Shown: in pieces, positions 1-64,000 of the stretch | How positions within the stretch are numbered: position 1 is the stretch's first letter | Layout: each line of letters begins with the position of its first letter | From: Sulfuriferula sp. | GTDB taxonomy: Bacteria; Pseudomonadota; Gammaproteobacteria; Burkholderiales; Sulfuriferulaceae | NCBI GenBank assembly: GCA_013140765.1 | Contig: JABFSE010000008.1 | Coordinates: forward strand, 1 to 64,000 | Reading direction: 5' to 3' | DNA: 64,000 bases | Notes under the pieces: generated by a model | What the model was told of the DNA's origin: nothing | The model's input: only the letters and a program-made list of their open reading frames with translations | The model's database searches: none | Translations under genes and position numbers: made by a program

Positions 1-21
1 ACGCCCATGCCATCAGCCCCA

Positions 22-432
22 TTACATTTTGCAAACAGGGCCGTTATACGGTTGCAATGCGCTTTTTGCCACCGCCGCAAACATAGTATGGATTTCTTCT
101 ACCGTAAAATTCGCCATCAATCGCCCCGCCAAATCAGGTGGAATACCCACCGTTGTCGTACCACCGTCAGGCAAATCGACACAAAATCCTGCTACGTGCT
201 TTTCTAGCCCGCCTTCTTCAGCCTCGACCAACTGCATCTGCTCTTCTTGCAGTTGGTCGTATGCGGTTTCCAGCAAATCCATCAATTCTTGCGTCAATTG
301 CAACTCAGGCACAGCGACTACCCAACCGAAATGATCATCGCGTTGCTCGCTAGTCAAGCTCAAGCCCGACAAATAATCAACAAAACGATCACGCAATACC
401 GCTTCAAAAAATATAAATTCCAAATTCATCAT
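22..432 (-). CDS. hypothetical protein, 136 aa
   Basis: ORF track; starts directly upstream of the rluB stop side on the same strand; no family recognised. Confidence 0.6.
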   Translation of the reverse strand: MMNLEFIFFEAVLRDRFVDYLSGLSLTSEQRDDHFGWVVAVPELQLTQELMDLLETAYDQLQEEQMQLVEAEEGGLEKHVAGFCVDLPDGGTTTVGIPPDLAGRLMANFTVEEIHTMFAAVAKSALQPYNGPVCKM

Positions 433-1404
433 CTATCTCTTTTTATCCTGCGGGCGGCTTTGTGGTAAAAACTCAGGCACAGGCAACGCCACCCAATTCA
501 ATATAGACGCAACTTGCGCCGTTTCCAATTCCAGCATCTGCCCACGTTTGACGCGTGGCGGCAAATTCACCATGCCAAAACGCACACGAATAAGGCGGCT
601 CACCATCATCCCCATTTTCTCAAACATACGCCGCACTTCGCGGTTACGCCCTTCTTTAATAATCACTTGATACCAACGATTTGAGCTTTCACCGCCCATT
701 TCAGCAATACGTTCAAAATACGCCATACCGTCTTCCAACTCTATACCTGCAGTCATTTGCTTCATTTGCTCTTGACTCAATTCGCCCATGATACGCACGG
801 TATATTCGCGTTCAACTTCAAAGCTAGGATGCATTAAACGGTTAGCAAGTTCACCGCTAGTGGTAAAAATAAGCAAACCTTCGGTATTAAAATCCAGTCG
901 CCCTATCGCTATCCACTTGCCATTACGCACGCGCGGCAAGGCATCGAATACGGTTTTACGCGCTTTGGGATCATCACGGCTGACGATTTCGCCTTCTTGT
1001 TTGTGGTAAATCAAAATGCGCGGCAATTCGACTTCAAAGCTCAATTTAACAGGGCGTTTATCGACCAGCACACGGTCGCCAGGCATGATACGGTCGCCCA
1101 ATGTCGCGGTTTCGCCGTTGACCGACACGCGCCCAGCCGTAATCCACGTTTCCATTTCACGACGCGAACCTAAACCAGCGGCGGCCAACATTTTTTGTAG
1201 CTTATGCCCTTCAGCAGGCGCGGCTTCATCTTCGACTATATCCGTCGTGTCAGGCACTTTGGGTGGCACTGGTGCTACAGGTTTGCCTGCTCGCACAGGT
1301 CGTGTTGGCTGAGTTTTAACAGGTGCTGGCGTTGTTTGCGTTTGCCGCGCAGGCTTAGGTGGCGTGGATGGTTTGCTGGGACGACGAATTGGGGATGCGG
1401 CCAT
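433..1404 (-). CDS. rluB: 23S rRNA pseudouridine synthase RluB-type
   Basis: S4 domain (KLQKMLAAAGLGSRREMETWITAGRVSVNG) and the GRLDFNTEGLLIFTTSGELANRLMHPSFEVEREY motif; located next to scpB. Confidence 0.92.
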   Translation of the reverse strand: MAASPIRRPSKPSTPPKPARQTQTTPAPVKTQPTRPVRAGKPVAPVPPKVPDTTDIVEDEAAPAEGHKLQKMLAAAGLGSRREMETWITAGRVSVNGETATLGDRIMPGDRVLVDKRPVKLSFEVELPRILIYHKQEGEIVSRDDPKARKTVFDALPRVRNGKWIAIGRLDFNTEGLLIFTTSGELANRLMHPSFEVEREYTVRIMGELSQEQMKQMTAGIELEDGMAYFERIAEMGGESSNRWYQVIIKEGRNREVRRMFEKMGMMVSRLIRVRFGMVNLPPRVKRGQMLELETAQVASILNWVALPVPEFLPQSRPQDKKR

Positions 1405-1442
1405 GGTGATTCCGATGCTAACTAACAATGCTCAATTATACG

Positions 1443-2018
1443 TTACTCCGCCGCATCTGATACTAATTCCAAGTCCAGCGTATAAGGATTCGGCGCAACT
1501 AATTGCCCTAATTCAGCAAGTGGCGGCAATTCTGCCAACGCACGCAGATTCAAATCACTCAAAAACTGCGGTGTAGTCACATACAACGCAGGGCGACCTG
1601 GCACTTCCCTATGCCCCACCGTTTTAATCCACTCGCGCTGCTCTAAGGTTTTAATAATTTGCGTATTGATAGTCACACCCCGTATTTCCTCGATGTCGCC
1701 GCGTGTCACAGGTTGTTTATAAGCGATGACTGCCAGCGTTTCCATCACGGCACGCGAATACTTGGGTGGGCGTTCTGGGCTTAACCGTTGTAAATAAACT
1801 TGATACTCTGCCCGCGTTTGAAACCGCCAGCCATCCGCCACCACAACCAACGCCAAACCTTTGTGCGCCCACTCATCACGCAATTCGTTCAAAGCCCGAT
1901 AAATCAACTCTGCACTTAAATCCCCAGCCAAGGCTGTACGCATTTCGTTAATGGTCAATGGCTCGCCATGCGCGAACAGCATGACCTCTAATATGTTTTT
2001 TAACTCAGCGTGTTTCAT
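1443..2018 (-). CDS. scpB: segregation and condensation protein ScpB
   Basis: VMETLAVIAYKQPVTRGDIEEIRGV motif; adjacent to scpA. Confidence 0.94.
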   Translation of the reverse strand: MKHAELKNILEVMLFAHGEPLTINEMRTALAGDLSAELIYRALNELRDEWAHKGLALVVVADGWRFQTRAEYQVYLQRLSPERPPKYSRAVMETLAVIAYKQPVTRGDIEEIRGVTINTQIIKTLEQREWIKTVGHREVPGRPALYVTTPQFLSDLNLRALAELPPLAELGQLVAPNPYTLDLELVSDAAE

Positions 2019-2821
2019 GCCACCACTCCCGCCAAACGCAGGTATATCGGCGCAAATTCAGCATTTTGGGTAATTTCCACCCTGTGCTCCCGCGCTAATT
2101 CCAACATAGCCAAAAACTTCACCACGACATGCGACACGCCTAACGCTGGCTCGAATAACGACGTAAATTCCATAAACAAATCACCCTGCAAACTATGCAA
2201 TATCTGCCCCATCGCCTCACGCACCGACAACACCTGTTGCGTCACCTGATGATGGCGGCGTGTGCCTGCCCGCGCTATCAGCCCCAACCAAGCATCACGT
2301 AAATCATCGCCGTGCACTTGCGGCAACAAGCGAGCGGCTTCTGCCTGCCAGCTATGCGCCGCCACAAAGTCACGCCCCAAACGCGGCAACGCATCCAACT
2401 GCTGTGCCGCGAGCTTCATTTGCTCATATTCCAACAATCGCCGCACCAATGTCGCACGCGGGTCTAAATCAGCGTCATCGTCACCTAGCAATACAGGGCG
2501 CGGCAACAACATACGTGATTTAATTTCAATCAACAACGCCGCCATGAGCAAATACTCAGCCGCTAATTCCAGCTGGGAATTACGCATTAAATGCACATAC
2601 TCCATATACTGCGCGGTCAATTGCGCCATCGGAATATCTAACACATCTAAATGATGTTTGCGAATCAGATACAGCAATAAATCCAGCGGACCCTCGAACG
2701 CGCCCAAATAAACTGCCAACGCATCTGGCGGAATATATAAATCATCGGGCAATACTGTCATCGTCGCACCATTAACTCGCGCTAATACTGCAGACTCCTC
2801 CACTATAGTCAAGTTATCCAC
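2015..2821 (-). CDS. scpA: segregation and condensation protein ScpA
   Basis: FEGPLDLLLYLIRKHHLDVLDIPMAQLTAQYMEY motif; 4-nt overlap with scpB. Confidence 0.94.
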   Translation of the reverse strand: MDNLTIVEESAVLARVNGATMTVLPDDLYIPPDALAVYLGAFEGPLDLLLYLIRKHHLDVLDIPMAQLTAQYMEYVHLMRNSQLELAAEYLLMAALLIEIKSRMLLPRPVLLGDDDADLDPRATLVRRLLEYEQMKLAAQQLDALPRLGRDFVAAHSWQAEAARLLPQVHGDDLRDAWLGLIARAGTRRHHQVTQQVLSVREAMGQILHSLQGDLFMEFTSLFEPALGVSHVVVKFLAMLELAREHRVEITQNAEFAPIYLRLAGVVA

Positions 2822-2938
2822 CCTGACGACATCGCGTTTTAACGAATAAATGTGCCAATCTGTTACTCCTCGGTTTTCTCAATATCAGTTATCGGGTAAA
2901 CTCACAGAATATCATTTTTGTTTGAATTAGGGACATAC

Positions 2939-3814
2939 ATGCTCACAGGTAGTTTAGTTGCGATAGTCACCCCCATGTTTGCTGATGGTAGCCTCGATTT
3001 ACCGAGCTTACGCGCATTGGTGGATTGGCATATCGCAGAAGGAACCGACGGTATCGTCGTTGTCGGCACGACAGGCGAATCGCCTACCGTTGACTTTGAT
3101 GAGCATTGCACGCTGATACGCGCCGTCGTCGAACAAAGCGCAGGCCGCGTACCCGTTATTGCGGGCACGGGTGCTAACTCCACCCGCGAAGCCATTACCC
3201 TGACTCAGTGCGCATTGTCCGCAGGTGCTGATTACGGCTTATCAGTCGCCCCGTATTACAACAAACCTGGGCAAGCAGGCCTATACCAGCACTTCAAAAC
3301 CATCGCCGAAGCCGTTGATTTACCGCTCATACTCTACAACGTACCAGGTCGCACCGTCAGCGACATCAGCAACGATACCGCCTTACAACTAGCACAAATC
3401 CCCAACATCGTCGGCATTAAAGACGCGACAGGCAGCATAGAACGCGCCACCGATTTAATCATGCGCGCCCCTGCCGATTTTGCCCTTTATACAGGCGACG
3501 ATGCCAGTGCTTACGCTTTTATGTTACTCGGCGGGCACGGCGTGATTTCCGTCACCGCCAACGTCGCCCCACGCGCTATGCACGATATGTGCGTAGCAGC
3601 ATTTAACGGCGATTTACAACACGGTCGTGAAATCAACCACAGCCTATTTGGTTTACATCGTAAACTATTTGTCGAAGCCAACCCCATCCCAGTAAAATGG
3701 GCATTAGCAGAAATGGGGCGCATGGCACAAGGTATCCGTTTACCGCTCACCGAGTTAGCCCCTGAATACCACGAAACACTACGCGCAGCCATGCGTTCAG
3801 CTCACGCCCTTTAA
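2939..3814 (+). CDS. dapA: 4-hydroxy-tetrahydrodipicolinate synthase
   Basis: DapA motifs [43 protein letters not shown]. Confidence 0.96.
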
Positions 3815-3822
3815 GGATTATT

Positions 3823-4965
3823 ATGCAACGTAAATCATTATCCATCGCCCTCATCAGCACTGGCATCATCATCAGCTTAGGTGGATGCAGTAGCATAGAC
3901 ATCCTCGACAGCAAAAAAATAGACTACAAATCAGCAGGCAAAATCCCCACGCTAGAAGTCCCACCCGACTTAACCGCGCCCAGCTCGGACGGCCGCTATA
4001 AAGTCCCCGATTTAAGCCCATCAGGCAGTGCCACCTACTCCGCATACAACGCCGAGCGCGGCACAAACACAACCACCGATAACACCATATTACCGACACA
4101 AGACAAAGTACGCTTAGAACGCGCAGGTAGCGAACGCTGGTTAGTCGTTGACCAAGCACCTGATAAAGTCTGGCCTATCATCAAAGAATTCTGGCAAGAA
4201 AACGGCTTTATCCTCACTCAAGAAAACCCTAATACTGGCATCATGGAAACCGATTGGGCAGAAAACCGCGCCAAAATCCCACAAGACATCATCCGCAACA
4301 CCATAGGCAAAGTATTAGACGGCTTGTACTCCACAGGCGAACGCGATAAATTCCGCACCCGTATCGAACGCACACCTAGCAACCCGAAAGAAACCGAAAT
4401 CTACATCAGTCATCGCGGCATGATAGAAGTCTATGACGGTAGCGACAGCAAACGCACAGTATGGCAACCACGCCCAGCCGACCCTAGCCTAGAAGCAGAA
4501 ATGCTCAGTCGCTTAATGGTCAGACTAGGCGTAGAAAAAGCCCGCGCCGCCGCCCTCATCGCCGACAACAGCCAAGCCCAACGCGCCATCATCAACAAAG
4601 ACAGCAAAGGCAACAACAGCCTCACCGTCAACGACCCATTTGACCGCGCATGGCAACGCGTAGGTCTAGCACTAGATCGCACAGGCTTCACAGTAGAAGA
4701 CCGCAACCGTGCCAAAGGGATATATTTTGTACGCTACATAGACCCAGAAGCCGACAACGCCACCGCCAGCAAACCTGGCTTCTTCAGCAAACTCGCATTC
4801 TGGAAAAGCAGCACCGTATCGAGCACAGAGCAATACCAAATAGAACTAGCCGAAACCCCCGCCGCCAACGCCACCACAGTACGCGTACTGAGCGCCAAAG
4901 GCGAAGCCGCCCAACCAGAAACAGCCAATAAAATCATTAAGTTGTTGTTTGAGCAGGTGAAGTAA
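3823..4965 (+). CDS. bamC: outer membrane protein assembly factor BamC (NlpB family lipoprotein)
   Basis: Lipobox-like GGCSS, DYKSAGKIPTLEVPPDLTAP motif, downstream of dapA as is typical. Confidence 0.9.
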   Translation: MQRKSLSIALISTGIIISLGGCSSIDILDSKKIDYKSAGKIPTLEVPPDLTAPSSDGRYKVPDLSPSGSATYSAYNAERGTNTTTDNTILPTQDKVRLERAGSERWLVVDQAPDKVWPIIKEFWQENGFILTQENPNTGIMETDWAENRAKIPQDIIRNTIGKVLDGLYSTGERDKFRTRIERTPSNPKETEIYISHRGMIEVYDGSDSKRTVWQPRPADPSLEAEMLSRLMVRLGVEKARAAALIADNSQAQRAIINKDSKGNNSLTVNDPFDRAWQRVGLALDRTGFTVEDRNRAKGIYFVRYIDPEADNATASKPGFFSKLAFWKSSTVSSTEQYQIELAETPAANATTVRVLSAKGEAAQPETANKIIKLLFEQVK

Positions 4966-4972
4966 TGATGAG

Positions 4973-5005
4973 CAGTTCATAGATACTACTGGTATCTATG
5001 AACTG
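4973..5005. repeat. 14-bp perfect inverted repeat (CAGTTCATAGATAC-TACTG-GTATCTATGAACTG)
   Basis: Direct reading: arms 4973-4986 and 4992-5005, 5-nt loop, no T-run on either side. Confidence 0.85.
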
Positions 5006-5042
5006 ACGAATCCAAAAAACACAGAGAAGCTCACTTTACCAT

Positions 5043-5483
5043 ATGATTAAATTATTCTTACTGGCATTAGCGGTAACCCAGCTACTATTTACATCTGGCA
5101 CAGCTTCTGCCACGCAATTTTTCAAGTGCAACATAAACGGAGCAACACTTTATCAACAAGAACCATGTCAATCTGGCGAAGTTAGAAAACCACCTACAGT
5201 TAAAGAACTGAATGCCCAACGGCAAAAAGAATTGGCTCAAGAAAAAGAGCACCCCTCAACGTCAAAATCATCAAGCCACTTTAACACTTCATCTGCGGTA
5301 CGAAATAGCGAAATGGTAAAGCCCATTTCTTTACCTCAATCGTCGTTCAGGTGCGATGGTCGCCAACACTGCGGCCAAATGACCTCATGCGCAGAAGCGC
5401 AATACTTCCTATCTAACTGCCCTAACGTAAAGATGGATGGTGATAGGGATAATATCCCATGTGAAGAGCAGTGGTGTTATTAA
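5043..5483 (+). CDS. secreted protein, DUF4124-like N-terminus plus C-terminal excalibur-type calcium-binding motif
   Basis: Signal peptide; FFKCNINGATLYQQEPC; C-terminal CAEAQYFLSNCPNVKMDGDRDNIPCEEQWC. Confidence 0.75.
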   Translation: MIKLFLLALAVTQLLFTSGTASATQFFKCNINGATLYQQEPCQSGEVRKPPTVKELNAQRQKELAQEKEHPSTSKSSSHFNTSSAVRNSEMVKPISLPQSSFRCDGRQHCGQMTSCAEAQYFLSNCPNVKMDGDRDNIPCEEQWCY

Positions 5484-5651
5484 AAAACTATAGACAGGAA
5501 GACACAGACATCAGGTTTTGCAATACAACACTTCAATATGACGCTTAACTTTAACACATCAATTTTAATGTGTTTTATTTAACATAAATCACAAGCACAG
5601 GTTCAATATACATTTACCATTTCGATATAAAAATTAAGGTAGTTGTGGGCT

Positions 5652-5932
5652 CTATAATCCCATCTCACTATGCGATCCGATACGCACTAATTCCAGCACG
5701 TTGTCATCGGGTTTCCGATATATCAGTACTAGGTCTGGCTTGACATGGCAATCTCGGTGAACTTTCCAGTCACCAGACAATGCGTGATCGCGATACTTGG
5801 CTGCCAATTGTTCGTCGTTAGCAAGCGCTCGCACAATCTCAATGAAATCATTCGCCAATATCAGACGGACGTTCCTTTTGCTTCGCGTTTCAGGTCGCGC
5901 TTGAACTGTCCAGACTGTTTAATCGTCCGCAT
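5652..5932 (-). pseudogene. yafQ: YafQ/RelE-family toxin, apparently frameshifted
   Basis: From the ATG at 5932: MRTIKQSGQFKRDLKREAKGTSV then TGA; the body LILANDFIEIVRALANDEQLAAKYRDHALSGDWKVHRDCHVKPDLVLIYRKPDDNVLELVRIGSHSEMGL continues in another frame. Confidence 0.8.
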
Positions 5933-6179
5933 CAAGCACCGACTGGAGTTCGCTGAGTGTAACGGTTTCCAAATTTCCTCGGCGAGCTTCTTTCATTGCC
6001 GCAATGGTAGCTGCATTAGGAATCAGCGGATCAAATGGCAATGCGTGTTCACGTGCAACTTTGGTCAGCATTAGTCGCACAGCGTCAGAGATAGTAAGCC
6101 CCATAACTGCCAGCACGGCTGCTGCTTCTTCTTTAATAGCACCATCAATACGGGTTTGTACAAGTTGGTTTGCAGCCAT
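5919..6179 (-). CDS. RelB/DinJ-family antitoxin
   Basis: QTRIDGAIKEEAAAVLAVMGLTISDAVRLMLTKVAREHALPFDP motif; its 3' end overlaps the toxin start. Confidence 0.9.
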   Translation of the reverse strand: MAANQLVQTRIDGAIKEEAAAVLAVMGLTISDAVRLMLTKVAREHALPFDPLIPNAATIAAMKEARRGNLETVTLSELQSVLDADD

Positions 6180-6407
6180 AATTAGGAACTCCGATGTATT
6201 TATTGAATTACATTGCAATACGAATAACGTGATGATGTCAAATAACGAGAACCGAGCTCAGATACCGCCTTGCAATACAACGTACAACATTTGTTTCAGA
6301 TTTTGTCACAAATGACGTGCTCTAAAACGCATGGCATATTATGCCTGAGGGTGCATCATCAAATGCACGCGGTAAATGTTAGCGACATTAGCTTTAGTGG
6401 ACACAAA

Positions 6408-7676
6408 TTAACCCCATAGCGAGCCATTTTCTTCGCGTGTTTTATCGAGTTGTTGCTGTATCATGCGCGTTGTTTGTGCGCTTACGCCTAGCCGCATTGC
6501 AACGCTTGCCCAGTTAGATAACGCATCGAGTATTTCATGGATGATGATTTGCGCTTTATGCCAATTATCTATATTAGCGTGCGCGGCAAGTTGTTGTATG
6601 GCTTTTAAGGATGGCTGTTTGCCGTAGCCCATAAAAGCTGTACTGTGTTCATTGTAAGGGCTAGGGCTGAAGGTAATATCATAAGCTGGGCTGAGTTGCC
6701 ACTGTCCGTTATCTTGTTGCAAAAACGCCCAATTTTTACTGTGATCGTCTTGATTGCAGGCGAACAGGTTAAATACAGCACGTCTGAATAATGCTTGCCC
6801 GACGGCGGGACTTTGACACAACATACAGCCCAACTTAATCAGATTTTCATAGTCCAGCGACGGAGTACGAAAATCAGCATCAAGCAAGCCTGCCACGCTA
6901 TGCAAATGCAAATGTCCTTGTTCACCGACACAATCAAACCGTTTCACAGCCAACCACTTTCCCGTTGGTGCATCAATAAGTTGCCATGCGGGTACGTCGA
7001 TACCTGCTTGTTGTGCCAATGTTAAATACGCGGCTTCGCACACGCCCTCTTCGTGCGCTAATGGCAAAGAAGCGGCGGTAAATTTAACTAACCAAGGTTG
7101 ATAACCTGTTTGTGGCTGAATGCTAACATGCTGGGCAATATCATCTTTCAAATAAACTTGTGCTTTTGGTCTAGCACCACCAGAGCCCCCTGCTTGTGCC
7201 AGTGCGACCAGCACTTCCGATGACTGTCCTGCAAACACAGCCTGTGCCTGCTGCCCCAGCTCGCTCAGCGTAATAGCACTTTCATTGCTCACGGGGGTAT
7301 GAGTGCAGGGCTCGAAAGAGAGTGCCCCCACGCCGTGTTGCCCGACAAACGCCAAGCGATGTAATGGGGTCAGTTGGTGGGGCATCACACCTTGCTGACG
7401 AAAAACACTATCCATAAGCAACATACCCCAACCATCGGGCAAACTATCAGCAAATACCCCATGCAAACCTGCATGGGGTATTTGGGGAGCAACTTGCAAC
7501 CGATTGTCGAAAGCGAGATTAAACGGCGATAGACTAGGTGCGTAAGCAAGGTAATCAGTGTGATATTGAAAATAAATACCACCTGCGTTTTGTGCAAGTT
7601 CGCCAACTTGCTGTTTTTGCCCATCACTAAAAGTACGCCACACACTGAGGTGTTGCAAAGCGGGTATTAGTTTCAT
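6408..7676 (-). CDS. hipA: HipA-family kinase toxin
   Basis: ADSLPDGWGMLLMD, GGARPKA, and the catalytic region FNLFACNQDDHSKNWAFL / LSPAYDITFSP. Confidence 0.93.
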   Translation of the reverse strand: MKLIPALQHLSVWRTFSDGQKQQVGELAQNAGGIYFQYHTDYLAYAPSLSPFNLAFDNRLQVAPQIPHAGLHGVFADSLPDGWGMLLMDSVFRQQGVMPHQLTPLHRLAFVGQHGVGALSFEPCTHTPVSNESAITLSELGQQAQAVFAGQSSEVLVALAQAGGSGGARPKAQVYLKDDIAQHVSIQPQTGYQPWLVKFTAASLPLAHEEGVCEAAYLTLAQQAGIDVPAWQLIDAPTGKWLAVKRFDCVGEQGHLHLHSVAGLLDADFRTPSLDYENLIKLGCMLCQSPAVGQALFRRAVFNLFACNQDDHSKNWAFLQQDNGQWQLSPAYDITFSPSPYNEHSTAFMGYGKQPSLKAIQQLAAHANIDNWHKAQIIIHEILDALSNWASVAMRLGVSAQTTRMIQQQLDKTREENGSLWG

Positions 7677-7954
7677 CGCTTCAGCACCTCGGCTATGCTT
7701 TTAGGCGCGGCTATTTGGGCATGACAAACTGCCTCAAGACGATCTAAGCGATCCAGTGACTGCCACAATAACAATAATTGACGCAAAGAAATCTGCCCTG
7801 TTAATTCAAATTTTTTAATGGTAGCGGCAGGCACGCCACTTTTGGTCGCAAGGGCTGCGCGTGAGAGTTTTAATTGCTGACGCTGTTCACGCAGGTAGCG
7901 CACAAAAGCGTTTTGCAGGTCAGCAACCGAAAGGAGCGAAAGATAGGGTGACAT
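7673..7954 (-). CDS. hipB: HipB-like HTH antitoxin
   Basis: HTH LREQRQQLKLSRAALATKSGVPAATIKKFE; 4-nt overlap with hipA. Confidence 0.88.
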   Translation of the reverse strand: MSPYLSLLSVADLQNAFVRYLREQRQQLKLSRAALATKSGVPAATIKKFELTGQISLRQLLLLWQSLDRLDRLEAVCHAQIAAPKSIAEVLKR

Positions 7955-7979
7955 AGTTGTCGTCTCTAATCACTAAACT

Positions 7980-8036
7980 GGATACTATTATATCTTTTTT
8001 CAGTAAAAAAATCAATTTTTGGATACAATAATATCC
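7980..8036. promoter_or_regulatory. pair of GGATA-N6-TATC(C/T) palindromes, candidate HipB operators
   Basis: GGATActattaTATCT at 7980-7995 and GGATAcaataaTATCC at 8021-8036, just upstream of hipB. Confidence 0.7.
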
Positions 8037-8078
8037 ATTAGATAACTATGCAATACACCATTTCTATAGCAACAGCTT

Positions 8079-8116
8079 AAAAAATCAGCCTACAGCAGCA
8101 CTGTAGCTGGTTGATT
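8079..8116 (-). terminator. probable intrinsic terminator after the EF-hand gene
   Basis: CAGCTACAG-TGCTG-CTGTAGGCTG hairpin followed by T-run on the minus strand (one bulge). Confidence 0.6.
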
Positions 8117-8123
8117 CACGTCA

Positions 8124-8468
8124 TCACTTAGCCGTATTGCCTGCCGCTTTTTGTTGCTGCATACGCTCACTAAAAGCGGCTTGCAATTCTGCGCGTGAGA
8201 CTTGACCATCATGATTGGTGTCAATTTCGTCAAAATGCTGTGCCAGCATAGGCATGGTGGTTTCAGCTTCGGCCTTGGTGAGCGAACCGCTTTTATCAGC
8301 GTCAGCTTGATTAAAACGTTGCATCATCATCTCGTGCATCGCCGCTGGATTCATGGCGCGGGGCTTGCCTATGGTGTCCATCTGCGCGGGGGCTGATTCA
8401 GGGGTGTTTGCGGCAAAAACAGGGCTGGTTAGTGCCAAGCCTAAAATACAAACCAAGGTTTTACTCAT
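8124..8468 (-). CDS. EF-hand domain protein, secreted
   Basis: Two EF-hand loops: DADKSGSLTKAE and DTNHDGQVSRAE; signal peptide. Confidence 0.88.
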   Translation of the reverse strand: MSKTLVCILGLALTSPVFAANTPESAPAQMDTIGKPRAMNPAAMHEMMMQRFNQADADKSGSLTKAEAETTMPMLAQHFDEIDTNHDGQVSRAELQAAFSERMQQQKAAGNTAK

Positions 8469-8571
8469 AATATACTCCTAACATTGTCATCCCGATTGGA
8501 TGCTGTCATCATAACCAAGTGATGCAAACTAAACATTACTAAACCGTTACAAACTGTATCAAAAGGACAAC

Positions 8572-9960
8572 ATGCTTAACCCACTCGCCACCACCGCGCT
8601 CATGACGGCACTCGATGAGCACCGTGTTATCACCGATCACAGCACGCGTGAAATTTACAGCCATGACGAAACGCCAAAATACTGCCTGCCGCTCGCGGTC
8701 GTGTTTCCACGTAGCCATGACGAGGTCGTCGCCATTATGCGCATCGCGATTGAATACGGCATCGTTTTAATCGCCCGAGGGGCTGGCTCAGGTAATGTCG
8801 GCGGCGCGTTGCCTAGCCCGCAGTCTATTGTCGTCAGTTTTGAGTGCATGAATCAAATTTTAGAATACCATCCCGAAGACCGCTACATAGTCGTACAAAC
8901 AGGCGTAATCACTGCTGAAATCGACCGTATCGCCCGCGAACATGGTTTATTCTACCCGCCCGATCCAGGCAGTGCCGCCTACAGTCGTATCGGCGGCAAT
9001 CTCGCGATGAATGCCGCTGGTCCTCGTGCTGTTAAATACGGTGTCACCCGCGATTATGTCATGGGTTTGCGTGCGGTTACGGGTGCGGGCAACAGTATCA
9101 ACAGCGGTTGCCGCACCAGTAAAGGCGTAATGGGTTACGACCTCACCCGCCTGCTGGTCGGCTCAGAAGGCACACTCGCGCTCATCACCGAAGCTACCTT
9201 AAAATTATTACCCTTACCCGAAGCCCGCGCCACATTGAGAGTCTGCTACGCCAGCAACGCCGATGCCTGCCGCGCAGTCAGCCGCGTGATGAATCAAGCT
9301 GTCATTCCCTGCGCACTGGAATTCATGGATAGATTCTCCATACAAGCTATCCAAGCCGCAGGCTCGGCTACCGACTTGCCCGCAGGCACGCAAGCACTGC
9401 TCATGGTCGAAGCGGACGGCGTAGCCAGCGACTTACCGCGCCAAATCGACGCACTCCAAACCGCACTAGCAGGCACGGGGCTGTTAGATTTGCAAGTCGC
9501 CACTGACAAAGCTGCTATTGCTGCCCTCTGGATCGCCCGCAAAGCCTTATCACACGCAGTCAAAAACATAGCACCGCTCAAAATTAACGAAGATGTTGTT
9601 GTCCCCGTTTCGCGCTTGGCGGAATTAGTTATACACATAGAATACCTCGCACAAAGCTACGACCTGCCCATCGTCAGCTTCGGTCACGCAGGCAATGGTA
9701 ATTTACACGTCAATATCATGGTTGACCCTATCGACACCAACCAAATGCAACGCGCCAAACACGCCCTGCACGCACTTTTTAGCGAAGTCCTCGCACTAGG
9801 CGGCACGCTCACAGGCGAACACGGCGTAGGTAGCGAAAAACGCCCCTACGTCACCATGGAAATAGACGCTGACAGCCTCGCCCTCATGCGCCTGATTAAA
9901 CAACAATTCGATCCACACCAATTACTCAACCCCGACAAACTCCTGCCTGCGCAAATTTAA
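8572..9960 (+). CDS. glcD: FAD-binding oxidase, glycolate oxidase subunit GlcD / D-lactate dehydrogenase family
   Basis: FAD_binding_4 motif RGAGSGNVGGALP, PPDPGSAAYSRIGGNLAMNAAGPRAVKYGVTRDYV, C-terminal GHAGNGNLHVNIM and GGTLTGEHGVGSEKR. Confidence 0.9.
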   Translation: MLNPLATTALMTALDEHRVITDHSTREIYSHDETPKYCLPLAVVFPRSHDEVVAIMRIAIEYGIVLIARGAGSGNVGGALPSPQSIVVSFECMNQILEYHPEDRYIVVQTGVITAEIDRIAREHGLFYPPDPGSAAYSRIGGNLAMNAAGPRAVKYGVTRDYVMGLRAVTGAGNSINSGCRTSKGVMGYDLTRLLVGSEGTLALITEATLKLLPLPEARATLRVCYASNADACRAVSRVMNQAVIPCALEFMDRFSIQAIQAAGSATDLPAGTQALLMVEADGVASDLPRQIDALQTALAGTGLLDLQVATDKAAIAALWIARKALSHAVKNIAPLKINEDVVVPVSRLAELVIHIEYLAQSYDLPIVSFGHAGNGNLHVNIMVDPIDTNQMQRAKHALHALFSEVLALGGTLTGEHGVGSEKRPYVTMEIDADSLALMRLIKQQFDPHQLLNPDKLLPAQI

Positions 9961-9970
9961 CCTTGGCTAG

Positions 9971-9999
9971 TTTACAAACCCAATGATACTGCCTATAAT
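9971..9999 (+). promoter_or_regulatory. sigma70-like promoter for tRNA-Ala
   Basis: TTTACA (9971-9976), 17-nt spacer, TATAAT (9994-9999). Confidence 0.7.
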
Positions 10000-10013
10000 T
10001 GCGCTTCGTTGCT

Positions 10014-10089
<76 letters not shown>

Positions 10090-10186
10090 TCGAACCCAGC
10101 CATTATAAAGCAAAGTAAAATGAAGTTGAATTGCGCTACAAAGCAGGTGGAATAAGCCTTTGTGGGTTTTTATTTAGCAAAACAAC

Positions 10187-10214
10187 TTGCATTTTATACG
10201 AAACACGCTATAAT
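10187..10214 (+). promoter_or_regulatory. sigma70-like promoter for tRNA-Asn
   Basis: TTGCAT (10187-10192), 16-nt spacer, TATAAT (10209-10214). Confidence 0.65.
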
Positions 10215-10227
10215 GCGTATCTTCAAT

Positions 10228-10303
10228 TCCCTGATAGCTCAGTCGGTAGAGCGACGGACTGTTAATCCGCAGGTCCCTGGTTCGAGTCCAGGTCGGGGAG
10301 CCA
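10228..10303 (+). tRNA. tRNA-Asn (anticodon GTT)
   Basis: Cloverleaf TCCCTGA...TCGGGGAGCCA; anticodon loop CTGTTAA. Confidence 0.96.
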
Positions 10304-10318
10304 AAAAAACAGCAAGCA

Positions 10319-10350
10319 GGCCATCTTTCGAGGTGGCCTTTTTGTTTTTT
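10319..10350 (+). terminator. intrinsic terminator after tRNA-Asn
   Basis: GGCCATCTTTCGAGGTGGCC hairpin followed by TTTTTGTTTTTT. Confidence 0.75.
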
Positions 10351-10523
10351 CTAGTGTGCTAAATTGATATTACCCGTCTATTCATCGGCACGTCCAAGGA
10401 ATCGGTATGCAGGCAAATCACGTTTTATAGCACTTGAAAAAACAGGGGCAATTTTTCGACTTAACGATAGCTTCAGCGAGAACTAGCCTCAGCAAGTTTC
10501 AACTAAGATAAGGAGTAATACCA

Positions 10524-11045
10524 GTGACCAACGCACAACGCCGCGCAGCCGCTAAGATGGCTGAAATGAATGGCAGCAAGCCAGAACTAACACCCAGTAA
10601 CGCATTCCGCCCTCATGAGGCTGGTGCGTATTACTTCACTAACGTGGCTACGGTTAGCGCGATTAAGGTAGTCGCTACGGACATCAAGCCACCTGCGCAC
10701 ACCTACGACATTACTACCGTTAATTTTGAATTGGATGCGGATACAGGCAAATGGGTATGGTTTGATGGCGAGACTAAGCTATCCCCACGCAAGAATCAGG
10801 ATGGTTGGCGGCTAGGTAGTAAGCAGCTATACGACACACGCGAAAGTGCCGAAGTTGAGCTGCAACGCGAGATGGTCAAAAATGGCGACCGCGTGACCAA
10901 AGTGCATGATCTTCCAGACGATGTCAATGCGCTGAAAAAAATCCGCAGTGCTCATCATCCAGATCGCAACAATGCCGATGCTGACCATGATCTCTATCAG
11001 GCTGTTATCGAAAAGCTGGATAGAATGCGTGCGGCGAATCAGTAA
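10524..11045 (+). CDS. hypothetical protein with C-terminal partial J-domain-like segment (HPD motif)
   Basis: GTG start; C-terminus NALKKIRSAHHPDRNNADADHDLYQAVIEKLDRMR. Confidence 0.6.
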   Translation: MTNAQRRAAAKMAEMNGSKPELTPSNAFRPHEAGAYYFTNVATVSAIKVVATDIKPPAHTYDITTVNFELDADTGKWVWFDGETKLSPRKNQDGWRLGSKQLYDTRESAEVELQREMVKNGDRVTKVHDLPDDVNALKKIRSAHHPDRNNADADHDLYQAVIEKLDRMRAANQ

Positions 11046-11050
11046 ACATA

Positions 11051-11086
11051 AAAAAACGGGGTGTGCATATAGCGCACCCCGTTTTT
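11051..11086. terminator. bidirectional intrinsic terminator between convergent genes
   Basis: AAAAAACGGGGTGTGC-ATATA-GCGCACCCCGTTTTT. Confidence 0.85.
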
Positions 11087-11103
11087 ACTTACACCACGTT
11101 TAT

Positions 11104-13686
11104 TTATTTGCTAAACACCATTTCAGCATCACGATAATCAACGTGCACGGTGTCTTTTTCGGCAAAATTACCTGACAAAATCGCTTTTGCCAATGGATTT
11201 TCTAATTGTGACTGTATTGCCCGTTTCAATGGGCGTGCGCCAAACAAGGGGTCGAATCCGACTTCTGCCAACTCATCCAGTGCGGCATCGCTAATCTCGA
11301 ATCCCATACCCATTGCCGCCAAGCGTTTTGCTAGGTATTGCAATTGGATTTTGGCAATACTGCGTATATGCGCCGCGCCTAATGCGTGGAACACCACGAC
11401 TTCATCAATACGGTTGATGAATTCTGGACGGAAGTAAGTTTTCACCTCGCCCATCACCGCGTCTTTGACCATCGCGTAGTTCTCGCCTTGCATCTGTTGT
11501 ATCAATTGCGAGCCTAGGTTAGAAGTCATGACGATAACCGTGTTTTTGAAATCCACCGTGCGCCCTTGCCCATCGGTCAAACGCCCATCGTCTAGCACTT
11601 GTAGCAATACGTTAAATACATCGGGATGCGCTTTTTCTACTTCATCCAGCAAAATCACACTATACGGCTTGCGGCGCACTGATTCGGTCAACGTACCACC
11701 TTCTTCATAGCCTACATAGCCTGGTGGCGCACCGATTAAGCGCGACACGCTGTGTTTTTCCATGAACTCACTCATGTCAATGCGGATTAAATGCGCTTCC
11801 GAATCGAACAAGAAGCCAGCCAATGCCTTGCACAGCTCGGTTTTACCCACCCCTGTCGGGCCTAAAAACAGGAATGAACCGTAAGGTCGCCCAGGGTCGC
11901 CCAAGCCTGAGCGCGAACGCCGTATCGCATCGGCAACCAACGTCACTGCTTCGTCTTGACCAACAACGCGATTGTGCAGTACGCCTTCCATTTGTAATAA
12001 CTTATCGCGTTCGCCTTCCATCATTTTAGACACAGGAATACCCGTCGCACGGGAAACCACTTCAGCGATCTCTTCCGCGCCCACTTGGGTGCGTAGCAAG
12101 CGTTTGGGCGTGGCTTGCTCGGCCGTTTCTGCCGCCTGCGCTTGATGCAATTGTGATTCTAATTGCGGAATACGCCCATATTGTATTTCTGACATAGCCT
12201 GCCAATCACCCTGACGTTTGGCTTCTTCCATCTCGATACGGGCTTGATCTAGCTGTTCTTTAATGTGTTGCGTGCCTGCCACCATGGCTTTTTCGGCTTT
12301 CCAGATTTCTTCTAAATCGGCGTATTCACGTGCTAATCTGTCGATTTCTGCCTCTAACAAGCCCAAACGTTTTTGTGAGGCTTCATCTTTTTCTTTTTTC
12401 ACCGATTCGCGCTCTATTTTGAGCTGGATTAAACGTCTATCCAGCTTGTCCATAGATTCGGGTTTGGAATCAATTTCCATGCGCACGCGTGATGCGGCTT
12501 CGTCGATTAAATCTATGGCTTTATCGGGCAAAAATCTATCGGTAATGTAGCGATGACTAAGCTCTGCCGCCGCGACAATAGCAGGGTCGGTAATATCAAC
12601 GCCATGATGCACTTCGTATTTTTCTTGCAAGCCACGCAAGATGGCAATGGTATCTTCTACGCTAGGCTCGTTGACTTGTACTTTTTGAAAACGGCGCTCT
12701 AATGCCGCATCTTTTTCTACATATTTACGATATTCATCCAACGTCGTCGCACCCACTAAATGCAGCTCACCTCGTGCCAATGCGGGCTTAAGCATATTAC
12801 CCGCATCCATAGAGCCTTCAGTTTTACCCGCACCGACCATGGTGTGCAACTCGTCTATGAAGAGAATAATCCGCCCTTCATCCTGCCCGACTTCTTTCAA
12901 CACGGCTTTCAAACGCTCTTCAAAATCACCGCGATATTTAGCCCCTGCTAATAAAGCCGCCATATCTAGCACCAACAAGCGTTTGTTTTTTAAGGTTTCA
13001 GGCACTTCGCCATTGATAATACGTTGCGCTAAACCTTCAACAATAGCGGTTTTGCCCACACCAGGCTCACCGATAAGCACGGGGTTATTTTTAGTACGGC
13101 GTTGCAATACTTGTATCGTGCGGCGGATTTCATCATCACGCCCAATAACAGGGTCGAGCTTACCCAACCGCGCACGTTCGGTTAAATCTAGCGTGTATTT
13201 ATTTAGCGCCTCGCGTTGCCCTTCCGCATCAGCATCATTCACACTCTCGCCACCACGCACTTGGGTGATAGCCGCGTCTAAGGCTAATTTAGTCACGCCG
13301 TTTTGTTTCAGCACACGCCCAATTTCGCCTTTATCATCAGATGCCGCTAATAAAAACAGCTCGCTGGCAATAAACTGATCGCCACGCTTTTGCGCTTCTT
13401 TGTCGGTGATATTGAGCAAATTAGTCAATTCGCGAGAAATTTGCACTTCGCCGCCATGCCCTTCAACTTTCGCCAAGCTCTCCATCATAGTTTGTAACGC
13501 AGTACGTAATGCCCGCACATTGCCGCCTGCGCGTGACAACAGCGAAGTCGTGCCACCCTCGGCATTGTCGATTAACGCGGCGAGTAAATGAGCAGGTGCA
13601 ATATATTGATTATCTTGCCCTATCGCCAAACTTTGCGCGTCGGATAAGGCTTGCTGAAATTGAGTAGTGAATTTATCTATACGCAT
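11104..13686 (-). CDS. clpB: ATP-dependent chaperone ClpB
   Basis: Two Walker A motifs ([33 protein letters not shown]), [30 protein letters not shown], middle domain; start taken as MRIDKFT. Confidence 0.96.
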
Positions 13687-13830
13687 TATCATGCTCCGTG
13701 GATAATTAGAATGATTTATAGATGAGGTAGATAAATCGTATTTCAACCCTGCTTGTCCGAAATTACATTGCTTGCATGATTGCGCTACTCCACGCACAAT
13801 AAGCGCATTCTAATTTAGCCGCATAAATTT

Positions 13831-14667
13831 ATGTTTAGTCCTGAACAATTAAACCTCGCCATTCAGCAAAATATCACTAGCGCACTGCATGAAGATATAG
13901 GCACGGGTGACTTAACTGCCGCGCTTATTCCCGCCGATAAAATCGCAACAGCGACGGTCATCAGCCGTGAAAAAGCCATTTTGTGCGGCACGGCTTGGTT
14001 TGAAGCCTGTTTTCAGCGATTAGACCCCACCGTTAAAATCACTTGGTTTAGCCAAGATGGTCAGTGTATAGGCGTAGATCAAATGCTATGCGAAATCACA
14101 GGTAATGCGCGTGCGCTGTTGTCAGCTGAACGCCCCGCGCTGAATTTTTTGCAAACGCTATCCGCCACAGCAACCGCCGCACAGCGATACGCATTAGCTA
14201 TAGCAGGCACTCAGGCCGTCATCATGGATACGCGCAAAACATTGCCAGGCTTACGTATCGCACAAAAATACGCAGTCAAATGTGGCGGCGGCGCAAATCA
14301 GCGCATCGGTTTATTTGATGGCATTTTGATTAAAGAAAACCACATTGCCGCCGCAGGCAGTATTGCCGCTGTACTGCACGCTACCCGCAATGCAAGCGTG
14401 CCCGTGCAAATCGAGGTAGAAAATCTAGACGAACTACAGCAAGCCTTAAACGCTGGCGCAAAGCTCATTTTGCTAGACAATTTCGGCATCACCGAGATGA
14501 TACTAGCGGTCTCGCTCACGCAAGGACGTGCGGAGCTTGAAGCCAGCGGCAATGTCGACTTGCGCAATATCCGCGCTATTGCTGAAACAGGCGTGCAACG
14601 TATTTCCACAGGGGCAATTACCAAACACATACTCGCAGTGGATTTATCCATGCGCATCAGCACTTAA
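13831..14667 (+). CDS. nadC: nicotinate-nucleotide pyrophosphorylase (carboxylating)
   Basis: MDTRKTLPGLRIAQKYAVKCGGGANQRIGLFDGILIKENH motif. Confidence 0.96.
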   Translation: MFSPEQLNLAIQQNITSALHEDIGTGDLTAALIPADKIATATVISREKAILCGTAWFEACFQRLDPTVKITWFSQDGQCIGVDQMLCEITGNARALLSAERPALNFLQTLSATATAAQRYALAIAGTQAVIMDTRKTLPGLRIAQKYAVKCGGGANQRIGLFDGILIKENHIAAAGSIAAVLHATRNASVPVQIEVENLDELQQALNAGAKLILLDNFGITEMILAVSLTQGRAELEASGNVDLRNIRAIAETGVQRISTGAITKHILAVDLSMRIST

Positions 14668-14672
14668 CGCGC

Positions 14673-15692
14673 ATGAGCTGGCTTATTGTTCCTGACTTAA
14701 TCCTGCCTGACGACATGCGCACTGCCGTGTTGCAAGACTTAGCACTACCCGCGCTGACGACACTACTTGCCCGCGCTACAACGCAAAGCACACCCACGCC
14801 ACACAGCACATTAGGCGCGTTATGCGGGCATTTCAATATTGCGCCACAGCAAGATTACCCTATCGCGCCGATTAGCCTTGCCGCTGACGGTGGCGAACCT
14901 GCGCAATACTACTGGCTACGCGCGGATCCCGTGCATTTACGCGCCACCCGCGACCAACTGATGTTAGTCGATAGCGGCGCATTAAGCATCAGCCAAGCCG
15001 AGGCAGAATTATTTGCGCAGGCTTTTAACGAATATTTTAAGGACGATGGCTACCTACTCTACCCGCTACGCCCTGACCGTTGGTATTTGCGCCTAAATCA
15101 CACCCCACAAATCAGCACCACACCCACCCACCAAGTCACAGGTAAACACATCGACCCTTACCTGCCCAAAGGCATAGATGGCTTGGCTTGGCATCGGTTT
15201 TACAATGAGGTCCAAATGCTGTTTTTTAGTCTAGCTATCAACAACGACCGTGAACAACGCGGCGACATACCGATTAACGGGCTATGGTGCTGGGGTGGCG
15301 GCATCATGCCTGATATAGCACGGCTGCAAGCGGGCAAGCTCTGGTCGGACGACCACAACCTGCGGGCAATGGCGTTGCTGGCGAACATGCCGAATGACGC
15401 GTTACCTGACGATGCGGCTAACATAGATGAGCACGCCATCGTTATTCTCGACCAACTCACAGGGGCGGCGCAATATGGTGATTATTATGGTTGGCGTGTA
15501 GCCATATTAGCGCTAGAAAAAAACTGGTTCGCGCCCATGCTACAAAAATTAAAAAAGGGTGAGCTGCAACAGCTCACCCTCACCACACATAGCCCCAACC
15601 AGCAATTAGACTGGCGTAATAGTCGTTGGACATTGCAACGTTTTTGGCGACGCGCAGCGCTTAACCAGCGACTCGCCGCCCCAGCTAATTAG
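14673..15692 (+). CDS. RpfE-like / phosphoglycerate-mutase-annotated regulatory family protein
   Basis: KHIDPYLPKGIDGLAWHRFYNEVQMLFF and INGLWCWGGG motifs seen in this proteobacterial family. Confidence 0.55.
   Translation: MSWLIVPDLILPDDMRTAVLQDLALPALTTLLARATTQSTPTPHSTLGALCGHFNIAPQQDYPIAPISLAADGGEPAQYYWLRADPVHLRATRDQLMLVDSGALSISQAEAELFAQAFNEYFKDDGYLLYPLRPDRWYLRLNHTPQISTTPTHQVTGKHIDPYLPKGIDGLAWHRFYNEVQMLFFSLAINNDREQRGDIPINGLWCWGGGIMPDIARLQAGKLWSDDHNLRAMALLANMPNDALPDDAANIDEHAIVILDQLTGAAQYGDYYGWRVAILALEKNWFAPMLQKLKKGELQQLTLTTHSPNQQLDWRNSRWTLQRFWRRAALNQRLAAPAN
15551..15580 (-). terminator. intrinsic terminator on the minus strand lying inside the plus-strand CDS
   Basis: 11-bp perfect stem AGGGTGAGCTG-CAA-CAGCTCACCCT; on the minus strand it is followed by TTTTTTAATTTTTG. 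Confidence 0.7.
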
Positions 15693-16102
15693 CCAAATAA
15701 CTTACCCTTTAACAACGACATCCCTTGCGCCAATAAATCGCCACTAGGCACTTCACCACCAGGTGTTAATTTATCCACCACGCCTGGTAGCATTTGCGCT
15801 AATCCCTGTGATAAAGTTTCAGGCGCAATACCCGCCTTAGCCGCTAACGACTGCACCATGTCACTGCCTAAGGCCGCTTGCAATGCACTCGCCGCAACAC
15901 CTTGGTTTTCACCTGTACCGACCCATGACGACACCACATCACCCAAGCCACCTTGCTGTAATTTAGTCACCAAACCTGACAAACCGCCTATTTCTGGATG
16001 ATCCATCAAGCCACTAATCGCGCCCATAATGCCGTCCTGACCCGCGTTTTCCCCCGCTAATTGACCTTGCACCATATTTAACGCTTCATCAAATAAACCC
16101 AT
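15689..16102 (-). CDS. YidB/DUF937 family protein
   Basis: MGLFDEALNMVQGQL, GLSGLVTKLQQGGLGDVVSSWVGTGENQGV motif. Confidence 0.88.
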   Translation of the reverse strand: MGLFDEALNMVQGQLAGENAGQDGIMGAISGLMDHPEIGGLSGLVTKLQQGGLGDVVSSWVGTGENQGVAASALQAALGSDMVQSLAAKAGIAPETLSQGLAQMLPGVVDKLTPGGEVPSGDLLAQGMSLLKGKLFG

Positions 16103-16165
16103 ACTATCTCCTTCACGATAATGGTATAAAAACGTGACGCGGATGCGCCACGCACAAATCACAAA

Positions 16166-16585
16166 TTATTTAACGGGTGCTGGCATCGCTGCTTTAGCCG
16201 CCGCCTCTTGTGCCTTCATTTCTTTTTTGCTCATTTTCTTAGCTGGTTCAGGCATAGCTACAGGTGCAGACGTTGCCGTTGCTGGCTTCACAACAGCTTT
16301 CTTAGTTGCAGGCGCGGCCGTGACCGTCGTTGCGCCACTGACACTTAACTCACTACGCAATTTATCAACCGATTTCATGCCAAAGCCTTTAACGCGATCT
16401 AAATCATCTACGCTTTTGAATGGTCCATTCTTAGCACGATCATCCACTATCATTTTCGCTTTCGCAGGACCTACGCCTTTTAAGGTTTCTAGCTCGGCTT
16501 GCGTAGCGGTGTTGATATTCACAGCGGCAAAGGCAAATTGTATAGATGCAAACAACATGACGAGTAATAAACTTAATGCTTTCAT
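16166..16585 (-). CDS. ComEA-like helix-hairpin-helix protein
   Basis: AAVNINTATQAELETLKGVGPAKAKMIVDDRAKNGPFKSVDDLDRVKGFG. Confidence 0.88.
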   Translation of the reverse strand: MKALSLLLVMLFASIQFAFAAVNINTATQAELETLKGVGPAKAKMIVDDRAKNGPFKSVDDLDRVKGFGMKSVDKLRSELSVSGATTVTAAPATKKAVVKPATATSAPVAMPEPAKKMSKKEMKAQEAAAKAAMPAPVK

Positions 16586-16603
16586 CTTTGACTCCCTAGG
16601 GTT

Positions 16604-16638
16604 AAAAAAATGCGAGCAGACCATTTAGTCTGCTCGCA
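16604..16638 (-). terminator. intrinsic terminator after the aldo/keto reductase gene
   Basis: 11-bp perfect stem TGCGAGCAGAC-CATTTA-GTCTGCTCGCA with a T-run on the minus strand. Confidence 0.85.
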
Positions 16639-16702
16639 AAGTATAATCACAGTTGCACTATTGCACCATGCTAAATACAGTATTTAACAATTATTAATTT
16701 TC

Positions 16703-17851
16703 TCACTCAGTACGCTGATACATTTTCAAATACGCCGTTTTTTCCATAGGCTCTATATGTGCCACCGCCAGCACGTCTTGCAAATGCGCAGGGGTGCTGA
16801 TGCCGACTAGCGTAGTGCCGACACCTGGGGTGGAGCGATTGAACTGTATCGCCTGCTGGGCGTGGTTGGGCAACATCGTCATCGACTGCATCACCGCGTC
16901 CATCGCCTGCGTTGCCAGATGCCCTTTGAACAGCGTATGGCTGGCCATTAAATATACGCCCAACTGGTGCGCCGCCTGTATGGTGGAGCCGACGTTGCCT
17001 TGCCCTGTGGTTTGGCTGAAACGGGTAAAACCCTCTTGCATCACCTGATTAAACGGCATTTGCACGACTTTGAATTGATGCTTAGCCTGCGGGTCTTTCC
17101 AAATCGCCTGCGCCGCTTTTTCGGCGTGACCTTGCATGGAGGTAATCGACTGAAACACAGGGTCATCCGTTTCCGCACGGAAACCGTTAAAAGTAGAAAT
17201 ACCGTAATAGCGGATTTTTTTGTCTTTTACCGCCTGCTCCAGCACCATGAATACTTTTTCCAACTTGCGGTTGAGCTGGTCTTTGCCAATAGCAGGAATA
17301 TGCACTTCTGGCTGGTCTATCAAGAAAGCATCCAGCGTTTCCACCCCCATTAACTGCCGTGACAACTCCAGCTGAAAGGCGATGTACTCTGGGCTAATGC
17401 AATGCGCCTGGGTTAAATCCTCTACCCGCCCCAAGCCTTTTGCCACCACTTCAGTCTGAAACCATGCCTGTAAATCATCAGGGCGACCATCGCGGAAGCT
17501 CAGAAATCCACCCTTGGATACCAGAAACATCTGCTCGCGCTTCACCCCTGCCGCCAGCGCACGGCGCACGCCCTCACCCACTGCGGCGGCGGAACGCCCG
17601 TAGCGATAATGTGCGCCCGTGTCTATGACGTTGATACCTTGGGTCAATGCCGCGCTGACTATTTCGGCATATTGCGCATCTACCTCATCAACAGGTGCAC
17701 CAGGAAAAGTGCCTATGCCGATAGACGAGAGCTGTAAATGCACGTTCAAGAAATCGCTATAATGCCCCGCCGCGCAGTCTTTGCCTATGCTGGTCACGTA
17801 TTGTTTGGTTGCCATCATCGTGCAATGGCCAGGTATCAGTGGTGTCATCAT
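16703..17851 (-). CDS. aldo/keto reductase family protein
   Basis: AKR fold motifs GINVIDTGAHYRYGRSAAAVGEGVRRAL, YYGISTFNG; start codon region overlaps the upstream stop. Confidence 0.85.
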   Translation of the reverse strand: MMTPLIPGHCTMMATKQYVTSIGKDCAAGHYSDFLNVHLQLSSIGIGTFPGAPVDEVDAQYAEIVSAALTQGINVIDTGAHYRYGRSAAAVGEGVRRALAAGVKREQMFLVSKGGFLSFRDGRPDDLQAWFQTEVVAKGLGRVEDLTQAHCISPEYIAFQLELSRQLMGVETLDAFLIDQPEVHIPAIGKDQLNRKLEKVFMVLEQAVKDKKIRYYGISTFNGFRAETDDPVFQSITSMQGHAEKAAQAIWKDPQAKHQFKVVQMPFNQVMQEGFTRFSQTTGQGNVGSTIQAAHQLGVYLMASHTLFKGHLATQAMDAVMQSMTMLPNHAQQAIQFNRSTPGVGTTLVGISTPAHLQDVLAVAHIEPMEKTAYLKMYQRTE

Positions 17852-19017
17852 GGTGTTTTCAAATAAGGATGTTGTTGAATAGCTGAAATTAAATCGTGTA
17901 TTTCGGCGCGTATGTGGGTGTCGGATTCGGCATCCAGACGCGAGGTAAATAATTGCGCAAAATGCGGCTCGTCTTCGTCCATATCCCAAGGCACAGCTTG
18001 CAACGCGGCTATGCCTGCGGCGGGCAACTCGGCGGGTAGCTCACGCCCTGACAATAACGCCCACAGCCCAGTCCACGCCCGCGCCAGTACCAACGGATGA
18101 TAACCGCCGCCGCCCGTCACCAGCAAGCGCGGTGTACCGTCAGCGTGAACTGGACTGGTGTTGAGTATGGTCTGTGCAATGGATAAAAAACCTTGTGTCG
18201 TCATGCCCAGCTTGCCTAGTGGATCGGCGAATATCATGTCTGTACCTGCTTGCAAGACAATGGCATCAGGCTGGAATTTATCCAGCACGGGTTGCCAGGC
18301 GGCATCGAACACCAGCCTGTATTCTGCGCCATTGGTGGCTTTCGGCAACGGCACATTGAGGCTGGTATGCCCCGCCCGTGCGGTGTCGCTGAGTTGTCCT
18401 GCCTTGAATGGATAGGCGTAATTATCCATATGCAGTGACAGCGTAAACACCTGATCATCGTCGAGAAAAGCCTCCTCTACGCCGTCACCATGATGCGCGT
18501 CGATGTCGATATAGAGTACTCGCCAGCCATGTTGCCGCAGGCGCATGATACCCAGCACGGTATCGTTAAAATAACAGAAACCATGCGCCGCATCAGGTCG
18601 GGCATGGTGCATACCACCCGCAGGATTAAAACCGATGCGGCCGTTAATCACCTCGTCTGCGGCTTGTACCGACGCACCCGTTGCCGTTGCGGGGATGGTA
18701 AAAAACTGCTCAAAGTAAGGATTCTCCAGCGTGCCCAAATGATGACGCTGGCGCACCGCATTCGACACCCGCCCCAGTGCCTCGGCACGTTTGTATGCCG
18801 ATACGTATTCAGGCGTATGAAACCATTCCAGCTCATAATCCGCCGCCTTACGCGCCAGCTTATATTCCGCATCGGTCATTGCGTCGTAAGCCAGTATCAA
18901 ATCCGTCGCCAATGACACGCGCGGAATAGACAAGGGGTGATTAGTGCCGTAGGCGTTACGGCGATATTTAGAGCCACCGATATAAGTTGCCTTACGCGTA
19001 GGCTGATTATTTGGCAT
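17848..19017 (-). CDS. histone deacetylase / acetylpolyamine aminohydrolase family protein
   Basis: [65 protein letters not shown]. Confidence 0.92.
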
Positions 19018-19489
19018 ACAAAATACACACCGCTTCCGCCGCGATGCCTTCGCCGCGCCCTGTGAAGCCCAGTTTTTCTGTGGTCGTCGCTTTGACGTTG
19101 ACCGCGCTCACATTCACCCCTAAGTCCGCAGCGATATTGGCTTGCATGGTGGCAATATGCGGTGCCATTTTTGGGGCTTGGGCAATAATGGTGCAGTCTA
19201 AATTGCCTAGCTGGTAACCCTGAACGGCGATTAAATTGGCCACTTCGCGCAATAAGCGACGGCTGTCTATGCCCTTAAATCGCACATCGGTATCAGGGAA
19301 ATGCCGCCCTATGTCACCCAGCCCCGCCGCGCCTAACAGCGCATCACAGATGGCATGGAGCAATACGTCGGCATCAGAATGCCCTGCCAGACCCAGTTGA
19401 TAAGGAATCGCCACACCGCCTATTATCAAACGGCGCTCAGGTGCAAAAGCATGGACATCAAAGCCGTGCCCTATGCGTAAATTAGTCAT
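19007..19489 (-). CDS. ispF: 2-C-methyl-D-erythritol 2,4-cyclodiphosphate synthase
   Basis: [33 protein letters not shown]. Confidence 0.97.
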
Positions 19490-20177
19490 TTGCCTGCTCC
19501 AAAATCGCCTGCGCTAATATCAATTGCGCCATGCGTAAATCGTTAGGATAAGTCACTTTGAAATTACTGCTATCCGCCGCGACCAGTAAAGGATGATGCC
19601 CCAATGCTTCAACCGCGCTGGCTTCGTCGGTAGGTACACCGCCTGCATTCAATGCCTGCTGTAATACACCATGCCGAAACATCTGCGGCGTTTGCGCTTG
19701 CCACAAGCCATCACGCGGCTCGGTGTGAGCGACATGCGAATCTGATGCCCGCTTGAGCGTATCCGCTACAGGTATCGCCAGCAAACCGCCGATTTCCGTT
19801 TCATTCACCGCTGTTATCAATTTAGCTATCAATGCTACCGTCAAACATGGCCGCGCCGCATCGTGAACCAGCACCCAGTCTTGTGCGTCTGCCGCCATAG
19901 CCGCCAAGCCGTTGGTCACACTTTCAGCCCGCGTCGCGCCACCACAACGCAACACCTGCAATTTATCGCCAAATTCACCCCAACCATAGCCTTGCCACCC
20001 GCTATCATCCGCCGCCAGCACCACATAGACTTTATCAATTAACGGTGACGCGACCATAGACCGCACCGCGTAATAAATCATAGGATGCCCTGCAATATCC
20101 AGATACTGCTTGGGCAAATCCACGCCCATGCGCGAGCCTGTGCCTGCGGCGGGTATCAAGCCGATATAATGCGTCAT
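19482..20177 (-). CDS. ispD: 2-C-methyl-D-erythritol 4-phosphate cytidylyltransferase
   Basis: [29 protein letters not shown]; overlaps ispF. Confidence 0.97.
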
Positions 20178-20665
20178 AACAAATTAGCTTTCAAATAGGC
20201 ATACACTAGGGCAGGTTGGTTCAAATCCAGTTGGGGTAAATCAGTCGCAACAACGTTATCCGTTACCACTGCCATTATCGCATTGTCGTCCTGATATAGG
20301 CTAGGCTTGCCCAAAGCCGCGCGGTAAATTTCCAGCTTGGGCACATTGGCAAATTTGCAACCCTCGATGAGCACCACATCGCACGGACTGAGCTTAGTCA
20401 GCAATTCATCCAGACTGGGAACGTTCTCATCGTGCAACTCATGCAGCAACGCCCAGCGCTGATTGGAAGCCAGCAATACCTCGCCCGCGCCTGCCGCCCG
20501 ATGCCGCCAGCTATCCTTGCCGACTTTATCGAGGTCAAAATCATGATGCGTATGCTTAATCGTCGCCACCCGCAAGCCGTCAGCCGTCATCAAGCAGATT
20601 AACTGCTCGATTAAGGTCGTTTTACCGCTACCGCTCCACCCTGCAAAACCCACTATATTCATCAT
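20174..20665 (-). CDS. mobB: molybdopterin-guanine dinucleotide biosynthesis protein B
   Basis: GFAGWSGSGKTTLIEQLI, ATIKHTHHDFDLDKVGKDSWRHRAAGA. Confidence 0.95.
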   Translation of the reverse strand: MMNIVGFAGWSGSGKTTLIEQLICLMTADGLRVATIKHTHHDFDLDKVGKDSWRHRAAGAGEVLLASNQRWALLHELHDENVPSLDELLTKLSPCDVVLIEGCKFANVPKLEIYRAALGKPSLYQDDNAIMAVVTDNVVATDLPQLDLNQPALVYAYLKANLL

Positions 20666-20797
20666 GCACTGTCATTCAACAAAACCTAGCGATACTAGCA
20701 TATTCACACCCTCGCAAAAAGCCGCAACACACATCAGGCTTTTATTAAGTGGGCAAATAGGTTATATTCTTAAATATCTAACGCCCACCCATCCACT

Positions 20798-21787
20798 ATG
20801 ACCATCCCCATATTATCTGACCCTTTTGGTCGCCGCATCGAATATCTGCGCCTCTCCGTCACTGACCGTTGTGACCTGCGTTGTAGCTATTGTATGCCTG
20901 AAGATTTTAAGGGATTTGAAGAGCCTGCGGATTGGCTCACGTTTGACGAAATCGAACGGCTATTAGGCGCATTTGCACGGCTAGGCTTGCAACGCGTGCG
21001 CATGACAGGCGGTGAGCCGCTATTGCGCCGCCACCTGCCCGAACTCGCCGCACGCATTGCCGCCTTACCCAACATCAACGATTTATCGCTCTCAACTAAC
21101 GCCACGCAATTAGACAAACACGCCACCGCGCTTAAAGCCGCAGGTGTCAGCCGTATCAACGTCAGCCTAGATTCACTCCAGCCCGAACGCATCAAAGCCA
21201 TTACAGGGCGCGACGCATTGCCTGATATTTTGAATGGTCTGGCGCACGCCAAGGCAGCTGGATTCTCCCCCATCAAAATCAACATGGTGGCAATGAAAGG
21301 CACGAACGACGACGAAATCGACGACATGGTGGCGTTCTGCATAGAACAGGGATTTACCCTGCGCTTAATAGAAACCATGCCCATAGGCGATACGGGGCGC
21401 AACACTGCTTATCTCGATTTACAGCCTGTCAAAGCACGATTGGCAGACAAATTCGGCTTAATCGAAGCCAGTTTCCACGGCACAGGCGCAGGCCCAGCTC
21501 GCTACCTCGCTACGCCTGATGGCGCGTTTTCCGTAGGCTTTATCACGCCGATTTCGCAACACTTCTGTGCAACCTGCAACCGCGTGCGCTTGTCTGTCGA
21601 TGGCACACTGTATTTATGTCTGGGACAAGACGATAAATTCGAGTTCCGCCCGCTACTGCGCGGCGGGATTAGCGACACGGAGCTTGAAGATGCTATCCGC
21701 CTAGCCCTCACCCACAAACCAGAACGCCACGAGTTCCTCGAACAGCCGCATAAAATACTACGCTTTATGTCTATGACAGGCGGTTAA
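20798..21787 (+). CDS. moaA: GTP 3',8-cyclase MoaA
   Basis: Radical SAM RLSVTDRCDLRCSYCMPEDF; C-terminal FCATCNRVRLSVDGTLYLCLGQ. Confidence 0.97.
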   Translation: MTIPILSDPFGRRIEYLRLSVTDRCDLRCSYCMPEDFKGFEEPADWLTFDEIERLLGAFARLGLQRVRMTGGEPLLRRHLPELAARIAALPNINDLSLSTNATQLDKHATALKAAGVSRINVSLDSLQPERIKAITGRDALPDILNGLAHAKAAGFSPIKINMVAMKGTNDDEIDDMVAFCIEQGFTLRLIETMPIGDTGRNTAYLDLQPVKARLADKFGLIEASFHGTGAGPARYLATPDGAFSVGFITPISQHFCATCNRVRLSVDGTLYLCLGQDDKFEFRPLLRGGISDTELEDAIRLALTHKPERHEFLEQPHKILRFMSMTGG

Positions 21788-21803
21788 CCTCCCTCACAAA
21801 CTA

Positions 21804-22817
21804 TCATGCAACATACTTATCTATGCGCTGTTGATGATGTTTTTTGTCAACGTCAGACAAGAATGACGCGGCAATAGAATGACGCGCTAAAGTAACCATA
21901 TCCGCAGGTGTTAATGCTAATGACTGCTGTACGGCCAACAAGTTATCCAGTACATAGCCACCAAAATAAGCAGGATCATCCGAGCTCACTGTCACGCACA
22001 AACCGCGATCTAGCAAACGTTTAAGATTATGTGCGGACATTTGCGCGAATACCGCTAGTTTCGTATTCGATAACGGGCACACGGTGAGTGGTATTTGCGT
22101 CGCCACTAAGTGTGCGCACAAGGCATCATCAGCCTCGCAACCCACACCGTGATCTATACGTGACGCCTGCAAATCATTGAGGGCTTCCCAAATATACGCA
22201 GGTGGTCCTTCTTCGCCTGCATGAGCAACTGTCAATAAACCAGCGGCACGCGCTAGGGCAAATACGCGCGAAAACTTAGACGGTGGATGCCCATTTTCAC
22301 TAGAATCTAATCCTACTGCACAAAAATGCTGACGGTACGGCATCAATGCTTGCAAAGTCAACATTGCGGCATCTTCGCTTAAATGACGTAAAAAACACGG
22401 TATTAAGCGATAAGTGATGCCAAATACACGTTCACCCATCGCCAATGCGCGAGTTATTCCCTCAAATACCACATCCAAAGAAATACCACGCTCGGTATGG
22501 CTTTGCGGGTCAAAGAAAATTTCTGTGTGCACCACACCATCCGCATGAGCGCGGTGTAAATAAGCGTAAGTCAGCTGAAAGAAATCATCTGCATCAATCA
22601 AGACTTGCACACCCTGATAATAAATATCCAAAAATGACTGTAAATTAGAAAAATTATACGCATTACGCAATGCCGCGACATCAGAATACGGCAAACTAAT
22701 GCCATGTTTAGCAGCTAAATCAAACACCATTTCAGGCTCTAGCGTACCCTCGATGTGTAAATGCAACTCTGCTTTTGGTAACGCTCGTACAAAGGTAACA
22801 TTATCTGTATCTGTCAT
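21804..22817 (-). CDS. add: adenosine deaminase family protein
   Basis: LPKAELHLHIEGTLEPE, TVAHAGEEGP, RIDHGVG, TVSSDDPAYFG. Confidence 0.9.
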   Translation of the reverse strand: MTDTDNVTFVRALPKAELHLHIEGTLEPEMVFDLAAKHGISLPYSDVAALRNAYNFSNLQSFLDIYYQGVQVLIDADDFFQLTYAYLHRAHADGVVHTEIFFDPQSHTERGISLDVVFEGITRALAMGERVFGITYRLIPCFLRHLSEDAAMLTLQALMPYRQHFCAVGLDSSENGHPPSKFSRVFALARAAGLLTVAHAGEEGPPAYIWEALNDLQASRIDHGVGCEADDALCAHLVATQIPLTVCPLSNTKLAVFAQMSAHNLKRLLDRGLCVTVSSDDPAYFGGYVLDNLLAVQQSLALTPADMVTLARHSIAASFLSDVDKKHHQQRIDKYVA

Positions 22818-22827
22818 TTGTTTTCCT

Positions 22828-22862
22828 AAAAAAACACGGACTAGCTGTTACGCTGTCCGTGT
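22828..22862 (-). terminator. intrinsic terminator between prmC and add
   Basis: ACACGGAC...GTCCGTGT hairpin followed by TTTTTTT on the minus strand. Confidence 0.8.
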
Positions 22863-22893
22863 AAGGTAAAACGCCGAATGGCATCCCGCCCAG

Positions 22894-23739
22894 TCAAACT
22901 TTTCGCCCCCAGCTCACCCGCGCAACATTGCTTAGGTCTTGCTCACTATGGATGTCGGCGTAGCCTGCTTGAGCAAGGTATTCGCGAACAATAGCGGCTT
23001 GGTTGTAACCGTGTTCGAGTAACAAATAGCCGTTTTGCGCTAAGTATTGCGGGGCATGTTTGATAATTTTTTGTAGGTCGTCCAAGCCTGTGATCCCTGC
23101 GGTTAAGGCGGAGATGGGCTCGTGTTGGAGCTGTTGCAAATGCGCGTCATGTTCAGCAATATAAGGTGGGTTGCTGACGATTACATCAAATTGCTCGCTG
23201 GTGGGGATGGCTAAAAACCAATCGCTGGCGATAAATGTCACATTGATTACACCTAATTTAACGGCATTAGCTAGTGCGACAGTTAAAGCAGCGGCACTTT
23301 TATCGACGGCAATGACGTGACTTAATGGACGCGACTGGGCAATGCTGATAGCAATCGCCCCGCTACCTGTGCCTAAATCCAGTATCCGTGCAGGGCTATC
23401 TGTGGGGATGCGTGCTAACGCGGATTCGACTAGCAATTCAGTATCGGGGCGCGGTATTAACACATCGGGTGTGACGGTGAAGCACATACCGTAAAACTCT
23501 TTTTCGCCAAAGATATAGGCGATGGGTTCGGCTAACAAGCGTCGCTGAAACAGCAATTGATAGCTTGCCATATTTTCCGCGCTTAATTCACTATCATCGT
23601 ATGCGATTAACCAAGCGCGGCTCACTTGCATGACGTGCGCCAATAGCAATTGCACTTCAAACCGCGCCTCGGTGATAGGCAATGCCAGCACCGTGGCTAA
23701 GTGCGCCGCGTCGGCTTGCAATAGTGCGCGGATTTGCAT
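22894..23739 (-). CDS. prmC: peptide chain release factor N5-glutamine methyltransferase
   Basis: IPRPDTELLVE, ILDLGTGSGAIAIS, VSNPPYI. Confidence 0.96.
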   Translation of the reverse strand: MQIRALLQADAAHLATVLALPITEARFEVQLLLAHVMQVSRAWLIAYDDSELSAENMASYQLLFQRRLLAEPIAYIFGEKEFYGMCFTVTPDVLIPRPDTELLVESALARIPTDSPARILDLGTGSGAIAISIAQSRPLSHVIAVDKSAAALTVALANAVKLGVINVTFIASDWFLAIPTSEQFDVIVSNPPYIAEHDAHLQQLQHEPISALTAGITGLDDLQKIIKHAPQYLAQNGYLLLEHGYNQAAIVREYLAQAGYADIHSEQDLSNVARVSWGRKV

Positions 23740-24816
23740 TTATTCGCCCATAGCGGCGAGTAACTCGGCCTGATGTTCGGTTGCCAAGCCTGATAGTAAT
23801 TCGTCTAAATCGCCGTCCATAATCGCGTCGATTTTATACAGTGTCAGATTGATACGATGATCGGTAATGCGCCCTTGTGGGAAATTATAGGTGCGGATAC
23901 GCTCTGAACGGTCGCCACTGCCTATCAAGGATTTGCGCGTTGCGGCTTCTTTGGAGGCAATTTCACGCAATTGCTTGTCTTTAATCCGCGCCGCCAGCAC
24001 TGACAAGGCTTGTGCTTTATTTTTATGTTGTGAGCGGTCGTCTTGGCACTCCACCACGATGCCTGTGGGAATATGCGTGATACGCACCGCTGAGTCGGTT
24101 TTATTGATGTGCTGCCCACCCGCACCACTGGCGCGATAAGTGTCGATGCGCAAATCGGCAGGATTCAGATTCACCTCAGCCACTTCGTCAGCTTCGGGCA
24201 TCACCGCAACGGTACACGCTGAAGTATGTATGCGCCCTTGTGTTTCTGTCGCAGGCACACGCTGTACGCGGTGACCGCCCGATTCAAATTTCAAGCGCGA
24301 ATACGCACCGCGCCCGATAATTTTTAAGATGACTTCTTTATAGCCGCCCAATTCGCTCATAGATTCAGAGATAATCTCCACTTTCCAACGTTGGCGTTCA
24401 GCAAAGCGGGTGTACATGCGGAACAAATCTGCCGAAAATAAAGCCGACTCGTCACCGCCCGTACCTGCGCGGATTTCCAGAAATATATTGCGCTCGTCAT
24501 TGGGGTCTTTAGGCAGCAATTCTGTTTGCAAGGATAGCTCTAGTGCTTGCAAACGTGCTTTACCGTCGCTAATTTCCAGCTCGGCTAACTCTTTCATTTC
24601 GGCATCGCCCAGCATTTCCTGTGCGCCTGCTATATCCGCTTCTGTCCGCGTATAGGCGCGATACAGTGCCACCACAGGCTCGATTTCGGCATGTTCGCGG
24701 GTGAGTTTGCGGTAGTTATCCATGCTATTCGTCGCTGTTTCCAACGATAACAAACGGTCGATTTCATCTAAGCGTTCAGTTAACTGTGCGAGTTTGTTCA
24801 GTAAGGTAAGTTTCAT
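23740..24816 (-). CDS. prfA: peptide chain release factor 1
   Basis: [64 protein letters not shown]. Confidence 0.97.
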
Positions 24817-26063
24817 TCTTGGTGTAACGAGTAAAGCCTAGACAACGTGGCTACTAAGGCTAGTCGCTCATTGTCATCGGCGTGATTAAGTGCGTGGGTA
24901 GGATGATGCAAAAATTTATTGGTAATGCTATGTGATAGTGCCTCTAATACTTGTACTGGGTCATCGCCTTTTGCCAGCATTTTAAGTGCGCGTTCGACTT
25001 CATGGCGGCGCACACGCTCGGCTTGGTCGCGTAAACTACGTATGGTGGGCACTAATTCACGGGTATCTAGCCAGTGAGCAAAATCCTGCACGCAGACATT
25101 GATAATCGCCTCCGCCTGTCCGACTTGCGCGATACGGCTTTCCATGCCTTGCTTGACGATGCTGGCTAAATCATCCACGCTGTACAAAAACACATCGGCT
25201 AAATCGCCCACTTCCGCCTCTATGTCGCGTGGCACTGCCAAATCCACCATGAACATAGGACGGTGACGACGCGCTTTCAAAGCACGCTCGACCATGCCTT
25301 TACCCAATATTGGCAACTGACTGGCGGTGCTGGTAACGACAATATCATAACGCGCTAGGTGTTCAGGTAAATCCTGCAAACCTATCGCGCTACCCTGATA
25401 GCGTTCCGCCAATAAACGCGCGCGTTCCACGGTGCGATTTGCCACCATGATATGCTTAGGCTGACGCGCGCCAAAATGCGCGGCACACAACTCTATCATC
25501 TCGCCTGCGCCGATAAACAATACATTTTGCTCGCTAATGCTAGGGAAAATCCGCTCCGCCAAACGCACAGAAGCCGCCGCCATCGAAACCGAATTTGCGC
25601 CGATTTCAGTCGCCGTGCGCACCTCTTTTGCCGCCGCAAAAGTCTGTTGGAACAACTTATGCAATACCGTACCCATCGTGCCTGCTTGTTCTGCCGCTTT
25701 AGCAGCTAAACGCATTTGTCCTAATATCTGCGTTTCACCCAGCACCATAGAATCCAAGCCCGAAGCCACGCGAAAAGCATGACGTGCCGCCTCTACCTGT
25801 GGCAGAACATAAAGATAAGGCGTAATAACATGCCGCTCTAATTGATGATACTGCGCCAACCAACTGACCGCCGCATCCTGATTCGCCGCATTACAATACA
25901 ACTCAGTACGATTACACGTTGACAGTATCGCCACCTCTTTCATTGCCCCCGACGACATGGCATCATGCAAAGCAGCGTTCATACCATCAGCATGAAAAGC
26001 CACCTGCTCACGGACATGAACAGGTGCAGTTGCGTGATTCACACCGATAGCTAATAAACGCAT
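24813..26063 (-). CDS. hemA: glutamyl-tRNA reductase
   Basis: [40 protein letters not shown]. Confidence 0.97.
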
Positions 26064-26066
26064 GGC

Positions 26067-29000
26067 TTAATACGCCTCGCCTGTTGGACGACGCTCTTCT
26101 ATGGGCGCAGGGGCTTGTTGTGGCGCGATGGGCGGCACATTGGCAGGTGCAACAGGCTGAGGTGGTATAGGCACGGGTTTAACAATCGGCTTGGCTTCTG
26201 GCTTATTAGGAGTGGTCAACGTAGGCGTAGGCGTTAAATGCGGTACTATTTTTGCCTCACTCTCAGGCGCAGGCGACGGTGTCACTGGGATGGGTTGCGA
26301 CTGCACTGGGTCTTCTACCGACTCAAGCGGGTCGTCCATTTCCATCTCTGGTGCTACTTTAACGATACGGCTAGGGGCTAATACGGCAGACAATTGCGGA
26401 CTCATGGCTTTAATCAATTGCGCAGGTAATGAACTGGTAAAATGATATTTAGCCCCTTCTTCCCCGCGCACTATAGCCGTCATCGTGCCAAAGAATTTTT
26501 CCCCAATAAAAAACACCATGGTGGCAGTACGGTTCACCACCCGCGACGACACCACATTACCACTGGCATCTACGGTATCAAAGCGATGATCGCCTGTTCC
26601 TGTTTTACCACCCATAATCAATGGCTTGCCGTCATTATCCTTAAACACGCCACGTAACCGTCCCGCCGTTCCTTGCTCCACAACACCTTGCAAAGCACGC
26701 CGCACGACAACAGTCAACTCAACGGGCAATAAACGTTCACCTTGCGGCTTTTTACGCGTAAATACGGTTTCGTAAGGTGTGCCTGCGGCAAAATGCAGTT
26801 TTTCGATAGAGACAGCGGGCACGCGCACGCCATTATTCACTAAAATACCCATTAACTCAGCCAATGCGGCAGGTCTGTCGGCAGACGTGCCGATGGCGGT
26901 GGCGTAAGACGGCACTAAACTATCAAATGGATAGCCTAGTCGTTTCCAGTCTTGATAAATTTTCTCGAACGATTCAACCTCCAGCAAGCTACGTATGCGT
27001 ATATCCTGCGCATTTTTACGCCCTGTGCTAAATAACCACTTATACACGCCTATACGCTGTTCACGGCTGGCCGCTACTACCGTGTCAAACGTGTGTTGCG
27101 GGTGCTCACGCAGGTACGAAACCAGCCATAATTCCAACGGATGCACTTGCGCAATGTAGCCTAAATCGGCTAATGAGTACGCATTAGGTGCGTATTGCGC
27201 ATATAAATTTGCTAATGCGCTATCGCTTAAACTTTCTCCCGTTGCACTACGGCTACGCATAAATTTAGTAAAACTCGCCAAATTTTCATCAGGGGCTAAA
27301 TAGCGGAATACAGCGGCTAAACGGCGTGGGGTCGGGTGGATTTTATTAAGTAAAGTTTCACTGACTTGCGCTGGCGTTTGGGTACGGTATTTTTTATAAA
27401 AGCGCAGTAAATACGCCTGTCCTTCTTTGTCCGCAAAGCGTTCCAGATAGGTGCGTCGCGCAGGGTTATTAGCATCTTCTAGCACGCGACCTGCGACACC
27501 TGGCGTTTGTGCCATGTAATACAGGCTAATATCACGCATCAAACGTACATAAACCAGATTAACCGAGTTACGCGTTGCCGCCCACAAATCCATCACCCGA
27601 CCATTGTCGTCTTTATTAAAATTGACGAAACGGTGCAAGCCACCACCTGTAAAAAACGCCTGCGACGGATCAGCCGAGTATTGCCGCGCCATCGCCGCCT
27701 CTAACATCGGTGTCAGTGACTTATCCTTAGCTTGCAAATAATAATTCACCGCCCAACTACTAATCGCATCACTCGCTGTTGTCGCTTGTGCACGTAATTG
27801 TTCTGCACTTAGTTTTTGATACTGCTGATGCAAGCTGCTGACAATTTCCAAATAACTAATCAGCGTGCGCAATTTTGCCGTAGAGCCTAAATCCAGCTTC
27901 GCACCTTTGTTAATATCAAAAGGCTGATTCAAATTATCCGCCTGTATGCGCAACAACGCGCCTTGCGGGGTCATTTCGTAGAGCGTGAAACTATAAATAA
28001 TTTTACTTAAATCATTGTCTGGATTAAGCAAGTTTTTACCGTACATGCCGACTTTACTTGCGCCTTCGGTGCTATTCAAGCTCACTAAAAACTGGCTAAC
28101 GCTTTTTTGCGCGGCGGCATTGAGCGTGCTGTCGGCGGTCACATCGTATCTATCTAAATCATATAAACGCGGTACGCCGAGCAAATTAGCCAAGCGTGAA
28201 CGCACTGCATTAGCCGCCTTTTGCTCAATAAACGCATTGTTTTGTAACGGTCGTTGTATATTAAACGTCAGCGGGGCTTGCAATGCCACATCGCGCAAAG
28301 CCGCGCTAATAACACCTTCACGTGCTAATAAGCGTAAATGCACATTAGTGTTTTCTGCTAACGCTTTATGATTCACATTGAGATAATACGACGGTTTGCG
28401 TTGCGCAATAATCAAAGACAGTACGTGTTTATACGCGTTGCCTGTTTCCGTGTCGGCATGATTAGCGCGTAATAATTGATTAACCCGATTAAAGTCCAGC
28501 CCGTACCAAGCCCACAAAGCGTCTGGCAAACCGATGACTTCACCAAATTTAGGTGCGGCAGATAACGGCACGGTATTCAAATAATCCAGCACCAAACGTT
28601 GCCGTGTGGGTAAGGTTTGCGCACCATCTAAATAAGCACGTACCGAGGCGGATGCCATTTGTTGCCACTTATCCTGCACCGTCATGGTTAAACCATCAGG
28701 CGAATGGCGGTATTTTTCTATTTGCGTCGCCAAGGTACTGCCGCCAGGCACATCGTGCGATGGGTTCACTAGCTGTATGAGTTTATCCAGTACCGCTTGC
28801 GCTAATCTATCCCACTCGACCGCAGGGTTGCGTTTGGGGTTATCGGTTGAAAGTAACTCACGGTTTTCGACGAACAATAAACTATCACGTACTAACGGCG
28901 GGATAGCCTGGAAATCAGCATAAACGCGTTGTGGTGTCTTGCTATCAAAGAGCACATCGCCAACCGCGTCGGTCAACTTTAAGCCCGCCTGATCTTTTTC

Positions 29001-29336
29001 GTGAAAAGGCAAATTCAGCCCTTGATGCGCCATTTGCCGCATAGCGGGACTAATTCGCGCTTGTTGGCTGATTTCAAAACCTTGATCTAATAAACGCTGA
29101 GTCACGTCAGGCATCGCCACATAACCCATGCGTATATCAGCAGGTCCTGTGCTCGGGTAAGCAACATCACGACTCGCACCCGCTTCAGCTTTATAGTGCA
29201 TTTTTGCCGCGTAAGCCGTCAGGTATTCCGCTTGCAAGGTTGAGGTGTTAAATTCCCACACCAACAATCCAGCCAGCGCACCCACAACGATAACGCCTGT
29301 GGCGGCCAATCCATAATATAGACGCTTAGATGCCAT
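26067..29336 (-). CDS. large bifunctional-type penicillin-binding protein (GT51 plus transpeptidase) with Pro-rich C-terminus
   Basis: VENRELL...GGSTLATQIEKYRHSP (GT51-like), LGSTAKLRTL (SxxK), GGKTGTGD (KTG). Confidence 0.85.
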   Translation of the reverse strand: MASKRLYYGLAATGVIVVGALAGLLVWEFNTSTLQAEYLTAYAAKMHYKAEAGASRDVAYPSTGPADIRMGYVAMPDVTQRLLDQGFEISQQARISPAMRQMAHQGLNLPFHEKDQAGLKLTDAVGDVLFDSKTPQRVYADFQAIPPLVRDSLLFVENRELLSTDNPKRNPAVEWDRLAQAVLDKLIQLVNPSHDVPGGSTLATQIEKYRHSPDGLTMTVQDKWQQMASASVRAYLDGAQTLPTRQRLVLDYLNTVPLSAAPKFGEVIGLPDALWAWYGLDFNRVNQLLRANHADTETGNAYKHVLSLIIAQRKPSYYLNVNHKALAENTNVHLRLLAREGVISAALRDVALQAPLTFNIQRPLQNNAFIEQKAANAVRSRLANLLGVPRLYDLDRYDVTADSTLNAAAQKSVSQFLVSLNSTEGASKVGMYGKNLLNPDNDLSKIIYSFTLYEMTPQGALLRIQADNLNQPFDINKGAKLDLGSTAKLRTLISYLEIVSSLHQQYQKLSAEQLRAQATTASDAISSWAVNYYLQAKDKSLTPMLEAAMARQYSADPSQAFFTGGGLHRFVNFNKDDNGRVMDLWAATRNSVNLVYVRLMRDISLYYMAQTPGVAGRVLEDANNPARRTYLERFADKEGQAYLLRFYKKYRTQTPAQVSETLLNKIHPTPRRLAAVFRYLAPDENLASFTKFMRSRSATGESLSDSALANLYAQYAPNAYSLADLGYIAQVHPLELWLVSYLREHPQHTFDTVVAASREQRIGVYKWLFSTGRKNAQDIRIRSLLEVESFEKIYQDWKRLGYPFDSLVPSYATAIGTSADRPAALAELMGILVNNGVRVPAVSIEKLHFAAGTPYETVFTRKKPQGERLLPVELTVVVRRALQGVVEQGTAGRLRGVFKDNDGKPLIMGGKTGTGDHRFDTVDASGNVVSSRVVNRTATMVFFIGEKFFGTMTAIVRGEEGAKYHFTSSLPAQLIKAMSPQLSAVLAPSRIVKVAPEMEMDDPLESVEDPVQSQPIPVTPSPAPESEAKIVPHLTPTPTLTTPNKPEAKPIVKPVPIPPQPVAPANVPPIAPQQAPAPIEERRPTGEAY

Positions 29337-29340
29337 AAAA

Positions 29341-30261
29341 TCAGTCTGCGCTCAGCCAGTCTTTAGCAATCAAAAAATCGCTGTATAGCCGCGCTTCGGG
29401 TGTGCCTGCTTCAGGTTGCCATTGATAAGCCCATTTCACCAGCGGCGGCATAGACATCAAAATAGACTCAGTGCGTCCATTGGACTGCAAGCCAAACAAA
29501 GTGCCTCGGTCATAGACCAGATTAAATTCCACATAACGCCCACGACGATAAGCCTGAAAGTCGCATTCGCGCTCACCATAAGGCATGTCTTTGCGACGTT
29601 CTAAAATAGGCACGTAAGCAGACAGGAAGTGGTCGCCCACGCTTTGCACAGTCTGGAAACTGTGGTCAAAATCGCGTTCAGAAAAATCATCAAAGAAAAT
29701 CCCGCCTATACCACGCGGTTCTTGACGATGTTTAAGATAAAAATAACGATCACACCACGCTTTGAATTTAGCGTAATACGCGCTATCAAATGGGCTTAAA
29801 GCATTTTGGCAAATCTGATGAAAATGCACCGCGTCTTCTTCAAAACCATAATACGGCGTTAAATCCATGCCGCCGCCAAACCACCATACGGGGTCAGCAC
29901 CAGGCTTGGTGGCAATAAAAAAACGCACATTAAAATGCACCGTAGGCGCATATGGATTGCGTGGGTGAAACACCAACGACACGCCCATTGCCTCAAAGCT
30001 ACGCCCCGCCACTTCAGGGTGTGCCACGGATGCCGACGGCGGCAAATTATCCCCAAATACGTGCGAAAAATTCACCCCGCCACGCGCCAATATATGACCG
30101 TTTTCAAGCACGCAACTGGTTCCGCCGCCGCCTTCGGAACGCACCCAGCTATCCCGTATAAACGACATACCATCGACTTGCTCCATGCGATTAACTATCA
30201 GGTCTTGCAATGCCAACAAATAATCTTTAACCGCCGCTGTATTCATTTCTTTTCCGTTCAC
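29341..30261 (-). CDS. hemF: oxygen-dependent coproporphyrinogen III oxidase
   Basis: [78 protein letters not shown]. Confidence 0.97.
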
Positions 30262-30767
30262 GCCCGCACCACTTGTGCGCTCATTAAATCCATAATCTGA
30301 CTAGGTCGCCGCGCTTGCCCTACACGCCCAGGCATGATGCGCACTGCATGACCAAACCGCATCCGTACATCATGCGCACGGCGTATCGCCTTTTGACCAG
30401 CCCGATTTGCACTGGTAGAAACTAAAGCCTGCCCCAGTCGCTGGCATAATTGCTGTGCAGGCGCGAATCCCGTTACCCGCACCGCAATAGTTTGATGCCG
30501 CCCCCGTAACCACACGGGACAACGCTTGCTCGCTGGTAACAATAGCGTCACCGCACCTGGCCAATAACCACTCGCAATCGCCATTTGCAAACCTGCCGCC
30601 GTCACATAACGCGCTAATTGCTCAGGCTGTGACGCTATCAAAATCAGCCCTTTGCTTTGCGGTCTGCGCTTTAACTGCAATATCCGCCGCACCGCCAATC
30701 TGGATAAGGGATCACAACCTAAGCCATAACAAGACTCAGTTGGGTACGCATAAACGACATGGCGCAC
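30258..30767 (-). CDS. tsaC: Sua5/YciO/YrdC family threonylcarbamoyl-AMP synthase
   Basis: [51 protein letters not shown]; 4-nt overlap with hemF. Confidence 0.9.
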
Positions 30768-30771
30768 GTGC

Positions 30772-32046
30772 TTATTTTTTCCTGTCTATGGCACGATAAC
30801 CAATATCACGGCGCATCTGGCTACCCTCAAAATGTATCTGATCAGCAACTTCATACGCTCGTCGTTGCGCGATTTTGGCACTATCGCCCAACGCTGTCAC
30901 GCACAATACACGCCCGCCGCTGGTCACCACTTGCTCATCAACTAACTTTGTGCCCGCATGGAATACATGCGCGTCCTCTTCGGCTTTGGGCAAACCTGTA
31001 ATCACATCCCCTGCGCGTGGCGTGTCGGGGTAATTCGCCGCCGCCATCACTATGCCTAGCGCAGTACGCCTATCCCACTCTGCTTCAACGGTATCCAGCG
31101 TGCCATTGACAGCGTGCTCCATCAGCACCACCAAATCCGACTTCAAACGCATCATAATCGGCTGCGTTTCAGGGTCGCCCATGCGGCAATTGAACTCCAG
31201 TACTTTGAGGCTACCATCGTCGCTTATCATCAACCCCGCATACAGAAAACCTGTATAAGGCGTGCCTGCCGCTTTCATCCCCGCCATCACAGGCGCAATA
31301 ACTTCACGCAAAGTTTTAGCGTAAATCTCTGGCGTAACCACAGGTGCGGGCGAATATGCGCCCATGCCGCCCGTATTTGGTCCCGTATCGCCATCACCTA
31401 TGCGCTTGTGATCTTGGCTGGTCGCCAATGGCAATACATGTTCGCCGTCGCACATCACAATAAAACTGGCCTCTTCGCCCGTTAAAAATTCCTCAATAAC
31501 GACCCGTGCGCCTGCATCGCCGAGCTGATTATCTTGCAACATCATATCTATGGCGGTATGGGCTTCGGCAATATCCATCGCCACCACCACGCCCTTGCCC
31601 GCCGCCAAGCCGTCGGCTTTAATAACGATAGGCGCACCTTCTACATCGACATAAGCATGTGCCGCCGCCCTATCGCTAAAAGTCTGATATTTTGCGGTTG
31701 GAATACCATGCTGCTGCATAAACGCTTTGGCAAAATCTTTAGACGCTTCTAATTGTGCCGCCGCTTGGGTAGGACCAAATATCTTCATCCCCGCCGCACG
31801 GAATTTATCTACTACACCCGCCGCTAACGGGGCTTCAGGCCCCACCACCGTGAGCATGACTTGCTCGCGCTGGGCAAATTCCAGTAGCAATGCCATGTCC
31901 GTAATCGGTACATTGGTCAGCTCTTTTTCACCTGCCGTACCCGCATTACCTGGCGCGACAAACACCTTGCTTACCTTAGGCGACTGCGCCAAACGCCATG
32001 CCAGCGCGTGCTCGCGCCCACCCGAACCTATTACTAATATATTCAT
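30772..32046 (-). CDS. purD: phosphoribosylamine-glycine ligase
   Basis: VIGSGGREHALAWRLAQSP, FMQQHGIPTAKY, EFNCRMGDPETQ. Confidence 0.97.
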   Translation of the reverse strand: MNILVIGSGGREHALAWRLAQSPKVSKVFVAPGNAGTAGEKELTNVPITDMALLLEFAQREQVMLTVVGPEAPLAAGVVDKFRAAGMKIFGPTQAAAQLEASKDFAKAFMQQHGIPTAKYQTFSDRAAAHAYVDVEGAPIVIKADGLAAGKGVVVAMDIAEAHTAIDMMLQDNQLGDAGARVVIEEFLTGEEASFIVMCDGEHVLPLATSQDHKRIGDGDTGPNTGGMGAYSPAPVVTPEIYAKTLREVIAPVMAGMKAAGTPYTGFLYAGLMISDDGSLKVLEFNCRMGDPETQPIMMRLKSDLVVLMEHAVNGTLDTVEAEWDRRTALGIVMAAANYPDTPRAGDVITGLPKAEEDAHVFHAGTKLVDEQVVTSGGRVLCVTALGDSAKIAQRRAYEVADQIHFEGSQMRRDIGYRAIDRKK

Positions 32047-32055
32047 AATTTTCGC

Positions 32056-33618
32056 TTAATGACGGAAATGTCTATGTCCAGTAAATACCATGGCAATGCC
32101 ATGCTCGTTCGCCGCCGCGATAACTTCAGCATCTTTCACACTGCCGCCTGGCTGTATCACCGCTTTCGCGCCCGCCTCTGCCAGCACATCCAAACCATCA
32201 CGGAACGGGAAAAACGCATCAGATGCCACCGCGCAACCTGCTAACGGCAAGCCTGCATTCGCTGCTTTAATTACCGCAATTTTAGTAGAATCAACACGGC
32301 TCATTTGCCCCGCGCCCACGCCTAAAGTCTGACCATTAGCGGCAAAAACAATCGCATTAGACTTAACAAATTTCGCCACACGCCAAGCAAATAACATATC
32401 TTGAATTTGTTGCGCAGTGGGATGCAAGTCCGTCACTACACGCAAATCATCTGCTGTCACATTAAAGTTATCGACAGTTTGCACCAGCAAACCGCCGCCC
32501 ACGCGCTTAACTTCATAGCTGTTGACTTCATGCGCCATCGGCACAACCAACACCCGCACATTGACCTTTTTCGCCAATATTGCCAACGCATCCGCGCTGT
32601 AAGCTGGTGCTATTAACACTTCCATGAATTGTTGCGATACCGCCTCAGCCGTTGCCGCATCAACTTCACAATTGAACGCGATAATCCCGCCAAATGCCGA
32701 ACTCGCATCAGTCGCAAACGCCAAACGATAAGCCGATACCGCATCATGCGCCACCGCCGCACCGCTAGGATTAGCGTGCTTGATAATCACACAGGCTGGC
32801 TGCACAAAACTTTTCACGCCTTCCCACGCCGCATCGCTATCAGCGATATTGTTATACGATAATTCCTTACCTTGAAGCTGGCTGTAATGCGCAAGGCTAC
32901 CTGCTACCGGCTGCAAATCACGGTAAAACGCCGCCGCCTGATGTGGATTTTCACCATAACGCATGGTTTGCACGCGGGTAAAATTCAGGTTCAACTGTGC
33001 TGGGAACGGCGCACGTTCGCCGTCCAGCTCACGCCCAGTGAGGTAATTGGAAATCATGCTGTCATATTGCGCGGTATGCGTAAACGCCTTACGTGCTAAA
33101 TCATAGCAAGTACCCGTCGCCAGCGAACCGCTATTGGCTTTCAACTCGGCCAATACCGTGGCGTAGTCAGCAGGGTCAGTCACCACGCCCACATGCTGAT
33201 AATTCTTCGCCGCTGAACGCACCATCGTCGGTCCGCCGATGTCGATATTTTCTATCGCATCTGCCAACGTGCACTCCGCCTTCGCCACCGTTGCGCTAAA
33301 TGGATATAAATTCACCACCACTAAATCTATATAGCCGATACCCGCCTGCTTGACCGCTTCAGCATGTTCCGCTAAATCTCTACGAGCCAAAATGCCACCG
33401 TGTATTTTGGGATGCAACGTCTTAACTCGACCATCCAACATCTCTTGAAAACCCGTGTAATCAGCTACTTCGGTACAGGCAATGCCATTTTCAACCAGCA
33501 ATTTAGCCGTGCCGCCCGTTGACAGAATTTCGATGTTAAATTCACGTAAACCCTGCGCCAATGCCAGCACGCCCGTTTTGTCAGACACGCTAATCAGCGC
33601 GCGTTCTATGTAAGCCAT
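32056..33618 (-). CDS. purH: bifunctional AICAR formyltransferase/IMP cyclohydrolase
   Basis: [59 protein letters not shown]. Confidence 0.97.
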
Positions 33619-33645
33619 TTTATTTCCTGAGTTAATTTATTGAAA

Positions 33646-33894
33646 TTATTGTAAATCGTACTGCGCCATTTTTTTGCGCAACGTATTACGATTCATACCG
33701 AGATACTCAGCGGCGCGGGTTTGATTGCCCTGCGCGTAATGTAGGACTTTTTCTAATAGCGGGCGTTCCACACACGCCAGCACCATCTCGTAAACGCCCG
33801 CCGCAGGCTCGCCATCCAAATCTTGAAAATAGCCATCCATAGCACGTTGCACGCACTCAGCTAGTTCATTGTCATGTTTATTCATTATTGTCAT
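33646..33894 (-). CDS. fis: Fis family DNA-binding protein
   Basis: RPLLEKVLHYAQGNQTRAAEYLGMNRNTLRKKMAQYDL; downstream of dusB. Confidence 0.95.
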   Translation of the reverse strand: MTIMNKHDNELAECVQRAMDGYFQDLDGEPAAGVYEMVLACVERPLLEKVLHYAQGNQTRAAEYLGMNRNTLRKKMAQYDLQ

Positions 33895-33900
33895 TTAACC

Positions 33901-34929
33901 CTAAACCGCCACTGCGTCATTTTCCTGACTGTCAGCCACGTAATCCAAATGCTTGCCACGTGCTCGGCAATGCTCAAAAAACTCATCCACCGCAGACACT
34001 TGCTCATCTAATGTCAGTAACTGATTCATTGCATGACGGAAATTAGCAGAATCATGCAAACCCTTGGTGTACCAAGAGATATGTTTACGTGCAATACGCA
34101 AGCCCGATTGCTCGCCATAAAACGCATATAAATCATTGATATGATGTTTTAACACACGGTGTATTTCATCCACTTCAGGCGGCGGCAAATGCTCACCCGT
34201 CTGCAAATAATGATCAATCTCACGGAATATCCACGGCCGCCCTTGCGCCGCACGCCCTATCATCACCGCATCCGCGCCTGTATATTCAAGCACAAACTTG
34301 GCTTTTTCAGGTGTCGTAATATCGCCATTAGCAATAATCGGTATCCGCGCTACCGCTTTCACAGCCGCTATCGTGTCATATTCCGCATTACCCGTATAAC
34401 CACAGGCACGGGTGCGACCGTGCATCGCTAATGCTTGAATGCCGCTGTCTTCGGCGATTTTCAGGATACTCAGCGCATTTTTATGTTGTTTATCCCAGCC
34501 CGTGCGGATTTTCAAGGTCACCGCCACGTCAGGCACGGCATTCACCACCGCCGCCAGTATCCGCGCCACCAGCGGCTCATCTTGCAACAATGCCGAACCC
34601 GCCATCACATTGCAGATTTTTTTCGCGGGACAGCCCATGTTAATGTCGATAATCTGCGCCCCTCTATCCACATTATGCCGCGCCGCTTCCGCCATCATTT
34701 CAGGAATAGAACCCGCGATTTGTACCGAAATAGGATCAACTTCGCCCTCATGATTAGCCCGTCGTTGCGTCTTAGCCGAGCCGTACAGCAGCGAATTAGA
34801 CGTAACCATCTCCGACACCGCCATCCCCGCCCCCATTTGCTTACATAACTGACGGAAAGGTCTATCCGTCACCCCAGCCATGGGTGCCACAATGAGATTG
34901 TTTTTAAGGACGTGATTACCAATGCGCAT
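33901..34929 (-). CDS. dusB: tRNA-dihydrouridine synthase B
   Basis: VAPMAGVTDRPFRQLCKQMGAGMAVSEMV, DINMGCPAKKICN, MIGRAAQGRPWIF. Confidence 0.96.
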   Translation of the reverse strand: MRIGNHVLKNNLIVAPMAGVTDRPFRQLCKQMGAGMAVSEMVTSNSLLYGSAKTQRRANHEGEVDPISVQIAGSIPEMMAEAARHNVDRGAQIIDINMGCPAKKICNVMAGSALLQDEPLVARILAAVVNAVPDVAVTLKIRTGWDKQHKNALSILKIAEDSGIQALAMHGRTRACGYTGNAEYDTIAAVKAVARIPIIANGDITTPEKAKFVLEYTGADAVMIGRAAQGRPWIFREIDHYLQTGEHLPPPEVDEIHRVLKHHINDLYAFYGEQSGLRIARKHISWYTKGLHDSANFRHAMNQLLTLDEQVSAVDEFFEHCRARGKHLDYVADSQENDAVAV

Positions 34930-35183
34930 AGATTAAAATTTGGGCAGAATAACTGCGTATTTTATACGCTAAACGAGTTCCGCGCAAAGTTAGCCTGCCT
35001 TAATCTGCGTTTTAATGGCGAGTAATTTCAGCCCGCTATAGCAAGCTGACACCCAGTCGCATCACCAAATACTAACAACATGAGCATAATTACGGATTAT
35101 TTCATCCTTAGTTACCAGCGGCACGCCCAGTTTGCGTGTAGTTGCAACCATCATGCGACGGGTAATTTATTTAAGAATAACTT

Positions 35184-35208
35184 GCAAATGATAACTGTTC
35201 TCATTATT
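35184..35208. promoter_or_regulatory. Fur-box-like sequence upstream of hemP
   Basis: GCAAATGATAACTGTTCTCATTATT, imperfect match to GATAATGATAATCATTATC. Confidence 0.55.
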
Positions 35209-35310
35209 ATGTCAGCAAGTTGTCATGTTAAACACAAAACACCCAGCCAGCTAAAGTGCTTTACACCGTTAGCCAGCCAATACAGCAAATTGCTACTATC
35301 AGGAGACCGC

Positions 35311-35496
35311 ATGAATCCCACCCTATATGCCACAACAACCGACACGCTAACATCAGCCCCCACTAACGCAGCGACGATACCTTATTACGACAGCAATAAT
35401 TTATTCAAAAACAAAAAGATAGTCACTATTACGCATGAAGGACGCAGTTATCAATTACGCATTACGTCTAGCAATAAACTAATACTGACGGCTTAA
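35311..35496 (+). CDS. hemP: hemin uptake protein HemP family
   Basis: C-terminal NLFKNKKIVTITHEGRSYQLRITSSNKLILT; internal ATG of ORF 35080-35496. Confidence 0.9.
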   Translation: MNPTLYATTTDTLTSAPTNAATIPYYDSNNLFKNKKIVTITHEGRSYQLRITSSNKLILTA

Positions 35497-35539
35497 CGGA
35501 CAAACATTCCAATAAAATATCAGCAAGCCTCTTTACTTT

Positions 35540-35564
35540 GCAAATGATAGTCGTTATCATTTGC
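35540..35564. promoter_or_regulatory. Fur-box-like palindrome upstream of tonB
   Basis: Perfect 10-bp arms GCAAATGATA-GTCGT-TATCATTTGC. Confidence 0.8.
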
Positions 35565-35623
35565 AATCATTAAATCTCTAGCCAGCCCAAAGCCAGCCAA
35601 TTTTCACCTGATTGGATATAGGC

Positions 35624-36301
35624 ATGGCATTATCTGCAACACCTTTCGTAATTTCTGTACTGCTTGCTAATCGCGCGGCGGTTGGGCGTTTGCTCGTAGT
35701 GATATTGCTGCATTTAGGTTTGCTGTACGCATTGCTTCATCTCGCCACCCAACCCACGATAGCCGCCACGCCGCATGTTATTAGTGTCACGCTGGCACAA
35801 CCCGTAGTGGATATACCTGAGCCTAAAATCACACCCCCAAAACTTGTCACGCCCACACCACAAAAAATCACGCCCAGCCCCGTGTTAGCGGCAAAACGCC
35901 CAATCACACCCACCGCTGTTGTTGCGCCCATGCCTGAACCAGCTCAGCCTCAGCCTGTCACGCCAGCCGCGCCGCCTAGTGAGCCTGCGCCTATTGCAGC
36001 ACCTGCACCACCCATAGCCGCACCACGAGTAGATGCTAATTATTTAGACAACCCTAAACCGCCCTACCCTGCCGTATCCCGACAATTAGGCGAAGAAGGT
36101 AAAGTGTTGTTACGCGTTTATGTCAATACTGACGGCACGGTAGCCAAACTCGAATTGCACCGCAGCAGTGGTTATGAGCGGCTAGATAATGTTGCGTTGA
36201 ATACCGTACCACAGTGGAAATTTATTCCCGCGCAACAAGGCAATTTGGCCGTCGCCGCCTGGGTCATCGTCCCCATTTCATTTAACTTAAGGAACAGATA
36301 A
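35624..36301 (+). CDS. tonB: TonB family energy transducer
   Basis: N-terminal TM helix, Pro-rich linker, C-terminal YPAVSRQLGEEGKVLLRVYVNTDGTVAKLELHRSSGYERLDNVAL. Confidence 0.93.
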   Translation: MALSATPFVISVLLANRAAVGRLLVVILLHLGLLYALLHLATQPTIAATPHVISVTLAQPVVDIPEPKITPPKLVTPTPQKITPSPVLAAKRPITPTAVVAPMPEPAQPQPVTPAAPPSEPAPIAAPAPPIAAPRVDANYLDNPKPPYPAVSRQLGEEGKVLLRVYVNTDGTVAKLELHRSSGYERLDNVALNTVPQWKFIPAQQGNLAVAAWVIVPISFNLRNR

Positions 36302-37050
36302 TGCAAGCAAACGCCACCCAATTAGGATTCGCCCATTTCATGACACAATCCGATGATATTGCTAAATTTTTATTAGTCGCGCTCATCCTCATGTCTATCG
36401 CTACTTGGTATCTGATTATCAGCAAAAGCTATTTGAACTGGCGCACTCGCCGTAGCGCACGGCAGTTTTTAGCGCGTTTTTGGGATGCGCCTACGCTAGG
36501 CTCTGTTGCTGAACACATTCAGCACGCAGGCGTGCATGATCCGTTTTCGCATTTAACCCATCACGGGCTTAAAGCCGCCGCCCAACACCAAAATAAAACG
36601 GGTCAACGTTTGATAGAAGCTGGATCAGCCGATGAGTTCCTCACTCGCGCATTGCGCCGCGCCATAGAGCAAGACACCGCACGGCTGGAATCAGGCTTGA
36701 CCGTACTCGCATCTATCGCCTCCAGCGCACCGTTTATTGGGCTATTTGGCACAGTGTGGGGTATTTACCACGCCCTGATTAACATAGGCATGAGCGGCTC
36801 CGGTGCGTTAGACCAAGTCGCGGGTCCTGTCGGTGAAGCTTTAATCATGACGGCATTAGGTTTAGCTGTCGCGATTCCCGCGGTGCTGGCTTACAACTTT
36901 TTCACCCGTAGCAACCGCATGATATTAAGCGAACTTGACGGCTTTGCGCATGATTTATTCGCGTTCATGTCCACAGGCGTGTATCTCGACAGCAAAATCG
37001 CCAGCACGCCTACCCCCATCACTATCGTTGCTCGCACGCAGGAGGCATAA
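36301..37050 (+). CDS. exbB: MotA/TolQ/ExbB proton channel protein
   Basis: LTVLASIASSAPFIGLFGTVWGIYHALINIG, VGEALIMTALGLAVAIPAVLAYN. Confidence 0.95.
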   Translation: MQANATQLGFAHFMTQSDDIAKFLLVALILMSIATWYLIISKSYLNWRTRRSARQFLARFWDAPTLGSVAEHIQHAGVHDPFSHLTHHGLKAAAQHQNKTGQRLIEAGSADEFLTRALRRAIEQDTARLESGLTVLASIASSAPFIGLFGTVWGIYHALINIGMSGSGALDQVAGPVGEALIMTALGLAVAIPAVLAYNFFTRSNRMILSELDGFAHDLFAFMSTGVYLDSKIASTPTPITIVARTQEA

Positions 37051-37473
37051 ATGGCATTTGGCGGACTATCTAACCACACCAACGCGCAAAATATGGCTGA
37101 AATCAACATGATACCGCTCATAGATGTAATGCTGGTATTGCTGGTTATTTTCATTATCACTGCACCGATGATGACCAACGCAGTCAAAATAAAATTACCG
37201 ACAGCCAGTAGCGCACCCAACCCTATCAAGCCTGAAATGGTGCAAATCACGATAAATGCGCAACATAAAATCTATTGGAATAAAGATGAAGTCAGCACAG
37301 CGGCATTAGCTCAAAAAATGCAAAATGCCGCCGCACTGAGTACGCAACCAGAATTACAAATCCGCGCAGATGGCGATGTTGCCTATCAATACGTCGCGGC
37401 TGTCATGGCGCAGGCGGCCAGCGCGGGGCTGGATAAATTGGGTTTTGTCACTGACCCTAAAAGTAACCACTAA
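37051..37473 (+). CDS. exbD: ExbD/TolR biopolymer transport protein
   Basis: MAEINMIPLIDVMLVLLVIFIITAPMM. Confidence 0.95.
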   Translation: MAFGGLSNHTNAQNMAEINMIPLIDVMLVLLVIFIITAPMMTNAVKIKLPTASSAPNPIKPEMVQITINAQHKIYWNKDEVSTAALAQKMQNAAALSTQPELQIRADGDVAYQYVAAVMAQAASAGLDKLGFVTDPKSNH

Positions 37474-37556
37474 CGACAATAACGCTGTTGTCACCATCCC
37501 AGCCAGCCGAATTTTATTGTTCCTGCCAGCCAATTATTTTGATTTTAGGAGCAATA

Positions 37557-39722
37557 ATGCAACAAACTACACTGTCCACATCAAGCAAAAAAGCAATTGC
37601 CACACTGGCATTCATGATGCTTGCCCCAACAACAGCCTTAGCAGAAGCTGTTCCAGTCAGCACAACAACATTGCCCGAAGTTAAAGTGGACAGCAATGCC
37701 AGTGAAGACATTAAATTCCGCCAAACACGCACCACATCAGGCAGTAAATTTGAGGCGGATACGCGTGATGTTGCACAATCGATCAGCGTTGTCACCACCG
37801 AATTAAATGAATCACAAGGTAGTTACACGCTGAAAGATGCACTACGTAACGTTGCAGGCTTGACCATCGCAGCGGGTGAAGGTGGCGTGACGGGAGACAG
37901 CATGACACTGCGCGGCTTTGCCGCCCGTACCGACCTATATCTTGATGGTGTGCTGGATAACGGGCAATACGTGCGCGACACTTTTTTCACCCAAAATACA
38001 GAGGTGCTTAAAGGAGCATCATCCATGTTATTTGGGCGTGGTTCTACGGGTGGTGTCGTCAATCAAATAAGTAAAAAACCAAAAAAAGGTGAATATGATT
38101 TACAAGGTGACATTGGATTAACCTACGGTAGCTTTGACTTTAAGCGCGTCGATTTAGATGCTGCAGCCTCGATTACCAGCGATGTACAAGCGCGGATAGC
38201 TGGTGTAATGCAAGATGCAGGCTCATTCCGTGATTTCAATTTCACCAAACGTCAAGGTATTGCGCCGAGTCTAGGTCTCAAACTAAGTGACAATACCAAA
38301 CTCACCTTATTAGGCTTGATTCAGCATGAAGATAGCGTATTTGACTACGGCGTACCCATGTATCAAGGTAAACCTGCCGATGTAAAAACCTCACAATTCT
38401 ACGGTTATGCCGATGATAGATTGCAACAATACAATGCCAAGGTTGCCACAGCCGTGCTTGACCACGATTTTGGTGCAGGGCTGAAAGTTCGTAACACCAT
38501 GCGTTATGGTGACTACGACAGACTCTATCGCACGCATTTATTTGGTTCAGTAACGGGCACAGGCACTGCCGCCACTGTCGCACGAAATCAATCACTACGC
38601 CTGGGCGAGCAGAACAATTTGATTAACCAGACCGATTTTCAATATAAATCAACTTTTGGAGGAATGGCAAACACACTAGCATTCGGTGCCGAACTGGGTC
38701 GCCAAACCAATTTATTCCTCAATAAAGACTCGACAGGCACAACGTCTATTTCTGTCTTTAATCCCGTATTGACCGATACCGTCGGTGCTGGTCGTGCTGA
38801 CGATTTCTCTGGCACGCTAAAATCTAATAGTTATCGGTTTGCAAATACGGGGGCTGTTTACGCCATGAACGAGCTCCAATTCGCACCGAATTGGAAAGCA
38901 GTGCTTGGTATGCGTTATGACGTTTACAAAATTAAGCAAGATGATAGGTTGAATAACGCCAACGATTTAAGCCATACCGATAAAGTATGGAGTCCTCGTG
39001 CAGGACTGATATGGCAACCCAACGAGGCACAAAGCTATTATCTAAGTTATGGCGAATCCTTTAACCCGTCAGGGGAGGGCCTATCACTATCTACGAGCAA
39101 TGCCAATTTAGCCCCTGAGCTGAACAAAAACTATGAGCTAGGCGCAAAGCTGGACTTTCTTGACGGCAAGCTAAGCATGAATACGGCATTATTTCGTATT
39201 GAAAAAGTTAACGCACGCACCACAGACCCTAGCGATCCTAGCGTCCAAATACTGGCAGGTAAGCAAAGTACCAATGGTTTTGAAATTGGATTCACAGGGC
39301 GTATCACCGCAAAATGGGATGTAAGTGCGTCATACGCGCTACTCGACGCGGTAATAGACTCATCCACCACAACTGCTACAGGGACAGTCAGCGGGCAAGT
39401 CAAATCATTGCAAGGCATGACAGCAGTCAATGTGCCAACCCACAGCGGTGCATTATGGAATACTTACCGTATGACACCTGAATGGTCAGTCGGTGGCGGC
39501 GTGTTCTTCGTTTCGTCTCGCTATACCGATAGCGTGAATGAAGTACAACTACCAGGCTACGCACGTTGGGATGCTGTCGTCGCTTATACCAAACCAAAAT
39601 GGGCTTTTCAAGTCAATATGTTCAATTTGCTAGATACCAAATACTACGAATCTGGACAAGCTAAATCAGCACTACCTGGCATTCCGTTATCGGCTAACGC
39701 CACACTTAAATTTAATTTCTAA
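37557..39722 (+). CDS. TonB-dependent siderophore receptor
   Basis: Plug domain (TRDVAQSISVVTTELNESQG, LRGFAARTDLYLDGVLDNGQYVRDTFFTQNTEVLKGASSMLFGRGSTGGVVNQISK) and C-terminal LNFNF-like barrel end. Confidence 0.94.
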   Translation: MQQTTLSTSSKKAIATLAFMMLAPTTALAEAVPVSTTTLPEVKVDSNASEDIKFRQTRTTSGSKFEADTRDVAQSISVVTTELNESQGSYTLKDALRNVAGLTIAAGEGGVTGDSMTLRGFAARTDLYLDGVLDNGQYVRDTFFTQNTEVLKGASSMLFGRGSTGGVVNQISKKPKKGEYDLQGDIGLTYGSFDFKRVDLDAAASITSDVQARIAGVMQDAGSFRDFNFTKRQGIAPSLGLKLSDNTKLTLLGLIQHEDSVFDYGVPMYQGKPADVKTSQFYGYADDRLQQYNAKVATAVLDHDFGAGLKVRNTMRYGDYDRLYRTHLFGSVTGTGTAATVARNQSLRLGEQNNLINQTDFQYKSTFGGMANTLAFGAELGRQTNLFLNKDSTGTTSISVFNPVLTDTVGAGRADDFSGTLKSNSYRFANTGAVYAMNELQFAPNWKAVLGMRYDVYKIKQDDRLNNANDLSHTDKVWSPRAGLIWQPNEAQSYYLSYGESFNPSGEGLSLSTSNANLAPELNKNYELGAKLDFLDGKLSMNTALFRIEKVNARTTDPSDPSVQILAGKQSTNGFEIGFTGRITAKWDVSASYALLDAVIDSSTTTATGTVSGQVKSLQGMTAVNVPTHSGALWNTYRMTPEWSVGGGVFFVSSRYTDSVNEVQLPGYARWDAVVAYTKPKWAFQVNMFNLLDTKYYESGQAKSALPGIPLSANATLKFNF

Positions 39723-39731
39723 GGAATCATA

Positions 39732-40358
39732 ATGAAAAGACTATTATCCATCGCCTTACTCACGCTGTTAGCGACAGCCGCTCAAGCACATTATCTTTGG
39801 TTAGCGCCAAGCACTGGCGGCACGGCATTATATTTTGGCGAATTGCAAAATGAGCTAAAAGAAAAATCTCCAGGCACGCTAGACAAGATGAAAAATGTCA
39901 AAGCCAGCACCAGCTCAGGGGCTGTGATTGTAGGTACAATGCAAAGTGAACAGATTTATTACACTCACCCAGCCAAAGAAATTGCCATTACTGTTGCACA
40001 AGAAGAACTACCCGTTCGTGAAGGTCATGACGACAAAATCATGACAAAATCCGTGCTTTATGCTCGCCTAGGTCAAGGTGGTACAAGCCTGCCGTTGGAT
40101 TTACAAATGACAGGTAAGCAAGTGCAAGTCATCTACGATGGCAAACCACTGCCCAAAGCCAGTCTCATTTTATACAGTGAAAATGGCTGGCAACGCAGTT
40201 TGCATGCTGATGATGCGGGGCGTGCTGAGATAATACTACCTTGGGCTGGTCGCTACGTGCTGCACGTCAAGCATAGCTTGAATACTCCTGGAACATTTGC
40301 AGGTAAGCCTTACACAGTAAAAAACATCATCACGACACTGAGTTTGGTGCAACCTTGA
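39732..40358 (+). CDS. periplasmic DUF4198-like protein
   Basis: Signal peptide followed by AHYLWLAPS; directly downstream of a TonB-dependent receptor. Confidence 0.65.
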   Translation: MKRLLSIALLTLLATAAQAHYLWLAPSTGGTALYFGELQNELKEKSPGTLDKMKNVKASTSSGAVIVGTMQSEQIYYTHPAKEIAITVAQEELPVREGHDDKIMTKSVLYARLGQGGTSLPLDLQMTGKQVQVIYDGKPLPKASLILYSENGWQRSLHADDAGRAEIILPWAGRYVLHVKHSLNTPGTFAGKPYTVKNIITTLSLVQP

Positions 40359-41035
40359 TTACTCGCGCTCCAACCCAACGCAAGCGTGACACAGGCTATT
40401 TGTTCATTCCTAAGACTTGGCGTAAATCTGAGTTTTTGGTATGGCTAAGGCGCACACACGCTTGGCTAGGATTATGGGGCGCGGTATTGGGCTTATTGTT
40501 TGGATTGACGGGGTTCTTATTGAATCACCGTCAAGTCCTCAAAATACCTGCCGCGCAATCACTGGAACAACAACAACGCATTGCCATACCTGACACAGCC
40601 AAGCAAACGCCAAAAGCATTTGAACATTGGATACGCAACCAAACAGGGATGCAACAAGCAAAAGGACGCATACAAAAAATCGACACCATGCCTGCACCGT
40701 GGGGTAATGGGCTGGTAATGCAACCCGAATTATGGAAAGTCAACCTGAATACACTAGGACAAAGCACTACAGCCGAATATTGGCAAGGTAATAATCAAGC
40801 CGTAATCACCCAGCGTCACTTTAATATGTGGGCAACACTTAACCGCCTCCACATGGGGGCAGGAATGGGGGTTGCTTGGGTATTACTAGCCGATAGCCTC
40901 GCATTGGGGTTATTGATCATGACAGTAACAGGCTTACTACTCTGGAGCCGATTACACGGTGCACGCATACTGGCTATTGGACTAATAAGCACTTGCTTAA
41001 TAAGTGCGATTACACTGACTATGCTGAATTCCTAA
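40355..41035 (+). CDS. PepSY-associated TM helix domain protein
   Basis: LRRTHAWLGLWGAVLGLLFGLTGFLLNHR, NRLHMGAGMGVAWVLLADSLALGLLIMTVTGLLLW; overlaps the upstream gene. Confidence 0.85.
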   Translation: MITRAPTQRKRDTGYLFIPKTWRKSEFLVWLRRTHAWLGLWGAVLGLLFGLTGFLLNHRQVLKIPAAQSLEQQQRIAIPDTAKQTPKAFEHWIRNQTGMQQAKGRIQKIDTMPAPWGNGLVMQPELWKVNLNTLGQSTTAEYWQGNNQAVITQRHFNMWATLNRLHMGAGMGVAWVLLADSLALGLLIMTVTGLLLWSRLHGARILAIGLISTCLISAITLTMLNS

Positions 41036-41063
41036 CCGCCACCCAGTTTCTAACGAGAACGAA

Positions 41064-41747
41064 ATGTTACTACATATACCCGCCGTATTAGACCCCGCTG
41101 AATTAACTTTATGCACGCAACTGTTGCAAGACGCATCATGGGCAGACGGTCGAATTACGGCGGGTACGCAATCCGCACAAGTCAAAAACAACCAACAGTT
41201 AGCTGTAGATAATCCTGCCGCAGCAACTTTAGGCAACCTAGTGCTGAATGCGTTAAGCAAAAATGCGCAGTTTTTTACGGCTGCATTGCCCAAACGCATA
41301 CACCCACCGTTATTCAATCGCTATCACGGCATTAACAACGCTTTTGGCAATCATGTCGATAATGCGATTCGTGCCAGCACTGATAACGCACAATACATAC
41401 GTACTGATTTATCCTTCACCTTGTTTTTAAGTGAATTAGATAGCTATGACGGTGGTGAGCTAATAATAGAAGATGGCTACACAGGTCGTGCAATTAAATT
41501 ACCCGCTGGAGATTTAATCCTGTATCCATCATCGAGCATACACCGCGTAGCACCAGTAACACGTGGCACACGTTTAGCCTGTTTCTCATGGCTGGAAAGC
41601 ATGATACGTGCCCCAGAACACCGTGATTTACTCTTTAACCTAGACATGTCCATACTGACATTGCGCCATCAACATGGTGATAACGAAGCCACACTAAGAC
41701 TTACCAACTGTTATCACAACTTGATGCGTATGTGGGCTGATGTATAA
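41064..41747 (+). CDS. Fe2+-dependent PKHD-type dioxygenase, PiuC/YbiX family
   Basis: MLLHIPAVLDPAELTLC, RYHGINNAFGNHVDNAIR, YDGGELIIEDGYTGRAIKLPAGDLILYPSSSIHRVAPVTRGTRLACFSWLESMIR. Confidence 0.93.
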   Translation: MLLHIPAVLDPAELTLCTQLLQDASWADGRITAGTQSAQVKNNQQLAVDNPAAATLGNLVLNALSKNAQFFTAALPKRIHPPLFNRYHGINNAFGNHVDNAIRASTDNAQYIRTDLSFTLFLSELDSYDGGELIIEDGYTGRAIKLPAGDLILYPSSSIHRVAPVTRGTRLACFSWLESMIRAPEHRDLLFNLDMSILTLRHQHGDNEATLRLTNCYHNLMRMWADV

Positions 41748-41794
41748 CAGCTTTGCACGCCCCCAACATGTTGCCTACCATAGCAACATTAACC

Positions 41795-41815
41795 AGTTCA
41801 ATATATCATTGAACT
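41795..41815. terminator. possible hairpin terminator after the piuC-like gene
   Basis: 8-bp arms AGTTCAAT-ATATC-ATTGAACT, weak T-run. Confidence 0.4.
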
Positions 41816-41847
41816 AATTTTGACCACCCTTAAGGAAGGATTACCAA

Positions 41848-42111
41848 ATGAAAGCAGTTCACCTAATTACCCTAGCCCTACTCTCCCCACTCGCTCACGC
41901 CGACGCGGATTGTGTTGCGCACCCTAAAGCCGAATGGATGAAAGAAGACACCATCAAAAAAGCCTTAATCGACGAAGGTTACACCATTAAAAAATTCAAG
42001 GTGGACGGTAATTGTTATGAAATGTACGGGCGTAACAAAGCGGGTAAACGCGCTGAAATCTACTTTGACACCGTCACGGGCAAGCCTGTCAAAGCCGAAA
42101 TCGAAAAATAA
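41848..42111 (+). CDS. PepSY domain protein
   Basis: Signal peptide; IKKALIDEGYTIKKFKVDGNCYEMYGRNKAGKRAEIYFDTVTGKPVKAE. Confidence 0.85.
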   Translation: MKAVHLITLALLSPLAHADADCVAHPKAEWMKEDTIKKALIDEGYTIKKFKVDGNCYEMYGRNKAGKRAEIYFDTVTGKPVKAEIEK

Positions 42112-42114
42112 ACA

Positions 42115-42693
42115 ATGCCTAAGCAAGCAGTCATAGAACGCATCTATGTGTGGGATAAGTTTATTCGCCTGCACCACTGGCTCATCGCCATACTGATACC
42201 CGTTAATGGCTGGTTGCTGACAGGCGGCGACGATGTTCATCGTTGGACAGGCTACCTGCTCGCCGCGCTGGTTAGTGCTCGCATCGTGTGGGGATTTATC
42301 GGACATGGCGCGGCATTATTTAGCCAGTTTTTCCCCACGCCACAGCGCGTCCTGCACTATCTGTGTCACTACCGCAACCCACACTCTCCCCTACCCAGCG
42401 GGCACAATCCACTAGGTGCAAGCATGGCATTGCTCATGTTATCGCTTATATTCGCCCTCGCCATCACAGGCTGGCTCATGGGCACAGATGCTTATTGGGG
42501 CGAAGACTGGCTACAAAATTTACATAGCAATATATTCAACATCCTCATCATCTGCGCCACTATCCACGTCAGCATGGTCATCTTGCACAGCCTGCACTTG
42601 CGCATCAACCTACCCCGCGCCATGCTCACAGGCTACAAAAACCGCACCAACGCATCACGACGATTAGAGACGAAAGCCGAATTAAAGCGCTGA
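42115..42693 (+). CDS. cytochrome b561-type protein
   Basis: VWDKFIRLHHWLIAILIPVNGWLLTG, LVSARIVWGFIG, HNPLGASMALLMLSLIFALAITGW. Confidence 0.88.
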   Translation: MPKQAVIERIYVWDKFIRLHHWLIAILIPVNGWLLTGGDDVHRWTGYLLAALVSARIVWGFIGHGAALFSQFFPTPQRVLHYLCHYRNPHSPLPSGHNPLGASMALLMLSLIFALAITGWLMGTDAYWGEDWLQNLHSNIFNILIICATIHVSMVILHSLHLRINLPRAMLTGYKNRTNASRRLETKAELKR

Positions 42694-42708
42694 TTCTGTA
42701 TCACATAG

Positions 42709-42879
42709 GTCAGACAGTGGTTATTTTATTATGGGGCGGTAACGGTAGGCATTAGCCGAGAATCACTATATCGCGCACTATCCGCAAAAGGTAATCCCAC
42801 ATTAAAAACCTTGCTTGTCGTCCTTAAAACCGTAGGCATGAAACTCAGCGTAGAAGCAGATCAGCACATTACTGCATAA
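42709..42879 (+). pseudogene. C-terminal remnant of a HigA-like HTH addiction-module antidote
   Basis: Open frame without a start: GAVTVGISRESLYRALSAKGNPTLKTLLVVLKTVGMKLSVEADQHITA*. Confidence 0.65.
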
Positions 42880-42885
42880 ACCCCA

Positions 42886-43786
42886 TCACCCCAGCCGATT
42901 ATCCGCAGGATGATAACGCGGGTCTTCCAGCACGTTGATTTCTATCATACCTTTAGCTTTATCAAGTAATTCCAGGCAATCTGGGCTTAAATGGCGTAAA
43001 TGCAGTTTTTTGCCCGCTTGCGTGTAACGCTCTGCCAGTGCATCAATCGCATTGATGGCAGAGTGATCTTTAACCCGAGCAAATTTGAAATCAATAACGA
43101 TTTCATCGGGGTCGTCTTTGGGGGTAAATAAGGCTGCAAAATTATGCGTGGAAGCAAAAAACAACGCACCATGCAATTCATACACTTTCCAGTTGTGCTC
43201 ATCCGTCGTCACTTTGACTTCGATATGTTTAGCCTGTTGCCAAGCGAACACCAAGGCCGAAATAATCACGCCGACTATCACCGCCATTGCCAAATCCGTC
43301 AGCACCGTCACTATCGCCACCGTCAAGCCGACCAATACATCGGCTGGCGGCACTTTGCCGAATAAGCGGAAGCTGCCCCACTCAAATGTTTTTTCCGACA
43401 CCATGAACATCAAGCCAATTAACGCCGCCAGCGGTATCATTTGTATCCACTCGGACGCAAACAGAATAAAACTCAACAGGAACAGCGCTGCCGCAATACC
43501 CGAGATATTTTTCACTGCGCCATTGGTCACGTTAATCATGCTCTGGCCTATCATCGCACAGCCACCCATACCGCCAAAAAACCCAGTCACTACGTTCGCC
43601 ACGCCCGCCTATCAACGACGTAATCAGCGACACCATGAACGCAGCATACAAGCCCACCAGCGGATGAACATGCGCCACAAAAGCAAAGGCTATCGCCTCA
43701 GGCACTAATGCCAGCGCGACTATCAAACCGCTTAATAGGTTAATTTTAATCTCAGGGAAATTTCGTAAATTCATAAAACGCATAAC
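42886..43786 (-). pseudogene. SulP-family anion transporter gene with internal out-of-frame deletion
   Basis: N-terminal frame [34 protein letters not shown]...SLITSLIGG joins out of frame to ...[25 protein letters not shown] plus STAS-like C-terminus. Confidence 0.85.
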
Positions 43787-44085
43787 AACCTCACCAAGCA
43801 AACCATGCGTTAAACACATACCTTGCCATACAATAGTTTTAGACTAGCAACCACAGCACGAACGTATAAATAGCCGCGTAAAAAGTGACCGAATAGGAGA
43901 TAAAACGATAGCCGCAATACCAGCGGCGGAATAAAACCAAGAAATTACATGGGTATAGCTCAAGTTGAGTTATTGTCGATTTAAGTACGAATCATACCGA
44001 ATACCACGTTGATGCTTAAGCTAAATGGTCTATCAATCATGCTTATCTCGACAACATTTATAACGCGACTAATTCAGCGCCGCTA

Positions 44086-45270
44086 TTACACCCGAGGCAA
44101 GCGCAACGATAATCCCCATGCCAGCGAGATGAAGCCTGCCGACAGCCACAAACAACCGATTAAGCCGTATTGCTGATAACCCCAGCCTGATAGCACCGTA
44201 CCCACCAATCGCCCGCCTGCATTTGCCATGTAGTAAAAGCCGACTTTGAGCGCGACTTTATCGTTGTCGGCGTAAGCCAATATCAAGTACGAATGCAATG
44301 CCGAGTTAATCGCAAACACAATACCGAACACTATCAAGCCCAGCACTAGCACGCTGGCACTGTCCCAGCATTGCATGAGTGCTAACGCCATACCAACGGG
44401 GATAATCAATAAAACGCCCGACCATAATTGCGCGGCTTTTGCGTCAGCAGGACGTGCGCGTAACAGCATGGGCACGGCGGCTTGGACGATGCCGTAGCCG
44501 ATTACCCACAACGCCATAAAACTGCCTACCCAGATAAAATCCCAATGCAATTCGCTATACATAAACACAGGCACGGCGACGACAAACCAGACATCACGTG
44601 CGCCAAACAGGAAAAACCGTGCGGCAGACAGCCAGTTTATCGCGGCGTTATTAGAAAACACCTGTGTGAATTTGGTTTTAGCCGTCGATTTACCCAGCTC
44701 ACGCGGCAGTATCAGCATGGTCGCCAACATCACCATCAGCAAACTAGCCGCTAAGATAAGTAACGCATGACTAAATCCAACCAGCGTCAATAGCATTGCG
44801 CCGAGAAAAAAACCTACGCCTTTCAAAGCGTTTTTTGACCCCGTGAGCAAGACTACCCATTTGAACAAACGCGCACTCTCGCCTTGTGGCACTAGCGTTT
44901 TAACGCTGGATTTAGCCGACATTTTGTTCAAATCTTTAGCAATGCCCGACACCGCCTGCGCAAACATAACATACGGCACTGTCAGCATTGCCACAGGCAC
45001 GGCGAGCATGGCTAACGCGCCAACTTGCATCGCCATGCCTAAGTGCATCGTAACGTTCATACCCAAACGATCAGCCAGCCAACCGCCGACCAGATTCGTA
45101 ACAATGCCGAAAAACTCGTAAAACAAAAATAGCATCGCAATCGCAAACGGACTATAACCCAACTGATGAAAATACAGCACCACCAGCATCCGTATCGCGC
45201 CATCAGTGAGGGTAAACGCCCAATAACCGCCCGTCACCGTCAGATAATTACGTAAGTCGCGATTCATCAT
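44086..45270 (-). CDS. arsJ: organoarsenical efflux MFS transporter ArsJ
   Basis: MNRDLRNYLTVTGGYWAFTLTDGAIRMLVVLYFHQLGYSPFAIAMLFLFYEFFGIVTNLVGGWLADRLG; adjacent GAPDH. Confidence 0.9.
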   Translation of the reverse strand: MMNRDLRNYLTVTGGYWAFTLTDGAIRMLVVLYFHQLGYSPFAIAMLFLFYEFFGIVTNLVGGWLADRLGMNVTMHLGMAMQVGALAMLAVPVAMLTVPYVMFAQAVSGIAKDLNKMSAKSSVKTLVPQGESARLFKWVVLLTGSKNALKGVGFFLGAMLLTLVGFSHALLILAASLLMVMLATMLILPRELGKSTAKTKFTQVFSNNAAINWLSAARFFLFGARDVWFVVAVPVFMYSELHWDFIWVGSFMALWVIGYGIVQAAVPMLLRARPADAKAAQLWSGVLLIIPVGMALALMQCWDSASVLVLGLIVFGIVFAINSALHSYLILAYADNDKVALKVGFYYMANAGGRLVGTVLSGWGYQQYGLIGCLWLSAGFISLAWGLSLRLPRV

Positions 45271-46265
45271 TACAAACTACGCGCCACTTTTACCGCCAAT
45301 TCCATCATACGATTCACGTAACCCCATTCGTTGTCATACCAAGCATAGATTTTAACTTGCGTATCATCTATCACCATGGTTGAGGGCGCGTCGATAATGG
45401 ATGAGCGCGGGTCGTTTTTGTAATCGACCGACACCAATGGGCGCGTCTCATAGCCCAATATACCTTGCAGATATGTCTCAGCGGCCGTTTTGAAATAGCC
45501 GTTAATTTCCTCCGCCGTGACAGCGCGTTGCGCCTCAAATACGAAATCAGTCAATGACGCATTGAGCAAAGGCACGCGCACTGCGTGGCCATTGAGCTTG
45601 CCCGCCAGCTCGGGAAATATGTTGGCAATTGCTTTAGCAGAGCCTGTGGTCGTCGGTATCAGCGACTCACCACACGCCCGCGCACGGCGTAAATCTTTAT
45701 GCCCTTTGTCAATAATCGTCTGCGTATTGGTCATATTGTGCAAAGTTGTCATGCAGCCATGCACTATCCCGACCTGCTCGTGCATCACCTTCACCACAGG
45801 TGCAAGGCAATTCGTCGTACACGATGCCGCTGTCAGCAAATGATGCGTATCAGGCTGGTAGAGGTCATCATTCACGCCATAAACCACATTCAACGCGCCC
45901 TCAACAGGTGCGGCAACGATGACTTTTTTCACCCCTTGATCAAAGTAGGCTTGCAACTGCGCGGCTTTGCGAAATTTGCCTGTGCACTCAATCACAATGT
46001 CGCAACCTGACCAATCGGTAGCCGCAATGTCTTGATTTGCACTATAGTTAATTGCCGTACCGTCAACCACGACACGCCCATCCTCAACACCACAATCCGC
46101 GTGCCAAATACCATGGACAGAATCGAATTTCAGCAAATGCGCCGCCGTTGCCGCTTGCCCCGCTATCTCATTGATTTGTTTGAATACAAAAGCAGAATTT
46201 CCCCACGCCGCACGCAAGCCTAACCGCCCCATACGTCCAAAACCATTGATACCTATCGTCGCCAT
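45270..46265 (-). CDS. ArsJ-associated glyceraldehyde-3-phosphate dehydrogenase
   Basis: [48 protein letters not shown]; abuts arsJ. Confidence 0.92.
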
Positions 46266-46425
46266 TTTGCTTATTCCCGTTAAATTGATATGCAAGTCAT
46301 TATATGCGCCAATTAAAATATATAAAATACCGAATATATAAGGTTCACAAAAAGTTCACAAACAACCATGCGCATAAAAAATGCGTGTACAATCTCCTCA
46401 TCGAGTTAAAGTGAGCATAGCCATC

Positions 46426-46671
46426 ATGCAAAATCATTACAACGTACACGCCCCCAAGAAAGCAACTAACCTGACTGTCAACACCTCCTTATTAAGCACA
46501 GCAAAGGACTTGGACATCAATTTATCAGCTGTATTTGAGCAAGCATTAGCTTACACAGTGCAAATAAAAAAGCGTGAATTATGGTTGCGCGACAACCAAG
46601 CCGCCATCACCGACTATAACGATGATGTCGCCAAAAATGGTGTTTTTAGTGATAGCTTGCGTAGTTTCTAA
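46426..46671 (+). CDS. ccdA: CcdA-family antitoxin
   Basis: KKATNLTVNTSLLSTAKDLDINLSAVFEQAL... WLRDNQAAITDYNDDVAKNGVFSDSLRSF. Confidence 0.93.
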   Translation: MQNHYNVHAPKKATNLTVNTSLLSTAKDLDINLSAVFEQALAYTVQIKKRELWLRDNQAAITDYNDDVAKNGVFSDSLRSF

Positions 46672-46988
46672 TGGCTCAATTCAGCGTTTACCGCAACAAA
46701 GATAAAGGCACTCAAGCCCACACGCCTTTATTGCTGGATGTACAAAGCGATTTAATTATCGACTTAACGACACGGGTAGTTATACCACTCAGATTAGTAA
46801 CGACACTAAACGGTAAAGTTATGCAAACTTTGATACCGTTATGTGAAATTGAAAACAGCATCTACGCCGCGATGACACCTCAATTAGCAGGGATTTCCAT
46901 CAAACAATTAGGTGAAAAAGTGGCTGATTTAAGTCAGCAACGCGACGACATTATCGCCGCGCTGGATTTATTGCTGACAGGGATTTAA
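46671..46988 (+). CDS. ccdB: CcdB-family toxin
   Basis: FSVYRNKDKGTQAHTPLLLDVQSDLIIDLTTRVVIPL; TAATG overlap with ccdA. Confidence 0.93.
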   Translation: MAQFSVYRNKDKGTQAHTPLLLDVQSDLIIDLTTRVVIPLRLVTTLNGKVMQTLIPLCEIENSIYAAMTPQLAGISIKQLGEKVADLSQQRDDIIAALDLLLTGI

Positions 46989-46989
46989 C

Positions 46990-47283
46990 CTAAGCAGCCA
47001 CTGCCGAAGTTAATATAGTCAGTGCCATAGACGCATGTTCAGCGACTTCACGCCCCAAATCGGTTAAATAACCGCCGTCCACCTCGGTAATCAAGCCTTT
47101 GTCATACAACCGACCAACCGTCGCAATCACATTGGCATCGGCTGTTTTATGCACCTTAACGCCTTGTTGCAGCGTGGTTAAATCATAGCGTAGCAAGGCA
47201 TTCAACTCATCGACTAAATCTTGGCTATAGTTCATCATCATTCCTCGCAGTAACACCCCCCACAGCAGGAGGTGAATTTTCAC
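46990..47283 (-). CDS. TIGR02647-family small protein
   Basis: YSQDLVDELNALLRYDLTTLQQGVKVHKTADANVIATVGRLYDKGLITEVDGGYLTDLGREVAEHA. Confidence 0.8.
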   Translation of the reverse strand: MKIHLLLWGVLLRGMMMNYSQDLVDELNALLRYDLTTLQQGVKVHKTADANVIATVGRLYDKGLITEVDGGYLTDLGREVAEHASMALTILTSAVAA

Positions 47284-47396
47284 ATTAAACTACTCATCCA
47301 TGCACGTCAATTATTGCATTGGCGAAATACCCTATTTAGCCATAACCAGACGCTACACACCATAAACACACCAAATTATCACGCAATGATATTCAA

Positions 47397-50300
47397 CTAA
47401 CGCTTCCGTATCAAAACCCGATACAACACAGGCATCACTATCAGCACCAGCGGCAGTTGCACGATCAGCCCAGCAATGATCGCTACTGCCAATGGCTGTT
47501 GCATGGCCGAACCCTGACCCAATGCGAAAGCCAGCGGCAACAACGTCAAGATGGCTGCAAATGTCGTCATCGCTATCGGACGCATACGATTTTTACCCGC
47601 ATTGATCAGCGCATCGGCAAATGACATTTTTTCTGACAAATCGCGATATTCGGAGAAGTAAAAAATAGCCACTTCGGTGACGATACCAATAATCATGGTC
47701 ATGCCCATCATCGCTGAGATATTGAGTTCTATACCAGTCAGCCACAAGCCAGTAAACACCGCCGACACCGCCAGCAAAGGAATCGCCAGGATTGCCAGCG
47801 CGATGCGGAAGCTTTCATACATGAATAGCAGTAATAAAAACACCAACCCTATTGCAGCAATAAACACAGCTATCAGACCCTGAAAAGCAATTTGCTGCTG
47901 CGCGTACATCCCGCCCAATTCAAAATACATGCCCTTGGGGAGTAAATTGGGCTGTGCCATGATCTGCTTAATATCCGTGATGACTGCGCTCATAGAACGC
48001 CCGCTGATACGCCCCGTCACCGCCACCATGCGCTTCAGGTTCTCGCGACGGATTTGTGGCTGACCGCTGATTGGCACGATGTTGGCAACGCGTTTTAGCG
48101 GGAACACATGGCCATCAGGCGCGCGTATCAGCAATTTACCTACGTCTGGCGTAATCGCCCGTTGGTCATGTGGTATCCACACACGCACACCGACCAGCTT
48201 CGGGCCATTTTGCATCTGCGTGGTAACGACACCTGCCAGATAACCACTCACTATCTGCGTAATGCTGTCGGGATTCATGCCCTCCAATGCCGCTTTAACA
48301 CGGTCCACATGGATTTCCAGCGCATCGCCTGCGGGATTGATGCCATCGCGCGTGTCCACTACGCCTGCCACTTTATTGATAGCCGCCTGCACTTTTTTCG
48401 CGGTGGCTTGCAATTCATCCTGATTGTCACCAAACAACTTGATTTCTATCGGTTGCGGCACAGCGGTCAGATCACCAATCACATCTTCCATCAACTGCGC
48501 CATTTCGATATTCAGCCCTGGCACAGTCTGTTCGACCTGGGTGCGTATGTCGTCCATCACGATTTCTATATTGGGTCGTGTACCTGATTTCAGGCGGATA
48601 AAAAAATCGCCCTCGTTGGCCTCAGCGATACCGCCACCCAATTGTGTTCCCGTGCGCCGCGAATAAGTATCGACATTGGGGTTGGCCTTGATAATCGTCT
48701 CGACTTGCTGCAATAGCCTGTCCGTCTCGGTCAGTGACGTGCCTGGTGCCGAACGATAATCCAGAATAAAACCGCCCTCGTCCATCGCGGGCATAAATCC
48801 AGAACCTACCTGACTAAAGCCGATATAACCCACACCCAACAACGGCACAACCAATAACAACAGCAGTAAGGGGCGTGCCAACATGCGGTGCATTAACGCT
48901 GCATAACGCTGATGTAACCAGTCAGTAAACTTGCCGCCTTCTTCCTGATTTGCATCCTTTTCTGTCAAAAAATGATCCGCTAATATCGGTACTGCCAGCG
49001 AAGTCACCAGAAAAGAAATAATCAAGCCCGCCGCCATGGTAAGCGACAAGGCTTTGAAAAACGCGCCCGTCACGCCAGTCAAAAACGCCAACGGTAAAAA
49101 GATAATAATGGTAGATGCCGATGAGCCAGCCAAAGGACGCATAAATTCAGCCGCCGCAGCCATCACCTTGCCATGATGCTCGCCGCTGGCGCCACGCAAA
49201 CGCCGCACGATATGCTCTATCATCACAATCGCATCGTCGATAATCAGCCCAACTGCCGCCGCCATGCCACCCAGCGTCATGATGTTAAAGCTCATCCCCA
49301 ATGCGTAGAGCAAAACCACTGTCGCCGCCAGCACCGTTGGCACCACCACTGCTGCAATCAAAGTGATTTTGATATTGCGCAAGAACAACAACAAAACCAG
49401 CACCGCCAGACCGGTGCCTATGAGTATTGCATCGCGCACGCTTGCCGCCGAATCCAGCACCAGCACACTTTGGTCATACCAATTGGCCAGTTTCACACCT
49501 GCGGGCAATTGTGCTTGGTAAACCGCCAGTTTTGCCGCCACGTCTCGCGCTATTTGTACGCTATTACTGCCAGGCTGTTGATAGATATTAAACAACACGG
49601 CTGGACGACCATCAGCATTAACACGTGTCCATTGCGGCACAACGCCATCACTGACTTTTGCCACATCTTCCAGCCGCACTATCGCGCCGCCGCTGGTTTT
49701 AATCACCGTATCACTAATCTGGCGCATGGATGTCAGCCGCGTATCGGCAATCGTCAGATAAAGTTTGTAATGATCTTCCAGCCGCCCCACCGCCGTCACC
49801 ACATTCGCCGCACTCAAGGCTTGCGCCACATCCGTCAGCGTCAGCCCATAGGCATTGAGACGCGCAGGGTCAACGGTGACGCGATATTCCTGCTGCGCAC
49901 CGCCGATTACTTCTATCCGCGCCACCCCGTTCACACTCGACAACAAGGGGCGCAATTGATAACGCGCCAAATCGTATAAAGCAGTTTGCGATTGCGTTGC
50001 CGAGGTCAGACTGTATGCCAGTATAGGAAACACGGTCGGATCCATGCGCCGCGTCATCATCTGCGTGCCAACTGGCAAGGTAGGCAACACTTGGGTAATC
50101 GCCTGATTGATTTGCGAAGTCGCCAGCCCCATATCAATCCCCCAGTCGAAGCTCACCGACACTTCTGCCGAACCGCGACTGGTAGTGGAGCGCACATCGC
50201 GCACACCTGGCACGCGCCGTACTGCTTCTTCTACCGGTTGCGTCACTGCCAGCATCATCAAGTCTGCTGGTCTGTCACCTGCATCCAGCGACACCACCAC

Positions 50301-50432
50301 GCGCGGAAAATCCACATTAGGGAACAAAGTCACCGGCAATTTGAATGCCGCCACCATGCCTGCCACCGCCAGCAGTGCCAGCAAGAATAAAATAGAACGC
50401 CGATGCGACTGCATCCAAACGGTAAAATTCAT
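47397..50432 (-). CDS. RND efflux transporter permease (AcrB/CusA-type)
   Basis: About 1011 aa with RND motifs: VTLFPNVDFPRVVVSLDAGDRPADLM, GLIIDDAIVMIEHIVRR, RNRMRPIAMTTFAAILTLLPLA. Confidence 0.94.
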   Translation of the reverse strand: MNFTVWMQSHRRSILFLLALLAVAGMVAAFKLPVTLFPNVDFPRVVVSLDAGDRPADLMMLAVTQPVEEAVRRVPGVRDVRSTTSRGSAEVSVSFDWGIDMGLATSQINQAITQVLPTLPVGTQMMTRRMDPTVFPILAYSLTSATQSQTALYDLARYQLRPLLSSVNGVARIEVIGGAQQEYRVTVDPARLNAYGLTLTDVAQALSAANVVTAVGRLEDHYKLYLTIADTRLTSMRQISDTVIKTSGGAIVRLEDVAKVSDGVVPQWTRVNADGRPAVLFNIYQQPGSNSVQIARDVAAKLAVYQAQLPAGVKLANWYDQSVLVLDSAASVRDAILIGTGLAVLVLLLFLRNIKITLIAAVVVPTVLAATVVLLYALGMSFNIMTLGGMAAAVGLIIDDAIVMIEHIVRRLRGASGEHHGKVMAAAAEFMRPLAGSSASTIIIFLPLAFLTGVTGAFFKALSLTMAAGLIISFLVTSLAVPILADHFLTEKDANQEEGGKFTDWLHQRYAALMHRMLARPLLLLLLVVPLLGVGYIGFSQVGSGFMPAMDEGGFILDYRSAPGTSLTETDRLLQQVETIIKANPNVDTYSRRTGTQLGGGIAEANEGDFFIRLKSGTRPNIEIVMDDIRTQVEQTVPGLNIEMAQLMEDVIGDLTAVPQPIEIKLFGDNQDELQATAKKVQAAINKVAGVVDTRDGINPAGDALEIHVDRVKAALEGMNPDSITQIVSGYLAGVVTTQMQNGPKLVGVRVWIPHDQRAITPDVGKLLIRAPDGHVFPLKRVANIVPISGQPQIRRENLKRMVAVTGRISGRSMSAVITDIKQIMAQPNLLPKGMYFELGGMYAQQQIAFQGLIAVFIAAIGLVFLLLLFMYESFRIALAILAIPLLAVSAVFTGLWLTGIELNISAMMGMTMIIGIVTEVAIFYFSEYRDLSEKMSFADALINAGKNRMRPIAMTTFAAILTLLPLAFALGQGSAMQQPLAVAIIAGLIVQLPLVLIVMPVLYRVLIRKR

Positions 50433-51442
50433 TGCTTGCCTCCGCGCACAGCCATGCCGTCCTGCAACTCATAATTACCCAGACTTACCACAGGCGCACC
50501 TTTCACAAAATCGCCCGTCACTGCGACCCTACCATCTTGTTCCAGTCCAGTTTGTACATTGATACGCTGGGCATGACCCTGCTGCACCTGAAACAAATAA
50601 GCCCCCTGGGTGTCGCGCAATATCGCTGATCGTGGCACGACCCAAGCCGCCTGTTGCCCTAACTGAATAGAGGCACGCACCCGGGTTCCTGTCATCAGGC
50701 TGCTATCCGACAACTCAACCAATACATCGACCAGTTGGGTTTGAGGGTTGATCATGCCGAACACTTGCGTCACACGCCCTTTGACACTGCGTGAGTTATT
50801 AAACACGGATACGACTTCTACTTGCATCCCCGTCCGCACTTTAGTGACATCCTCTGGCTCTATGCCCAGAATAACGCGCTGACTACCCGATTTAGCCAGC
50901 TGCACCACCGCCATGCCCGCCGCCAGACGGTCGCCAGGCAACACCGATACCACCGCTATCAACCCATCAAAAGGCGCAACGACTTGCTCCAGCGCCTTGC
51001 CTGCGCCGATTTTTTGCTGCGCATTTAATGCCGCCAGCGCATCAGCAACCGCTTTATCTGCCGCGCCTAATTGCGATTGCGTTGCCAGTTGCTGACCCAA
51101 CAATTGCGCTACGCGTGTCCGTTCAGCCTGTGCAAAATGCAATGCAGTGACTGCCTGCTGATATGTCAGCGCCGCATCTGTGCCAGTGCCAAATGCAATC
51201 AGTGTCGTGCCCTTGGTCACTCGCTGTCCCGCGTTGACATACACCGCCTGTACTTGCCCAGCTCGCGGCAAACTCACGCTTTGCACGTTACGCGCATCGC
51301 TTGAAACCACACCATAACCCGACACCGTATCGGTCAGCATTTGCTGTTGCAATGCGACCGTTTGTACTGCGGCACTTACGCTATCCGCCGCCCAGGCTGG
51401 TACTGCCAACAACATTGCCAACAATAATGGTATGCACTTCAT
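50429..51442 (-). CDS. RND periplasmic adaptor (membrane fusion protein)
   Basis: AGQVQAVYVNAGQRVTKGTTLIAFGTG, VVAPFDGLIAVVSVLPGDRLAAGM; overlaps the permease. Confidence 0.92.
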   Translation of the reverse strand: MKCIPLLLAMLLAVPAWAADSVSAAVQTVALQQQMLTDTVSGYGVVSSDARNVQSVSLPRAGQVQAVYVNAGQRVTKGTTLIAFGTGTDAALTYQQAVTALHFAQAERTRVAQLLGQQLATQSQLGAADKAVADALAALNAQQKIGAGKALEQVVAPFDGLIAVVSVLPGDRLAAGMAVVQLAKSGSQRVILGIEPEDVTKVRTGMQVEVVSVFNNSRSVKGRVTQVFGMINPQTQLVDVLVELSDSSLMTGTRVRASIQLGQQAAWVVPRSAILRDTQGAYLFQVQQGHAQRINVQTGLEQDGRVAVTGDFVKGAPVVSLGNYELQDGMAVRGGKQ

Positions 51443-52812
51443 TTACTACTCCTTAATGCTGGTAAATCGGGTCCTAACAAGGTCTCCAGCGCAATACGCT
51501 GCTCCATCAATGCCTCTGCCAAATTGATAGATTCGGTTTTTTTATCCAGCAGACTCGTTTGCAAACGCACATAATCGGGTGCGGCAAGATTGCCTGCCCG
51601 ATACGCGACATCAGCACGTTGCGCCAGCTGTTGCAAAGCCGTCACCCCTTGCTGAGTGCGCTGCAATTGGGCTTGTAATAACGGTAGATTTTCTAGTGCG
51701 AAGGCAATTTCACTATGTGCGCTGTTGAGACGGTCTTGGTATTCATCAAACAATTTTTTTCGCGTTGCCTGCTCAATAGCGATATTGCCGCGATTACGGT
51801 TGAATATCGGCAAACTCAGGCTCAGACCAAAGCCCATGGTATAGAGCCCTGCCGTATCCCGCGCCCGCGTCACGCCAACATTCAATACAGGGAATTGCGC
51901 CAGCACGGCACCGCGATACTTCTCTTCCTGCGACTGATAGCCTGCCTGCAAAGCAAGCAAATCAGGGCGTAGCGTCAAGCGTTGCACAGCAATGTCAGCA
52001 ATACCAGACTCATCCAGCAGCGCAGGGTGCACCTCACCCACCAGCGTTACCTGTGCCGTCGCAGCCAGCCCCAGCAAACTATTCAAGCTGGCACGATTTT
52101 GCGCGACATTGCGTTCCAGTTCGTTGATTTGCCGTTCTGTATTTTGCAGTGCAACAAAGTCCGTGCTGGCAAAATCCAGCGTCACATTACCCGCCGCCAT
52201 CGCATGTTGACTGGCTTGATAACGTTGCATCCATAAATTACGCGCGGTTTGCAATTGTTGCATCAAAACAGCTTGTGCCGTAAGCCGCGTAAATAACAAT
52301 TTCGCTTGACTCACGACCTGCCACTCTTGCCACAGCAATTCCATATTGACGCGCTCGGTATCGCGATTCGCTGCATTTTTACGTGAAGAGCGCAACAACA
52401 AGGCGTTCACGTCATAACTCAAATTGTAATTAAACGCGTTCATTGTCCCCGCGCCACCATTGGTAGGGTGATCAGAAGTCATACCCAATTGCGGATCGGG
52501 CAACAAACCTGCTGCAAACGCCTGCGCTCGTGCCACACCCAAACCATCCCGCGCCTGCCGCAATTGTGGGTTATTCGCCACTGCCAGCATCGCCACTTCA
52601 TCGCTATCCAACCCGTCAGCGGGATTAAATACATGACTGCGCAATGCACGAAACGGCAATTGTGCTGGTTGCACGACCACTGCCGCAGCCGATTGCGGCA
52701 TATTCACCGTATCTGGCAAAGTCTGCGATGTATTATAGCTTGCACATCCCGACAATAGCACCAGACCAGCATATCCTGTTATTCTGCGTAAACGCATTAC
52801 CGCCCCTTTCAT
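51439..52812 (-). CDS. TolC-family outer membrane efflux protein
   Basis: Lipobox LSGCAS; paired repeats of OMF type; overlaps the adaptor gene. Confidence 0.9.
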   Translation of the reverse strand: MKGAVMRLRRITGYAGLVLLSGCASYNTSQTLPDTVNMPQSAAAVVVQPAQLPFRALRSHVFNPADGLDSDEVAMLAVANNPQLRQARDGLGVARAQAFAAGLLPDPQLGMTSDHPTNGGAGTMNAFNYNLSYDVNALLLRSSRKNAANRDTERVNMELLWQEWQVVSQAKLLFTRLTAQAVLMQQLQTARNLWMQRYQASQHAMAAGNVTLDFASTDFVALQNTERQINELERNVAQNRASLNSLLGLAATAQVTLVGEVHPALLDESGIADIAVQRLTLRPDLLALQAGYQSQEEKYRGAVLAQFPVLNVGVTRARDTAGLYTMGFGLSLSLPIFNRNRGNIAIEQATRKKLFDEYQDRLNSAHSEIAFALENLPLLQAQLQRTQQGVTALQQLAQRADVAYRAGNLAAPDYVRLQTSLLDKKTESINLAEALMEQRIALETLLGPDLPALRSSK

Positions 52813-52852
52813 TAAGCTATACGCAGTATATAGTGCCAGACTTAAACAATAC

Positions 52853-52884
52853 TTAAGCCGAGTAACTTACGCTACTCGGCTTAA
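52853..52884. terminator. 12-bp perfect hairpin between the PepSY gene and the efflux operon
   Basis: TTAAGCCGAGTA...TACTCGGCTTAA, short T-rich flanks. Confidence 0.6.
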
Positions 52885-52910
52885 CTTGTTTTGTTAAACA
52901 TCAATAAAAC

Positions 52911-53246
52911 CTAATCTGGGTTTGGACCTTCTTCCTTGTTTTCCAATACCGCACCTGTCTGGGCATCAACGCCCACTTCATGCGTGACCTTGCCTTCACG
53001 GATATCGAATGAATAACGCAGACCGCTACCACCCGCCTCTTTTTCCAACTCTTCATCGGTGATTTTGCCTGGGTGAGCTTTCAGTGCGATAGCCCGAGCC
53101 TCAGTCATTGTCACCTTGGCATGTTTTGCTAATGCCTCGCCTGTATAAGCCTGTGCACCCACTGTGCCTAACAACATCATCAATGCCACTGCTATTACGC
53201 TTTTATTCTGAACCATGATGAAAACTCCTTGATTAAAACAGCGCAA
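52911..53246 (-). CDS. PepSY domain protein
   Basis: HAKVTMTEARAIALKAHPGKITDEELEKEAGGSGLRYSFDIREGKVTHEVGVDAQTGAVLENKEEG. Confidence 0.9.
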   Translation of the reverse strand: MRCFNQGVFIMVQNKSVIAVALMMLLGTVGAQAYTGEALAKHAKVTMTEARAIALKAHPGKITDEELEKEAGGSGLRYSFDIREGKVTHEVGVDAQTGAVLENKEEGPNPD

Positions 53247-53399
53247 CGAAATGTTTTGCTGTGCTTACAGAATAAAGCGACAATACTTAAAAAAAACTTA
53301 AAGACTTTATTATCTTTTTATTTAATCATTCACAAAATACGCCTATTCAAATAAGGCATAGGCTTTTATACTTATCGGATAACCCACACGAGCATCGTC

Positions 53400-54146
53400 A
53401 TGAACATCATCCCGCCCACCTACACGCCACTCGACACACTCACAAAGCAACTCCAACAGCGCGGCTATGCGGTGTTAAACCCAGCGGCAGTGAGTGAGCT
53501 CATCCACGCCGACAGTGGCGCATTAGACCGCATCAAACCTAGCTGGCATGATTTACCCACAGACCAATATCTACGCGATGGCGGGCGTTATCGGCAACGC
53601 CGACATGCCAGCTTTATCGTCTCCCAGATGCAAATCACCACCATCCCGCACCGCGCACACTGGCAACCTGTAGCATACAACGCCTTGCACGGCGGCATGG
53701 AACGGATGTTCGCACCCATTGCAGCGACCACGCTTAACCAAGCCGTGTGGACGCAATTACTCAGCGCAATCGCCCATATCTGCGACACTATCAAAGGTAA
53801 ACAAACGTGGTATGTAGAAGCCCATCAATTCCGCATAGACACCACCGACGGCATAGGTCGCCCTACGCCTGAGGGCGCACATAGAGATGGCGTGGATTTT
53901 GTCGCGATATTACTGATAGCCCGTGAGCAGGTCAAAGGTGGTGAAACACGCGTTTTTGCCGCAGACAGCGCAGATGGGCAACGTTTTACCCTGTTAGCAC
54001 CCTACACCCTACTCATCTTAGACGATGAACGCGTGATACACGAAACCACACCGATACAACCACTCACCCACGGTGGTTATCGCGACACCTTAGTGCTGAC
54101 TTTTAGAGCCGACGGCTTTCAAGAAGACAATATCAATGCCGTGTAA
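53400..54146 (+). CDS. 2OG-Fe dioxygenase family protein
   Basis: VEAHQFRI...PTPEGAHRDGVDFVAILLIAREQVKGGETRVF...LDDERVIHETTPI, consistent with the PF10014-type family. Confidence 0.8.
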   Translation: MNIIPPTYTPLDTLTKQLQQRGYAVLNPAAVSELIHADSGALDRIKPSWHDLPTDQYLRDGGRYRQRRHASFIVSQMQITTIPHRAHWQPVAYNALHGGMERMFAPIAATTLNQAVWTQLLSAIAHICDTIKGKQTWYVEAHQFRIDTTDGIGRPTPEGAHRDGVDFVAILLIAREQVKGGETRVFAADSADGQRFTLLAPYTLLILDDERVIHETTPIQPLTHGGYRDTLVLTFRADGFQEDNINAV

Positions 54147-55014
54147 CATCCGCCGTTGCAATATGCGGCAACCATAATTGCGCCGCATCTATAGGGTCAA
54201 ATTGATAATGCTGATTACAAAATTCGCACTGTACTTCGATTTTGCCGCGCTCTTCCAGCACTGATTCAACCTCTTCACGCCCTAGCATTTTGAGCATCTC
54301 ACCCACTCGCGTGCGCGAACAAGTACACGCAAAATTCAAGCCTTCGGGCGCATAAACAAGCACATCTTCTTCATGAAACAAGCGATGCAATATCATCTGC
54401 GCATCTAGTTTTAACAGCTCATCGACCTTTAGCGTCGCCGTCAACTGACGGGCACGTTGCCAAGCATCAGGGTCAGCATTAGGCATATCGGGTAATTTTT
54501 GCACCAATATCCCTGCGGCACACTCATCATCTGCCGCCAGCACAATATGCGTATCAATTTGTTCCGATTGCGCCATATAGTGCATCAGCGCGGCGGCGAC
54601 ATTATCGCCCTGCAATGGCACGATGCCCTGATAAGCCTGTTTATCGCTACTTTCAGGATCCAACGTAATCAGCAACCGCCCCTCGCCCAACAACTCGGCA
54701 AAATTGCCCTCAATTAAATCATCCGACCACTTCGCCGTCGCCCGCAAAGTATGTGCCGAAGTCGCCTCCACCACCAGCAACTGTATCGCGCCCTCACCCT
54801 GCATTTGCAATATCATGCTACCGTCAAATTTAAGCGTCGCAATCAACAAAGCCGCCGCCGCCATCAGTTCACCTAGCAGATTTTGCAAAACAGGCGGGTA
54901 AGCTGTGCGATTTAACACCGCCTGCCAAGTTTCATCCAAACTCACAATCTCACCACGCACAGCGGCTTGCTCAAACATAAAACGGGTTAAACTATCTGTC
55001 GTTATCATCGCCAA
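54133..55014 (-). CDS. hslO: redox-regulated chaperone Hsp33
   Basis: C-terminal FACTCSRTRVGEML and VQCEFCNQHYQFD cysteines. Confidence 0.95.
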   Translation of the reverse strand: MAMITTDSLTRFMFEQAAVRGEIVSLDETWQAVLNRTAYPPVLQNLLGELMAAAALLIATLKFDGSMILQMQGEGAIQLLVVEATSAHTLRATAKWSDDLIEGNFAELLGEGRLLITLDPESSDKQAYQGIVPLQGDNVAAALMHYMAQSEQIDTHIVLAADDECAAGILVQKLPDMPNADPDAWQRARQLTATLKVDELLKLDAQMILHRLFHEEDVLVYAPEGLNFACTCSRTRVGEMLKMLGREEVESVLEERGKIEVQCEFCNQHYQFDPIDAAQLWLPHIATADVTRH

Positions 55015-55086
55015 AACTTCAATATATCAAAATAAGACCACCGATTATACGACATTCGACACCCAGCAAGTCATCGCATTATCACG

Positions 55087-55470
55087 TTAAACCAGCGCCA
55101 ACCCCTCAGCTTCCCAGCAATCTAAGCCGCCCGCCAGCGAATACGCGTGTTCAAAGCCCATTTGCTTGAGCACGTATGCCGCCATTGCCGAGCGTGCGCC
55201 CGAGTGGCAATACAGCAAAATAGTCTTGTCGTGGGCATGGCATAAATCTGGGTGACGGTGCTTGGTGCTGGCATCCGCCGAAGCCTCCAGCGTGCCACGC
55301 GGAATGTTAATCGCCCCCGCAATATGCCCACTGTTAAACTCATCAGGCTCACGCACGTCTATCACCAACACATCGTGCGCAACGCTCAATTTTTCGCCCG
55401 CGCTTTCAGCATCCCACTCAGTAATGTGACTACGCGCCTCTTTAACAAAGCATCCTAGCTGTTTAGCCAT
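55087..55470 (-). CDS. rhodanese-like domain protein
   Basis: VIDVREPDEFNSGHIAGAINIPRG, ILLYCHSGARSAMAA. Confidence 0.92.
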   Translation of the reverse strand: MAKQLGCFVKEARSHITEWDAESAGEKLSVAHDVLVIDVREPDEFNSGHIAGAINIPRGTLEASADASTKHRHPDLCHAHDKTILLYCHSGARSAMAAYVLKQMGFEHAYSLAGGLDCWEAEGLALV

Positions 55471-55519
55471 TATAATGTTCCTTTTGAATTAGGGCATCTG
55501 CCCAAGCCTAAAGTCTATC

Positions 55520-57676
55520 ATGCCTCAATTACTCGATGGATTAAATCCAGAACAACTTGCCGCCGTCACCTTACCGCACCAGTCTGCACTCATACTTGCG
55601 GGCGCAGGTAGCGGCAAAACGCGGGTACTGACCACGCGTATCGCCTGGCTACTGCAAACTGCGCAAACCTCGCCGTTGGGCATATTAGCGGTCACCTTTA
55701 CCAACAAAGCCGCAAAAGAAATGCAGATGCGTCTGGGTGCGATGTTGCCGATTAACACGCGTGGTATGTGGATAGGCACGTTTCACGGCTTGGCGAATCG
55801 CTTGTTGCGCACGCATCACCGTGAAGCAGGCTTGCCGCAAGTATTTCAGATTCTCGACAGTGCCGATCAGCTTTCCGCCATTAAACGCCTGCTCAAATCC
55901 ATGAATGTGGATACGGAAAAATTCGAGCCGAAAAAAGTACAAAATTTCATCAACAGCAACAAAGACGCGGGTTTGCGTGCACAGCAGGTCGAATCTTACG
56001 ACACGTATATGCGCCGTCTGGTGGAGTTTTACGCCGCTTACGACGAGCAATGTAACCGTGACGGCGTGGTGGATTTTGCTGAACTACTGTTGCGTAGCGA
56101 AGAGTTATTATCGCGCAATGAAGCCTTACGCCGCCATTATCAGGAACGTTTCCGCTATATTCTGGTGGACGAGTTTCAGGACACTAACCGCCTGCAATAT
56201 CGCTGGCTCAAACACTTCGCAGGCGCAGATTCCGCGCTCATGGCGGTGGGTGATGACGACCAGTCCATCTACGCTTTTCGTGGCGCTCACACGGGCAATA
56301 TGCACGAATTTCAGCGCGATTACGCACACGACAACATCATCAAACTGGAACAAAACTACCGTAGCCACGGCAACATCCTCGATGCCGCCAATGCGCTGAT
56401 TAGCAAAAACCCCACTCGACTGGGCAAAAACTTATGGACGGCCGCCGACGCAGGCGAACCCATCCGCGTTTACCTGGCTTACAACGATCAGGAAGAAGCA
56501 CGATTTATCGCCGAAGAAGCACAAAGCCTGCACCGCGAAGGCACGGCACTCAACGACATGGCGGTGTTGTATCGCTCCAACGCGCAATCGCGGGTGCTCG
56601 AACACGCCTTATTCAGCGCAGGCGTGCCTTATAAAGTCTATGGCGGTCTGCGCTTTTTTGAACGCCAAGAAGTCAAACACGCACTGGCGTATTTGCGCCT
56701 ACTGGCCTTCCCCGACGACGACGGCGCGTTTACCCGCGTAGTCAATTTCCCTACCCGTGGCATAGGCGCACGCACGCTGGAACAACTCATAGACGCGGCA
56801 CAGCAAACCACATCCAGCCTGTGGCAAACCGCTTACGCCAAATATGCAGACGCACCTGCGGGCAAAGGGCTGGCTGGCTTCGTCCAGCTCATCCGCGCCA
56901 TGCAGGAAGCCACATTAGGCGTGACGCTACCCGAAGCCATCGAGCATATACTGCAAACCAGCGGACTGATGGCGCACTACGTCGCCGAAAAAGACGGACA
57001 AGACCGCGTTGACAACCTGAACGAACTCATCAACGCCGCCACTGTGTTCATCAACGATGCCGACGCCATCGCCAACGCCGAAGATAATGGCGGACTGATG
57101 GCGAGCTTCCTCGCCCACGCCGCGCTCGAAGCAGGCACGCATCAAGCAGGCGAAGGACATGACGCATTGCAGTTAATGACCGTCCACGCCGCCAAAGGCC
57201 TGGAATTCCACGCCGTATTTTTATCTGGCATAGAAGAAGGCTTATTCCCCAGCGAACAGTCCATGAACGAACGCGACGGGCTGGAAGAAGAACGCCGCTT
57301 AATGTACGTCGCCATCACCCGCGCACGGCGCAGGCTCTACATCAGCCACGCGCAAAGCCGCATGTTGCATGGGCAAACTCGCTACGGTATCGCCTCACGT
57401 TTCCTCGATGAAATCCCCGTCGAGCTGTTAAAATCCATCAACAAAGGCTACGCGCCAGCCGTTGAGCAATACGCCGCGCCCGCCCCTCGCGCCGCAAAAC
57501 AACACAGCAGCTCACCCTGGCGCATGGGCATGAACGTGCGCCATGCCAAATTTGGCGTCGGCGTAGTCATCAACGTTGAAGGACAAGGCACCGACACCCG
57601 CGTGCAAATCAACTTCGGCGGTGCGCATGGGGTAAAATGGTTGTCACTGGAATACGCGAAACTGGAAGCTGCTTGA
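55520..57676 (+). CDS. uvrD: UvrD-family DNA helicase
   Basis: LILAGAGSGKTRVLTTRIAWLL, VDEFQDTNRLQYRWLKH, VGDDDQSIYAFRGA, LMTVHAAKGLEFHAVFLSGIEEGLFPSE. Confidence 0.96.
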   Translation: MPQLLDGLNPEQLAAVTLPHQSALILAGAGSGKTRVLTTRIAWLLQTAQTSPLGILAVTFTNKAAKEMQMRLGAMLPINTRGMWIGTFHGLANRLLRTHHREAGLPQVFQILDSADQLSAIKRLLKSMNVDTEKFEPKKVQNFINSNKDAGLRAQQVESYDTYMRRLVEFYAAYDEQCNRDGVVDFAELLLRSEELLSRNEALRRHYQERFRYILVDEFQDTNRLQYRWLKHFAGADSALMAVGDDDQSIYAFRGAHTGNMHEFQRDYAHDNIIKLEQNYRSHGNILDAANALISKNPTRLGKNLWTAADAGEPIRVYLAYNDQEEARFIAEEAQSLHREGTALNDMAVLYRSNAQSRVLEHALFSAGVPYKVYGGLRFFERQEVKHALAYLRLLAFPDDDGAFTRVVNFPTRGIGARTLEQLIDAAQQTTSSLWQTAYAKYADAPAGKGLAGFVQLIRAMQEATLGVTLPEAIEHILQTSGLMAHYVAEKDGQDRVDNLNELINAATVFINDADAIANAEDNGGLMASFLAHAALEAGTHQAGEGHDALQLMTVHAAKGLEFHAVFLSGIEEGLFPSEQSMNERDGLEEERRLMYVAITRARRRLYISHAQSRMLHGQTRYGIASRFLDEIPVELLKSINKGYAPAVEQYAAPAPRAAKQHSSSPWRMGMNVRHAKFGVGVVINVEGQGTDTRVQINFGGAHGVKWLSLEYAKLEAA

Positions 57677-57696
57677 TAAACAATAGGAAAAGCCAA

Positions 57697-58110
57697 ATGA
57701 CATGTAATTTTGCTGACGCACATCAACGGCATTTAACTGATGCAGACATACTTTATAAACAAAAACGATGGGCGAATTCAGACCATCTATATGGTTTATC
57801 GGCTGAGTGTGGATTGAAGGCATTGATGGTTAAATTTGGCATGTCCATAACTAACGGAACCCCCACAAATAAACAAGATAAGGTTCACGCAAACAAAGTT
57901 TGGAACAGATATGAAACTTACCGCCAAGGACATGCTTTAGGCACTCAGTACCCGTTACCCTCCTCAAACCCATTTTTAGACTGGGATGTCAGTCAACGCT
58001 ATACTGATCAGCAATACTTTACTATGCAGATAGCTACCCCTCATAAACAAGGCGCTGATTGTGTAACTAATCTTATTAAACAAGCTACATTAGCGGGATT
58101 ATTACCATGA
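57697..58110 (+). CDS. small HEPN-like protein, first gene of the three-gene cassette
   Basis: DADILYKQKRWANSDHLYGLSAECGLKALMVKFGM resembles the second helix of MNT-associated HEPN proteins; low-GC composition. Confidence 0.6.
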   Translation: MTCNFADAHQRHLTDADILYKQKRWANSDHLYGLSAECGLKALMVKFGMSITNGTPTNKQDKVHANKVWNRYETYRQGHALGTQYPLPSSNPFLDWDVSQRYTDQQYFTMQIATPHKQGADCVTNLIKQATLAGLLP

Positions 58111-59417
58111 TAACCTTTGACCAAATTTTACCTAAACTGATTGAAGTGTTTACAGCTTGCCAAGCTGATCTTACACAATTGGGTGAGATGATTATCAACC
58201 GAGACTTAAATGGTCGAGTACGATTGATTGCCAATGACACAATTGAGGGCAATCCTTCTGCCCTAGCTGCCTTAACAACCTTGTGTGAGCAGATGGTTCA
58301 AGCACTTGGCAACCATGCTTTTACTGTCAACCAGTTGGTCATATTTGAAAGTGATGTCAGGGCAATTCGTCATCAAGCCCCATCATTTTTATTAGCAGAT
58401 TTTACTTCTATTTATGTAATTGACCGATTAGCTACTGAAGGAAGCTGGGCAACCATTTCAGAAGAAAGCACAACAGCACCTAGGATCGTTTTCTTCTCAA
58501 TTAAAGGTGGAGTAGGACGATCTACAGCCTTGGCTGTAACGGCCTGGTCGTTAGCCGAACAGGGCAAAAAGGTCTTGGTACTTGACTTGGATTTAGAATC
58601 ACCAGGCTTATCGTCTAATTTGCTACCAGAAGAACGCCGCCCCACTTTTGGTATTACCGATTGGCTAGTCGAAGATTTGGTTGATAATAGTGACATGATA
58701 TTCAAAGACATGGTTGTTACCAGCGAGCTTTCTCGTAATGGTGATATTTATGTTGTGCCTGCACATGGTCGCGATATTGGTGAGTATATTGCCAAACTCG
58801 GTCGAGTCTGGATGCCAAAAATAGGTGCTTGTGGTAAAAGAGAATCTTGGTCTGAACGTCTTGAACGACTCATTGGGCAGTTAGAAAGCAAGTATCTACC
58901 TGATGTTATTTTGATTGATTCTCGTGCAGGTATTGACGAAATTGCATCTGCCTGTGTTACAGATTTGAAAGCTAATTTAGTTTTACTATTTGCACTGGCA
59001 GGCGCACAAACGTGGACAGGCTACAGTATATTATTTAGCTATTGGCATCGTCTGGGGGTTATACAAAAAATTCGTGAGCGACTACAAATTGTGGCTGCCA
59101 TGATTCCTGATGATGAGAGACGCATTGCCTATATTGAGGACTTGCGAGATCAGTCGCAAATCACTTTCATAAACGATGTTTATGATGAATTAACGCAAGA
59201 AAGTGATACAGATGCTTTTAATTTTGATGAGCTGGACGAGTCCGCCCCACATTACCCGTTAGAAATTCGTTGGAATACAGGATTTAGTGCTTTGACTTCG
59301 TTGTCTCGTCGTCTTGAGAGCTTAGATGAAAATACAGTTAAATTAGTTTTTGGTAATTTAATAGACAATGTCTCGATAATTGTGAATGCTGCTCAACAAA
59401 GGAAGGACACATTATGA
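58107..59417 (+). CDS. ParA/MinD-like ATPase with KGGVGR variant P-loop, second gene of the cassette
   Basis: IVFFSIKGGVGRSTALAVTAWSLAEQGKKVLVLDLDLESPGLSSNLL; VILIDSRAGIDEIAS; ATGA overlap with the previous gene. Confidence 0.85.
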   Translation: MITFDQILPKLIEVFTACQADLTQLGEMIINRDLNGRVRLIANDTIEGNPSALAALTTLCEQMVQALGNHAFTVNQLVIFESDVRAIRHQAPSFLLADFTSIYVIDRLATEGSWATISEESTTAPRIVFFSIKGGVGRSTALAVTAWSLAEQGKKVLVLDLDLESPGLSSNLLPEERRPTFGITDWLVEDLVDNSDMIFKDMVVTSELSRNGDIYVVPAHGRDIGEYIAKLGRVWMPKIGACGKRESWSERLERLIGQLESKYLPDVILIDSRAGIDEIASACVTDLKANLVLLFALAGAQTWTGYSILFSYWHRLGVIQKIRERLQIVAAMIPDDERRIAYIEDLRDQSQITFINDVYDELTQESDTDAFNFDELDESAPHYPLEIRWNTGFSALTSLSRRLESLDENTVKLVFGNLIDNVSIIVNAAQQRKDTL

Positions 59418-60910
59418 GCGATGTTAAAAAAATTCGTGAAGCTATGATTAGCGTATTACCGACTTCATCATCTAATTTTGGTGAGTCGATAGAGGCTAGG
59501 TTTATGTATCTTCCTTCTGCTCACATTAAAGCATTGCGTTTAGATTGCAATTTAGTGGTGGGTGCGCGAGGTGTAGGCAAGTCATTTTGGACAAGTGCAT
59601 TAGCTGATGCTGACTTGCGTAAAAAGCTAAAACAGGATTTACCAGAGCTTGAAAATACAGAGGTTCATATTGGTTTTTCTGTAAAAGAAGAAATTGATGA
59701 TTACCCGAATAGTGATATTTTCATTCAACTGATTGGCGCAAAATTTGAGGCATACGATATTTGGCGTGCCGTTGTTACTCGTTGGTTATCTAAGGTAGTT
59801 GATCAATCTATTCCGTGTCAAGAATGGAAAGACACGGTAATTTGGGTTAAAGAAAATCCTGAGGGATTAGCGCGTCTGGTACAAGCGGCAAATACGATCT
59901 TTCAAGAAACGGGCAAAGCGGGTCTAATCATTTTTGATGCGCTAGATAGAACCAGTCATGACTGGAATGGCATGGACAATATTGTTCGTGATTTACTACG
60001 CGCGGTGTTATGGCTTAAATCATTTTCTTGCTTGTATGCTAAAGTTTTTTTACGGGAAGATCAATTTAATCGTGCTGTTATGAATTTTCCTGATGCATCC
60101 AAATTACTGGCAACGAAGGTAGAGTTAACTTGGCTTGGCAGTGATTTGCATGGACTGCTATGGCAAATACTATGTAATGCAGACGGTGGACATGGTGCAT
60201 GTTTGCGAGGAGTGTACCAGCAAGGTTTATTAGGTTTTCTTCCTTTAGGGGGAGCATCAAATTATAAACCTGATAGCTTTATGGATAAGCTCCATTCACC
60301 CAATGAGGGTGATGAGATTTGGAGAATTCATGACGAACTAAAAAGAAACACAGAGCAGCAACGTAAATTATTCGAGTTGCTTGCGGGTGCTTGGATGGGA
60401 ACAAACCCACGTCGCGGTGTGCCTTATGTGTGGATAGTCAGTCATTTAGCCGATGGGCAAGGTTTGACTTCACCTCGATCATTTTTAGTGGCTATTCGAG
60501 AGTCTGCTGAAAATTCGCGCGATAAGCATCCTGAGCATACCGTCGCTCTACATTATGAAAGTATCAAAACGGGCGTGCAAAAAGCCTCTGAGATTCGTGT
60601 GGCAGAAATAGCCGAGGACTATCCTTGGGTCAGACATATTATGAAACCACTACAAGGCCTAAGCCTACCATGTGAGTTTAGGCAAATAGAAGAGAAATGG
60701 CGACAAGAGTTTCCTGAAGGATTGAGTTCGATCACAGCTAACAAATTGCCACCACAGAATATAGATCAGGGTTGGTTGGGTATGAAAAATGATTTAGCAC
60801 GTATTGGTTTTTTTACAACAAAAAAAGATGGTCGTACAGACATGCCTGATCTCTATCGAGTTGGATTTGGTTTGGGTCGTCGTGGTGGGGTGAAGCCCAA
60901 TAAAAGCTAG
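59414..60910 (+). CDS. P-loop NTPase of unassigned family, third gene of the cassette
   Basis: Walker A VVGARGVGKSFWTSAL; Walker B-like AGLIIFDALDRT; ATGA overlap with the previous gene. Confidence 0.75.
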   Translation: MSDVKKIREAMISVLPTSSSNFGESIEARFMYLPSAHIKALRLDCNLVVGARGVGKSFWTSALADADLRKKLKQDLPELENTEVHIGFSVKEEIDDYPNSDIFIQLIGAKFEAYDIWRAVVTRWLSKVVDQSIPCQEWKDTVIWVKENPEGLARLVQAANTIFQETGKAGLIIFDALDRTSHDWNGMDNIVRDLLRAVLWLKSFSCLYAKVFLREDQFNRAVMNFPDASKLLATKVELTWLGSDLHGLLWQILCNADGGHGACLRGVYQQGLLGFLPLGGASNYKPDSFMDKLHSPNEGDEIWRIHDELKRNTEQQRKLFELLAGAWMGTNPRRGVPYVWIVSHLADGQGLTSPRSFLVAIRESAENSRDKHPEHTVALHYESIKTGVQKASEIRVAEIAEDYPWVRHIMKPLQGLSLPCEFRQIEEKWRQEFPEGLSSITANKLPPQNIDQGWLGMKNDLARIGFFTTKKDGRTDMPDLYRVGFGLGRRGGVKPNKS

Positions 60911-61001
60911 GAGTGCACTTTGCGGGATTACTGCATTTGCTCCCATTTCGTTGATAAACGTCTCAGATATCATCCAATAAACTTTATTCATCAACGCATA
61001 T

Positions 61002-62453
61002 ATGCCACTCACTATTACCCTAATCGCTGTGCTCATCGCCCTCGCCATCCTCATCTGGCTGGCGCTACGCATCAACGCCTTGCAAAGCACACTGGCGCAA
61101 CTCCCCGCCCAGCTTGACACGGGGCTAGAACAACGCCACCGCGCCATGTTGAGTGATTTGCATCAGGGTTTGGCGGCGCAATCTGACCGCACTCAGGCGG
61201 TGTTATTGGATGTATCCGATCGCCTGCGCACCCAAATCAGCACTGAGCTATCCAGCACCCGTGCCGCTGTGCAAACCTTACAGCTAGAGCAATCCACGCA
61301 GCTTGCCACCAACCGCGAAGCCATGAGCACTGCCATGCACGCACTGGGACAGTCGCAAGCGACTGAGCTTGCCAACAGCCGCGCCGCGCTTAACCAGCAA
61401 CTCAGCGAATTTGCCGCAGGCTTACAAACCGCCCAAGCCGAATTTCTCAGCAAAACCCTGCAAACACTGGCAGAACAAGCCCGTGCCGAGCAGACGCTAA
61501 TCCAAACCACCATGCAGCAAGCCAGCACACAGCTCGCCGCCGCTGTGGAAACCCTCGCCAAGGGCGTGGACACGCGGCTGGCGGAAATCTCGGGCAAAGT
61601 CACTGAACGTCTGGACGACGGCTTCAAAAAAACCAACGAAACCTTTGCCAACGTCATGGCACGCCTTGCCACCATAGATGAAGCACAAAAGAAAATCGAC
61701 GGCCTCACCAGCAATGTCGTCACCCTGCAAGAATTACTAGGCGACAAACGCTCACGCGGTGCTTACGGCGAAGTCCAGCTCGAAGGCTTGGTGCGTAACA
61801 TCTTGCCGCCCGACGCTTACCAATTCCAGGCCACGCTCTCCAATGGCAGTCGCGCCGACTGTATGCTGGTATTACCTGAACCGACCGGACGTGTCGCCGT
61901 CGATTCCAAATTCCCGCTGGAAAACTACAACCGCATGTTCGCCCGCGACATGGCCGAAGGCGACCGCGCCATCGCCACCCGCGCATTCAAAGCCGACATT
62001 AAAAAACACGTTGACGACATCGCCAGCAAATACATTATCGAGGGCGAAACCTCAGACGGCGCAGTCATGTTTATCCCCGCCGAAGCCGTATTTGCCGAAA
62101 TCCACGCCTACCACGTTGATTTAGTTGAATACGCCATGTCGCGCCGTGTATGGATAGTGTCGCCAACCACACTCATGGCGGTACTCAACACCGCTCGTGC
62201 CGTGATTAAAGATGTCGAAACCCGCCGTCAAGTCCACATTATCAAAGACGAATTATCCAAGCTCGGCAAAGACTTCATCCGTTTCGACGAGCGCATGAAA
62301 AAGCTCGCCGACCATATCCGCATGGCGAATAAAGATGCCGAAGAAGTCCACATCACCAGCCAAAAAATCAGCAAACGTTTCAGCCAGATAGAGGCAGTCG
62401 ATTTAGCGCACCTGCGTGCCCCCACCCCAGCATTATTACCCGATGAAGAATAA
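61002..62453 (+). CDS. rmuC: DNA recombination protein RmuC
   Basis: GDKRSRGAYGEVQLEGLVRNILPPDAY, VAVDSKFPLENYNRM, MFIPAEAVFAEIHAYHVDLVEYAMSRRVWIVSPTTLMAVLNT. Confidence 0.96.
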   Translation: MPLTITLIAVLIALAILIWLALRINALQSTLAQLPAQLDTGLEQRHRAMLSDLHQGLAAQSDRTQAVLLDVSDRLRTQISTELSSTRAAVQTLQLEQSTQLATNREAMSTAMHALGQSQATELANSRAALNQQLSEFAAGLQTAQAEFLSKTLQTLAEQARAEQTLIQTTMQQASTQLAAAVETLAKGVDTRLAEISGKVTERLDDGFKKTNETFANVMARLATIDEAQKKIDGLTSNVVTLQELLGDKRSRGAYGEVQLEGLVRNILPPDAYQFQATLSNGSRADCMLVLPEPTGRVAVDSKFPLENYNRMFARDMAEGDRAIATRAFKADIKKHVDDIASKYIIEGETSDGAVMFIPAEAVFAEIHAYHVDLVEYAMSRRVWIVSPTTLMAVLNTARAVIKDVETRRQVHIIKDELSKLGKDFIRFDERMKKLADHIRMANKDAEEVHITSQKISKRFSQIEAVDLAHLRAPTPALLPDEE

Positions 62454-62463
62454 GGAAGCCAAC

Positions 62464-62766
62464 ATGACCACCCCGCTAGAACTCATGCGTGACCAACTCA
62501 ACACCGAAACCGCCAAAGCCGATTGGGCAGAGCTACTCCCCTTCTTTGCCAAAGGTCAATTGATACTGGTAGCCACGCAACTAGACCTAGTCGAAGTCGC
62601 TGCCCACATCGCCACCGACAACGCCGAACACATACACACGTGGATGACTAGCGGTCAACTGGTCAAGCTCGACGACGATACCGCATTAGATTGGGAACAA
62701 CGCAAACCCGCCATCTGGACAGTAGTCGTCGCCCCGTGGATATTGGTACAGGAGCGCGGGCATTGA
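62464..62766 (+). CDS. DUF2288 family protein
   Basis: ADWAELLPFFAKGQLILVATQLDLVEVAAHIATDNAEHIHTWMTSGQLVKLDDDTALDW. Confidence 0.85.
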   Translation: MTTPLELMRDQLNTETAKADWAELLPFFAKGQLILVATQLDLVEVAAHIATDNAEHIHTWMTSGQLVKLDDDTALDWEQRKPAIWTVVVAPWILVQERGH

Positions 62767-63061
62767 GGTTTTATATCGCGACAGCATCCTATCCCGAACT
62801 TTGCATAAACCCAGCAACCCGCAATGAATCGCTATTTTGTCGAGCTAATCAATTTTCAGGCAAAGCACCCCCAACCCCGAGCATCGGGCTGTAGCGTTGG
62901 CAGTTATAGATGGAAGGTTTAGGCATATTCACGCCTAGCCAGACAGACGTGTTGACGTCAGGAAGAGTTGGTTACAGGCGGTTTGACCAGAAACAATCGC
63001 TCAGTGAGTGTCCAGATCAAGTGCTTGAAGGGATAGGCCGACGGGTTTTATAAAAATATTG

Positions 63062-63099
63062 TTGACAGCGTGATATCAATGATTACAATGAAATCATTG
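63062..63099 (+). promoter_or_regulatory. fitAB promoter with overlapping inverted-repeat operator
   Basis: TTGACA (63062-63067), 16-nt spacer, TACAAT (63084-63089); inverted repeat CAATGATT-N7-AATCATTG (63077-63099). Confidence 0.7.
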
Positions 63100-63123
63100 C
63101 TGTAATCGAATAGGAGTCATGAC

Positions 63124-63363
63124 ATGGCCAGTATTACCATACGCAACCTCAATGAAACAGTGAAAGCGGATTTGCGCATACTTGCCGCACAACACGGGCA
63201 TTCTATGGAAGAAGAAGCCAGGCAGATTCTACAGCGAGCTTTGGTCAATAGTCCCAATGGGCTAGGCAGTAAAATCGTGCAGCGTTTTGCAGAAATAGGT
63301 GGCGTGAACCTTGCCACGCCTGCGCGCAGCCAACCTCGTCCCAGTCCTGATTTTGCACCGTAG
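63124..63363 (+). CDS. fitA: FitA-like ribbon-helix-helix antitoxin
   Basis: MASITIRNLNETVKADLRILAAQHGHSMEEEARQILQRAL. Confidence 0.92.
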   Translation: MASITIRNLNETVKADLRILAAQHGHSMEEEARQILQRALVNSPNGLGSKIVQRFAEIGGVNLATPARSQPRPSPDFAP

Positions 63364-63370
63364 TTGACGC

Positions 63371-63799
63371 ATGATATTACTCGACACCAATGTGCTTTTC
63401 GAGCTCATGCGACCACAACCCAATGAGCACGTATTGCGTTGGATAGACCAGCATGCCAGCGCAAGTTTATGGATTAGTGCCATTACCCGTGCTGAAATAA
63501 TGTTAGGTTTGTCATTACTGCCTGACGGTAAGCGTAAACAACAGTTGATGGATATTGCAACCAACATCCTGAACGAAGATTTCGCCCATCGCTGCTTGGC
63601 TTTTGAACAATACGCCGCCGATTATTATGCAACCATCGTCGCTACCCGCACAAAACTAGGCATCCCCATAAGTGTAGAAGATGCACAAATTGCCGCTATC
63701 GCACTGACTAATTCATTCAGCATCGCCACGCGCAATGTAAAAGATTTTAATCATATCGAAGGCTTAACCATTATAGACCCATGGGGAAACACCACTTGA
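63371..63799 (+). CDS. fitB: FitB/VapC PIN-domain toxin
   Basis: MILLDTNVLFELMRPQPNEHVLRWID, ITRAEIMLGLSLLPDG, DAQIAAIALTNSFSIATRNVKDF. Confidence 0.94.
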   Translation: MILLDTNVLFELMRPQPNEHVLRWIDQHASASLWISAITRAEIMLGLSLLPDGKRKQQLMDIATNILNEDFAHRCLAFEQYAADYYATIVATRTKLGIPISVEDAQIAAIALTNSFSIATRNVKDFNHIEGLTIIDPWGNTT

Positions 63800-63947
63800 T
63801 AGCCGATACAATAATCCCCGAATACCTTAATCGCAGATCTAGCGCAGCAACATCAATCAACCGATTAATGCTGACATGGCGACGCGCAGACAACTCTTTT
63901 AATCGTCTATGTTTATCGTCAGGCAAACGTATCGTTAATGCGCTCAG
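63771..63947 (-). pseudogene. degraded ribbon-helix-helix antitoxin fragment
   Basis: Minus-strand frame LSALTIRLPDDKHRRLKELSARRHVSINRLIDVAALDLRLRYSGIIVSAIKWCFPMGL*; no ATG/GTG/TTG start, atypical C-terminus. Confidence 0.6.
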
Positions 63948-64000
63948 TGTATTATCTCCTGAGGCTGTAAAAATGCGTCGGGTGTGATAGCACTCATTGT

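Follow-up and report, generated by a model that had tools for sequence, protein, structure and literature searches.

The window analysed here, a 64,000-nt stretch of a Sulfuriferula genome, carries a cassette of three genes (A, B and C) between a uvrD-type helicase gene and rmuC, all on the forward strand (Table 1). The first-pass annotation described three same-strand ORFs joined by 4-nt ATGA overlaps, and the ORF coordinates bear this out in every detail checked, with the A/B overlap at positions 58107-58110 and the B/C overlap at 59414-59417. It also noted that the cassette starts 20 nt past the uvrD stop codon without a visible terminator. A scan of this gap agrees, revealing no terminator-like or promoter-like site, and counts in the region equal those in shuffled sequence. 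The cassette is probably transcribed together with uvrD and rmuC. No RNA family was found by an Rfam scan of 50-64 kb. On the 3' side of rmuC, a ribbon-helix-helix antitoxin-like ORF (63124-63363) is followed, after 7 nt, by a PIN-domain-like ORF (63371-63799), and by their sequences the two resemble a FitAB/VapBC-like toxin-antitoxin pair (63124-63799).

Table 1. Features of the cassette, its junctions and its host flanks in the window
Feature	Position	Strand	Evidence
Gene A, AbiV-like HEPN protein (PDC-M28A), 137 aa	57697..58110	+	PADLOC PDLC04558 2.5e-52; HEPN profile matches
Gene B, KGGVGR ParA/MinD-fold ATPase (PDC-M28B), 436 aa	58107..59417	+	PADLOC PDLC04559 8.4e-175; NF047398; AF2; Foldseek
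Gene C, ORC/Cdc6-like (STAND-type) AAA+ NTPase (PDC-M28C), 498 aa	59414..60910	+	PADLOC PDLC04561 8e-197; AF2; Foldseek; tail conservation
Junction of uvrD stop and gene A, 20 nt, left boundary of the insertion; contains a purine-rich stretch resembling a ribosome-binding site	57677..57696	+	Empty-site comparison
Spacer between C and rmuC, 91 nt, right boundary of the insertion; missing at the empty site	60911..61001	+	Empty-site comparison
uvrD-type helicase gene, left host flank, outside the cassette	55520..57676	+	Last 250 aa 97% identical in G002, directly beside rmuC there
rmuC, right host flank, outside the cassette	61002..62453	+	96% identical in G002, directly after uvrD there

Acquisition of the cassette in Sulfuriferula

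The base composition of the cassette, which we computed, differs clearly from that of its surroundings. GC and GC3 are 0.40 and 0.32 in A, 0.41 and 0.32 in B, and 0.42 and 0.32 in C, versus 0.55 and 0.62 in uvrD and 0.56 and 0.64 in rmuC, in line with the earlier impression that the wobble positions are AT-richer than in the flanks. The GC of the whole cassette is 0.412, whereas 3.2-kb stretches sampled from the rest of the window have a mean of 0.496 (s.d. 0.021, minimum 0.450). A more direct view of the insertion comes from the four closest congeners (G002, G016, G017 and G004), in which the site is empty and a single base divides the uvrD stop codon from the rmuC start codon (TGA C ATG); the same interval measures 3325 nt in the window. 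This comparison involves four genomes because uvrD was not found within 1.5 kb beside rmuC in more distant congeners. The insertion is clean, with neither a target-site duplication nor a recombinase seen at it.

Within the genus, the cassette is found in 3 of 18 genomes, at different places, and the three copies fall into three distant clades of the tree. The window copy pairs with a copy from Methyloprofundus (support 99), the second with one from Thauera (support 98), and the third groups with Burkholderia/Paraburkholderia plasmids (support 100). In a sample of the class, C is present in 8 of 387 genomes, from 8 families. This sporadic occurrence, together with the different sites and distant clades, indicates repeated horizontal acquisition: the cassette is horizontally mobile and has been acquired more than once. 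The first-pass reading of an acquired module is thus upheld by the empty site in four relatives, the sporadic occurrence and the discordant tree, and fixed housekeeping synteny, for which we checked, was not what the comparison revealed. The window copy thereby offers both a clean empty-site comparison and a phylogeny that clearly shows repeated acquisition inside a single genus.

A catalogued three-protein family

The cassette was initially put forward as possibly undescribed, but PADLOC-DB already lists it. In A-B-C order, the three window proteins match over their whole length the PDC-M28A, PDC-M28B and PDC-M28C models (E-values in Table 1) of PDC-M28, a PADLOC-DB v2 candidate with models PDLC04557-04561; A aligns over residues 1-135 to model positions 1-137/138, and the three genes are adjacent on one strand. 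The PADLOC authors put PDC entries forward as candidates, and later papers call them unpublished or awaiting validation (PMC12988326, PMC11811056). Our literature search found no paper naming PDC-M28 and no reported function or phage-protection experiment, and searches on KGGVGR and Sll1717 found nothing relevant. The source cited for the PDC candidates is reportedly a 2024 preprint by Payne et al. That the window cassette is a member of this catalogued candidate family, uncharacterised as far as the literature search showed, is well supported. PDC-M28 is a catalogue entry only; the window copy lies within a host operon and has no obvious promoter of its own. The first-pass annotation had named the products, from their sequences, as a HEPN-like protein, a KGGVGR ATPase and a P-loop NTPase, and all three calls were right in outline. 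Searched by sequence, solved structures provided no useful relative of A or C and matched B only around its P-loop.

Protein A is, on profile and motif evidence, an AbiV-like relative of HEPN proteins. Aligned by hhalign with 15 PF05168 HEPN members, it gave a probability of 82.8 (E 9.4e-6, 116 columns) with the conserved RY aligned, versus 0.2 for an unrelated control. The Pfam HEPN_AbiV model is touched by 18 of 59 A homologues (best 4.8e-5), and the A proteins of Skermanella and Calothrix carry a HEPN label in NCBI-style annotation. Window A itself lies below the curated AbiV cut-offs, with 14 of 27.1 bits in Pfam and 14.4 of 27 in NCBIfam. The protein lacks the canonical HEPN RNase motif Rx4-6H, which occurs at R101 in only 8 of 59 homologues, while R101 itself is kept in 59/59 and the upstream H64 in 58/59. 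This is the pattern of AbiV and AF0298-like HEPNs, which retain the arginine without the following histidine and have an alternative histidine upstream, and for which an alternative active site has been proposed (Anantharaman et al. 2013, PMC3710099). Lactococcus AbiV binds a phage protein and blocks phage development, probably by inhibiting translation in general (PMC3231927); A, too, may act on RNA or translation. A therefore shares with AbiV (PF18728/TIGR04498) the HEPN relationship and the arrangement of arginine and histidine. However, AbiV has 201 aa and is described as a single-gene system, whereas the HEPN protein of the window sits in a three-gene set.

Protein B scores 199.6 bits against NF047398, the NCBIfam model of KGGVGR-motif AAA ATPases (cut-off 90). 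Its AF2 model (pLDDT 94.6) matches ParA/Soj/MinD proteins of the SIMIBI fold in Foldseek, with a probability of 1.00 and a TM-score, normalised by target, of up to 0.75. Unlike NF047398, a domain model of 190 positions, B has its own N-terminal alpha/beta domain of about 115 aa before the ParA/MinD-fold part, and fixed partners. All 68 sequences retain the signature lysine K133, and 64/68 the Walker B residue D271, with E in the remainder, while the P-loop lysine of the deviant Walker A motif KGGxxK[ST] is not found in B, its place being taken by R138 in 68/68. B likely binds ATP, and its hydrolysis of ATP may be slow or altered.

Protein C (AF2 model, pLDDT 93.2) gave Foldseek matches to ORC/Cdc6 (1w5t/2qby) with a probability of 1.00, but with TM-scores of 0.29-0.45 and rmsd of 9-14 Å; in a viral fold library only weak AAA+ matches were found. 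Walker A (GxRGxGK[ST]), the Walker B residues D175/D178, and R214/D216 are invariant in 75 C sequences. C resembles the Sll1717 P-loop ATPases (NF047389) and ORC/Cdc6-type STAND proteins such as BrxC/DUF499 in its P-loop, its LFDALDR-type Walker B and, more tentatively, its ORC/Cdc6-like fold match. It remains below the NCBIfam cut-off for Sll1717 (62.8 of 75 bits), it lacks the long series of C-terminal domains of BrxC, and its RRGGVKP tail is its own. This tail, GLGRRGGVKP, is near-invariant, with R489, G491 and G492 invariant in the 75 homologues. Its last residues are predicted to be flexible by AF2, and such conservation despite flexibility suggests that the tail docks into a partner.

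Distribution, decay and genomic neighbourhoods

Scanning 85,488 species genomes with C yielded 157 relatives, and 79 loci among them were retrieved. These span about a dozen phyla, including Pseudomonadota, Chloroflexota, Spirochaetota, Nitrospirota, Bacteroidota, Bacillota, Planctomycetota, Acidobacteriota, Myxococcota, Thermodesulfobacteriota and Deinococcota. Where the upstream sequence was sufficient, B was present in 69 of 72 loci and A and B in order in 66 of 72, a recurrence of the A-B-C arrangement that goes beyond chance. The exact 4-nt overlap is the commonest spacing, both between A and B (38/66) and between B and C (32/75). PDC-M28 is a widespread, mobile and strictly ordered three-gene set for which we found no reported function. 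Some copies are decaying. In a gammaproteobacterial copy, A and B are split by an IS transposase gene (L080, 4597-6402); elsewhere A is fused to the end of B by a deletion (L082), B is mostly deleted while C is kept (L048 and L058), A and B are both broken (L090), or no A is recognisable (L094). Such decay would be typical of costly or conditionally useful genes. At another locus, the gene preceding B encodes, instead of A, a 318-aa protein that combines a helical segment with a zinc-ribbon-like region, has no PADLOC match (L074, 5543-6499) and is possibly an alternative effector. In Pseudomonas lopnurensis, two dissimilar cassettes belonging to distant clades face opposite ways with about 1.5 kb between them (L026, 3637-6769 and 8271-11430).

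Twenty plasmids carry C, and three plasmids place the cassette inside BREX gene clusters. On Thiodictyon and Sphaerotilus plasmids it lies in a type 2 BREX operon (pglX-ABC-DUF6079/phage-resistance gene-pglZ-brxD), and on a plasmid of Streptomyces sp. NBC_01334 in the order pglW-ABC-pglX. Two chromosomal contexts, PglX-ABC-PglZ on a deltaproteobacterial contig and ABC directly before PglZ in Thauera, surfaced only with PADLOC models; tblastn with type 2 BREX proteins against 8 kb around the 79 loci detected no clear type 2 BREX. The cassette is near a type III restriction gene on a Calothrix plasmid and adjoins integrase genes on Enterobacter, Paraburkholderia and Agrobacterium plasmids. The relatives within BREX operons, of type 2 or otherwise, point the same way as the operon, but the cassette does not belong to the BREX core, and no core BREX gene (PglX, PglZ, BrxC/PglY) was seen beside the window copy. 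For the 79 chromosomal loci, a strong defence-island signal was expected but not found, and the neighbours are mostly unrelated ordinary genes, amid which most chromosomal copies, including that of the window, stand alone. PADLOC matches were possible for only about six of the 134 ORFs adjoining chromosomal loci (E<=1e-60), and the counts of PADLOC families cannot be set against those of the window control, in which one UvrD protein alone matches dozens of GajB models. There was no relative in 50,697 phage records or in E. coli genomes.

Proposed role and its alternatives

Gene order, mobility, the empty site, the fold of B, the modest ORC/Cdc6-like fold match of C, the HEPN relationship of A and the relatives in BREX operons are all directly supported. 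Because relatives occur inside BREX gene clusters, the cassette probably helps to resist phages, and a role against phages or plasmids seems quite likely. The narrower reading, a three-part mobile anti-phage module of the abortive-infection type, is somewhat less secure, yet it is the one that we favour; the first-pass suggestion of an acquired defence-type module finds support in the BREX-operon location of relatives combined with the evidence for acquisition. In such a module, C—an AAA+ protein whose C-terminal part includes a winged-helix-like region and a flexible tail—would sense an infection-linked nucleic acid or protein; B, with its ParA/MinD fold and altered P-loop, would relay or restrain the signal; and A, the AbiV-like HEPN, would act as the effector by cutting or binding RNA, the outcome being translation arrest upon infection. 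This exact division into sensor, switch and effector is tentative. We regard as equally speculative the idea of a distinct immune relay, in which the ORC/Cdc6-like C would drive B, via the RRGGVKP tail, to release A with its alternative active site, and which BREX operons would have taken up on repeated occasions as a fallback against inhibition of BREX itself. If the cassette protects, it would couple translation arrest of the AbiV type to a ParA/ORC-like switch and account for extra genes within BREX operons. With residue-level predictions for each protein, such as the alternative HEPN active site and the invariant tail, its role can be tested directly.

The best rival is a toxin-antitoxin-like addiction module with A as a HEPN toxin, B as a ParA-like antitoxin and C as an accessory, which would persist by addiction rather than by blocking phages. 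It has a precedent in the MAE_18760 HEPN + ParA/Soj dyad, proposed as a toxin-antitoxin pair (PMC3710099), in which, as in the cassette, a HEPN gene is beside a gene for a ParA-type ATPase, and it would fit a small overlapping operon carried on plasmids. However, the MAE_18760 HEPN belongs to a different, motif-active family that keeps Rx4-6H, and no ORC/Cdc6-like third gene is described there. In the cassette, C is the best-conserved part and is also found alone, decayed copies exist that have mostly lost B but kept C or in which A is unrecognisable, and a location in BREX operons is atypical of pure addiction, so that we consider this explanation unlikely, though worth keeping in mind. ORC-like folds also occur with ParA in replication and partition systems, and the best Foldseek matches of C (ORC/Cdc6) and B (ParA/Soj/MinD) would suit an initiator and a ParA-like partner in a replication/partition or nucleic-acid maintenance module of an integrated element. 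This is improbable, since no ParB gene accompanies the cassette, which occurs in chromosomes, between housekeeping genes, as well as on plasmids equipped with a repA or repC of their own, B has arginine in place of the P-loop lysine in every sequence compared, and A would have no role. Least credible is the idea that the cassette belongs to a regulatory or repair operon of the host with a functional link to uvrD and rmuC. The shared strand and the short, terminator-free junction with uvrD favour it, but the junction lacks the cassette in the four nearest relatives and the cassette is elsewhere beside unrelated genes, which refutes a conserved uvrD-cassette-rmuC association.

Finally, Streptomyces plasmids carry C-like genes without annotated A or B (L130:8983-10473, L131:8920-10410 and L132:8920-10410), which suggests that C is able to work without them. 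One of these plasmids has a dndC gene about 8 kb away, and the tails of the solo proteins partly keep the GG of the conserved motif (GLGRRGGVKR, GLGRLGGVRR).
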